NCBI GenBank assembly: GCA_037893245.1
Contig: JBAIAA010000119.1
Span: 62,001-126,000, forward strand
Reading direction: 5' to 3'
Length of the DNA: 64,000 nt
From: Crossaster papposus
Lineage: Eukaryota; Echinodermata; Asteroidea; Velatida; Solasteridae
The notes under the pieces: generated by a model
Seen by the model: the letters and a program-made list of their open reading frames with translations, nothing else
Databases searched by the model: none
What the model was told of the DNA's origin: nothing
Shown here: in pieces, positions 1-64,000 of the stretch
Position numbering within the stretch: position 1 is the stretch's first letter
How the letters are laid out: every line of letters begins with the position of its first letter
Made by a program: the position numbers and the translations under genes

Positions 1-3000
1 GATGTCTAGCCACATACGCAGCAGATAAATGCACACAAGGCTATAAGGGACGTGTGTCGTATTCAGTGAACCTATCACAATAGATGTCTAGCCACATACG
101 CAGCAGATAAATGCACACAAGGCTATGGGGACGTGTGTTGTATTCAGTGAACCTATCACAATAGATGTCTGGCCACATACGTGGCAGATAAATGCACACA
201 AGGCTATGGGGACATGTGTCGTATTCAGTGAACCTATCACAATAGATGTCTAGCCACATACGCAGCAGATAAATGCACACAAGGCTATGGGGACGTGTGT
301 CGTATTCAGTGAACCTATCACAATAGATGTCTAGCCACATACGCAGCAGATAAATGCACACAAGGCTATGGGGACGTGTGTCGTATTCAGTGAACCTATC
401 ACAATAGATGTCTAGCCACATACGCGGCAGAGTAAATGCACACAAGGCTATGGGGACGTGTGTCGTATTCAGTGAACCTATCACAATAGATGTCTAGCCA
501 CATACGTGGCAGATAAATGCACACAAGGCTATGGGGACGTGTGTCGTATTCAGTGAACCTATCACAATAGATGTCTAGCCACATACGCAGCAGATAAATG
601 CACACAGGGCTATGGGGGACGTGTGTCGTATTCAGTGAACCTATCACAATAGATGTCTAGCCACATACGCAGCAGATAAATGCACACAAGGCTAAGAGGG
701 ACGTGTGTCGTATTCAGTGAACCTATCACAATAGATGTCTAGCCACATACGTGGCAGATAAATGCACACAAGGCTATAAGGGACGTGTGTCGTATTCAGT
801 GAACCTATCACAATAGATGTCTAGCCACATACGCGGCAGAGTAAATGCACACAAGGCTATGGGGACGTGTGTCGTATTCAGTGAACCTATCACAATAGAT
901 GTCTAGCCACATACGCAGCAGATAAATGCACACAAGGCTATGGGGACGTGTGTCGTATTCAGTGAACCTATCACAATAGATGTCTAGCCACATACACAGC
1001 AGATAAATGCACACAAGGCTATGGGGACGTGTGTCGTATTCAGTGAACCTATCACAATAGATGTCTAGCCACATACGCAGCAGATAAATGCACACAAGGC
1101 TATGGGGACGTGTGTCGTATTCAGTGAACCTATCACAATAGATGTCTAGCCACATACGCGGCAGAGTAAATGCACACAAGGCTATGGGGACGTGTGTCGT
1201 ATTCAGTGAACCTATCACAATAGATGTCTAGCCACATACGCGGCAGAGTAAATGCACACAAGGCTATGGGGACGTGTGTCGTATTCAGTGAACCTATCAC
1301 AATAGATGTCTAGCCACATACGCGGCAGAGTAAATGCACACAAGGCTATGGGGACGTGTGTCGTATTCAGTGAACCTATCACAATAGATGTCTAGCCACA
1401 TACGCAGCAGATAAATGCACACAAGGCTATGGGGACGTGTGTCGTATTCAGTGAACCTATCACAATAGATGTCTAGCCACATACGAGGCAGATAAATGCA
1501 CACAAGGCTATGGGGACGTGTGTCGTATTCAGTGAACCTATCACAATAGATGTCTAGCCACATACGCGGCAGAGTAAATGCACACAAGGCTATGGGGACG
1601 TGTGTCGTATTCAGTGAACCTATCACAATAGATGTCTAGCCACATACGCGGCAGAGTAAATGCACACAAGGCTATGGGGACGTGTGTCGTATTCAGTGAA
1701 CCTATCACAATAGATGTCTAGCCACATACGCGGCAGAGTAAATGCACACAAGGCTATGGGGACGTGTGTCGTATTCAGTGAACCTATCACAATAGATGTC
1801 TAGCCACATACGCGGCAGAGTAAATGCACACAAGGCTATGGGGACGTGTGTCGTATTCAGTGAACCTATCACAATAGATGTCTAGCCACATACGCGGCAG
1901 AGTAAATGCACACAAGGCTATGGGGACGTGTGTCGTATTCAGTGAACCTATCACAATAGATGTCTAGCCACATACGTGGCAGATAAATGCACACAAGGCT
2001 ATGGGGACGTGTGTCGTATTCAGTGAACCTATCACAATAGATGTCTAGCCACATACGCAGCAGATAAATGCACACAAGGCTATGGGGACGTGTGTCGTAT
2101 TCAGTAAACCTATCACAATAGATGTCTAGCCACATACGCAGCAGATAAATGCACACAAGGCTATGGGGACGTGTGTCGTATTCAGTGAACCTATCACAAT
2201 AGATGTCTAGCCACATACGTGGCAGATAAATGCACACAAGGCTATGGGGACGTGTGTCGTATTCAGTGAACCTATCACAATAGATGTCTAGCCACATACG
2301 TGGCAGATAAATGCACACAAGGCTGTAAGGGACGTGTGTCGTATTCAGTGAACCTATCACAATAGATGTCTAGCCACATACGCAGCAGATAAATGCACAC
2401 AAGGCTATGGGGACGTGTGTCGTATTCAGTAAACCTATCACAATAGATGTCTAGCCACATACGCAGCAGATAAATGCACACAAGGCTATGGGGACGTGTG
2501 TCGTATTCAGTGAACCTATCACAATAGATGTCTAGCCACATACGTGGCAGATAAATGCACACAAGGCTATGGGGACGTGTGTCGTATTCAGTGAACCTAT
2601 CACAATAGATGTCTAGCCACATACGCAGCAGATAAATGCACACAAGGCTATGGGGACGTGTGTCGTATTCAGTAAACCTATCACAATAGATGTCTAGCCA
2701 CATACGCAGCAGATAAATGCACACAAGGCTATAAGGGACGTGTGTCGTATTCAGTGAACCTATCACAATAGATGTCTAGCCACATACGCAGCAGATAAAT
2801 GCACACAAGGCTATGGGGACGTGTGTCGTATTCAGTGAACCTATCACAATAGATGTCTAGCCACATACGTGGCAGATAAATGCACACAAGGCTATGGGGA
2901 CGTGTGTCGTATTCAGTGAACCTATCACAATAGATGTCTAGCCACATACGCAGCAGATAAATGCACACAGGGCTATGGGGACGTGTGTCGTATTCAGTAA

Positions 3001-6000
3001 ACCTATCACAATAGATGTCTAGCCACATACGCAGCAGATAAATGCACACAAGGCTATGGGGACGTGCGTCGTATTCAGTGAACCTATCACAATAGATGTC
3101 TAGCCACATACGCAGCAGAAAAATGCACACAAGGCTATGGGGACGTGTGTCGTATTCAGTGAACCTATCACAATAGATGTCTAGCCACATACGCAGCAGA
3201 TAAATGCACACAAGGCTATGGGGACGTGTGTCGTATTCAGTGAACCTATCACAATAGATGTCTAGCCACATACGCAGCAGATAAATGCACACAAGGCTAT
3301 GGGGACGTGTGTCGTATTCAGTGAACCTATCACAATAGATGTCTAGCCACATACGCAGCAGATAAATGCACACAAGGCTATGGGGACGTGTGTCGTATTC
3401 AGTGAACCTATCACAATAGATGTCTAGCCATACGCAGCAGATAAATGCACACAAGGCTATGGGGACGTGTGTCGTATTCAGTGAACCTATCACAATAGAT
3501 GTCTAGCCACATACGTGGCAGATAAATGCACACAAGGCTATAAGGGACGTGTGTCGTATTCAGTGAACCTATCACAATAGATGTCTAGCCACATACGTGG
3601 CAGATAAATGCACACAAGGCTATGGGGACGTGTGTCGTATTCAGTGAACCTATCACAATAGATGTCTAGCCACATACGCAGCAGATAAATGCACACAAGG
3701 CTATGGGGACGTGTGTCGTATTCAGTGAACCTATCACAATAGATGTCTAGCCACATACGCAGCAGATAAATGCACACAAGGCTATGGGGACGTGTGTCGT
3801 ATTCCGTGAACCTATCACAATAGATGTCTAGCCACATACGTGGCAGATAAATGCACACAAGGCTATAAGGGACGTGTGTCGTATTCAGTGAACCTATCAC
3901 AATAGATGTCTAGCCACATACGTGGCAGATAAATGCACACAAGGCTATGGGGACGTGTGTCGTATTCAGTGAACCTATCACAATAGATGTCTAGCCACAT
4001 ACGCAGCAGATAAATGCACACAAGGCTATGGGGACGTGTGTCGTATTCAGTGAACCTATCACAATAGATGTCTAGCCACATACGCAGCAGATAAATGCAC
4101 ACAAGGCTATGGGGACGTGTGTCGTATTCAGTGAACCTATCACAATAGATGTCTAGCCACATACGTGGCAGATAAATGCACACAAGGCTATAAGGGACGT
4201 GTGTCGTATTCAGTGAACCTATCACAATAGATGTCTAGCCACATACGTGGCAGATAAATGCACACAAGGCTATGGGGACGTGTGTCGTATTCAGTGAACC
4301 TATCACAATAGATGTCTAGCCACATACGCAGCAGATAAATGCACACAAGGCTATGGGGACGTGTGTCGTATTCAGTGAACCTATCACAATAGATGTCTAG
4401 CCACATACGCAGCAGATAAATGCACACAAGGCTATGAGGGACGTGTGTCGTATTCAGTGAACCTATCACAATAGATGTCTAGCCACATACGCAGCAGATA
4501 AATGCACACAAGGCTAAGAGGGACGTGTGTCGTATTCAGTGAACCTATCACAATAGATGTCTAGCCACATACGCAGCAGATAAATGCACACAAGGCTATG
4601 GGGACGTGTGTCGTATTCAGTGAACCTATCACAATAGATGTCTAGCCACATACGCAGCAGATAAATGCACACAAGGCTGTAAGGGACGTGTGTCGTATTC
4701 AGTGAACCTATCACAATAGATGTCTAGCCACATACGCAGCAGATAAATGCACACAAGGCTATGGGGACGTGTGTCGTATTCAGTGAACCTATCACAATAG
4801 ATGTCTAGCCACATACGTGGCAGATAAATGCACACAAGGCTATAAGGGACGTGTGTCGTATTCAGTGAACCTATCACAATAGATGTCTAGCCACATACGT
4901 GGCAGATAAATGCACACAAGGCTATGGGGACGTGTGTCGTATTCAGTGAACCTATCACAATAGATGTCTAGCCACATACGCAGCAGATAAATGCACACAA
5001 GGCTATGGGGACGTGTGTCGTATTCAGTGAACCTATCACAATAGATGTCTAGCCACATACGTGGCAGATAAATGCACACAAGGCTATAAGGGACGTGTGT
5101 CGTATTCAGTGAACCTATCACAATAGATGTCTAGCCACATACGCAGCAGATAAATGCACACAAGGCTATGGGGACGTGTGTCGTATTCAGTGAACCTATC
5201 ACAATAGATGTCTAGCCACATACGCAGCAGATAAATGCACACAAGGCTATGGGGACGTGTGTCGTATTCAGTGAACCTATCACAATAGATGTCTAGCCAC
5301 ATACGCAGCAGATAAATGCACACAAGGCTATGGGGACGTGTGTCGTATTCAGTGAACCTATCACAATAGATGTCTAGCCACATACGTGGCAGATAAATGC
5401 ACACAAGGCTATGGGGACGTGTGTCGTATTCAGTGAACCTATCACAATAGATGTCTAGCCACATACGTGGCAGATAAATGCACACAAGGCTATGAGGGAC
5501 GTGTGTCGTATTCAGTGAACCTATCACAATAGATGTCTAGCCACATACGCAGCAGATAAATGCACACAAGGCTATGGGGACGTGTGTCGTATTCAGTGAA
5601 CCTATCACAATAGATGTCTAGCCACATACGTGGCAGATAAATGCACACAAGGCTATGGGGACGTGTGTCGTATTCAGTGAACCTATCACAATAGATGTCT
5701 AGCCACATACGCAGCAGATAAATGCACACAAGGCTATGGGGACGTGTGTCGTATTCAGTGAACCTATCACAATAGATGTCTAGCCACATACGTGGCAGAT
5801 AAATGCACACAAGGCTATGAGGGACGTGTGTCGTATTCAGTGAACCTATCACAATAGATGTCTAGCCACATACGCAGCAGATAAATGCACACAAGGCTAT
5901 GGGGACGTGTGTCGTATTCAGTGAACCTATCACAATAGATGTCTAGCCACATACGTGGCAGATAAATGCACACAAGGCTATGGGGACGTGTGTCGTATTC

Positions 6001-7400
6001 AGTGAACCTATCACAATAGATGTCTAGCCACATACGCAGCAGATAAATGCACACAAGGCTATGGGGACGTGTGTCGTATTCAGTGAACCTATCACAATAG
6101 ATGTCTAGCCACATACGCAGCAGATAAATGCACACAAGGCTATGAGGGACGTGTGTCGTATTCAGTGAACCTATCACAATAGATGTCTAGCCACATACGC
6201 AGCAGATAAATGCACACAAGGCTAAGAGGGACGTGTGTCGTATTCAGTGAACCTATCACAATAGATGTCTAGCCACATACGCAGCAGATAAATGCACACA
6301 AGGCTATGGGGACGTGTGTCGTATTCAGTGAACCTATCACAATAGATGTCTAGCCACATACGTGGCAGATAAATGCACACAAGGCTATGGGGACGTGTGT
6401 CGTATTCAGTGAACCTATCACAATAGATGTCTAGCCACATACGCAGCAGATAAATGCACACAAGGCTATGGGGACGTGCGTCGTATTCAGTGAACCTATC
6501 ACAATAGATGTCTAGCCACATACGCAGCAGATAAATGCACACAAGGCTATGGGGACGTGTGTCGTATTCAGTGAACCTATCACAATAGATGTCTAGCCAC
6601 ATACGCAGCAGATAAATGCACACAAGGCTATGGGGACGTGTGTCGTATTCAGTGAACCTATCACAATAGATGTCTAGCCACATACGTGGCAGATAAATGC
6701 ACACAAGGCTGTAAGGGACGTGTGTCGTATTCAGTGAACCTATCACAATAGATGTCTAGCCACATACGTGGCAGATAAATGCACACAAGGCTATGGGGAC
6801 GTGTGTCGTATTCAGTGAACCTATCACAATAGATGTCTAGCCACATACGCAGCAGATAAATGCACACAAGGCTATGGGGACGTGTGTCGTATTCAGTGAA
6901 CCTATCACAATAGATGTCTAGCCACATACGCAGCAGATAAATGCACACAAGGCTAAGAGGGACGTGTGTCGTATTCAGTGAACCTATCACAATAGATGTC
7001 TAGCCACATACGCAGCAGATAAATGCACACAAGGCTATGGGGACGTGTGTCGTATTCAGTGAACCTATCACAATAGATGTCTAGCCACATACGTGGCAGA
7101 TAAATGCACACAAGGCTGTAAGGGACGTGTGTCGTATTCAGTGAACCTATCACAATAGATGTCTAGCCACATACGCAGCAGATAAATGCACACAAGGCTA
7201 TGGGGACGTGTGTCGTATTCAGTGAACCTATCACAATAGATGTCTAGCCACATACGTGGCAGATAAATGCACACAAGGCTATGGGGACGTGTGTCGTATT
7301 CAGTGAACCTATCACAATAGATGTCTAGCCACATACGTGGCAGATAAATGCACACAAGGCTATGGGGACGTGTGTCGTATTCAGTGAACCTATCACAATA
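1..7400. repeat. Higher-order repeat copy A of the satellite
   Basis: The order of monomer variants in this block recurs in the next block. Diagnostic rare changes repeat at fixed offsets: the GTGTTG variant near 137 recurs near 7537, the GTATTCCGTG variant near 3800 recurs near 11372, and the short TAGCCATACG unit near 3427 recurs near 10997. The left boundary is the window edge, so the true start is unknown. Confidence 0.85.
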
Positions 7401-10400
7401 GATGTCTAGCCACATACGCAGCAGATAAATGCACACAAGGCTATAAGGGACGTGTGTCGTATTCAGTGAACCTATCACAATAGATGTCTAGCCACATACG
7501 CAGCAGATAAATGCACACAAGGCTATGGGGACGTGTGTTGTATTCAGTGAACCTATCACAATAGATGTCTGGCCACATACGTGGCAGATAAATGCACACA
7601 AGGCTATGGGGACATGTGTCGTATTCAGTGAACCTATCACAATAGATGTCTAGCCACATACGCAGCAGATAAATGCACACAAGGCTATGGGGACGTGTGT
7701 CGTATTCAGTGAACCTATCACAATAGATGTCTAGCCACATACGCAGCAGATAAATGCACACAAGGCTATGGGGACGTGTGTCGTATTCAGTGAACCTATC
7801 ACAATAGATGTCTAGCCACATACGCGGCAGAGTAAATGCACACAAGGCTATGGGGACGTGTGTCGTATTCAGTGAACCTATCACAATAGATGTCTAGCCA
7901 CATACGTGGCAGATAAATGCACACAAGGCTATGGGGACGTGTGTCGTATTCAGTGAACCTATCACAATAGATGTCTAGCCACATACGCAGCAGATAAATG
8001 CACACAGGGCTATGGGGGACGTGTGTCGTATTCAGTGAACCTATCACAATAGATGTCTAGCCACATACGCAGCAGATAAATGCACACAAGGCTAAGAGGG
8101 ACGTGTGTCGTATTCAGTGAACCTATCACAATAGATGTCTAGCCACATACATGTACGTGGCAGATAAATGCACACAAGGCTATAAGGGACGTGTGTCGTA
8201 TTCAGTGAACCTATCACAATAGATGTCTAGCCACATACGCGGCAGAGTAAATGCACACAAGGCTATGGGGACGTGTGTCGTATTCAGTGAACCTATCACA
8301 ATAGATGTCTAGCCACATACGCAGCAGATAAATGCACACAAGGCTATGGGGACGTGTGTCGTATTCAGTGAACCTATCACAATAGATGTCTAGCCACATA
8401 CACAGCAGATAAATGCACACAAGGCTATGGGGACGTGTGTCGTATTCAGTGAACCTATCACAATAGATGTCTAGCCACATACGCAGCAGATAAATGCACA
8501 CAAGGCTATGGGGACGTGTGTCGTATTCAGTGAACCTATCACAATAGATGTCTAGCCACATACGCGGCAGAGTAAATGCACACAAGGCTATGGGGACGTG
8601 TGTCGTATTCAGTGAACCTATCACAATAGATGTCTAGCCACATACGCGGCAGAGTAAATGCACACAAGGCTATGGGGACGTGTGTCGTATTCAGTGAACC
8701 TATCACAATAGATGTCTAGCCACATACGCGGCAGAGTAAATGCACACAAGGCTATGGGGACGTGTGTCGTATTCAGTGAACCTATCACAATAGATGTCTA
8801 GCCACATACGCAGCAGATAAATGCACACAAGGCTATGGGGACGTGTGTCGTATTCAGTGAACCTATCACAATAGATGTCTAGCCACATACGAGGCAGATA
8901 AATGCACACAAGGCTATGGGGACGTGTGTCGTATTCAGTGAACCTATCACAATAGATGTCTAGCCACATACGCGGCAGAGTAAATGCACACAAGGCTATG
9001 GGGACGTGTGTCGTATTCAGTGAACCTATCACAATAGATGTCTAGCCACATACGCGGCAGAGTAAATGCACACAAGGCTATGGGGACGTGTGTCGTATTC
9101 AGTGAACCTATCACAATAGATGTCTAGCCACATACGCGGCAGAGTAAATGCACACAAGGCTATGGGGACGTGTGTCGTATTCAGTGAACCTATCACAATA
9201 GATGTCTAGCCACATACGCGGCAGAGTAAATGCACACAAGGCTATGGGGACGTGTGTCGTATTCAGTGAACCTATCACAATAGATGTCTAGCCACATACG
9301 CGGCAGAGTAAATGCACACAAGGCTATGGGGACGTGTGTCGTATTCAGTGAACCTATCACAATAGATGTCTAGCCACATACGTGGCAGATAAATGCACAC
9401 AAGGCTATGGGGACGTGTGTCGTATTCAGTGAACCTATCACAATAGATGTCTAGCCACATACGCAGCAGATAAATGCACACAAGGCTATGGGGACGTGTG
9501 TCGTATTCAGTAAACCTATCACAATAGATGTCTAGCCACATACGCAGCAGATAAATGCACACAAGGCTATGGGGACGTGTGTCGTATTCAGTGAACCTAT
9601 CACAATAGATGTCTAGCCACATACGTGGCAGATAAATGCACACAAGGCTATGGGGACGTGTGTCGTATTCAGTGAACCTATCACAATAGATGTCTAGCCA
9701 CATACGTGGCAGATAAATGCACACAAGGCTGTAAGGGACGTGTGTCGTATTCAGTGAACCTATCACAATAGATGTCTAGCCACATACGCAGCAGATAAAT
9801 GCACACAAGGCTATGGGGACGTGTGTCGTATTCAGTAAACCTATCACAATAGATGTCTAGCCACATACGCAGCAGATAAATGCACACAAGGCTATGGGGA
9901 CGTGTGTCGTATTCAGTGAACCTATCACAATAGATGTCTAGCCACATACGTGGCAGATAAATGCACACAAGGCTATGGGGACGTGTGTCGTATTCAGTGA
10001 ACCTATCACAATAGATGTCTAGCCACATACGCAGCAGATAAATGCACACAAGGCTATGGGGACGTGTGTCGTATTCAGTAAACCTATCACAATAGATGTC
10101 TAGCCACATACGCAGCAGATAAATGCACACAAGGCTATAAGGGACGTGTGTCGTATTCAGTGAACCTATCACAATAGATGTCTAGCCACATACGCAGCAG
10201 ATAAATGCACACAAGGCTATGGGGACGTGTGTCGTATTCAGTGAACCTATCACAATAGATGTCTAGCCACACATACGTGGCAGATAAATGCACACAAGGC
10301 TATGGGGACGTGTGTCGTATTCAGTGAACCTATCACAATAGATGTCTAGCCACATACGCAGCAGATAAATGCACACAGGGCTATGGGGACGTGTGTCGTA

Positions 10401-13400
10401 TTCAGTAAACCTATCACAATAGATGTCTAGCCACATACGCGGCAGATAAATGCACACAGGGCTATGGGGACGTGTGTCGTATTCAGTGAACCTATCACAA
10501 TAGATGTCTAGCCACATACGCAGCAGATAAATGCACACAAGGCTATGGGGACGTGTGTCGTATTCAGTGAACCTATCACAATAGATGTCTAGCCACATAC
10601 GCAGCAGATAAATGCACACAAGGCTATGGGGACGTGCGTCGTATTCAGTGAACCTATCACAATAGATGTCTAGCCACATACGCAGCAGATAAATGCACAC
10701 AAGGCTATGGGGACGTGTGTCGTATTCAGTGAACCTATCACAATAGATGTCTAGCCACATACGCAGCAGATAAATGCACACAAGGCTATGGGGACGTGTG
10801 TCGTATTCAGTGAACCTATCACAATAGATGTCTAGCCACATACGCAGCAGATAAATGCACACAAGGCTATGGGGACGTGTGTCGTATTCAGTGAACCTAT
10901 CACAATAGATGTCTAGCCACATACGCAGCAGATAAATGCACACAAGGCTATGGGGACGTGTGTCGTATTCAGTGAACCTATCACAATAGATGTCTAGCCA
11001 TACGCAGCAGATAAATGCACACAAGGCTATGGGGACGTGTGTCGTATTCAGTGAACCTATCACAATAGATGTCTATAGCCACATACGTGGCAGATAAATG
11101 CACACAAGGCTATAAGGGACGTGTGTCGTATTCAGTGAACCTATCACAATAGATGTCTAGCCACATACGTGGCAGATAAATGCACACAAGGCTATGGGGA
11201 CGTGTGTCGTATTCAGTGAACCTATCACAATAGATGTCTAGCCACATACGCAGCAGATAAATGCACACAAGGCTATGGGGACGTGTGTCGTATTCAGTGA
11301 ACCTATCACAATAGATGTCTAGCCACATACGCAGCAGATAAATGCACACAAGGCTATGGGGACGTGTGTCGTATTCCGTGAACCTATCACAATAGATGTC
11401 TAGCCACATACGTGGCAGATAAATGCACACAAGGCTATAAGGGACGTGTGTCGTATTCAGTGAACCTATCACAATAGATGTCTAGCCACATACGTGGCAG
11501 ATAAATGCACACAAGGCTATGGGGACGTGTGTCGTATTCAGTGAACCTATCACAATAGATGTCTAGCCACATACGCAGCAGATAAATGCACACAAGGCTA
11601 TGGGGACGTGTGTCGTATTCAGTGAACCTATCACAATAGATGTCTAGCCACATACGCAGCAGATAAATGCACACAAGGCTATGGGGACGTGTGTCGTATT
11701 CAGTGAACCTATCACAATAGATGTCTAGCCACATACGTGGCAGATAAATGCACACAAGGCTATAAGGGACGTGTGTCGTATTCAGTGAACCTATCACAAT
11801 AGATGTCTAGCCACATACGTGGCAGATAAATGCACACAAGGCTATGGGGACGTGTGTCGTATTCAGTGAACCTATCACAATAGATGTCTAGCCACATACG
11901 CAGCAGATAAATGCACACAAGGCTATGGGGACGTGTGTCGTATTCAGTGAACCTATCACAATAGATGTCTAGCCACATACGCAGCAGATAAATGCACACA
12001 AGGCTATGAGGGACGTGTGTCGTATTCAGTGAACCTATCACAATAGATGTCTAGCCACATACGCAGCAGATAAATGCACACAAGGCTAAGAGGGACGTGT
12101 GTCGTATTCAGTGAACCTATCACAATAGATGTCTAGCCACATACGCAGCAGATAAATGCACACAAGGCTATGGGGACGTGTGTCGTATTCAGTGAACCTA
12201 TCACAATAGATGTCTAGCCACATACGCAGCAGATAAATGCACACAAGGCTGTAAGGGACGTGTGTCGTATTCAGTGAACCTATCACAATAGATGTCTAGC
12301 CACATACGCAGCAGATAAATGCACACAAGGCTATGGGGACATGTGTCGTATTCAGTGAACCTATCACAATAGATGTCTAGCCACATACGTGGCAGATAAA
12401 TGCACACAAGGCTATAAGGGACGTGTGTCGTATTCAGTGAACCTATCACAATAGATGTCTAGCCACATACGTGGCAGATAAATGCACACAAGGCTATGGG
12501 GACGTGTGTCGTATTCAGTGAACCTATCACAATAGATGTCTAGCCACATACGCAGCAGATAAATGCACACAAGGCTATGGGGACGTGTGTCGTATTCAGT
12601 GAACCTATCACAATAGATGTCTAGCCACATACGCAGCAGATAAATGCACACAAGGCTATGGGGACGTGTGTCGTATTCAGTGAACCTATCACAATAGATG
12701 TCTAGCCACATACGTGGCAGATAAATGCACACAAGGCTATAAGGGACGTGTGTCGTATTCAGTGAACCTATCACAATAGATGTCTAGCCACATACGCAGC
12801 AGATAAATGCACACAAGGCTATGGGGACGTGTGTCGTATTCAGTGAACCTATCACAATAGATGTCTAGCCACATACGCAGCAGATAAATGCACACAAGGC
12901 TATGGGGACGTGTGTCGTATTCAGTGAACCTATCACAATAGATGTCTAGCCACATACGCAGCAGATAAATGCACACAAGGCTATGGGGACGTGTGTCGTA
13001 TTCAGTGAACCTATCACAATAGATGTCTAGCCACATACGTGGCAGATAAATGCACACAAGGCTATGGGGACGTGTGTCGTATTCAGTGAACCTATCACAA
13101 TAGATGTCTAGCCACATACGTGGCAGATAAATGCACACAAGGCTATGAGGGACGTGTGTCGTATTCAGTGAACCTATCACAATAGATGTCTAGCCACATA
13201 CGCAGCAGATAAATGCACACAAGGCTATGGGGACGTGTGTCGTATTCAGTGAACCTATCACAATAGATGTCTAGCCACATACGTGGCAGATAAATGCACA
13301 CAAGGCTATGGGGACGTGTGTCGTATTCAGTGAACCTATCACAATAGATGTCTAGCCACATACGCAGCAGATAAATGCACACAAGGCTATGGGGACGTGT

Positions 13401-14480
13401 GTCGTATTCAGTGAACCTATCACAATAGATGTCTAGCCACATACGTGGCAGATAAATGCACACAAGGCTATGAGGGACGTGTGTCGTATTCAGTGAACCT
13501 ATCACAATAGATGTCTAGCCACATACGCAGCAGATAAATGCACACAAGGCTATGGGGACGTGTGTCGTATTCAGTGAACCTATCACAATAGATGTCTAGC
13601 CACATACGTGGCAGATAAATGCACACAAGGCTATGGGGACGTGTGTCGTATTCAGTGAACCTATCACAATAGATGTCTAGCCACATACGCAGCAGATAAA
13701 TGCACACAAGGCTATGGGGACGTGTGTCGTATTCAGTGAACCTATCACAATAGATGTCTAGCCACATACGCAGCAGATAAATGCACACAAGGCTATGAGG
13801 GACGTGTGTCGTATTCAGTGAACCTATCACAATAGATGTCTAGCCACATACGCAGCAGATAAATGCACACAAGGCTAAGAGGGACGTGTGTCGTATTCAG
13901 TGAACCTATCACAATAGATGTCTAGCCACATACGCAGCAGATAAATGCACACAAGGCTATGGGGACGTGTGTCGTATTCAGTGAACCTATCACAATAGAT
14001 GTCTAGCCACATACGTGGCAGATAAATGCACACAAGGCTATGGGGACGTGTGTCGTATTCAGTGAACCTATCACAATAGATGTCTAGCCACATACGCAGC
14101 AGATAAATGCACACAAGGCTATGGGGACGTGCGTCGTATTCAGTGAACCTATCACAATAGATGTCTAGCCACATACGCAGCAGATAAATGCACACAAGGC
14201 TATGGGGACGTGTGTCGTATTCAGTGAACCTATCACAATAGATGTCTAGCCACATACGCAGCAGATAAATGCACACAAGGCTATGGGGACGTGTGTCGTA
14301 TTCAGTGAACCTATCACAATAGATGTCTAGCCACATACGCAGCAGATAAATGCACACAAGGCTATGGGGACGTGTGTCGTATTCAGTGAACCTATCACAA
14401 TAGATGTCTAGCCACATACGTGGCAGATAAATGCACACAAGGCTATAAGGGACGTGTGTCGTATTTAGTGAACCTATCAC
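7401..14480. repeat. Higher-order repeat copy B of the satellite
   Basis: This block repeats copy A monomer by monomer. The offset starts at 7400, becomes 7406 after a 6-bp insertion near 8152, about 7572 after extra sequence near 10.3-11.1 kb, 7653 after one extra monomer near 12.6 kb, and about 7734 near 14.4 kb. This points to duplication of a block of about 91 monomers followed by gain of single monomers by unequal exchange. Confidence 0.82.
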
Positions 14481-14689
14481 AATAGATGTCTAGCCACATA
14501 CGTGGCAGATAAATGCACACAAGGCTATAAGGGACGTGTGTCGTATTCAGTAAACCTATCACAATAGATGTCTAGCCACATACGCGGCAGAGTAAATGCA
14601 CACAAGGCTATGGGGACGTGTGTCGTATTCAGTGAACCTATCACAATAGATGTCTAGCCACATACGCAGCAGATAAATGCACACAAGGC

Positions 14690-15540
14690 TATGGGGACGT
14701 GTGTCGTATTCAGTGAACCTATCACAATAGATGTCTAGCCACATACGCGGCAGAGTAAATGCACACAAGGCTATGGGGACGTGTGTCGTATTCAGTGAAC
14801 CTATCACAATAGATGTCTAGCCACATACGCAGCAGATAAATGCACACAAGGCTATGGGGACGTGTGTCGTATTCAGTGAACCTATCACAATAGATGTCTA
14901 GCCACATACGCAGCAGATAAATGCACACAAGGCTATGGGGACGTGTGTCGTATTCAGTGAACCTATCACAATAGATGTCTAGCCACATACGTGGCAGATA
15001 AATGCACACAAGGCTATAAGGGACGTGTGTCGTATTCAGTGAACCTATCACAATAGATGTCTAGCCACATACGTGGCAGATAAATGCACACAAGGCTATG
15101 GGGACGTGTGTCGTATTCAGTGAACCTATCACAATAGATGTCTAGCCACATACGCAGCAGATAAATGCACACAAGGCTATGGGGACGTGTGTCGTATTCA
15201 GTGAACCTATCACAATAGATGTCTAGCCACATACGCAGCAGATAAATGCACACAAGGCTATGAGGGACGTGTGTCGTATTCAGTGAACCTATCACAATAG
15301 ATGTCTAGCCACATACGCAGCAGATAAATGCACACAAGGCTAAGAGGGACGTGTGTCGTATTCAGTGAACCTATCACAATAGATGTCTAGCCACATACGC
15401 AGCAGATAAATGCACACAAGGCTATGGGGACGTGTGTCGTATTCAGTGAACCTATCACAATAGATGTCTAGCCACATACGCAGCAGATAAATGCACACAA
15501 GGCTGTAAGGGACGTGTGTCGTATTCAGTGAACCTATCAC
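14690..15540. repeat. Third partial higher-order copy
   Basis: The variant order here matches copy A around 3863-4714 (offset 10826) and copy B around 11435-12286. It shows that part of the higher-order unit was duplicated a third time. The monomers from 15541 to 17049 follow no long block that I can match with confidence. Confidence 0.65.
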
Positions 15541-17362
15541 AATAGATGTCTAGCCACATGCGCAGCAGATAAATGCACACAAGGCTATGGGGGACGTGTG
15601 TCGTATTCAGTGAACCTATCACAATAGATGTCTAGCCACATACGTGGCAGATAAATGCACACAAGGCTATGGGGACGTGTGTCGTATTCAGTGAACCTAT
15701 CACAATAGATGTCTAGCCACATACGTGGCAGATAAATGCACACAAGGCTATGGGGACGTGTGTCGTATTCAGTGAACCTATCACAATAGATGTCTAGCCA
15801 CATACGCAGCAGATAAATGCACACAAGGCTATGGGGACGTGTGTCGTATTCAGTGAACCTATCACAATAGATGTCTAGCCACATACGCAGCAGATAAATG
15901 CACACAAGGCTATGGGGACGTGTGTCGTATTCAGTGAACCTATCACAATAGATGTCTAGCCACATACGCAGCAGATAAATGCACACAAGGCTATGAGGGA
16001 CGTGTGTCGTATTCAGTGAACCTATCACAATAGATGTCTAGCCACATACGCAGCAGATAAATGCACACAAGGCTAAGAGGGACGTGTGTCGTATTCAGTG
16101 AACCTATCACAATAGATGTCTAGCCACATACGCAGCAGATAAATGCACACAAGGCTATGGGGACGTGTGTCGTATTCAGTGAACCTATCACAATAGATGT
16201 CTAGCCACATACGCAGCAGATAAATGCACACAAGGCTATGGGGACGTGTGTCGTATTCAGTGAACCTATCACAATAGATGTCTAGCCACATACGCAGCAG
16301 ATAAATGCACACAAGGCTATGAGGGACGTGTGTCGTATTCAGTGAACCTATCACAATAGATGTCTAGCCACATACGCAGCAGATAAATGCACACAAGGCT
16401 AAGAGGGACGTGTGTCGTATTCAGTGAACCTATCACAATAGATGTCTAGCCACATACGCAGCAGATAAATGCACACAAGGCTATGGGGACGTGTGTCGTA
16501 TTCAGTGAACCTATCACAATAGATGTCTAGCCACATACGCAGCAGATAAATGCACACAAGGCTGTAAGGGACGTGTGTCGTATTCAGTGAACCTATCACA
16601 ATAGATGTCTAGCCACATACGCAGCAGATAAATGCACACAAGGCTATGAGGGACGTGTGTCGTATTCAGTAAACCTATCACAATAGATGTCTAGCCACAT
16701 ACGCAGCAGATAAATGCACACAAGGCTATGGGGACGTGTGTCGTATTCAGTGAACCTATCACAATAGATGTCTAGCCACATACGTGGCAGATAAATGCAC
16801 ACAAGGCTATGAGGGACGTGTGTCGTATTCAGTAAACCTATCACAATAGATGTCTAGCCACATACGCAGCAGATAAATGCACACAAGGCTATGGGGACGT
16901 GTGTCGTATTCAGTGAACCTATCACAATAGATGTCTAGCCACATACGTGGCAGATAAATGCACACAAGGCTATGAGGGACGTGTGTCGTATTCAGTAAAC
17001 CTCTCACAATAGATGTCTGGCCACAAACGCAGCAGATAAATGCACACAATCCCGATTTGCTACTTTGAATAATACGTTCAAAGTTAATTGGTTTAGTCTT
17101 TGTAAATAATTGACCGTATCATTGTTACTAAAAAAACTTGTAATTGTTAACTTAGCACACGAATCACACCAGGAAATGACTTGTACGAAACAAAGGTTGA
17201 GAGAACTTTACTGGTGGCCATAATGGATTAACATGTTGAAACAGTGGTTGAATCATGTCAATACAATGACAAAAGTATTAAGCAAGGAATTAGTCCTTTA
17301 TTTTCAGTAGAGTACAAACCATGGAGTAAACCTGCAATGGATAGTGTAGGGCCTTTTGTTAA

Positions 17363-17735
17363 AGGTAGGATACACCATTGGTAATTGCTGGAATTATTAG
17401 GAATGGGTAGATGTAAAAGGTAGGATACACCATTGGTAATTGCTGGAATTATTAGGAATGGGTAGATGTAAAAGGTAGGATACACCATTGGTAATTGCTG
17501 GAATTATCAGGAATGGGTGGATGCAAAGATAGTATACACCATTGGTAATTGCTTGAATTATCAGGAATGGATGTAAAGGTAGGATACACCATTGGTAATT
17601 GCTTGAATTATCAGGAATGGGTGGATGCAAAGATAGTATACACCATTGGTAATTGCTTGAATTATCAGGAATGGATGTAAAGGTAGGATACACCATTGGT
17701 AATTGCTTGAATTATCGGGAATGGGTGGATTTGGG
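17363..17735. repeat. Minisatellite of 50-55 bp built from a transposon end
   Basis: Seven units start at 17367, 17422, 17477, 17531, 17581, 17635 and 17685, each with ATACACCATTGGTAATTGC. The first unit is the left terminal inverted repeat of the surrounding TTAA element, so the array is an amplified transposon terminus. Reading frames across it are by-products of the repeat. Confidence 0.85.
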
Positions 17736-18025
17736 TGGTTGTATTTTATAGTAAATATATTTTAACTGACATGTCCGAAGTTTTACAATCATGGATGCTG
17801 AGAAAAACAAAGAAAAACCGCATTCGTTTTCAACCGGCGTCGGGCAGTGGTTTTTTTTTTTTCGCGATCGCCGTCTGATTTTTCAACTTTTCAGAATAAT
17901 TACTGGATCTCTAGAGCAATAATTTTGCTGGATGTCTAGAATTATTATCTTTCAAATAAGCAAGATATTTCCTAATAATTCGGTAGTAAAAAATTTCAAA
18001 ATTTGCAAATGGTGTATCCTACCTT
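17363..18025. mobile_element. TTAA-flanked DNA transposon (piggyBac/Kolobok-like, non-autonomous)
   Basis: The left end begins AGGTAGGATACACCATT after TTAA (17359-17362). The right end is AATGGTGTATCCTACCTT before TTAA (18026-18029). Terminal inverted repeats of about 17 bp plus a TTAA duplication fit piggyBac- or Kolobok-type elements. The gypsy integrase frame is continuous across the junction when one TTAA and the element are ignored, which supports these ends. No transposase is visible inside. Confidence 0.8.
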
Positions 18026-18398
18026 TTAAAGCATCGAATGACTGTAGATATGAAATCACATTGATAGATTACCACAGTAAATGGCCTGAAGTTGGGTTTA
18101 CGTCTTTAGTCACTACTGCCAAAGTGATAACTTTCATGAAAACAATCTTCAGTAGGGAAGGGTATCTCGATGAGATGTACAGTTCACATTAAAAGATTTC
18201 CTGAAAGTTAGATCTAGGTATAATGAGTTTCATCATTGATTCTCTGATTACAAACTCAGGCAGGTAGGAATCGTAGTCTTGGCTGACAGCCAACTAAAGT
18301 GCTGAACACGTCACTTTAAGTCTTATAACAGCAATATTTTCCTAGAATTGTAAACTTTGAATCCTGTTTTTCTATTCTTGTAAATTGCTTGTTGACAG

Positions 18399-18515
18399 AT
18401 TGTAGAGGCTTGTGAAGATGATGAGGCTTGTAAGAGTGAGCATCTTGCCTACAAGCTGGTAGAAGTAGAGACCATTCTTGACAACCAAGACTGTGATGCA
18501 GAGGAAGGCGTCTAA
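18399..18515 (+). CDS. Probable 3'-terminal coding exon of an unidentified gene
   Basis: A pyrimidine-rich stretch ending TTGACAG (to 18398) precedes an open frame of 38 codons ending in TAA at 18513-18515. The peptide is acidic and begins IVEACEDDEACKSEHLAY, with glutamate- and aspartate-rich character and three cysteines. Codon use looks like a real exon rather than the AT-rich surroundings. AATAAA signals follow at 18788 and 18870. I do not recognise the family. Upstream exons are not visible and would have to lie beyond the gypsy fragment and the 17-kb satellite, or the exon belongs to a broken gene. Confidence 0.45.
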   Translation: MVEACEDDEACKSEHLAYKLVEVETILDNQDCDAEEGV

Positions 18516-18787
18516 AATGACCCGTCTGTAACCATGGCGACGGACATCCAGATTAATTTGTTACCCAGCATATTTACTGCAAGCGTGACTTTACACAGAA
18601 ACTGCGTTGTTTTTTAGCATTATAATAGTCCGTGTAATACATATGTGTGTTTGTCTGCGTCTTGTAAAAAGTGGTTTAGTTTTACCTTTTGGAAAAGAAA
18701 TGGTATGCGTTTGAGGAAGATGACGATTCATATCCAACTGCATCAGTACATATACAACATAAATATAAGCATAAATATCTATCGCTA

Positions 18788-18875
18788 AATAAATATCTAT
18801 ATCTATAACTATTGCTATTTAGAAGTTATGGCCTTAATTTGCTATCCAAGAAAACAAATATGGACAATCAATAAA
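18788..18875 (+). promoter_or_regulatory. Candidate poly(A) signals for the 18.4-kb exon
   Basis: AATAAA occurs at 18788-18793 and again at 18870-18875, 270-360 bp after the stop of the candidate terminal exon. A further AATAAA lies near 22288. The region is AT-rich, so chance hits are possible. Confidence 0.35.
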
Positions 18876-19822
18876 TAAATGTTGTCTCTTATGCATATAT
18901 TTTTATATTTTGTAAAGTACTTTTGATAGACTTTAAATTCAGGCAACGGAAAGAGTTTTATATCTGGCCACCACAAACGCTTATTGAAGACAAACTTGAT
19001 ACGTTTGGGAAATCAAATCTGAGAGTAAGATGTTTCAGGTCATATTTTGGATACGTACTTCATTCAGACAGCCAATGGTGAATACGAAGGCAGCCATAAT
19101 TATTGAAAAGCCTAAATTGCAATGGCCTGATATTGAACTGTAATTGTGAAATGCTCAGTAGAATTAGTAAAACGAAAATTGCATTCATTGTTTCCTAACT
19201 TTTAGAAAATATATGTAAGCAGAATTTTTAAGCCAAATTATATAACTCTAATTATTATAATGCGTGTAGTACTATATTTGTTTCTTCTAAATGCCAATGT
19301 TTTTTACATGAATCTGAAATGTTTTAATCAGTACTGTACTAGTATCTAAAGTATCTTGATAATGAATGCAAAATATTGGTGGAGAGTTTATACATAATAA
19401 TGATATGTTAATCTAGTTTGTAACAGCAGACGTTAATTGGTGGTGATGCGTGTTTAAAGTAGACTGCGTTCATAATTTGAAGCCGCTGAAATAATTGGTA
19501 TATCTTAACTGTCGCATTGAAACTTGTACTATTTTAGAGCATATTTTATAGATAATGTGCTCATGATCGTGCCGTCAAATTGACATTGAAATGGACAGAT
19601 TCTGTCTCCCTAACCAGTGCCATATTGTTGCCAAATGTAGGTGAAATACGAGGATATTGGATGCAGCCGTGTTGTCAGGTAGAATCAGATATAGATATAA
19701 ACAGCAGCACTTTTTAAGACTAACTAAACTTTGAAGTAGGCAAAAGCTACTGCTACATCGTCAGATATAATATAAAGAGTGATAAGATAATTGGGAATTT
19801 CAAAGTGAACGAAGAAATCTAC
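18876..19822. other. AT-rich stretch without a recognised gene
   Basis: No convincing open frame, splice-site pair or tandem repeat is visible. It may be the distal 3' untranslated region of the gene ending at 18515 or plain intergenic DNA. Confidence 0.4.
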
Positions 19823-19940
19823 AAGGCAGGACTTAAACCTGCCACCTCCGGAATACCGGACCGGCCCTCTACCAACTGAGCTATCTTGCCCTATGTTGGC
19901 GGTCTCCCAAATTGTCAGTATCTTTGTTTGAGGCGCTAAG
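19823..19940 (-). mobile_element. tRNA-derived SINE, copy 1
   Basis: On the minus strand a box A-like TAGCTCAGTTGGTAGAG is followed by a box B-like GGTTTAAGTCC, as in a tRNA head. The acceptor and anticodon stems are poor, so it is not a working tRNA. The flank CCTATGTTGGCGGTCT-CCAAATTGTCAGTATC is shared with the copy at 56947-57068, which shows a dispersed family. Confidence 0.75.
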
Positions 19941-21785
19941 TGAGATATGTGAGAGTTAAAGCTTAGTATACTATTTGTTAGTTGTGCATTTTTATCGTTT
20001 GAAGCAGCAAGGGTTTTAAAAATCCAAAGAATGGTACTTTTTAATTTCGCGACTTTTCACCCATTTCGTGGTGCCAGGTCACATATGTGACCCGTTCCTA
20101 CGAAACCCGACATAAGTCGCACAGGCTATTTCGAGATACAGCTCATTAAAGTGAAAATGGGGTGAAAAATCTGGCGGACATCGATTTTGGTTTTTCGTTA
20201 TTTTTGTATTCTTTAATATGTATACTTTAACCCTCAGTTAAAATCAACTTTATTGATGAGAAAGTACAAAAATCATGCATGTATTGAGACAAACTGTGTC
20301 CTAAAAGTGGTAATTTATCTCCAAAATACATCGAAATAAAATCCTTATAAAATTGGAAGTATGTATGGTATAAAGGTGGTTTCGGTACCAAATGGACGAT
20401 GTTTACTAAATGGAAATAACAATATCTCACAATTACAAAAAAACACTTATGTCTGTTTTTGTGGGAGCAGGTCAAATATACAGTCACCACCATCTTTTTG
20501 TTTGCTATTTTTGTCCTCTCAGACTGTATATAGAAATGGTTATGGAATGTCTGTGGTCTTCCTTAGAATACAAAGCATTTATATATTTGTGATTTTTTGT
20601 AGAGGCTTTTAGGTTGCATATTAATGCAGTAACAATGGATTTAATGTGTATAAATAAGAACAGTTCATATTTACCCAGAACAAAGGTTTGATTTTTTTTA
20701 TGAGGTGTTTTATATTATTTTTATATTTTTATAATTATAATCATTATTCCAATATATTTTATTTACAAGTAAGGTAAGGCATATGTGTATTATGAATTAT
20801 ACTTAATCATTTAGCTAATTACTTGCATGGAGTTAACATTTAAAGTACGATTTTGTTTACAATCAATTTAACTTTTGTAACAAGCTTGCGCATTTGTGTA
20901 GATTAGAACAATGGTTAAGAATTAGATCAAGATTTTAATATAGTTGCCACTTTCTTAACCCAGGTTTGTGGTCTTCGGAACAAACTCGGCACCCCTTGTG
21001 TATATACATATTTGTCTGCCATGTGCGATAATCTTTACAAGAACAATTATCTGTTTCTTAATTGCCGATTTGTTTTCATTACTCGCTTCGTCAATTTGTT
21101 TTAAAGACTTTTGAGAACTCAAAACTTGTTAATACTTTTAAAGTCTTAAATCTAGATATTCCATTGGGATTATTTTGACATTGACGTTTGCAAACATGTC
21201 ATAGGGCGCAAAATGACACAGACACCCTGTATTTGAGAACGCTAGAACAGTGAAATTATTGCTATATTGCGCATTTTTGTGTCTATCTGAAGTACACAAT
21301 TATTCAATCTTCAGCAAGATTCATAACAAGTAACAAGATTCATAACTGCAAGTTTTAGTGCAGTAGCTGTAAATTGAGGAGGAAACCTGTTCTCAAGTTG
21401 AGTCTCTCAAGTTGACTAAGATGACTAAGATGATGTTGTTAACCGTGTAAAGAAGTGCGTCTGCTAAAAGACCATCTTCAATGAATTTCTTTCCATCAAA
21501 ACCATTTTTTGTGAAATCATTTCACAAGGTGTTTGGTAATATTCCTAGCCTCACTTTCACCTTAACTCCCGAAGCTACTGCCTTTAAGTAGTGAACTAAA
21601 TCTGCCAAAATCTATCACTCACTCTTCTTCTTAAACATGGGATAATGGAACCACCACTGAAGTGATGGTTGATGTTGATGGACTTATAGTATGTACACAT
21701 GGTTTATTTGACAATGGCAGTACTCCATGGTGGATTAAATCAATCCGATTCCCCCATAATTGCTTCAGCAGCCGATTTCACCAAT
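19941..21785. other. AT-rich stretch, mostly featureless
   Basis: It contains a fragment of the GTCACAT-type inverted-repeat family at about 20075-20130 and short open frames of no evident meaning at 20227-20612. Around 21640-21690 a piece resembles the GATGGACT-rich family found at 50035-50455 and 54020-54180. Otherwise I see nothing. Confidence 0.4.
20075..20130. repeat. Fragment of dispersed inverted-repeat family D
   Basis: The segment contains GGTCACATATGTGACC and then GTTCCTACGAAACCCGAC followed by AAGTCGCA. This is the terminal sequence of the elements at 29311-29737 and 40318-40739, here as a rearranged end. Confidence 0.6.
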
Positions 21786-22026
21786 GTCAAGATCAATCTT
21801 GGGAAGAGTAACTCATCCTAACTTGCAATAGATCCAATGCAAGTTAGGATGGGTTAGTCTTCCTAAGATTGATCTAGTCTTTCATGAAATCGTCTTCAGG
21901 TCTCCTTGCCCAATTGCAGATTTCACCAAAGTTAAGATCAATCTTAGGATGAGTAACTCATCCTATTAAACTTGCAATAGATTCAATGCAAGTTATGATG
22001 AGTTAGTCTTCCTAAGTTTGATCTTA
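21786..22026. repeat. Two tandem long hairpins
   Basis: Two copies of an imperfect palindrome occur at about 21786-21882 and 21938-22026. Each has arms of about 40 bp built around AACTCATCCTA-ACTTGCAA and its complement with a short loop (TAGATCCA or TAGATTCA). Outer arm ends read AGATCAATCTT and its complement. They look like tandem copies of a small MITE. Confidence 0.75.
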
Positions 22027-22757
22027 TTTTTTTTGTAAAATAGGGTTCCTAAAACCTGCAAAAATAGTGGGATAGATTTTGATGAATTTGGAAAGGTTAG
22101 TGTTAATAGCAAGGAATTTCTCATATTATCTTTGTTTTATTGTTTTGGTATTATGTTTCTAAAACTTGGGAGTACTGGGACAAATATACAAATATTTGCA
22201 TTTGGAATTTGTTATACTTTTAGCGTTATCAATTACACAGAGTTATATATTTTATAGTTTTTAAGCATTTGTACTTGAGATGTTACAAATAAAAGCTGGG
22301 AAATTGATAAGAACATTTTTGTTTCATTTATTTTTGCCAACTCCTGATTCCCAAATCCTAAAAACACATCCTCGAGCTTTACCAAAAAGCTTGTCATGTT
22401 TGCAAACTGCATTTTTGAGCCTTGTTCAGATTGGTTTTTGTTTTACTTCTACTGATATAAGAATACTATACCCAAATACCCCCTCTTATCCCTATACCCT
22501 ATACACACTCAATACTATTGTTACCCAACACATCCCCTTGGAACCTAAAAGGAATTCGTGAGATTCCGAGAACCTAATGGCCAACACAAAATAGGTTGTT
22601 TTTTTCTCTGCCACATGTCGTGCTTCATATGAAGAATACAATGTATTAGTATTTTAGCATGGTTACACCCTATCACGGATAAAACATTTGAGAGGTCAGG
22701 GCATCAGACTTCAATGAAATAAAAACAAATCACAGTATTTACAATGAATAAAAGTTC
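22027..22757. other. AT-rich stretch without a recognised gene
   Basis: Contains an AATAAA near 22288 on the plus strand and an open frame at 22280-22561 with low-complexity, repeat-like composition. I see no gene. Confidence 0.35.
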
Positions 22758-22763
22758 TTTATT
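22758..22763 (-). promoter_or_regulatory. Candidate poly(A) signal
   Basis: TTTATT on the plus strand is AATAAA on the minus strand, about 50 bp downstream of the hypothetical 118-codon frame. It is only as credible as that frame. Confidence 0.25.
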
Positions 22764-22808
22764 TCACATTTAGATACATGATAAAAATGTGTTTTTAAAG
22801 GTCCGAGT

Positions 22809-23165
22809 TTAACAACTCTCTATTGGTGTGTTATCGAGATGTCTCCCCTTCACACATTCTTGATAAAGCCGTGTTTTCATTGGACTTTCTTCCACGGCCT
22901 CGCGGTAACTTACCGGGACATTTCTTTTTGGTGTAATTCTACCGTGCGTTCCCACTCGCCATGCGAGAACATAGCGGGTGCTGTGCACAGTCACCTTTGA
23001 CCTAAGTGTGATATGATGTGGTGACGTGACATCAGGTAACCGTACTACCATTTTCACACGTACGCACAGCAATGCTCTGTTGCTTGGAGCTGTGTTGATG
23101 CGCCATATGTAGAAAGTGCGAAGCAGTTTACGCGTAGTTGTGGTACATGGCAAGGCTTTTCCCAT
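22809..23165 (-). CDS. Hypothetical 118-codon open frame, unrecognised
   Basis: The frame starts at an ATG (23163-23165) and ends in TAA. It encodes a basic protein rich in arginine, threonine and histidine, without a visible signal peptide, membrane segment or known motif. An AATAAA on the same strand lies at 22758-22763, about 50 bp after the stop, and local CpG content is higher than around it. A frame of this length can occur by chance in a window of this size, so this is only a candidate single-exon gene or terminal exon. Confidence 0.25.
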   Translation of the reverse strand: MGKALPCTTTTRKLLRTFYIWRINTAPSNRALLCVRVKMVVRLPDVTSPHHITLRSKVTVHSTRYVLAWRVGTHGRITPKRNVPVSYREAVEESPMKTRLYQECVKGRHLDNTPIESC

Positions 23166-23513
23166 TAGACATTTCAGCGTCCCTGATAACTTTCCGCAAC
23201 CACTTTTGGCCTGGTAGTTTTACATCATCGTCTTGTTAAGTTGACAATGACGTTAGTCTATTGCGCTAACGGACTTTAATACAAAGTCCAATATGAACAT
23301 GAACATAAGTTCTCTTCTTAATGTGGTCTGTCTTGTCAATAGTATTATTATGTTTCGGGTGACTGACGTAAACCATGTACCTTGCACTGTCAAAATCTGC
23401 ACTAGCACTCAATGTTAACGAGTCATCATGGACAACAAAGAACAGGTGCTAATAGGGTAAGTATTATGTAACCTGCACAGCAGAGTGAGGTATCATCTAT
23501 AACTTTGTGCACA

Positions 23514-23770
23514 ATTCGTCATTTTTAGGTGTGAATGAGTGGCCTTTGACCTGAATGAGTGGCCATTGACAGAAATAAGTGGCCATTGACAGAAATAAGT
23601 GGCTTTTGACCTGAATAAGTGGCATTTGACCTCCAGGAGCGATTTTTGACCTTCTGGGACGGCCTTTGACCTTCTGGGACGGCCTTTGACCTGGGGCGGC
23701 CTCTGACCTGGGGCGGCCTCTGACCTTCTTGGGCGGCCTTTGACCTTCTTGTGCGGCCTTTGACCTTATA
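23514..23770. repeat. Degenerate short-unit array rich in TGACCT
   Basis: Units of about 15-22 bp repeat the core GGCCTTTGACCT, with spacers such as TCTGGGAC, GGGGC and TCTTGGGC. At least 12 TGACCT or TTGACC cores are present. On the minus strand this reads AGGTCAAAGGCC, close to a direct repeat of the nuclear-receptor half-site AGGTCA with one-base spacing. Confidence 0.8.
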
Positions 23771-23861
23771 GTAGTTATTTCCATATTAAAAAATGTCACT
23801 TTATTGTCACTTGTGACTTTTTGTTTACCAGTTGGGACTTGGCATCAACCCTGAAATCACA

Positions 23862-24996
23862 ACCAAGGATCTAGGATTGGTATGGCAAATATAGCCAGCG
23901 TTTGCAGATAAATCACCGTTGGGAATGTTGGTAGAGTTTGGGCGAGGGTGGGGCATGTCATTTACCAAGGATCTAGGAGTGGAGTGGCAACTATAGCCAG
24001 TGTTTGCAGATAGATCACCGTTGGGAATGTTGGTAGCGTTTGGGCGAGGGTAAGGCATGTCAACTACCAAGGATCTAGGAGAGGAGTGGGCATATATAGC
24101 CAGTGTTTGCAGATAAATCACCGTTGGGAATGTTGGTAGCGTTTGGGCGAGGGTAAGGCATGTCATTTACCAAGGGTCTAGGAGAGGAGTGGGCATATAT
24201 AGCCAGCGTTTGCAGATAAATCACCGTTAGGAATGTTGGTAGCGTTTGGGCGAGGGTAAGGCATGTCATTTACCAAGGGTCTAGGAGAGGAGTGGGCATA
24301 TATAGCCAGCGTTTGCAGAAAAATCACTGTTGGGAATGCTGGTAGCGTTTGGGCGAGGGTAAGGCATGTCAACTACCAAGATCTAGGAGTGGAGTGGCAA
24401 CTATAGCCAGTGTTTGCAGATAGATCACCGTTGGGAATGTTGGTAGCGTTTGGGCGAGGGTAAGGCATGTCAACTACCAAGGATCTAGGAGAGGAGTGGG
24501 CATATATAGCCAGTGTTTGCAGATAGATCACCGTTGGGAATGTTGGTAGCGTTTGGGCGAGGGTAAGGCATGTCATTTACCAAGGGTCTAGGAGAGGAGT
24601 GGGCATATATAGCCAGCGTTTGCAGATAAATCCTTGTTAGGAATGCTGGTAGCGTTTGGGCGAATGTAAGGCATGTCAACTACCAAGATCTAGGAGTGGA
24701 GTGGCAACTATAGCCAGTGTTTGCAGATAGATCACCGTTGGGAATGTTGGTAGCGTTTGGGCGAGGGTAAGGCATGTCAACTACCAAGGATCTAGGAGAG
24801 GAGTGGGCATATATATAGCCAGTGTTTGCAGATAGATCACCGTTGGGAATGTTGGTAGCGTTTGGGCGAGGGTAAGGCATGTCATTTACCAAGGATCTAG
24901 GAGAGGAGTGGGCAAATATAGCCAGTGTTTGCAGAAAAATCCCCGTTAGGAATGTTGGTAGAGTTTGGGCGAGGGTAAGGCATGTCAACTACCAAG
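23862..24996. repeat. 103-bp minisatellite, about 11 units
   Basis: Each unit contains CCAAGGATCTAGGAG, then TAGCCAGTGTTTGCAGA, then GGGAATGTTGGTAGCGTTTG and ends GGTAAGGCATGTCA. Units begin near 23862, 23968, 24067, 24171, 24274, 24376, 24477, 24581, 24684, 24785 and 24890. Two alternating spacer types (ACTACC or TTTACC) and two head types (GAGTGGGCATATA or GAGTGGCAACTATA) show a mosaic history. Confidence 0.93.
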
Positions 24997-25016
24997 GACC
25001 AGCGCACTGAATGCCA

Positions 25017-25108
25017 TGTCATCCATTTGAATGCTCTTGTTGCTTGTCATCCATTTGAATGCTCTTGTTGCTTGTCATCCATTTGAATGCTCTTGTTGCT
25101 TGTCATCA
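25017..25108. repeat. 28-bp tandem repeat, three units
   Basis: Three exact copies of a 28-bp unit start at 25017, 25045 and 25073. Each begins TGTCATCCATTTGAATGC. A fourth copy is cut after TGTCATC. Confidence 0.95.
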
Positions 25109-25244
25109 TGATCCTCGTTCCTTCTTGACGTCACCGTTTGTGCTGTAACATAAGAAAAATCACTCTGATACTTCAACTAGGCATGTGCACATTGATTTGG
25201 GTCAAGGGTCATTCAAGATATATGTACGAGATATAGACCATGTG

Positions 25245-25456
25245 CCTCTGTTTACATCTGTATTCAAATGTGCCCGTCAATATGCGCACGCATCATGTTT
25301 TACATACATTTGGTTGAAAGATGACATCAGAGGTCACATAATTCAAAGGCAATCTGACCTGCGATGTCACTCTTTAAGCAAATTTTATGTAAAACACGAT
25401 GTGTGCGCATACTGCCGGGCACATTTGAATACAGATGTAAACACGCGACGTCAGAG
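25245..25456. mobile_element. Palindromic MITE
   Basis: Arms at about 25245-25313 and 25390-25456 are inverted copies: TTTACATCTGTATTCAAATG on the left and CATTTGAATACAGATGTAAA on the right, followed inward by TATGCGCAC and its complement. The right arm has about 11 extra bases near its end. Overlapping open frames on both strands here are products of the palindrome. Confidence 0.75.
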
Positions 25457-25721
25457 GGTACATCGTCTATACAAACATACGTGCACATATGCGCCATGGG
25501 GTCGCACGATGCACACACACTAATTACAATCACAATGCGCACTCACGTAACACCGCGTGACATAACGCCAGCCGTTTTATCTCAAATAACCTTTGACCTT
25601 GACACTCCATCGAGATACCAAACTAGCTTTATATTAATTGAATTTTGAATCAGTATATTGCTGCTTGGTGTTGGTTGCATTTCAACAATTTTTGACTGTT
25701 GTGATGTGGGATATGACGTTT

Positions 25722-25954
25722 TTAACTTGTTTACGCCGGATGACGAATATAAACGCAAAGTTTTCCCCAAATTCAAAACGGATGAAGCATAAACACGCCA
25801 CGAGCAAGGCCAGAAATGTCTGTCAGCAGCGAGCAAGGCCGGAAATGCGTTGGTGTGCTTCCCGGTACTGCCGGCCTGAACCCGCTTCAGATCGAGTTTC
25901 GTTAAAAATAATCCCGCTCGTCGGCTTGGTGATGTTAAAATAATTATGATTAAC
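25722..25954. mobile_element. MITE family A, copy 1
   Basis: The copy begins TTAACTTGTTTACGCCGGATG and ends near GATTAAC, diverged versions of a terminal TTAACCAGTTCGCG. The inside carries TATAAACGCAAAG, GCATAAACACG and GCAAGGCC-GGAAATG, shared by all copies in this window. Confidence 0.75.
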
Positions 25955-26255
25955 ACCCAAGGACTATGTGCCCCAGAGGGGGTTAGAAATACAGCTCATA
26001 TACGAATTTCACATACAGCACTTTCCACACCCATTTCTTTACTCTGTGGCGCCCAAGAGAAATCCCCTGCACAGTACTCATCTTTCACAGTCTTTTAACG
26101 TGTTATTTCCCCCAACTGACTGGGTGGAAACTGCACATTTCACTGTCTTTTGGTTAAAAAACGAACGATTGTATATCGGCACTTTGCATGTAAAAGTATA
26201 ACGATTGTCATGCAAAGTAATTGATTTGTACTTAGCAGCTCCATAAAATTTGCCT

Positions 26256-26261
26256 TTTATT
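26256..26261 (-). promoter_or_regulatory. Candidate poly(A) signal of INTS13
   Basis: TTTATT on the plus strand reads AATAAA on the minus strand, only about 25 bp past the INTS13 stop codon. A 3' untranslated region this short is unusual, so a more distal signal is possible. Confidence 0.4.
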
Positions 26262-26286
26262 GGTTGATTAAGGAATGTCTGGAACC

Positions 26287-26435
26287 TCACCTCTCTTTCT
26301 CTTCTCTCATTAAGTTTGGATATAGCTCGGCTACTTTGCTCGTTGCCTCCTGTCTGCCAGCAAACTCTACATGTCTCTTGGAGTGGATGGAATTCATTCT
26401 GTTGCTCCATAGCGACAGCAGCGATTGAGGTCCGG
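26287..26435 (-). CDS. INTS13: INTS13 exon 13, C-terminal cleavage-module motif
   Basis: It follows AATTCTCAG and ends in TGA (26287-26289). It encodes GPQSLLSLWSNRMNSI then HVEFAGRQEATSKVAELYP. The family's C terminus carries the same SLLSLWSNR and EFAGR blocks, which bind the Integrator endonuclease module. Confidence 0.95.
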
Positions 26436-29400
26436 CTGAGAATTGGAAAACATAATTCTTCATTAGACCATCTGAGCAAGTGTGACAAGATAAAAGGCAG
26501 AGAGACACCTCCTTCCACCCACCCCACCTGGTGTGGTTAGAGATGGTGACTATGCATTAAGCTTCAGCTTCCATCATAGATCTGCAATGATACTAGGATC
26601 TGGAATCTAACCCTAATGTCAGGGAAAAGTGGCTGTTACCTTTAGGTTTACCGATGACGTCCCCTGTAAACATCTTCTGTTTCTTGATGGGGGGTTGGTC
26701 AGACACACCTCTGACGTTCTCTTTGGGAATTCCCGGCTTACTGTCTGCTCCACTAATCCTGATAAGAAGAAATAGCTGGACTTACATTGATCAGATTTCA
26801 AACTTTGCATGGTGATGGTATATAAAGCTCAGTTCATACACGGCGTGAACGCAAACGCAAACTTGTAATGTCAAGGGGAGGTTTAGCGCTGCAAATTTGC
26901 AAAAGTTGAATACATTTCAACTCCGACACATTTTCGCAGCGAATGCTTTGTGACGTCAACAATTGTATCGCATTCAGTTTGGTGTAATTATGAACCGGGC
27001 TCAAACTGGTAAAGGTTGCACAATAACACCATATTATTGAATCTCTTAATTTAAACCATTGCTATGACGTCACGCTATTGTTAAAAGTGTGGATTCGTAT
27101 CTAAGAATCAACGCTTTGGACAATAACAGTGGATTCGTATCTACGAATCTTTAGTAAAGTGTGGATTCGGAACGGTTTTTATCTTGCCTACATTTGTAAC
27201 AATTACGAATCCACGGTTATTCAATTCCTCAACCCTAATCCAACCCTGATTACGTAAGAGCCTCGAGAACCTCCCTTTAGGCCAAATAATAAAAAAAACA
27301 TGTTTGTCTTTTTTTTAGAAGGAAGGAGGAGGCCTTTTTTTTTTTTTTTAAATAGCCGCTCGACACATTTTAATATGGGTCATGTAGTGAACATGTCACG
27401 CCCTATCTTTCTATTTGAAATTAAAACATGTCTCACCCACGAATAAAAATCAAAATTCATGTGGGTCGATCATGTATGCACCATACACGTCACACCCTAG
27501 CCTTCCCATTAGAAACAAATATATTTTCACAGCATGTACACAGTGATGCTAAAGTCCAAATTACGATCTTAAAATTGTATTATTTTTTTTAATTGGCTTT
27601 TTCGCAATTTTGCGAAAAAGCCTTTGTTTTTGTTCTGATTTTTGTTTTACTTCTTTTTTCTTTTTCTTTTTGGGACCAAAATGCAATAGACTTTGTACAC
27701 GTTCTTTCGTACAAGCACTTTTCATAACAAGTCGTATCCAAACAAAACTTTACCCAAGTGAAGACCCTATAGTGAGCTCGTGTCTAGCAGACAGACATCA
27801 TGGTGATGTCATCAGGGGGTAACGTGACGTCATATTAAATTTATTTAATCTTTGAAAATCAATAACAAATCACGCGCAAAAGACCGGGACTTTAGGTTTG
27901 TGGCAATTGATAGGATAATCCAGGATCTTCATTTTATCTCGTGTGTGAGAAATCACGTGACCCTTCTATTTCGTCCAAACCGAAAGTACCTTATAATTTG
28001 AAAGTGGAAAATGATATGAACTTACTTTAAACGATGTTAGTGTTTGGCTAGATGTACTTTTCAAAAAAATTACCGGCGACGTCATAACATGTTATAGCAC
28101 CCTCTGGTGGCAGGTTCAAAATTAATATTCAGTTGATGTGTGTGGCGAAGTTTGCTGAAATCACTTTATAATTGATGTATATAATAGCTTCATGTTAGAA
28201 ACAATTTGACCGGGAGAACAAAAATATGACGTCACCAGACCGGAAGTTAGAATGAAAAGACTTGAAGCCATCATTCAATTGTATGTGATTTATTACGTTT
28301 TAAGACCTTGAAGCCATATCTCAGCAACGGATCATGCTAAAATAAAAATAATTGTGTATTGGGTTGGTTAGGTAGTTCACCAACAGTTTACAAATGTGTG
28401 ACGTTATCGTTTTAATCACTTTAAATTACCTTTAATCTGTTTAAATAACCTAAATTCGTTTTGATTACTTTTAATGTGTTTTTTTAATTTGAATGGTTTT
28501 TACGGGGGGGGATGCGAAAAGGCCCTATGTTCTGTTCCTCGAACAGACGTAGTTCTAGTTATTATTATTATTATTATTTTTAAGATAATAAAAAATAAAA
28601 TGTATTATTTTTGTGAAAAAAGAAGAAAAGGAGGCGGCCTCTAAAAAAAGAAGCGGGCGGTGACGCTAAACATATTTTTATTTTTAGTTGGCCTTATGTA
28701 AATTACGTCTATGGCCACGATACATGCATGCCTTTTCATCTCCACTCAACTGGGTAGTTAATAACAATATTTCTTTTGACGCAATGGTTTAAGTCAGAGA
28801 ATACACTCGCAAGTGTGGATTCGTATTTAAGAATCAACTCGGCGCTTCGCGCCTCGTGAATTCGTAATTACGAATCCACACTTTCTCGTGTATTCTCCTA
28901 TACATAAATTGTGTGGTTCTGAAAATAACCAGTTGAGTATGAACTCAACATTTCAATCTGTCTACCCTGATCATCTTCATCAGGAGATGAAAAAAAAGAA
29001 AGACAAATGATCAGAGAAGATTGATCGGAACGACAAGTTCACTGAAATATGATCTGACAAGGCAGTTGGTGCAATCAGCCAGTTTAGTATTCCAACTGCG
29101 CATGTGCACAAAAACATGTGACAATTATTCTCTTGGGATAAACGCGGCAGATAAATGCACACGAGGCTATGGAGGACGTAGTAACCAAAACTGCAATCAA
29201 TAAGACGACAACAACTTTTGTTTAAACAAACGTTTTGTCACACAAGACACCTGAAAACACGTCGCTGTCCAAACGTTTTTTAAAAATGGTAATTACTCAA
29301 TGGTAATGATATGTGACCTGTTCCAACGAAACCCGGACAAAGTCGACTTTATAGTTTTTCAGATTTTGCTTTTTTCAAATTCTCTAGGTTCTCAGCTTTA

Positions 29401-32400
29401 AAATGATGTATCATTTACATATGTACCCCACCCTATCTTCCCTGGGGTCTGGATTTAGTGATAAAACCCTGACAACCTAATTATGAGATAAACAGCTTTG
29501 AAATTCAGAAAAGCGTATTATTTCTATACACAAATGTTTTACAAAATTGGCAAAAAAACACACTTCTGGTAGACGGATTTTGTTCAAATTTGAGGAGAAT
29601 GTAGATTAATAGTGAGTGACTAAGAAAAACCTAAAACCTCAAAATGGTAAAATCCATCCCGAAATGACTTCAGGAGTTTATGTTGTGACAAAACACATTG
29701 TGCGACTTTGTCCGGGTTTCGTTGGAACAGGTCACATATTCTCTGTAAATTTGCTGGTACCTGCTATGCTTTTGCACACAAACACATTGTCAAATCTTGT
29801 TGTGCACATGCGCAGTTGTGATACCAAACTGGCTTATTCCTTACCTCTCGCTATCCGACCATGCAGGCTGTATCTCCATAGCTTCTCCATCTGACCTTTC
29901 AACTTTGACATTGACCTTGTCTGCTGCCCTCTTTGCTGCAATCTTGCCAACGTCTTCAACTGATGGTTTGCGACATTCCAGCAAACATTGTAGGATTTTC
30001 TCGTGAGCCGGTGACGTGTTGCTGTGAGCTCGTACCAACACCTCCAGCTCTGACCACATCTGTCTGTAATGCTCATCTCTGGAAAAGGGTCAAATGTTTA
30101 ACTTGTTTAACGTTGGTTCGGGTTATTGCTTGTATTGCATTTCAGAGAAGTTTAGTTACAAACCAGAAATTTTGTAATCCACAAATTGCGAATGCTATCT
30201 TTTCCCGCAGTCGATCCCTATATATGTTTTGTTTTTAAAAAAATCAAATGTTGTGCATTTAAAAACAACCCCGAATGACCCCTAGATGACCTTTAACCTA
30301 TTTCGAAGGAGTTGTGATAAACCCCAGATCACTCTATCCAAGTTACATGAAAATTTATCAAATTTGACAAAGAAACGAGTCAAATTTGAATAGCATCTGG
30401 TACACTGACTTGCTAAAAATGCGTGGCACATTTTCAATTGAAATTCTCTAGACTAAAGACACTGTTGCTATATCGCGTGATGAAGCCATACACTAGCAAC
30501 CCCCAGCTCTGGAATGGTCTGGTGTCTTTGTGCCATTTTCACCCATTGTAAACAATGTATTGGTGCTGAGCGTCTCTTACGTGACTATACAAGAGCTTGT
30601 CCCGAATCATGTGATATAGCAACAGTGTCTTTGGTCTGGAGATTTTAAAGTTAAACTGTGCCAAGCTGTGTGAACAAGTTATTATTCAAATTTAACTAGC
30701 AAATGGCTTATTGTGTCTTCATCAAAATCCATGAAAGCAGAAGTTATACATTTGAAACTTTAACAGGACTGTAAAGTGTCTCCCAAAACTTTGTTTAGGT
30801 GACACACAAACTATAACCTGATTGTACTGTTCAAACTACCAAGTTTTCAATGACTTTCCAGATTAACTTGAACCCATCTCACCTTTTGGGTCCCTTGCCT
30901 CGTGATCCCATGGTGGGTACCGGGAGTGGCTCATTCCTTGTTTCCATGCCAACCACATGAAACATTGCCTTTTTACAGTCTAAAACTTCATCCTCCGTCA
31001 GGACTGGTTTTGTGATGAGGGTTGGTAAGGGATTCAAATGCTGCAATCAGAACAGTAGTATCGTATTTAGGAAGTTTAGGAAATTCAGGAAATCTTCCGA
31101 ACTGCAAGTATCACAACAATGCGGTGTTTTTTTGGCTAATTGTTTAGATTTTTGGTAGTCACCTTGTTTTAACATGCGAGTTGTGTGTGCTATTGTGAGT
31201 TTTTGTGTTTTGTTTTTGGTAGAAAGAAAGGTTTATGAGAAAAGAGTTTAATTTAACTTATTAAGTTACTGTTACAATATAATTGTATGCCATTTTGCAC
31301 TGGTTTATTTTAGAACCACACAAACTCACACAAGATAATTTCCAGGTGGTGCTACTGCAAACTACTTATCTTATTTTGAATTGAGTTTTATTATTCCGTA
31401 AACACTTTAATGGTTTTGTTTTTAATTTATTTATTTACATCTTTAATAAGGGAAACCCATCCAGCAGAAGTTGATAATTTGGGGCCCTCAGTAGAGAGAA
31501 GACAATGAGAAGAAGGTACAGTTTTAGAGGTGGGAGGAAAACCCTAGAAGAATATCCTGGGGGAAAACCCACGGAGTCAGGCAGGGACTGAAAACCCATT
31601 CCACATATTGGCCTAGGCAGGGTTCGAACCCGGGTCATAGTGGTGGAAGGCGAAGAAAGAACCACTGCGCCAACCTGACTCCCATCTTTTTCCACATACT
31701 TTTCATATTTTTCAACAAATCTTTAAGTAAAACCTTTTATATTAAAGCTAAAGAATACAGAAAGCTATCAGCATGTTCAAAAATATGGCTTCGATTTCGG
31801 TAGAAATTCAGAGTTTGAGTTATTTGCGTATGTGACAAAAACTCATGTTCATTTTGGGCGAGTACAGGGAGTGACAAGCAGGGCGGTTTGGGGTGGAAAT
31901 TTGACCAAATATTAAGTAATATGTACGTAAATGCCACTCAAAATGTGATGTTACATAATTCCATCAGGTAACATAATTCCAAAAATTTGAATAAGCCAGC
32001 AATCTGTAGCTTTAGCTCTTTAGCCCCTTTGGTCACTATGGTCACTATGGTCACTGAACGGTCAAGAAGTCCTTCCTTACCAATGGCATGTTGAAGATAA
32101 TTGTATCACCAATGACCACCGGATAGTGCCTCGTCATACGCTCAAGCTGGGCCTTAGCTGCGGACAAATAAACACAGAAACTAGCAAAAGGACACTCAGT
32201 AGAGTGCAACAAATCTCCTACTGTTAAACAAATCATTTAAAGGAATACAGATTCCTGATCAATTTGAACATTTAATGGAATCATCCCTGACCCATAAACT
32301 ATCTAACCGCCAAGTTTTGTTAAAATCCCTCCAGTAGTTTTGCTATTAAAATAGACAAACAGACGGATAGACAAACAGACGGATAGACAAACAGACAGAT

Positions 32401-35400
32401 AGACGGACAGACAGATAGACGGACAGACAGAAGTGATACAAAACCTCCGGCATCAGAGATGGGCAGAGGTAAACAATAACAATAACAACCCATCTAATGA
32501 ACCCGCTCATTGGGTAGCGGTATCTGTGGTTTCAATGACTACCCACCTCTTTCAACAGGTTGTTCCTCCTCCGTTTCCGGTGTAGGTTGGCATGGTGCCA
32601 GCCGATTCTCCTTCATAAACACCCCAAAGTCGGTGATACGATAGTCAGTCACCCTTCCCCCACACCCCTCACTGATAGATGGTGGATCTTCTAGGCTAGA
32701 CCTAGCTGTAGCCAAGCAGTGTAGGAAGATCTCTCCACCGTGGCTAGCCAGCATGTGGGAGATCAACTTGGTGCCTGTTTTGCGGGGTTGTTCCAACATC
32801 ACCTGACGGCCGTTTAGTAGGAAGTTTGTAAGGCACACTGATGGACGGCTGTTAACCTGATATGAAGGCAACGGGAAAATAACAGGTAACAAAGAAAGCT
32901 AAAAAGGGTAATGCTGAACGATAATAGCAAGGAAAAGCCCCATTCTGCCTAGATAGAATAAGGGCAACTTTGTGGGTGGACTCCACACATACATTTTGAT
33001 GATTTTCACACAAATGATCAAGCTTTTTCCGATCTACACGATGGTAAAAAAAGCTGAGCTATAATTAAAGATACTGTAAAACTGTTTTTTTTCTGGTGTT
33101 TTGGGTTAGGTAGTTTGCCATTCTTTTTTAATTAAGTATTTTGCAACCCAACAGACCAAATACCACCCCCCCCCCCTCCTCCCTCCCTAAAAGGTAGTTA
33201 TTTACCCCTATTTGGGGTTATGGGGAATTTGATAAAAACAGAAAAACAATCTGAATAAAATGGCCAATTGGTGGTTTTGGTGTTTTTTCTGGTTTACAAT
33301 CATTTTACCATTTTTCTTTTTCACACTTCACTCCTTCAGGGTGCACACCTACTGACAAAGCCCAAATATCCAACTGCAGCATAATGGCTGCACAAGGCAC
33401 TATATCAGTATCACCCCTGTTAATTCCAAAGACCAGCTCAACTCGTGACAATTTACAAGCTCAATGATGTCAATATGGTGAAAGGAAACTCAAATCGCCC
33501 ACTCTCACCGTGAAGCAGGCGAAGTGGAAAAGCCACCTTGTGTAAAATATTTGATAAACTTGAAAAGGTTAAACTCACTCCAACTGGTGACACTCTGTAG
33601 GCCCCCATGCAGTGAAGTAACTCTGGGTAAAACAGAGAAAAGGTACAGAGAGAAAATTAGTTGAGTCTAAAATGAGTATACACAGTATTTATACCATATC
33701 TCAATCAGGAGCAAAACCCAATATTGAACTTTTTAAGAAACCACTAAAAACACACCTGTTCCGGGAATTGTTTACGTAATCCTATATAAGTTTGCTAAGC
33801 TACATGTATTATTGATTTTAAAGGAAGTCATTGTAATCCTCAAATTGTGTATATCAGATGTAAGATGTAAAGCGCATTGGGTGTTTTCCAAGTTCAGAAA
33901 TGCGCTATAAAAGAATGTATTATCATTATTATTATTATTAACCTAACTCCCCAGGGTATTTTGTCTAGAAACACTGCCAGATGCAGCAACATGCAACATT
34001 TGTCAAAATATCAGGTCAGCAAGATAGTATTACTCTCTGGTGACTTAGTGACTGTAGCTACGGGTCCCTTGACGAATATAACAATGGTATTACCACCTTA
34101 CCTACAGAGCTAGACCTTGGCTGACACCATTTCAGCAGGATAGTATTACTCTCTGGTGACTTAGTGACTGTAGCTACGGGTCCCTTGGTGAATATAACCA
34201 TGGTATTACCACCTTACCTACAGAGCTAGACCTTGGCTGACACCATTTCAGCAGGATAGTATTACTCTCTGGTGACTTAGTGACCGTAGCTACGGGTCCC
34301 TTGGTGAATATAACCATGGTATTACCACCTTACCTACAGAGCTAGACCTTGGCTGACACCATTTCAGCAGGATAGTATTACTCTCTGGTGACTTAGTGAC
34401 CGTAGCTACGGGTCCCTTGGTGAATATAACCATGGTATTACCACCTTACCTACAGAGCTAGACCTTGGCTGACACCATTTCAGCAGGATAGTATTACTCT
34501 CTGGTGACTTAGTGACCGTAGCTACGGGTCCCTTGGTGAATATAACCATGGTATTACCACCTTACCTACAGAGCTAGACCTTGGCTGACACCATTTCAGC
34601 AGGATAGTATTACTCTCTGGTGACTTATATGACTGTAGCTACGGGTCCCTTGGTGAATATAACCATGGTATTACCACCTTACCTACAGAGCTAGACCTTG
34701 GCTGACACCATTTCAGCAGGATAGTATTGCTCTCTGGTGACTTAGTGACTGTAGCTACTAAGGATGTGACCTTTAAACGTTTAAACGTGTAAACGTCAAC
34801 AAAACCAAATCCGTTTAGAATTTTTTTCAAACGCTTAAACGGAACTCGAATAAAAAATAAATGGACCTTCCATTTACGCCATACCCTCAAGTTTTATTCA
34901 CGAAGAATTTACTTTCTTCAAACATCTATTTATTTTAGAAAGCATTTGTAATGCCTGTAGTACTTGGTCATGTTCCAATAAGATTAATCAGATACTTTTC
35001 TCAATGACCAGCAGCTGCCGGTATCTATTGTGCCCATGATGATGATTATACATGTCCACGCCTTGTTAATTTTTTTCCCAGTAACGGCGTATTGAAAACA
35101 TCAAACACATGTACACATGTGTTTGATGTTTTCAATACGCCGCTGCTGGGAAAAAAATAAACAGGCGTGGATGGCGTCTTTCTCCGAGGGCTATTCAGAT
35201 TAAACTACTAAGTTTTCAAACAATTCTGAGTCTCTCGTATTTCTTTATTTTTCTGTGAAGTTGGAACTTAAATTTGCTTAAATCACCAGTCGGCGTGTTT
35301 TGCAGTAATCAAACAAATGCGTTATTTAAAACAATGTATCTGTGTCGCTTATTAAGATCGGCTTGGGCTGCAAGTGCAAACACCACTGTTCCCTTACAAA

Positions 35401-38400
35401 AAACAATTCGACGGATAAAATATTCTTTAGATCGTAGAACGGGTACCGCTGGGAGTGACATATCAGAATACTTGTGGAATGGGGATGTGTAAACTTTAAA
35501 ATTAGTTTTTGAAGAGTGATATAAATGTAGAGTTAAGCTTGCCTTGGGCGATACTGCTTTTTTTCATCCACGATATATCGTCAAAAATATATCGCGATAT
35601 TCGATGATATCGCGATTAATTTGTGACGTCAATAAAAAATCAACACTTCAGCGCCAACAACCACAGAAATAGTCTCACAAAGTGCGTCGCATTTTTTTAC
35701 AAGAAACATAACGGCTACCAACCGCAGGATCGGGAGCTGTGGAGAGAACCTGCCGCTCTGGCCTACTATTAACCACATCACAAAGGATTATGCCGACTGA
35801 AGTAAAACTGCAGAATTGTTTTTTGATTGGTCTATGAACGGCAGTTTGTTCAACCACAGGAACAACCCGAGCCCGAACCACCAATAAGATTCGTTGTCCG
35901 CTTCAGGAAGACTACATTAATAAAGACACTGATGACGAAGTCGGCGAACTTCCAAGAGCTCCCCGTTGTCTATTCTTCACTGAGTTCATCAGCCCGGCCG
36001 TCACTGTTAACGGGTTTCTCCTTTTTCTTTCCACTAGCCGGCCAGATCAGTAATGTTGACTTTTGACTAGCCCGCCAGCATTTTTCAGTGGTCGGCATGT
36101 TTTTTTTCACCTTTTAGGCTCCCATCCCAAGCCTATTGAAATTCCAAAGTGATGGCAGGCCGCATGTTGGTCCGCTTGCTACAATGTTATACAATTTGTA
36201 GGTCAGCTGTCAATCATTGTCTGGATTTCTTGCCCCTACTTGGAATATAATCGTATTATTATTTACCCCTGAAAACTGTTGGAATTTTTTTTGGAGTTTA
36301 TTCAAACAAGTCTTTAAGTACCCTATCTCTTGTTTTATATAAAAACAAGGCAAATTACATAATTAGCCTTAGGAATTATTTGTTTGTAGGACTAGGGTTT
36401 CGTAAATAAACAGGCTCAGGTTTTAATACATCTTAATACATTTTGTATATACATATCGTAAATCGTTTAAGAACTGGTATCGCGATTTTCGATAATATCG
36501 CGGTATCGCCCAAGCTTAAGTAGAGTTTTCGCCATTTATCTGGGTGTTTTGTTGTTGCAAGTAATAAACACAAAGTTATAGTTTCCAAGTTCAAACCCTG
36601 TATTTATTTCTATCCAAATTGATGTCGACTATTTAATCACCATTGACGATTCTGCGACATCTCCCCCGTAAACAATATTGTGGTTCGAAAAGAATTGTAT
36701 ACTTATTTAAGAAAATTGTTAAAATGTTTCTATCATCTGCTGGAAAATATGTTTCTCTTATTTTTCCGATACAGTTTAAGGGTTCCCCAGTCTTAAAAAA
36801 ATCTCGGCCCCCAAAAGAATATTTCTCCAGGCTCCAGAGAATGATTGACAGCCCCATTGTCCAATTTGATACATTATATCTCTTGTTTATACAAACCTAT
36901 TTACAAGGTGACCGAACTTTGAGGACTGGCGTTCGTAGATAAATGTATACCAGCAGTACTCGCTGGAATGCTGCAGCTATCGCGAAATTCGTGAGGGTAA
37001 CGTTTTTTATTTTTTATTTTTTATTTTTTATTTTTAATCGTAGCTAAAAAATAAATAAATAAACGATCTCCCTAAGGCTGGTCTGGACATTCCTTGAAAT
37101 GACACTTGATTTGACAGCACTTGCAGGTGATGCTTCTTGAAATGTTTAGCCTTCAAAGAACATAGAAAAAATGGTGTTAAGTGTACACAATGTATACAAA
37201 CAAACGCGACCGCAGTTACGCAAATAGACCGGGACAGGCGGCAGCCTTTTAAAGTTTTCAATAAACGTTTAAACGTTTAAACGTTACGGGAAAAGTTTGC
37301 TAAACGTTTACAAAATTAAACGTAGATTCACATCCTTAGTAGCTACGGGTCCCTTGGTAGATATAACCATGGTATTACCACCTTACCTACAGAGCTAGAC
37401 CTTGGCTGACACCATTTCAGCAGGATAGTATTGCTCTCTGGTGACTTAGTGACTGTAGCTACGGGTCCCTTGGTAGATATAACCATCGTGTTGGAGGGTT
37501 CTGGTTCCGGTTGGTTGGTCATGAGAGACTCTAGTTTCCGCAGTTCAGCATGTGCTTCCTTTAGATGAAGGAGTTCCACGTCATAGTTGGCTGAACTCAT
37601 GGCATTTTGCTCCTCCTGGAATGAGAGAAGCAAAATAAAATTTGATAGTATAACTGCAAAAATATATCGTTTATTACGGATTTACCTAATATATCCGTCT
37701 GTGGCAGTACATTTAGGGAAAATTATCACTCGTACTATTAACAAAACTAACAAAAAGTGTTCTTGAATTGGTCAACATGTCTGCTGAAATGCCAAAGTTG
37801 TCTTTCCTTTTAACCAGTTAACGTCAGATGCAGTGTATACAAGCAAAATTTGTACAGAATTTAAAGCGGATGAAGGATAAACACGTTACGACTAAGGTCG
37901 GAAATATTGGTCAGCGACAGGCTCGCAGCAAGAGAGGTCTGAAATATCAGGGTGTGCTACCCACGGATGCCGGCCTGAACTCGTCTTGGATCGAGTTTTG
38001 TGAAAAACAATCCTGTTCCTGGGCATGGTAAATGTCAAAATCATCTTGGCGCGAGCTGGTTAAGTGTATAATCTTGTTTCTTAACTGCAATCTCAAGAAA
38101 TCCTTGATTTGGAAAATTTTATTGAAATATGGAAGGCTTTACCTTCATTGGTATTCCTGTTACGGTGGTGATAGCCAGGTCGTAGTGTTTCTGTGCGATG
38201 ACAGAGAGTTTGTTGGCAAGGTGACGGCCGGCCTTAGCAGAGTGGACCTCAGCTGTCAGGTGTGGGGACATGGGAGCAGGGGACCGGTCTTTGATCCCTG
38301 CTTCCTTATTGGTCGGCAGTATGTTAATCAGGGTTAAATCGCAGTGTGCGATCGGTAAAAGGCTGTAGCAACAAAAAGGTTTTAAAAAAATTGTTGTAAA

Positions 38401-41400
38401 TGTGGCACTTTTAAATGAAGCAATTTTATTCTGAATTGGCAAAGACAGAAAATTACAGACAAGATGTTACATGTAGTTGCATCTTCGACACTGATTGAAC
38501 GATCAAGGGTGTAGCAAGGAGTGCCCGAAACCATATGATGAGGGTGCTCAGCTAATTTGCATTTAAATATCCTGAAAAGTCACAGATAATAGGGGTAAAC
38601 AAAAACAAATAAGGGGTATATTTTTAACACTGAGACTTTCACAGAGATATATGAAAATATTAGCAAAACATATCAAACATATCATGTTTAATAAGATTTG
38701 AAGAGTTCAAATAAATTAGGTGCTCAGCCGTGTTAATAATGGGGGCCCTCAACCAATAACATGACTAAACACTTAATTTATTTGTACTCTTCCCGTTATT
38801 ATACACATATAAACTGGCAATGAGGTTACTAGTGCACGCCTACATGTATGTGCTCCGAGGGACTGTGAGTGACCAGAAGGCCAAACGCCGAGAGAAATAA
38901 GACCTCTTCTGGTCACTCACAGGCCAGAGGGGTCCATAGACGTGCCCGAGGGGTCCATAGACGTGCCCGAGGGGTCCACAGACGTGCCCAAGGAGTCCAT
39001 AGACGTGCACTAGTGACCAAATTATGTCAGTCTCTATGTGTTTTATAACACACCTGTGCATGTACATGTAGTGGATGTACATCTAAACGGAAAACAGTGA
39101 ACATAAAAATTGACTGGAGTGGAATGTGAACCTGGAACCTGAAACCTCTAGTTTACCTTACCGGTGCTCTACCAACTAAGCTATCCAGCCCTATCAGCTG
39201 TTTTCAAATCTGTTCTACATCTTCATCCATGCGTGTTAGTTAAAACAAAAATAGACCCATACAGTAGTTTAGTGGTTCCAATCCCAGTCCAGTGAATATA
39301 ACAGATAACAGTTTAATAACTGATAACATGTATACTTAACCACATGCTGACAGAGTTGTGGTCGAGTCCCTGCAAGTCATTGCACAAGTCTTGTGACTGT
39401 CCAGTTATAAAGCCAGTCACAAGTCCAGTCACAAGTCCAGTCATAAAGCCAGTCACAAGTCCAGTCACAAGTCCAGTCATAAAGCCAGTCATAAGTAACT
39501 GGTTGAACAGTGACAAAGGAATGCTTTTGTCAAAGCTGATTTGAATAGCTTGTGATTTGAATTAGAACTGGAGGACTTGTGATGGACTTGCAGGGCATGG
39601 ACTTGTGATGGACTCGACTACATCCCTGCCTGCTGACTACTTCTAACATTCTATAAAGTCATCTCTCACTTACGTCTCACTGTCTCCAGCTAATACCACT
39701 TTGTTCTGCTGCGTGATTGTGTCCCTCACGTACTCTGTCAGCATGTCACCGTGTGATTCACTGTACAAATAAGAAATAATTAAAAATTAAACAATTTTGT
39801 TAGAAATTATCTAGCGCCTCGGCTTGGTGAATGTTACAAAAATCCTGGCGCGAACTGGTTACCCCCCACCCCCCCCCAGGTCCTTTTGGCTATGAACCAT
39901 CTTAAATCCTGTAATTGTCACCATTTAAGAATCACATTCATCTTCAATTCTTCAAAATCACTTGTTATTCATCCGTTATTTTTTTAATTTGGTCAGTGTA
40001 GGGGTGCCCCTTGCTCAAATTCTCCCAAATCCTTCACTTGTGGATGATATCAAGCATAATGCTGGGTTCCATTATGCAAGGCTGAACATAAACAATGCTG
40101 GGGGCAGCCTATGAACTCTACACAATGCATCCTCCAAAATCAACCAACAATTTTTGCTATTCATTCTAATTTACTGGGGGTTTTGGGAACCACAATTGTC
40201 TGATGCATTGAGGTCAATTAATTGGCATTGTGCTGTCCCGCCGCAATAAAAGAAAACATGAACAATTTCATGTGACTGAACTCACTCAATTAATTTACAA
40301 TCCCACCGACCCTGCAAATGTGACCTGTTCCAACGAAACCCGAACAAAGTCGCATAATGTGTTCTATTACAATGTACTCATGATGAAGACATTTAGGGGT
40401 GCATTTTACCGTTTTGAGGTTTGGGGTTTTTCTGAATCCCTAACTATTAACCTACAATTTCCCCAATTTTGAAAAAAATCTGTCACCCAGAAGCTTGTTT
40501 TCTGTAAATTTTGTGAAACAAATGTATATAAATAATACGCTTTTCTAAACTTCAAAGCTGTTTATCTCCCAATTAGGTTGTCGGGGTTTTACCACTAAAT
40601 CCTCCCTCCAGGGGAGATAGGGTGGGGGTACATAATGATACATAATTTTAAAGCTGAGAACCTAAAGAATTCGAAAAAAGCAAAATCTAAAAAACTAAAA
40701 TTATCAACTTTGTCTGGGGTTTGTTGGAGCAGGTCACAAATAGTGTTCCGCTATTAAAATGTTATTTTAAAAACCTGATATCTGCAGGAGAGGTACAGGT
40801 ATTGCTTCCATTGTATAAACTCTGCAGTCACAGAGATGGCTGGCGACATTTGCGGTCGGCGATTTTTGCTACATTTTGTGTCGGCTCACTCAAAGGCTTT
40901 AGTTTATTAGGATCGTCTATTAACTGGCGAGGCCTTGGTATTTGGGAATGAGATGTGCCATTGAAGGCGTGCCATTGTGGGGAGTGGCAAGTCAATTCAT
41001 TACTCGTCGTTCCATATTACGACCACAACTTAATCGGTATTTGTCAACAATCAATGCTTGCTAACAAATCACTACTCGCTAGTATATTTATTGCTACTCA
41101 GGCTGGCACGAGTAATCAAATAGTTTTAAAAAATGCGAGTAGCGCTATGAGTAGCAAAAACTAAACACTAGTACTTGAGTACTCGACATACTTACCCAGG
41201 GCTAAAAAATAATTATAAAGGCCAATTCAATCACGCAAAAGCGAATGCGATACAAATTTGACGTCACAAAGCATTTACTGCGAACATTCGCTGAATTCAA
41301 CTGTATTAAACTATTGCTGTAACATCACAAATTTGCATACGTATTCTCTATCGAGCCGAGTATGAACCGGGGTTAAGTCATAAATTTTGAGGTTCACCTC

Positions 41401-44400
41401 TTGACGGACGTGAGGCATATGATGCGCCCTCTATTGATGACCTTTTCCTCGTCACCATCCTCATTCATTAGCGTCTGTGCCACCAACTGATGATCCGTTC
41501 CTTCCGTCAATAACTCTACAGCAGCAGACAGACCATTCATGATGCTAGCATCCATGTTCTTAGATGAACGGAGTGGACCTAGAGCTGCCAGAGCTGGCAT
41601 CAACTACAAGGTAGAAAAGAAACAATTGTAGGATCAACTACATGGTAAAAAAGAGACAATTGTAGGATCAACTACATTCTTGCTCTTGTTTACACTCAAT
41701 GCACTTCAATGGTCACCCAACAATATTTGTTGGCATGGGCCTCCAACGCACTCCAAGGATCAGGAATGCCATAGGAAACTGCAGGTCAACTGGGTCACGC
41801 TATGAGGCCATCGTGTATTACACTGATAAGCAAAGCCATATGCCCATTTATTAACTACAGAAGTGCCTTTCACTGCACATGCAAAGAATCCTCCAGTGCA
41901 CTGCAGCTGGAGTGCATTGGCCATATTAACCCTAACCCTGCCAAGCACAGCACAGTGCATCATGTAAAGATAAGTCTGGTGCACTTTGATGCATTTAGTT
42001 GTCAACACCAGTGTATAAACAACTACAGTCTAAAACTATTGAGAATTAGTCCCCATTGAACAATGCCAGAGATGTATTCTGCTGCGTTGGGTGGCCACAG
42101 ACTCTGAGGCAGTTTGACCTTGAGATGTCGGACCAGATTGCTGCACTGAGCAGGGGTTGTCACTTTTACAAACGAGGCCCTTTGCTGCATCTGGAAGGGT
42201 TTCTAGTAGGGCTGTGCAACGGAACCGGGTACCCGAGTGCTCATCCGTTGATGTCAGGAACCGGTTCCAGATTATGGAATTCAGTACCCATAACCAACTT
42301 TACAAACTACATACAGTAGTAACTTTTAAGACATTAAACATATGAACGGATAAAAGCAAAAGGTTTGAATGTCATTTGCTGGGAATTTTCAAAATGAAAC
42401 CAGGTTACATAGGAAACAATTTGTTTTAAATTGATTATAATCGTGAATTTGCAGTTTACGCCCTAATTAACCCTAACCTTCCAGGATATTTTGGCTAGAA
42501 ACCCTGCCAGACGCATCAGATTGTTACATTGACTTGTGTGCAGAGTGCAGCAAGGTCAAGCAGTCACCACAGATGCACTGTGCTGGGTCTGGCAGGGTTA
42601 GGGTTAAGGCAAAGCTCACTGTAAACACTTCCATCTTGCTGTATTAACTGATGTGGCAGCATTATACTGCAGATCTGTACATATAAGCGGAAATGAAACT
42701 TCTGAGATTGTTGGGGTTGGCTTCTTTATCGGGTATCCGGGTACCCATGTTTTTTTGTGATCGGGTACCCGGTTCCCAAACTACCCGTAAATGCACACCC
42801 CTAGTTTCCATTCAAAATACCCTGGAGGGTTAGGGTTTCAGACCTTTCCCAGCAATTGCTGTACAATTAGTCATGTATCTTACGTTTGCCGTATTCTGAT
42901 CATCCTGTGACCAGGTGTTTAGAGGTCTTGCCTGCGTGTCACTGGCCACTACACAAATCTGAAGAAGAAAAAAACCAAACTAGACATGTGTTTGTGGACA
43001 AACACAGAGCTGTTTCGAGTGTCTAAAATTACTTTCAATATGTGTGTGGTGGTCTTTTGTGTGTGCCAAGTCTCAAGTCGATCAGATTTACTAAAGTGTC
43101 AAAGGCAATAGTCTAAAGAAAAACGTGTACAAAACCTATGGGAAAAAAATAGAAACTTTAACGTGACGCCGCGTGACCTTGAATGACGTAATCGTGCCGA
43201 ATTTCTTCTAGGGCCGTATGTTGATGGTGGTCTAAGTGTGTGCCAAGTCTCAAGTCGATCAGATTTACTAAAGTGTCAAAGTCAATAGTCTAAAGAAAAA
43301 TGTGTACAAAACCAATGGGAGAAAAATGTGAACCTTTAATGTGACGTCACGTGACCTTGAATGACGCAATCGTGCCGAATTTCTTTCAGAAACATCTGGG
43401 GGTGGTGTTCTAAGTGTATGCCAAGTTTCAAGTCGGTCGGATTTACCGAAGTGCCAAAGTCAATAGTCTGAAGAAAAACGTGTACAAAACCTATGGGTAA
43501 AATTTAACCTTTAACGTGACGTCACGTGACCTTGAATGACGCAATCGAGCCAAATTTCTTCTAGGACCATCTGTGGATGGATGTCTAAGTGTATACCAAG
43601 TCTCAAGTCGATTGGGTTTACCAAAGTGCCAAAGTGTATTGGCAGAACAAACGTGTGTAAATCCTATGGGTAAAAACACTGAAAGTGGAAAAAAAAAAAA
43701 GGAAAAAAAAAAAAAAAAAGAAAAAAAAAAACTTTAACGAAAACAAAAGCTGTTTCGGTGAAAAACCGAAACAGCTAACAATATGAAGCTCAGTGTTATC
43801 ATAGAGGATCCTGCTGCCACATCAGTGGTTGTGTACAAAGTCTATGGAGATCGAGTCAAGAATATTCAAAAGTTTTTTAACAAAAGCAAAAGAGCCTGTC
43901 CCCATAACGGGGGGTGGGTGCCTATACCTACATGTACCGGTATGCCAAAATAAAACAGGCCTTGCACTGTGACACAACTATTCCTAAATGCAAATGTTAT
44001 GCCATCAAGCACAACGAGCCGGAAGTCAGGAATTCTGATTTATATGAATATATAAATCAGAATATATGTGCTGGGGTGAATTTTTCAATATTGGTGGGGT
44101 TGTTTTTTGAAAAAAGGAAACATGAAACTGTTAATCTTTCACACAGTGACGAAAAACTAAAATTCAAAAGAGTACAAAAAAGGATTGTTAACTTCATCCG
44201 AGTTTGATCCTTGTCCAATGATTACTATGTAAGTTATTAAATAATGAAGTCCAGAAATGTCTGTATTTGACACATTGCTTTTCTTATGCCTGTACTTTTC
44301 CAGTATTACCATACCAAGCTTCCATTGCCACCCCTTTGCACTAAAGTTACTGTTGTTCAAGACTGTTCTGCCAAGTATCAACAGTGTGCTTTTTAACGAC

Positions 44401-45104
44401 TCAATTATATTGTAACTTTAAAGGGATCGTGTATGTTTGGTAATTACTCCATAAATTAATGGCAATAAAAACTTACTTGGTAAGAAGTACAGCAGCTTTG
44501 GACAGTATAATGCATTTTTTGAAATTTTCCACTTCGAAGTACTGCGGTTATGGAAAAAGATATCACTTTTTGTCCCCACAAATTTGAATCTGAGAAGCGT
44601 TACTGCAGTGATGTTTCTCAGAGTGTGTATTCCAATGCAGATTATTCTTCCTGCGTGGACATAACCGCTCCAGATTTTCGGCAATATCTCAAAATCGCTA
44701 CCACCTTTTGAAATGAAATTTTTACAGGTTAGTTTTATGGTATATATCTATAACTATATAGGATTGAAACAAACAGTGGGTTCCAATTACCAAACGTATA
44801 CGATCCCTTTAAACCCAATTTTCTCTCTTTTCTTGTGGTAAAGTGTCTTGCCCGAGAACACAAACACAAGTGTTACCAATTTTCCCTTTGGGAAGATGTC
44901 ATAGACCACTCTGCAGTACTCCAGCGTAGACTCCACACTGCAGGTCCAAAGTGACTTGCAGAACGGTGTTAGCGGAATGAAACCAGTCGATCGTGTCTTG
45001 CTTAGAGCCACTACATCATAGTCAACAGGATGCTCACACGAATCGGCAAAAAATGGTCCATGGTCCAAGACAATCACCGTTTTGTGAGAAGCAGGAAAGG
45101 ACAT
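26287..45104 (-). CDS. INTS13: Integrator complex subunit 13 (Asunder), complete 13-exon gene
   Basis: Joining 45104-44877, 42958-42884, 41603-41398, 39760-39674, 38362-38143, 37615-37387, 33622-33579, 32856-32547, 32157-32081, 31040-30883, 30078-29845, 26758-26640 and 26435-26287 gives 2136 bases, or 711 codons plus TGA. The human protein is about 706 residues. Every intron is GT-AG and phases agree at all 12 junctions. Recognised landmarks: SHKTVIVLDHG near residue 6, KSLWTCSVES near 50, NRGRIICLTS near 155, AEVHSAKAGRHLA in exon 5, LTNFLLNGRQVMLEQPRK and ISEGCGGRVTDYRITDFG in exon 8, RGKGPKRDEHYRQMWSELE over exons 10-11, and SLLSLWSNR in the last exon. In the family this nuclear protein pairs with INTS14 and INTS10, and its C-terminal motif docks on the INTS4/9/11 cleavage module; in flies it also affects dynein positioning. 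A short stretch after SDSER found in human seems absent or I missed a small exon. Confidence 0.95.
26640..26758 (-). CDS. INTS13: INTS13 exon 12
   Basis: It follows TTCTTATCAG and ends CCTAAAG before GTAACAG. In the phase set by exon 11 it encodes ISGADSKPGIPKENVRG then PPIKKQKM, comparable to the lysine-rich PPNKKP stretch in human. Two other frames are open here, but only this one fits both neighbours. Confidence 0.8.
26825..27003. mobile_element. MITE family F, copy 1 (INTS13 intron 11)
   Basis: The segment runs from GTTCATACACGGCGTGAACG to TATGAACCGGGCTC, so its ends are weakly inverted. GCGAATG-TTTGTGACGTCA and TATCGCATTC are shared, in opposite orientation, with 41214-41375. Confidence 0.55.
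27085..27230. repeat. GTGGATTCGTA repeat cluster
   Basis: GTGGATTCGTATCTAAGAATC and close variants occur twice directly and once inverted (TTACGAATCCAC). It resembles two or three collapsed copies of the palindrome at 28797-28897. Confidence 0.6.
27595..28558. mobile_element. Helentron-like non-autonomous element (INTS13 intron 11)
   Basis: The left end reads GGCTTTTTCGCAATTTTGCG and folds on itself. Near the right end is GCGAAAAGGCCC, the inverted form of the left end, followed by a short hairpin (CTGTTC-CTC-GAACAG) and CTAG next to an ATT repeat. Subterminal inverted repeats plus a 3' hairpin and CTAG next to T fit Helitron/Helentron relatives. No Rep-helicase is present. The exact left end is uncertain. 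Confidence 0.5.
28559..28579. repeat. (ATT)n microsatellite
   Basis: Seven or so ATT units lie directly against the CTAG end of the Helentron-like element and may be its target. Confidence 0.85.
28797..28897. mobile_element. 101-bp palindromic MITE
   Basis: GAGAATACACTCGCAAGTGT on the left and ACACTTTCTCGTGTATTCTC on the right are inverted copies. The arms meet near TCGGCGCTTCGCGCC. It would fold into an almost perfect hairpin. Confidence 0.85.
29141..29180. repeat. Isolated satellite-monomer-like segment in INTS13 intron
   Basis: Forty bases (AACGCGGCAGATAAATGCAC, then ACGAGGCTATGGAGGACGTA) match the central half of the 81-bp satellite monomer at about 36 of 40 positions. It is a single unit 12 kb from the array, with no tandem neighbours. 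Confidence 0.85.
29311..29737. mobile_element. MITE family D, complete copy
   Basis: Terminal inverted repeats of about 35 bp: ATGTGACCTGTTCCAACGAA at the left and TTCGTTGGAACAGGTCACAT at the right, with CCCGGACAAAGTCG and its complement further in. Length is 427 bp. Its internal sequence has no transposase. A second full copy lies at 40318-40739. Confidence 0.9.
29845..30078 (-). CDS. INTS13: INTS13 exon 11
   Basis: It follows CTTTTCCAG and ends GCGAGAG before GTAAGG. It encodes DEHYRQMWSELEVLVRAHSN, then a lysine- and glutamate-rich linker ending AWSDSE. Confidence 0.93.
30446..30642. mobile_element. 197-bp MITE (INTS13 intron 10)
   Basis: TCTAGACTAAAGACACTGTT and TGCTATATCGCGTGAT on the left pair with ATCATGTGATATAGCA and AACAGTGTCTTTGGTCTGGA on the right. 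The arms are about 37 bp. Confidence 0.85.
30883..31040 (-). CDS. INTS13: INTS13 exon 10
   Basis: It follows CTGATTGCAG and ends CCCAAAAG before GTGAGA. It encodes ITKPVLTEDEVLDCKKAMFH and then GSRGKGPK, aligned with human VKESLTEEDVLNCQKTIYN and GTRGKGPK. Confidence 0.93.
31433..31690 (-). mobile_element. tRNA-derived SINE, second family, long copy
   Basis: On the minus strand it begins GGAGTCAGGTTGGCGCAGTG, a box A-like head, then GGGTTCGAACCCTGCC (box B). The body has GGATATTCTTCTAGGGTTTTC and ends in an AATAAATAAAT tail, as SINEs do. The plus-strand copy at 60552-60705 shares head and body. Confidence 0.85.
32081..32157 (-). CDS. INTS13: INTS13 exon 9
   Basis: It follows TTTGTCCGCAG and ends CCATTG before GTAAGG. 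It encodes KAQLERMTRHYPVVIGDTII followed by FNMPL. The split first codon makes alanine with exon 8. Confidence 0.92.
32345..32432. repeat. ACAGACGGATAG microsatellite
   Basis: Degenerate 4-bp (GACA/GATA/GACG) units arranged in about 16-bp higher units over about 88 bp, inside INTS13 intron 8. Confidence 0.9.
32547..32856 (-). CDS. INTS13: INTS13 exon 8
   Basis: It follows TTCATATCAG and ends AGAG before GTGGGT. It encodes VNSRPSVCLTNFLLNG, LEQPRKTGTKLISHMLASHG and DPPSISEGCGGRVTDYRITD, the most conserved part of the gene in this window. Confidence 0.95.
32857..33578. other. INTS13 intron 7, no gene or clear repeat
   Basis: Contains a poly(C) tract near 33164-33177 and T-rich stretches. I see no exon or element. 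Confidence 0.5.
33579..33622 (-). CDS. INTS13: INTS13 exon 7, 44-bp microexon-sized exon
   Basis: It follows TTTACCCAG and ends GTTGGA before GTGAGT. It encodes LLHCMGAYRVSPVG, aligned with human LHYCTGAYRISPV. Phase 1 to 0 fits both neighbours. Confidence 0.9.
33943..33996. repeat. Fragment of MITE family B
   Basis: CCCCAGGGTATTTTGTCTAG followed by AAACACTGCCAGATGCAGCA is one end of family B, seen complete at 42467-42607 and 45680-45828. It lies directly beside the exon-derived array. Confidence 0.65.
34025..34758 (-). repeat. 116-bp tandem array derived from INTS13 exon 6
   Basis: Units begin at 34025, 34141, 34257, 34373, 34489, 34605 and 34722, a strict 116-bp period. On the minus strand each unit holds the last 87 or so bases of exon 6 (encoding KGPVATVTKSPESNT and ILLKWCQPRSSS), its donor GTAAGG, and about 30 bp of following intron. 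Units are almost identical, differing by a few substitutions and one 1-bp length change. The array sits in intron 6, downstream of the real exon, from which it is now separated by a transposon. 116 is not a multiple of 3, so units do not stay in frame. Confidence 0.93.
35054..35170. repeat. Near-perfect 117-bp hairpin
   Basis: GCGTATTGAAAACATCAAAC and CACATGTACACATGTG form the centre, with the right arm GTTTGATGTTTTCAATACGC. Outer arms CCACGCCTTGTTAATTTTTT and its complement are slightly diverged. It could be a small foldback element inside the hAT. Confidence 0.88.
35535..36519. mobile_element. Nested 985-bp DNA transposon inside the hAT
   Basis: Ends are AAGCTTGCCTTGGGCGATAC at the left and GTATCGCCCAAGCTTAA at the right. 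Flanks are GTAGAGTT (35527-35534) and GTAGAGTT (36520-36527), an 8-bp duplication. Both subterminal regions carry ATATCGCGAT-type palindromes. No transposase is recognised; open frames near 35827-36066 match nothing I know. Confidence 0.8.
36997..37040. repeat. (TTTTTTA)n microsatellite
   Basis: Five or so units of TTTTTTA followed by AAATAAATAAATA a little further on, inside the hAT element. Confidence 0.85.
37387..37615 (-). CDS. INTS13: INTS13 exon 6, source of the 116-bp array
   Basis: It follows TCTCATTCCAG and ends TCTGTAG before GTAAGG. It encodes SSANYDVELLHLKEAHAEL, TKGPVATVTKSPESNT and ILLKWCQPRSSS. Its 3' half plus the donor and some following intron is tandemly amplified at 34025-34758. 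Reading through the donor adds about a dozen residues before a stop. Confidence 0.93.
37811..38063. mobile_element. MITE family A, copy 2 (INTS13 intron 5)
   Basis: Begins TAACCAGTTAACGTCAGATG and ends GGCGCGAGCTGGTTAA. Internal AAACACGTTACGACTAAGG and GATCGAGTTTTGTGAAAAA are diverged forms of the family consensus. Confidence 0.8.
38143..38362 (-). CDS. INTS13: INTS13 exon 5
   Basis: It follows TTGCTACAG and ends CCAATGAAG before GTAAAGCC. It encodes LLPIAHCDLTLINILP, LTAEVHSAKAGRHLANKLS and TTVTGIPMK, all strongly family-like. The exon ends in phase 0. Confidence 0.93.
38823..39018. mobile_element. MITE with internal 21-bp tandem repeats
   Basis: Ends GGTTACTAGTGCACG and CGTGCACTAGTGACC are inverted. 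Inside are a hairpin (CTGTGAGTGACCAGAAG with TTCTGGTCACTCACAG) and four units of GAGGGGTCCATAGACGTGCCC at about 38926-39009. The minus-strand frame with repeated GHVYGPL is a by-product. Confidence 0.75.
39122..39200 (-). mobile_element. tRNA-like SINE fragment
   Basis: On the minus strand TAGCTTAGTTGGTAGAGC resembles box A, and AGGTTCCAGGTTCACATTCC box B. Stems do not pair well enough for a functional tRNA. Confidence 0.6.
39401..39496. repeat. 12-bp minisatellite, eight units
   Basis: Eight units of CCAGTCACAAGT or CCAGTCATAAAG. The two unit types alternate in a 36-bp pattern, so a second-order repeat exists. Open frames on both strands follow from the 12-bp period. Confidence 0.93.
39674..39760 (-). 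CDS. INTS13: INTS13 exon 4
   Basis: It follows TTTGTACAG and ends GAGAC before GTAAGTGAG, a near-consensus donor. It encodes ESHGDMLTEYVRDTITQQNK, aligned with human DSHVRMLEDCVQETIHEHNK. Confidence 0.9.
39808..39862. repeat. Fragment of MITE family A
   Basis: CGCCTCGGCTTGGTGAATGT and CCTGGCGCGAACTGGTTA match the right end of family A. Confidence 0.7.
40318..40739. mobile_element. MITE family D, second full copy (INTS13 intron 3)
   Basis: TGACCTGTTCCAACGAAACC at the left and GGGTTTGTTGGAGCAGGTCA at the right are inverted. The inside shares AAGCTG-TTATCTCCCAATTAGG and AGGGGAGATAGGGTGGGG with the copy at 29311-29737 in opposite orientation. Confidence 0.9.
41214..41375. mobile_element. MITE family F, copy 2 (INTS13 intron 3)
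   Basis: GCGAATGCGATACAAATTTG then ACGTCACAAAGCATTTACTG is the inverted relative of 26825-27003; both have a TATGAACCGGG end. Confidence 0.6.
41398..41603 (-). CDS. INTS13: INTS13 exon 3
   Basis: It follows CTTGTAG and ends before GTGAACC. It encodes LMPALAALGPL, then NRGRIICLTSVK, which match the family. The split last codon joins to give serine before ESHGDML in exon 4. Confidence 0.92.
41640..42200. other. INTS13 intron 2 portion, no clear gene
   Basis: Two short direct repeats of GACAATTGTAGGATCAACTAC lie at 41619-41675. A family-B-like TAACCCTAACCCTGCCAAGC lies near 41929. Nothing else is recognised. Confidence 0.4.
42207..42803. mobile_element. hAT-like MITE containing a nested family B element
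   Basis: TAGGGCTGTGCA at the left and TGCACACCCCTA at the right are inverted ends, followed inward by CGGGTACCCG-type palindromes on both sides. Flanks GTTTCTAG and GTTTCCAT are a decayed 8-bp duplication at best. The family B element at 42467-42607 is inserted within it. Confidence 0.72.
42467..42607. mobile_element. MITE family B, copy 1
   Basis: Ends TTAACCCTAACC and GGTTAGGGTTAA are inverted. Inside, GAAACCCTGCCAGACGCA and GGGTCTGGCAGGGTT pair, and GTCAAGCAGTCACCACAGAT is shared with the other copies. Confidence 0.88.
42884..42958 (-). CDS. INTS13: INTS13 exon 2 (residues 77-101)
   Basis: The acceptor is a long pyrimidine tract ending TTCTTCAG; the donor is GTAAGA. The 25 codons contain ASDTQARPLNTWSQDDQN, matching the human SDSG..LNSWTQEDQN segment. 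Phase is 0 on both sides. Confidence 0.9.
43008..43777. mobile_element. Helentron-like element with central tandem repeats (INTS13 intron 1)
   Basis: AGCTGTTTCG at the left is matched by CGAAACAGCT at the right (43767-43776), which also forms a hairpin with AGCTGTTTCGGTG at 43748. Between them lie four units of about 175-190 bp with GCCAAGTCTCAAGTCGAT, AGTCTAAAGAAAAACGTGTA and CACGTGACCTTGAATGACG, starting near 43056, 43234, 43419 and 43596. A purine tract precedes the hairpin. The layout (subterminal inverted repeat, central minisatellite, 3' hairpin) resembles Helentron-derived elements of other animals. Confidence 0.6.
43684..43732. repeat. Poly(A)/GAAA purine tract
   Basis: Runs of A interrupted by single G bases over nearly 50 bp, just inside the right hairpin of the element at 43008-43777. 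Confidence 0.9.
44422..44808. mobile_element. TTAA-flanked MITE (piggyBac/Kolobok-like, INTS13 intron 1)
   Basis: AGGGATCGTGTATGTTTGGT at the left and ACCAAACGTATACGATCCCT at the right are inverted and lie between TTAA (44418-44421) and TTAA (44809-44812). Length is 387 bp. Its tips share TTGGTAATT with the element at 17363-18025. The right end is only 68 bp from exon 1. Confidence 0.9.
44877..45104 (-). CDS. INTS13: INTS13 exon 1 (residues 1-76)
   Basis: It starts at ATG (45102-45104) before SFPASHKTVIVLDHG, which aligns with the N terminus of the human protein. The frame is open a little further upstream, but no upstream in-frame ATG is seen. It ends AAATTG before the donor GTAACA. The next exon then aligns without gap, so the longer open reading past the donor is intron. 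It encodes the start of the von Willebrand A-like domain. Confidence 0.9.
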
Positions 45105-45308
45105 GATGTCGGACGAAAGATACCTCAAACATAAAGGTTCACCTTGGTTTTAAATAAAAATCAGAAAAACACAGAATTAGAATAACTAAATGCAGATAAA
45201 AATCCAACAGTGACTTGAGCGCTGGGAAAAATGCAAAATACATTCAGGACACCTTTAACCCTAACCCCCTAGGCCTTACTTTGGGCTAAAGAACTGCGTA
45301 CGACAGAG

Positions 45309-45584
45309 TACTACTTAGTATTTTGTAGCATTGGGTCTCTCCGTGACTGATGTTTGGGTGTATACTGACAGAGTATACAGATACTGCCAACTACAAAATA
45401 CTAATAGTGGCAATACAGGTCAGTAATACTTAACCGGCAAAAAATGCAGTAGTCCAGCCTTGACCCATTGTGTCCCAAGTGACAATTTTTGCTGTAGAGT
45501 TTAGAACACCTTACACAGCATACATGGGCCATGCACACTCAGCAAGCAGAGGGACCCAATGCTAAAAAGTACTACGAGTGCAAT
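45309..45584. mobile_element. Inverted-repeat element
   Basis: AGTACTACTTAGTATTTTGT then AGCATTGGGTCTCTC on the left pairs with GAGGGACCCAATGCTAAAAA and GTACTACG on the right, with a loop of about 200 bp. Confidence 0.65.
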
Positions 45585-45679
45585 AAGGGGTGAAGTACCA
45601 AATACTGAAAATTACTACAGGCATTGCACACAAGTCAGTGAGAGTAGCATTAGGTAGGGTTAGGGTTAATACGCACTCA

Positions 45680-45828
45680 CTAACCCTAAACCCTTCAGGG
45701 TATTTTGGCTAGAAACCCTGCCAGGCGCAGATTGCATACTTTGTCACATTGACTTGTGTGCAGAGTCCAGCAAGGTCAAGCAGTCACCACAGATACACTG
45801 TGCTGGGTCTGGCAGGGTAATGGTTAAC
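45680..45828. mobile_element. MITE family B, copy 2
   Basis: CTAACCCTAAACCCTTCAGG, GAAACCCTGCCAGGCGCAGA and GGGTCTGGCAGGGTAATGGT match copy 1 in the same orientation, including the central TGACTTGTGTGCAGAGTCCA. Confidence 0.88.
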
Positions 45829-46361
45829 ATATACTGACACATTTTACAAACTTTTTATGAGGCCAAGACCAAGGTCCTCACTATTTTCCAAGCCAAATCT
45901 GAAATTTTAAATCAATTGTTAGCGTTAATTAAAGGAAGGTTTTATATGCTTCCCCCACCCTAGCAAAAACCTAGCACCCTTCCCCCACTCAAGCAAAAAC
46001 AAAAGCCTAATAAATTAAGGTTTTGTGGCCGCTGTGTGGCTCAAAATACGGAGGAAGTCCAGTATTTGAGCCACATTTATGGGGCTATAGAGCTAAAAAT
46101 GTTTAGTAGTAGTAGTACATTTATTTCAACGCTGCCATTAACACAGAATAGGGAAAAAAATCAATAAACAAAGAATAAACAATTAAATTATCTAATTATA
46201 TATGTGTACAGAAGTATTTAATTATGTAATACCAAAAGTTCTACATTTTTTTGGGTGAATAATGGTATAATGAATAATGGTATTTTGAAGTAGAAAAAAC
46301 GGTACTGGCACAAGAACAAATTTTGTTCTATTTTTTGGTCCCATCAAGACAAATTTACACC

Positions 46362-46375
46362 CCCCCCCCCCCCCT
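46362..46375. repeat. Poly(C) tract
   Basis: An uninterrupted C run of about 14-18 bases, which on the minus strand could form G-quadruplex-type structures. Confidence 0.85.
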
Positions 46376-46551
46376 AAACAATCCTGCATACAGGCCTGCT
46401 GTGCTGGCTAAACTTTAGTCTTTACGAATGACGACAGTAATCGATAGTGTGCACGCCGCATACATCACGACAATCTTTTCACGCAGCACCCACAAACGAC
46501 ACGGTTATAGAACTCCAAAGAGGGGAGCCAATCGCAGAATGGTGATTCGAG

Positions 46552-46795
46552 AGACTTACGGCCTTTTCGAATCCCTGGCTTCGTCTCCGTCTTTGGCTTA
46601 AGGCGATTCTAGATTCCCAACTGCGAGATTCCCTGCGACATTTTGATGCCTGTTGTGCTTCAGAAACATTCAATCTATGAACCCAAAAGTTAAACTATTT
46701 ATATTTTCTATAATTTATATTTGCTTCTCAGTAATTCAGAATTCGGAGGCGAAGCCGAAGCCGAAGACGAAGCAAAGGTTTCGAAAAGGCCCCTA
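46552..46795. mobile_element. MITE family E, copy 1
   Basis: GGCCTTTTCGAATCCCTGGC then TTCGTCTCCG on the left pairs with GACGAAGCAAAGGTTTCGAA and AAGGCC on the right. The inside has CAAAAGTTAAACTATTTATA and TTGCTTCTCAGTAATTC. Related copies lie at 57487-57695 and 61465-61640. Confidence 0.75.
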
Positions 46796-46886
46796 CTACG
46801 TACGTGCACTATATGCAACGCAGGCCCTGCACGACTGCTGAATGGGTAGTTGACTGACTCTGTGTGAAGTTGTATGCATACAATGT

Positions 46887-47054
46887 ATAAGGTTGTTTCA
46901 CGTTCCGCGGCCATCTTGGATTCAGCGCAAAAAGGGGTACGCAACTTACCCGGATGATAGCGTGTTTATATGGGTGTTCCCCTCTCCTACATGTAGTAGG
47001 CCTACAGAGGGCGCTCTACTGAGCATGCGCAACTAGAACGTGAAACAACCTTAT
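46887..47054. mobile_element. 168-bp MITE between INTS13 and Rab7
   Basis: ATAAGGTTGTTTCACGTTC and GAACGTGAAACAACCTTAT are perfect 19-bp inverted ends. The inside is GC-richer and has GGCCATCTTGGATTC, a YY1-like sequence. Confidence 0.88.
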
Positions 47055-48285
47055 TCGATCAAGATAAATTCATCCAATGTTTGCAGGTTTGCAGACGATA
47101 GTAGGTAGAGTAACTTAGGAGATCTGGTCTATAATGGCGTCATTTGTGGGCGCACTGCATAAGGAAAGATTGTATTACTGTCATCTTTGGCAAAAACTTA
47201 ACTTAAGTAAGTAAACTAAACGCTATTTAGCCATCCGGCCTGTATAGCGCCCTCTACATTAAAATAGGCCTACATAAATGAGTAAATCCGACCTAGTACC
47301 ATGATTGTTTGAGCAAGTTGCGTAGTGGAAAGCGTAGATCTGATGCGTGGGAGATCGATGCCGATGGGGGAAGCAATTAATATGCGCAAAAGTTGAACTT
47401 GAGGATTTTATTTTCCTGCAATGGTTTTGAGTGAAACGAACCCCAAATTTGTAAACAAAAAGTGATTGCCTAACGTTAGCTAAACCACAAATGCAAACTG
47501 AACGGACCCGGACGCTTCATAGAGCGCGCGAGGCTGGAACCAGATTTGCCAAATAACGTAAAATCTCGCGTGAAGAAAATAATGGACTACGTCAGGTTAG
47601 TCGCTGGTATCAGGTTCACCTTTCAGGCAGCGTGTTTTTCACTATACGGAATTTATGTGTAGTACCAGTCAATGTAATGGTCTCGTGACGTGACCTACAT
47701 GCATGTAAAATTACCACATCGACGAGTATACGCAGTAAATAGCGATTCAATGTGGAAGTTTTAACTCGAGGGAGGCGTAAAAAAGTGTGCTATTTCTGAC
47801 AACCACTGCTTATTTATTTAGCTTTGACAGTTACAAGGTAAGCCTATGATAGAAAAGTGATTTGACTTCTTACACTGAATATAATTAAATTGAGTGTTTT
47901 TAGTTGTAAAGTGGCCGGCTTATGCCTGGCACAAAAAGTCGGAAGTGTAATTTTGTCCAAAACGCAATGATGTGGGCGATTGTGTATATATCTGCAGCCC
48001 CGCTCAATAGAGTGAAACTGAAAGGTGTTTTTTATCATTCCAAAATGACTTGATCAACCTAAAGTATAATTCTCTCAAATCTAATTACACCATATTTTGT
48101 ATAGATTTTGAACAGTTTCTTACACTAGGAAATGCGATTTCGAACGTGTTTTTTGGTTACACTGTCTTGCGAATCAACGTGGTTTTGCACGTTTAAGTGC
48201 GTCGTAGCCTTGTCAAGGCATGCGTACACAAAATACCTTAGACTCGTACGAAATTTAAAGCTACAGCCGCATTGGTCGTTTCCCA
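47055..48285. promoter_or_regulatory. Possible Rab7 promoter region and 5' non-coding exon
   Basis: This unique, moderately CpG-containing stretch lies upstream of Rab7. A strong donor-like TTACAAGGTAAGCC occurs at 47831-47844, so a non-coding exon ending at 47837 is possible. In the family a non-coding first exon before the ATG exon is common. No TATA box is evident. The start of transcription cannot be fixed from sequence alone. Confidence 0.3.
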
Positions 48286-49150
48286 AACACAAGCTGAAGC
48301 TTCATCTTGGAGACCTCATGATCAAACACAGATCCGAAGCCAGGGTTGGAAAACAGCCCGGTCATCGTTGACCGAAGCCATGTGATTGGTCCGCACTGAT
48401 CCCGGATAGCGACTGGGGTTAAGGTACGGTTATCCACCATCTTGTAACAGTCGCGTTCGCAGAACAGGGATAGTTTTTACTTTTTTTAAAAGAAATTGGG
48501 CGAGATTCGACCGTTTTTTTGGCGCAGCGGCTGGACGAGTTTATAAAATACTAGATTATTCTTTTTTGAGGTAGACTGTGCAGCAGTATGGGGGTAATTG
48601 CCTGCTTTTTGTGCATGGTTTCTATTGTTTAACGGCGGTTAACCTGTACAAATCCTCTCTATCTATGGGCTCCGTCCTGCGGGTGTCGGGAGCCCCATAG
48701 TTCTTCTAGGGGTAACCCAGGCCCTCTAGCACTACTGTACTGTATATGGGGCTCCCGACGCCAGCAGGGTTGAACCCTATACTAGCCACAAGCTTCATCT
48801 TGCGGAGGCTTCATTCATACAGTTTAGCAATGCGCCAGAGCCACAACAGAACTGAAGCCAGGGTTTGGAAAACAGCTCTGTCATCGTTGAGAGTCGTGTT
48901 TTTTACAGAAATTGGCCGAAATTTTATGGTTTTTATTGGCGCACATTCTGTGTGACTGTGAGTTGATAAAATAGTTTAAAAAATACTTTTTGAGGTACAT
49001 GTAGACGGTGCTGCAGTTTTGGGAATAATTGCACGTAGTTTGTTCAGGGTTTGTGTACCACAATGTTTAACATTGTTAACCTGTAAAAACCCTCTCTAAC
49101 TACATGTATTGGGCTCTGCCCTTTGGGGGTCAGGAGCCCGATATTTCTAG
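48286..49150. repeat. Diverged tandem duplication of about 430 bp upstream of Rab7
   Basis: Blocks at about 48290-48715 and 48788-49145 share, in order, AAGCTTCATCTTG, GAAGCCAGGGTT-GGAAAACAGC, GTCATCGTTGA, AGAAATTGG-CGA, TTTTTGAGGTA, GGTTAACCTGTA-AAA-CCTCTCT and the GGGCTC-C ending. Divergence is clear, with insertions in both. Confidence 0.8.
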
Positions 49151-49849
49151 TGGTAGCCGTCAAAGTCATTGTTTTTAACCTAAAATTTACCACAAAAATC
49201 GAAACCCTGCCCCCTATCTACGACATACCTGTTGACTTTTAATGTTGCAAGCTATGTAGTTTGGTTAGTCTAATAATTTAAAAGTGGATTTTGTTCCCGA
49301 AATAGGAATGGTGCCTGTATACACAATCGGCATGATGTGCAAATTCGCGTTCCCAGGCCGCGCGAGTGGCAAGTTGCAATTGACGATTAGGTTGTTACGG
49401 GCCCAGTTTTTAAAGAACATCTGTGCGACTGGAATCGCGACTAGACCCAAACAGCTCAAGTTTTGGGGGTCAGAAAAGTGAGCCAAGAAACTCGTTCTAC
49501 ACCAAAATAACACAAAAACAAAAAAGAGGACAAAATGTATTCTTTCAGCTTTTGGGATTCCACAGGTTATTTATGATATTTTCAATAGGTTTCAAATAAC
49601 ACAGCTGGATTTTGTGAATTTACTCTTCATTTTTTGGGTAAATGGGGTTCCAGACAGGGTCAGGCATAATAAAAAAGGTTGGGTTTTGTCCTTGGATCAG
49701 GAACCCAAAATATGTTGGGTTGGAAATGAGAACCACAGAAATATAAAGAGACGCCCATACTAGGGGTCAGTTGCATTGAGTTTCTCATGCAGTTTTAATG
49801 GGAGATTTTTTTACATTTAAGTCTACAGATCCAGTGAAAGCAAGACAAG

Positions 49850-56063
<6,214 letters not shown>

Positions 56064-56760
56064 GGCACCTTGTGGTACCTGTTTCTCCCTAGGTCTAAAC
56101 CCATGATACGCCTTCATGCTCCCGGTGAATGGGCCGGGTGCCTGGGTGATGTATACTTATCCATACCCTCAGGGGGAAAGTGGGAGGCAAAACTGCTCAT
56201 TAAAACTAAATCAGTTGCTCGGCCATTGATCAGCTGTTCACAGTGACATGAAGAATTAATTTTAAATGTCTTACAGTTGTCAAAGCTTAAAAATAAACGT
56301 CAAATAATTAAATCTAAATTAAATCAAAGCAGGAAAAGAAGTTTTTTACCAAAAAAAGTGAAACTAGTCGAAAACATCTTTCATTATCTTGCCACAAGAA
56401 ACAAGTAAAATAAAAATAAATTTGTAACATAAAATGCAGAATTAAATTGAGCTAAAATCCTCCCATTTTCCCCCTGATGCTCATTATTACAAAAATTTGC
56501 GTTCGTTTTTTTGTCTTGTTTCTAATTTTGTTTGTTACTTGAGCATAGGAAAGATACCATATCTGTAAATTAGAAGCACTTTGTCCAATACATTTTGTGT
56601 GATGTTAATGAATTACCTCTCTCTAAACGGTCATGATTCACCCCATTGACTCCATTTTAAGTTTTACGTTTAAGTTGCACAGAAACTCATCACGCATACC
56701 TGTCTCCTTAGGTTTTATTTATTTATTATTTTTTTTGGGGGGAGGGGTAGGAGGTGTGTT
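56064..56760 (+). other. RAB7A: Probable Rab7 3' untranslated region
   Basis: AT-rich sequence directly after the stop. AATAAA occurs at 56292-56297 and similar A-rich signals near 56410. No repeat is recognised. Confidence 0.55.
56292..56297 (+). promoter_or_regulatory. Candidate proximal Rab7 poly(A) signal
   Basis: AATAAA 229 bp after the stop codon. Whether it is used cannot be judged from sequence alone. Confidence 0.4.
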
Positions 56761-56946
56761 TAACCTCTTGACGCCGGTATTAATACCTCACTGCACTCGA
56801 TTACATGTGTATGCATGACGGCAGCCTTTGTCCAGTAGCTGCAATGGACCCGAGCGTGGCGCTGTGATACAGGCTGTGTTCTATAGCATAGTATAGCATA
56901 GTACACATAATAAACCACGAGGGAAACTCAAAGGAAAGAAACAAAT

Positions 56947-57068
56947 TGGCAAGGTTGGACTCGAACCTGGGACCTCCGCAATGCCTGACCGGGGCTCTAC
57001 CAACTGAGCTATCTTGACCTATGTTGGCGGTCTACCAAATTGTCAGTATCTTTGTTCGAGGGCGCTAG
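56947..57068 (-). mobile_element. tRNA-derived SINE, copy 2
   Basis: The minus strand has AGATAGCTCAGTTGGTAGAG and CCAGGTTCGAGTCCAACC. It shares the flank CCTATGTTGGCGGTCT with 19823-19940. One base is missing in the acceptor pairing and the anticodon arm is poor. Confidence 0.8.
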
Positions 57069-57486
57069 TCAGTAGTCATGAACACCAGAATGCCGTATGG
57101 CCAGGGATCATGCCTGATTTTACATACAACCTAGGAAGTGACATTACGGGGATCACTCAATGAGGTACGACTTTGTATCTTATAATACACAAATAAACCA
57201 CCTAGTCAATTCTCCTTGTGATATTTTTTTTTGCTAATTTCTCTGTTCAGTTTAAGATTTCTACAACATAGCACAGCTGACAAAAGCATCTGGACTGATT
57301 AGCAGGTCAGATCATAACAATGCACCTTAATTTGAGGGAAAAAATGAAAAGCATATACCTATTGCCAATTGTAAAATACATGTTTATATATTGCCATGCC
57401 TTAAGATTAATAATATTGTTGATTTTTTTTCACTGATTCCAAATAATTTTTGAAGATGTACACCCTAAAATAAAATACAGAGTTTT

Positions 57487-57695
57487 TGTTTTAACCTTTG
57501 CTTCGTCTTCGGCTTCGCCTCCGACTTTCAAATCACTGAGAAGCAAATGGAAATAGAAGCAAATGGAAATATTCAAACTTTTGGATTTATATCTATGGTC
57601 ACCAGAACGTAGCTGGAGTTTCTGCAGTTGGCAGTCTAAACTCACCCTAAGCCTTACCTAAGACAAAGACAAAGCGAGGGATTCGTAAAGGACCA
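57487..57695. mobile_element. MITE family E, copy 2
   Basis: TTTGCTTCGTCTTCGGCTTC at the left and GACAAAGCGAGGGATTCGTA at the right are inverted; the inside shares GAGAAGCAAATGG and CAAACTTTTGGATTTATATC with the other copies in the opposite orientation to copy 1. Confidence 0.75.
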
Positions 57696-57769
57696 TAAAA
57701 AGGTCTTTTAAGAGCGCTCACTTGCGAGCGCCACAGGTGACATACATGTACATGTAGAAGCTATTTTAA

Positions 57770-58256
57770 TTTGAGGCCGTGTCCGAAACGGGTGTCTAAA
57801 GCTACGGCTATTGTCTCCGTCAGCCATTTTGTAGCGCTGTTCGAAATGCCGTCTAGAGCTACAGCTATGGCTACAACGTCACAAAAATCTAGCCGTAAAA
57901 GAAGTTGTCTAGCTCAGGCAAAACAAAATGGCGGTAGCACTAACGTTAATTTTGGAGCAAATTTTCGTTAATTTTTCAATAATAGTGCATTGAATTGAAA
58001 CGAACAGATCGACAAATATGTCAATATCATCAGTTATTTCTGATGTAAACAAACATTGCGTAACATCTAGCAAACGATAATTGTTGTAAATTCTTACATC
58101 GTAATTTTGCGAACACTAATTCCAGCATCGCTTGGGGGCGCAATAACTAGCCGTAGGCTCTACCGTAGCCGCGTCCGCATTTCATTTGCCTTGGCGCCTA
58201 TGTAGACGTAGATGTAGACCGTAGCTCTAGACACCCGTTTCGGACATTGCCTTAAA
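57770..58256. mobile_element. 487-bp MITE with 27-bp inverted ends
   Basis: TTTGAGGCCGTGTCCGAAAC then GGGTGTCT on the left pairs with AGACACCCGTTTCGGACATT then GCCTTAAA on the right. The inside repeats GCTACGGCTA-type words. The 66-codon frame at its left end is not a gene. Confidence 0.88.
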
Positions 58257-59926
58257 CTCCATTTGTTATGCAGATGGTGTGGTCACATCTCCATTTACTT
58301 TGTATTAATTTTTCGGCAACGTAGCGTTTGTGACACCGGTCGCCCAGTCCAATGTCTAAGAAAAGGAATCTATATCAAATTAAGTTTGTGTTATATCCAA
58401 ATTATTTTTAGAATATTCTTTTTCTTTTCAGTCAACGAGTGTACTTACTCGGTATATTTCCACTGGCTTTTTATAATCTCGTAAATGACAAACTGCTTAT
58501 TATCAACACTTAAGGTATTAAAATTAAAATAAGAAAAAATGTAGATATGTCGAGATTGAAGATTCGGCTGTTATTAACACATTTTTGGAGTTGTGTGTTT
58601 TGTGTAATATCACTGCACTAAAATGCTATATGCTTAAATCCCATTTCTCTACAAGCAATCAAACGTTGGATTCTGCAGTTTGCTGCACAAATTCCAGTTG
58701 TTTGTTTGAAACCACAGAGGTAAATCACACACTGCAGTATAATTTACCAAATGTATATTGGTTTTATATCTCGTAAAAAAACACCACAACATCTGTACAT
58801 TTGCATGTAAACAAATTTGTTATTCTAAACGTAGTCTTCAAAATCTAAATTTTGTGTAATTTAACTAAATCATTGTACTATTTTTTTTTCTATAGTAGTT
58901 TATAAAAGAGTGATTATTCATTAGAAATCGGTTGGGGTACATTATTCAGCTGGTCGTGCTGAGAGAAAAATGTCGTGCTCGCTTACTTTTTACAGTTTAG
59001 TAGGCCCCAACAGTTTATGAATACTTACATATTCTTTAAAATTTGAAAAAATTGAAACTTATCCTGTAATTGGGTACAAATTACATTTTGGTAAAGTACG
59101 TTTTCCCTTGTGTTTTAATACCGATTCTTCAGAATAGATGACCCTAGGCCAACTTTGTCTATTGGTATCGATCGTCTGTTATTGGTTTTGTTAATGCAAA
59201 TAATGTAGCACAATTATAACACTTTAGTTTCTTAAAAAGAAACTATCATTATTGGCCCCTAAAATTAAGTAGAAAATAAATCACACAAGACTTAAGAAAT
59301 AGTCTCATGAATTTGAGGAATAACAACAAAAAGAAAAGAATTTATATAATTTGTCTATGATATCAAATTCAAAACTCGTTTTCCCCGTCTAACATGAGCA
59401 GGGTTATTCAACTTAATAGGGCGATTTATAGTAAATTATTTGATGCGAACGATTTTGCCGCCAATAAATGTTTGCTGCGAAATTCTCTGGAATTGAAATG
59501 TGTTCAACTTTTGAGGCCTGATGTCAAAAATTCGTGTTTGAGTATGAACTGGTCTTTACATACATATGAAACAACCAAATTATTAGGGATTTTCATTTAA
59601 ATCAGATATATGGTTGTAATGACTGTGAAACGGGCTCATCATCACATAGTCTGGTAGGGACGGTTTTTGGGTGGTTAAATTATTCTCTTGCTCCCGAGTC
59701 GAGCAGATGAAACTGTTCTTTACGTAGCGTTTCATGGTGAATACCTTGTGATGTTTGAGGGTGCATTGAGAATTTCTCCCTGCATGCTGTTTTCATATTT
59801 CCTGACTGCCATTATTAAAAAAAATGGTAACAATCTTAGCTACAACTGTTACCGCTATTAAAAGATGATTTCCTTGGTTGAATGTCGTTCCTTCTCACCA
59901 ATGTAATGTTATAGCAACCAAACTCT
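58257..59926. other. AT-rich, repeat-poor stretch
   Basis: No tandem or inverted repeats are evident, and no coding frame of note. It could be an extended Rab7 3' untranslated region or intergenic DNA. Confidence 0.4.
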
Positions 59927-60022
59927 CCAGAGTTGTAATAACACAGCTTGTGTCACTGCGAGTCAATGATTAAACTCGATTCCACTTGAGTCACTAAATT
60001 CAGTGACTCATTACAACTCTGG
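59927..60022. mobile_element. 96-bp palindromic MITE
   Basis: CCAGAGTTGTAATAACACAG and GTGACTCATTACAACTCTGG are inverted ends; TTGAGTCA- and GAGTCAATGATT-type words pair inside. Confidence 0.8.
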
Positions 60023-60493
60023 CTTTCTCCGAGGTTCGAAGAAAAAGTAAGATATGAATTGTTGTCGAAGCTTTTAGAAATTAAGAAACAAGTACTAACA
60101 ATACATTGTTGGGAAACGAAACCGATTGTTAGATTTAAGGGAATTTACTTTATTAACTATGGTATACATAAACCTAAAGTTCCGTGATTACACAATGCTT
60201 CAAATAGACAAATTCCAATTGTTAGTGAAGAATCTTACATGCTCTTGTTAAATTACGATTCTCGTTTCTTTTGCAACACATTTTGCTCTGTGATTGTCCA
60301 TTATGTTGATTGTCTTTATTTCATTTGAAAACCTTTTTTCTTTTTTTTTGGTCGATGTAATAATGAAGAAAAATGTATAATACAGTCATAGAGACTCCTT
60401 AGTTCTTTAAGTATGGTATATGAACCTGTTTTATTGTTTTGGTACATGATTTACTTGTACTGGTATAAATATCAAATCACTGTGGTAAATGAA

Positions 60494-60499
60494 AATAAA
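60494..60499 (+). promoter_or_regulatory. Candidate distal poly(A) signal
   Basis: AATAAAGAATTTTGG at the end of the repeat-poor AT-rich stretch. It could end a very long Rab7 transcript form, but this is speculative. Confidence 0.3.
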
Positions 60500-60551
60500 G
60501 AATTTTGGTAATACAAGTAGATTGGGTGTAGGTTTGAGTCTGTTATTTCCA

Positions 60552-60705
60552 CAGGAGTCGGGTTGGTGTAGCGGTTCTTTCTTCGCTTTTCACCGCTGTA
60601 ATCCGAGTTCGAATCCAGCCTGGGCCAATGTGTGGATTGGGTTTTCCCTAGGATATTCTTCTGGGGTTTTCAGGTATAAAGAATCAATAATAATAAATGT
60701 AACAT
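60552..60705 (+). mobile_element. tRNA-derived SINE, second family, short copy
   Basis: GGAGTCGGGTTGGTGTAGCG (box A region), CCGAGTTCGAATCCAGCCTG (box B) and GGATATTCTTCTGGGGTTTT match the minus-strand copy at 31433-31690. It ends in an AATAATAATAAATG tail. Confidence 0.85.
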
Positions 60706-60896
60706 GCTCTTAAATTGACGGTAACATTAATAGAAAACCTGTTAATACATTCAGTGTATTTACAATGTATGAACATGTACATGTTCCGAAGGATTATTAA
60801 AACAAACAAAAACACTGACTCGGGTTGGACTGGAATCCACGACCTGCTTTCTCTAATGCACTTGATGTTGAATGCAAATCAAAGGTCTGCAGATTG

Positions 60897-61140
60897 TTAA
60901 CCAGTTCGCACCGGATGAGGTATATAAACGCAAAGTTTTCCCCAAAATTCAAAACGGATGACGCATAAACACGTAAAGTTCAAGTTTGGAAATGTCTGCC
61001 AGCAGCGAACAAGGCCGGAAATGCGTGGGTGTGCCCGGCCGGCACTATCGGCCTGAACCCGCTTCGGATCGAGTTTTGTTAAAAATAATCCCGCCCCTCG
61101 GCTCGGTGATGTTAAAATAATTCCCACGCGAACTGGTTAA
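60897..61140. mobile_element. MITE family A, copy 6 (complete)
   Basis: TTAACCAGTTCGCACCGGAT at the left and TTCCCACGCGAACTGGTTAA at the right. The inside holds TATATAAACGCAAAGTTTTC and GCAAGGCCGGAAATGCG. It is one of the best-preserved copies. Confidence 0.93.
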
Positions 61141-61464
61141 AATTTATTAGTAATTAGTATTGATGGAATCTGAAACCTGAGATAAGTTATTTATCAATTT
61201 AGACTATGTAACTGTGTGGCGCAATGACTGGGTTTATCAGCAATGTGAATTATAGTTACATAATGACGTCCTGATCAAAATGGCAGAGCCCGAGTGCCTA
61301 ATACCAATTTATAACGCGGGTTTGTTCAAAAACAAAAAAGTCGTCATGTATTTTTATTTTATTCCCATTTATTTATTGGTCTTTTTTCCCCTTTTTTTTG
61401 GAAGAATATTTACGCACATCTGTTCCCGCTAGGTGGAATCGAATGACGTCATAGGAGTTTTTTC

Positions 61465-61640
61465 CCCGAAACCTTAATACCAAACAAGCTTCGGCTTCGC
61501 TTCCGAATGAGAAGCAGATCTAATTAGAACAACCAAAAATATTCGAACTTTTGGGTTCGTATCAACAACGGATTGAAGCACAACAGGCAACAGTATAATG
61601 TGTCTATCTAGAGTTCCCGAAGTTGGGAGCTTAAAAAAAT
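61465..61640. mobile_element. MITE family E, copy 3 (partial)
   Basis: GCTTCGGCTTCGCTTCCGAA, GAGAAGCAGATCTAATTAGA, CGAACTTTTGGGTTCGTATC and CACAACAGGCAACA match copies 1 and 2, but the far end is eroded. Confidence 0.65.
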
Positions 61641-61676
61641 CACTTTCAGATGAAGCTGTACAAGTGAATACATCAC

Positions 61677-61855
61677 GTGAATTTTCCGTTTCGGTGGGTT
61701 ATTTTCGGTTATTTTTCGGTTTATTTCGGGTTTTTTAACAACATAATCCGACCCGACCCGAAAATCACAAACGCAAAACCGAAACCAATCCGAACCGACC
61801 CGAAGTTGGTTTCGGGTCGGTTCAAACTGGTTCCAACTGGTACGGTTCAAATGGG
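61677..61855. repeat. Low-complexity TTTCGG/CCGAAA-rich inverted sequence
   Basis: TTTTCGGTT-type words on the left and ACCGAAACC, GACCCGAA and GGTTTCGGGTCGG on the right are partly inverted. It resembles a degenerate DNA transposon end; open frames on both strands are by-products. Confidence 0.55.
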
Positions 61856-62301
61856 AAATTCCCTCATTGAACTTGCGCAATATGCAACGAATGTGTAAGT
61901 TTCTGAAATTCTGGCCAAGCTATAACTTTGGGTTAAAATCGAGCGTAAAGTCTGAGTTTAGTAAAGACTCAAAAATGGTGAGTACGAGCAGTATTACTAG
62001 AATATAAATACTTTGGGTCTTCGTCGTTCTTTCCATTGATTTTGATATCAAACAGAAACATATTTTTGTGAAATAACAGCAAATCTTGACAAACTTTTTG
62101 GGGCATTGTTAAAATGTTGGATAGTTCCGGGTACGGGCATTCACATTGCAACCACAAAGAATACAATCGGAATTGCGCACAAAGCACAGCGTGAAGCGAT
62201 CTAACCATTAATATGGACAATATTTGTTTGTGAACTTGAGAAATACATGATGTATCAAGTATCAAGTCGGCAAAATCAAAAATTGAGATATGGGTATTTC
62301 T

Positions 62302-63824
62302 TAGTCCGAGTAATACTGGACTCTAGTTATCGCTCTTTTAACATTTGGACATCATCTGGCGCTAGAGTCCGAGGTCGGGCAATATAAAACATTCAGAATG
62401 TCTTAAATGTGATTAAAAAAGTCGCACAAATCCCTAACAAAATACCTTAAAATCACCTAAATATCCTTCCATGTGTGTCCAAGTACGCCGGGGTGGTCTT
62501 CGGGGGTACTCACGATCAATTATTTGCTTGCAAATCAAGGAAATTCGACCCAGTATTCGAGCGACTACTGCACAGTTGCTGTTCACGTCCTGGAGAGAAT
62601 ATGGACAGCGTGCGCGCGCATCATGTCAGTGACGTAACAGGTCAAAGTGTATCGACCGGCGGTAAACAACAAGCGCGCGGCGCAGCGACTGTTTTATGTC
62701 ATGGCACAAGCAGTACGGTGGCTGCGTGCTGATGAGGAGACACCAATCGCTCTCGGGCGGGGAAAGCGCACAATGCTTGCAATCGCGAGGAGTATGACAA
62801 TGCAAAATACTAATGTTTATTATAATCATAAAAAAACAATAATAATAATTTCGGTTAAGTGAAGTGAAATGGTAAATTATAATGCCTTCCTAGATGCGGA
62901 TCCGCTCGCGAGGGGCGGAATTCCGAAGTGAAACGGAATTCCGAAGTGAAACTATAAGGCACGTTCATCTCCCCTCTCTTCAGTGTGACATCTCAGATTC
63001 CAATGGCGAGAACAAAAATATTATGGGCATGCTCCCCATAGAGAGAGATAGAGTCATATCTCAAATGGACCGTTTGTTTTTCGAACACGAAAGGGGGCCT
63101 AGGCCGCCATGCGATGTTTTTACCATGGGTGGACTTGCCATCGCAGGGAGGTTCTTGACAAATCCCCATGGGCCGGTGTCATATGAAAATCAGACTCTTA
63201 TGAAACACGTACGGACCATTCTCCTTAGAGAGGTTTAACATTATAATTTACCATTTCACTTCACTTAACCGAAATTATTATTATTGTTTTTTTTATGATT
63301 ATAATAAACATTAGTATTTTGCATTGTCATACTCCTCGCGATTGCAAGTATTGTGCGCTATCCCCGCCCGAGAGCGATTGGTGTCTCCTCATCAGCACGC
63401 AGCCACCATACTGCTTGTGCCATGACATAAAACAGTCGCTGCGCCGCGCGCTTGTTGTTTACCGCCGGTCGATACACTTTGACCTGTTACGTCACTGACA
63501 TGATGCGCGCGCACGCTGTTCATATTCTCTCCAGGACGTGAACAGCAACTGTGCAGTACTTAGTCGCTCGAATACTGGGTCGAATTTCCTTGATTTGCAA
63601 GCAAATAATTGATCGTGAGTACCCCCGAAGACCACCCCGGCGTACTTGGACACACATGGAAGGATATTTAGGTGATTTTAAGGTATTTTGTTAGGGATTT
63701 GTGCGACTTTTTTAATCACATTTAAGACATTCTGAATGTTTTATATTGCCCGACCTCGGACTACTCCGCCAGATGATGTCCAAATGTTAAAAGAGCGATA
63801 ACTAGAGTCCAGTAACTCGGACTA
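62302..63824. mobile_element. Complete foldback (MULE-like) DNA transposon
   Basis: Arms 62302-62884 and 63239-63824 are long inverted copies of about 583-586 bp with few differences. The tips are TAGTCCGAGTAATACTGG and CCAGTAACTCGGACTA. The element is flanked by a perfect 9-bp duplication GGTATTTCT (62293-62301 and 63825-63833). Nine-base duplications with very long inverted repeats are typical of Mutator-like and foldback elements. Only the 354-bp centre is unique, and no transposase is present. Confidence 0.95.
62894..63238 (+). CDS. 114-codon open frame filling the foldback centre
   Basis: The frame starts at ATG 62894, ten bases inside the left arm boundary, and its TAA ends exactly where the right arm begins. 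The protein has an 18-bp duplication near its start giving EFRSETEFRSET, then MGMLPIERDRVISQMDRLFF and PPCDVFTMGGLAIAGRFL. I do not recognise the family and see no nuclease or transposase motif. It may be a captured host sequence or chance. Confidence 0.4.
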   Translation: MRIRSRGAEFRSETEFRSETIRHVHLPSLQCDISDSNGENKNIMGMLPIERDRVISQMDRLFFEHERGPRPPCDVFTMGGLAIAGRFLTNPHGPVSYENQTLMKHVRTILLREV

Positions 63825-63833
63825 GGTATTTCT

Positions 63834-64000
63834 AAATTCTGTGGACACAGAGCTTTCTAATGGTATATAAATAACACTTGGAGGTTTGATATTCATTTTT
63901 TTTTATTTATTTTTTTTTAGTCTGGAGTCTTAATACAGAGATTATGAGAAATCTGACATTTCTTGCAAGAAATTGTGTGAAAGGCATAAAAAGGCATAGT
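63834..64000. other. Right edge, no feature
   Basis: T-rich sequence without a recognised gene or repeat. Confidence 0.4.

Follow-up and report, generated by a model that had tools for sequence, protein, structure and literature searches.

A homogenised minisatellite over an exon/intron border of INTS13, split by a hAT-like element, in Crossaster papposus

Near-identical copies of the end of a coding exon, most of them with the exon's own 5' splice site, can stand in tandem in the very intron that follows it. Such border repeats are natural tests of how splicing chooses one among identical donors. One of them lies in Crossaster papposus, in a window of 64,000 nucleotides (the whole stretch of DNA that was analysed), and the question it raises is whether the repeated donors serve as a regulatory switch or whether the array is a by-product of repeat turnover that leaves with its intron. 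A sequence-only reading of the window had proposed the switch as a possibility.

The INTS13 border and its tandem copies

The gene is INTS13, on the minus strand. A profile search of the genome (1.02 Gb in 1841 contigs) with Pfam PF10221 (Mat89Bb) returned eight exon matches at E ≤1, every one within the 64-kb window, and a single INTS13 locus was found in the assembly. Three joined exons score 253 bits in Pfam. The joined exons also align with the INTS13 of a solved structure (chain 8rbx_m), which we take to be human, and cross the border between exon '6' and the next exon without a gap; the query translation has one mistyped residue, two exons beyond that border. Because this alignment is gap-free, the donor at 37386 and the acceptor at 33622 are right, and the sequence-only reading, whose exon numbering we keep, had named both the gene and these two sites correctly. 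The features of the locus, in gene-strand order, are as follows.

37387..37615, minus strand: INTS13 exon '6', 229 nt long; the repeat unit takes its exonic part from the final 100 nt (37387-37486)
37371..37386, minus strand: the 16 nt of intron that belong to the repeat unit, beginning with the true 5' splice site (first base of the donor at 37386)
37339..37370, minus strand: proximal piece of U1, identical to the exon; ends in a target-site copy, GTAGCTAC (37339-37346)
34759..37338, no strand assigned: hAT-like element, 2580 bp, with the 11-bp terminal inverted repeat TAAGGATGTGA; splits U1
34667..34758, minus strand: distal piece of U1; target-site copy at 34751-34758, donor at 34682
34550..34666, minus strand: U2, 117 bp; donor at 34565
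34202..34549, minus strand: U3, U4 and U5, 116 bp each and identical; donors at 34449, 34333 and 34217
34086..34201, minus strand: U6, 116 bp; donor at 34101; one difference from U3-U5
34016..34085, minus strand: U7, a 70-bp terminal fragment with no donor, more diverged
33579..33622, minus strand: next exon, 44 nt; acceptor CCCAG/AGTTAC, 33622 being the first exon base
starting at 32856, minus strand: the exon after the 44-nt exon

Tandem Repeats Finder (TRF) reports the 116-bp array at 34016-34758, with 6.4 copies and 98% matches. One unit consists of 100 nt from the end of exon '6' and 16 nt of intron, and the donor CTGTAG/GTAAGG at 37386 has six further copies in the array; the order on the gene strand is exon copy, split U1, then U2 to U7. 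The array and the content of its units, the 3' part of the exon with the donor TAG/GTAAGG, are thus as first described. Its extent and the number of donors are different. What had been given as one array from 34025 to 37500 is interrupted in its first unit by the 2580-bp element, which that reading had overlooked; seven units are present, as proposed, but the last of them lacks a donor, which leaves six in the array and, with the true one, seven equivalent donors in all instead of eight.

The proposal that part of an exon and its 5' splice site were amplified, and the units homogenised, is supported. U1 is identical to the exon at 116 of 116 positions, U3 to U5 are identical to one another, and U2 to U7 have three differences from the exon in common: one is synonymous, and the other two, neighbours of each other, turn an S into an F. 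U1 keeps the states of the exon and not those of U2-U7, and divergence is greatest in U7, the terminal fragment. This pattern suggests either sequence exchange between the exon and U1 or a recent separation of the two, with a homogenisation of the inner units among themselves.

No second copy of the unit was found in a search of the same genome with positions 37300-37500 (40 scored of 94 candidates); elsewhere, no match goes beyond query positions 1-51, which correspond to the end of the inserted element. With no other copy among those scored, an origin of the unit by dispersal or processing was rejected. The intron of the array also contains a dispersed repeat (33725-33941) that recurs, at 83-96% similarity, in many parts of the genome (40 scored of 566 candidates), and an 81-bp satellite of about 209 copies, with 97% matches, occupies positions 1-17049, from the first base of the window.

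Transposable elements of the hAT superfamily have short terminal inverted repeats and produce 8-bp target-site duplications. The element in U1 has both: its ends are TAAGGATGTGA and TCACATCCTTA, and the 8-bp duplication GTAGCTAC stands on both sides. Six other copies, aligned over all 2580 positions, are 96.9-98.4% identical to the INTS13 copy, and 8-bp duplications are visible in the INTS13 copy and in five of these six (the exception being L035). No open reading frame above 99 aa, and hence no intact transposase, was found in the element, which is therefore at most a non-autonomous member. Since unit U1 is split, the insertion is presumably later than the origin of U1.

The fate of the array in splicing

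With considerable confidence, we read the locus as a border minisatellite. A 116-bp segment over the border of exon 6 and intron 6 would have been duplicated in tandem, and the repeat then expanded and homogenised within the intron; later, the hAT-like element would have entered the first unit. Splicing would join the true donor at 37386 to 33622 and remove the array and the element together as intron. Minisatellite turnover would then most probably have produced the array as a homogenised by-product, young in appearance and silent in splicing. Two observations count against this account. The array ends inside a unit, and simple tandem duplication needs a later deletion to explain it. The array donors also equal the true donor by sequence: all seven have the same 9-mer, so that the claim of equivalent donors holds for the bare sequence, which is silent on use, and of the 248 intronic GT sites that were scored the six array donors are the best, with small matrices built from INTS13 itself (8 acceptors and 9 donors).

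The alternative that survives best, though unlikely, is a cassette (poison) exon between exons 6 and 7, bounded by a 3' splice site of the element and an array donor. The antisense element has acceptor-like sites at 35142, 37150 and 37043 with scores of 11.2, 10.5 and 9.6; the eight acceptors of INTS13 score 10.8-16.7, so that these candidates match the weaker real ones, on a matrix that is drawn from those eight sites only and is here scoring the sequences it was trained on. The site at 35142 is part of an inverted repeat whose arms measure 49 nt. Together with the donor at 34682, a site at 34844 of lower score (5.7) delimits an open in-frame exon of 162 nt; however, it is the only open one among 21 acceptor-donor combinations, 15 of which stop within 7 codons, 3 after 46 and 2 after 68, and 162 open nucleotides partly copied from a coding exon are by our own estimate not improbable by chance. 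Going further, one may imagine the birth of an exon, with a 3' splice site from the element, and with donors and exon-derived sequence from the border repeat, by which INTS13 gains a regulated cassette. This we hold to be very unlikely. Were it true, the cassette would be either an in-frame insert of 162 nt or a decay-inducing exon, and border repeats would generally supply the lineage with new exons.

Less probable still is the donor switch itself, in which array donors lengthen exon '6' and thereby lead to a truncated or decayed INTS13. The identity of the seven 9-mers speaks for it, as does the fate of the reading frame: read-through past exon '6' meets a TAG at 37345-37343, in U1, after 14 codons, for all six array donors. 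Against it stands the length of the exon required. Every array donor is 2.7-3.3 kb further downstream than the true one, and use of any of the six adds 2704-3285 nt, which makes an exon '6' of 2933-3514 nt that contains the whole hAT-like element. The switch had been derived from an insertion of 116n bases that shifts the frame. Such an insertion does not arise, because the element puts 2.7-3.3 kb before the array donors, and the frame is irrelevant, because read-through stops after the same 14 codons whichever donor is used; the proposed switch is left unsupported. The lancelet border repeats discussed below also weigh against it, being reported not to disturb regular splicing, though cryptic use was considered possible there. 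The unit at 34102-34217, the one that was translated in all frames, has stops in all three; given these and the read-through stop, nothing suggests that the array was kept as coding sequence. The idea that the array is an assembly artefact draws on the proneness of tandem repeats to error, and is hardly credible for an array of less than 0.8 kb whose units have ordered private differences and one of which is interrupted by an element whose target duplication is clean.

Likeness to known border repeats

Tandem repeats of exon/intron borders are known from lancelets as mirages. PMC3087553 describes cases in globin genes and cites earlier ones in Adh3 and other loci. In BflGb9 the 3' border of an exon is duplicated with a unit of 157 bp; in BflGb6 the inner units are under concerted evolution, from which the boundaries of the cluster are excluded; and two haplotypes have 6 and 3 units (PMC3087553). 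RT-PCR suggests that the globin repeats are without interference with regular splicing, and the AG/GT signals in many lancelet repeats could be cryptic splice sites (PMC3087553). A second report adds PGBD5 as a lancelet mirage and states that the Adh and troponin C repeats generate no aberrant mRNAs (PMC3902484).

The INTS13 array fits the structural description of a mirage. Like the lancelet repeats, it is composed of minisatellite-like tandem units that cross an exon/intron border (100 + 16 nt) and carry the splice signal, here as six further donors; and, as in BflGb6, inner units are homogenised (U3=U4=U5) while the edge is excluded, U7 being diverged. It differs from them in its gene, in its host, an echinoderm where every case in those two reports is from a lancelet, and in the hAT-like element that splits it. 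Apparently, then, it is a border minisatellite of a known kind, outside lancelets. No border repeat from an echinoderm was evident in the literature as judged from search results, which is a statement on those results and not a claim of absence from print.

Two other systems invite comparison. Intron gain by tandem duplication, under the AGGT model and with a case in potato RdRp (PMC4974935), likewise involves tandem duplication over an exon/intron border that carries AG/GT; unlike that model, the AG/GT sites of the INTS13 units score poorly as acceptors (-3.9). For earthworm metallothionein, duplications of the fourth exon that the transcript lacks are mentioned, and so are intronic minisatellites (PMC12783039). 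Recursive splicing at the AG/GT of the units was also considered and judged weak, these sites ranking 151 and 155-160 of 227 as acceptors.

Border repeats elsewhere, and the assembly

Seventeen of the INTS13 borders, 8 of them acceptors and 9 donors, were compared with 4 kb on either side and with 20 shuffles; small exons that may lie between 44862 and 41606 are outside this set. Clear copies exist for two of them, the donor at 37386 (30/30) and the acceptor at 41603 (29/34), while for the remaining 15 the best match is at or below the shuffle maximum. The second case is a short repeat of its own.

41599..41677, minus strand: second INTS13 border repeat (TRF), with a 34-bp unit that holds a pyrimidine tract, the AG and the first bases of the exon; acceptor 41603 copied at 41637

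The copy at 41637 scores 29/34, against 21 for the best of 20 shuffles; the next-best place, 38371, scores 22, one above the shuffle maximum. As the INTS13 array was picked for being striking, only a sample from outside the gene bears on frequency. This sample, small and not random, comprises 35 kinase-domain exon hits at 30 loci, hand-chosen from 134 matches, mostly for short open frames; repeats were sought only where they touch the domain hit ±40 bp. Three of the 35 pass the repeat filter and one is a border duplication: at L063 (1213-1419), a 113-bp unit is present in 1.8 copies, and a presumed acceptor, placed by eye, recurs together with about 50 nt of kinase exon. L066 and L075 were rejected as border duplications (a 12-bp minisatellite near the exon; a weak match about 560 bp away). 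Applied to INTS13 as a control, the same filter flags one of eight exon hits and misses the acceptor repeat at 41603, and it therefore under-detects. Arrays of period at least 20 are present in two of four 10-kb stretches, too few to generalise on the minisatellite load of the whole genome.

By sequence, then, similar border repeats appear to occur elsewhere in the Crossaster papposus genome. Two such repeats in INTS13 and a third in a small sample suggest a spread wider than lancelets and one open to systematic survey, by which the idea that border repeats seed new introns or exons would become testable.

Some other features of the assembly were seen in passing. Kinase-like open frames form tandem clusters, spaced by about 6.7 kb, on contigs G000:C701, C282 and C359. 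Contig G000:C8, of more than 5.2 Mb, looks like a bacterial chromosome, from a symbiont or a contaminant: it holds three of the four COX1 matches, one of them in an open frame of 682 aa, and at least 15 Helicase_C matches, each within a long open frame. Contig C1841 (16,330 bp) looks like a mitochondrial genome, with tRNAs and with genes named by eye from translations: COX1, ND4L, COX2, ATP6, COX3, ND3, ND4, ND5, ND6 (on the opposite strand) and CYTB, in that order, and ND2 and ND1 on the opposite strand. Its COX1 has AAA at positions that are usually Asn (STNHKDIG, LTDRN) and ATA at positions that are usually Ile, which fits NCBI table 9; one AAA stands where Lys is usual (SGKKEP), against that table. 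ND4L between COX1 and COX2, together with the table 9 code, are presumably echinoderm marks, and the inverted ND1 and ND2 recall, we presume, sea stars or brittle stars. Layout and code thus suggest an echinoderm, C1841 being assumed to come from the same animal as the window.
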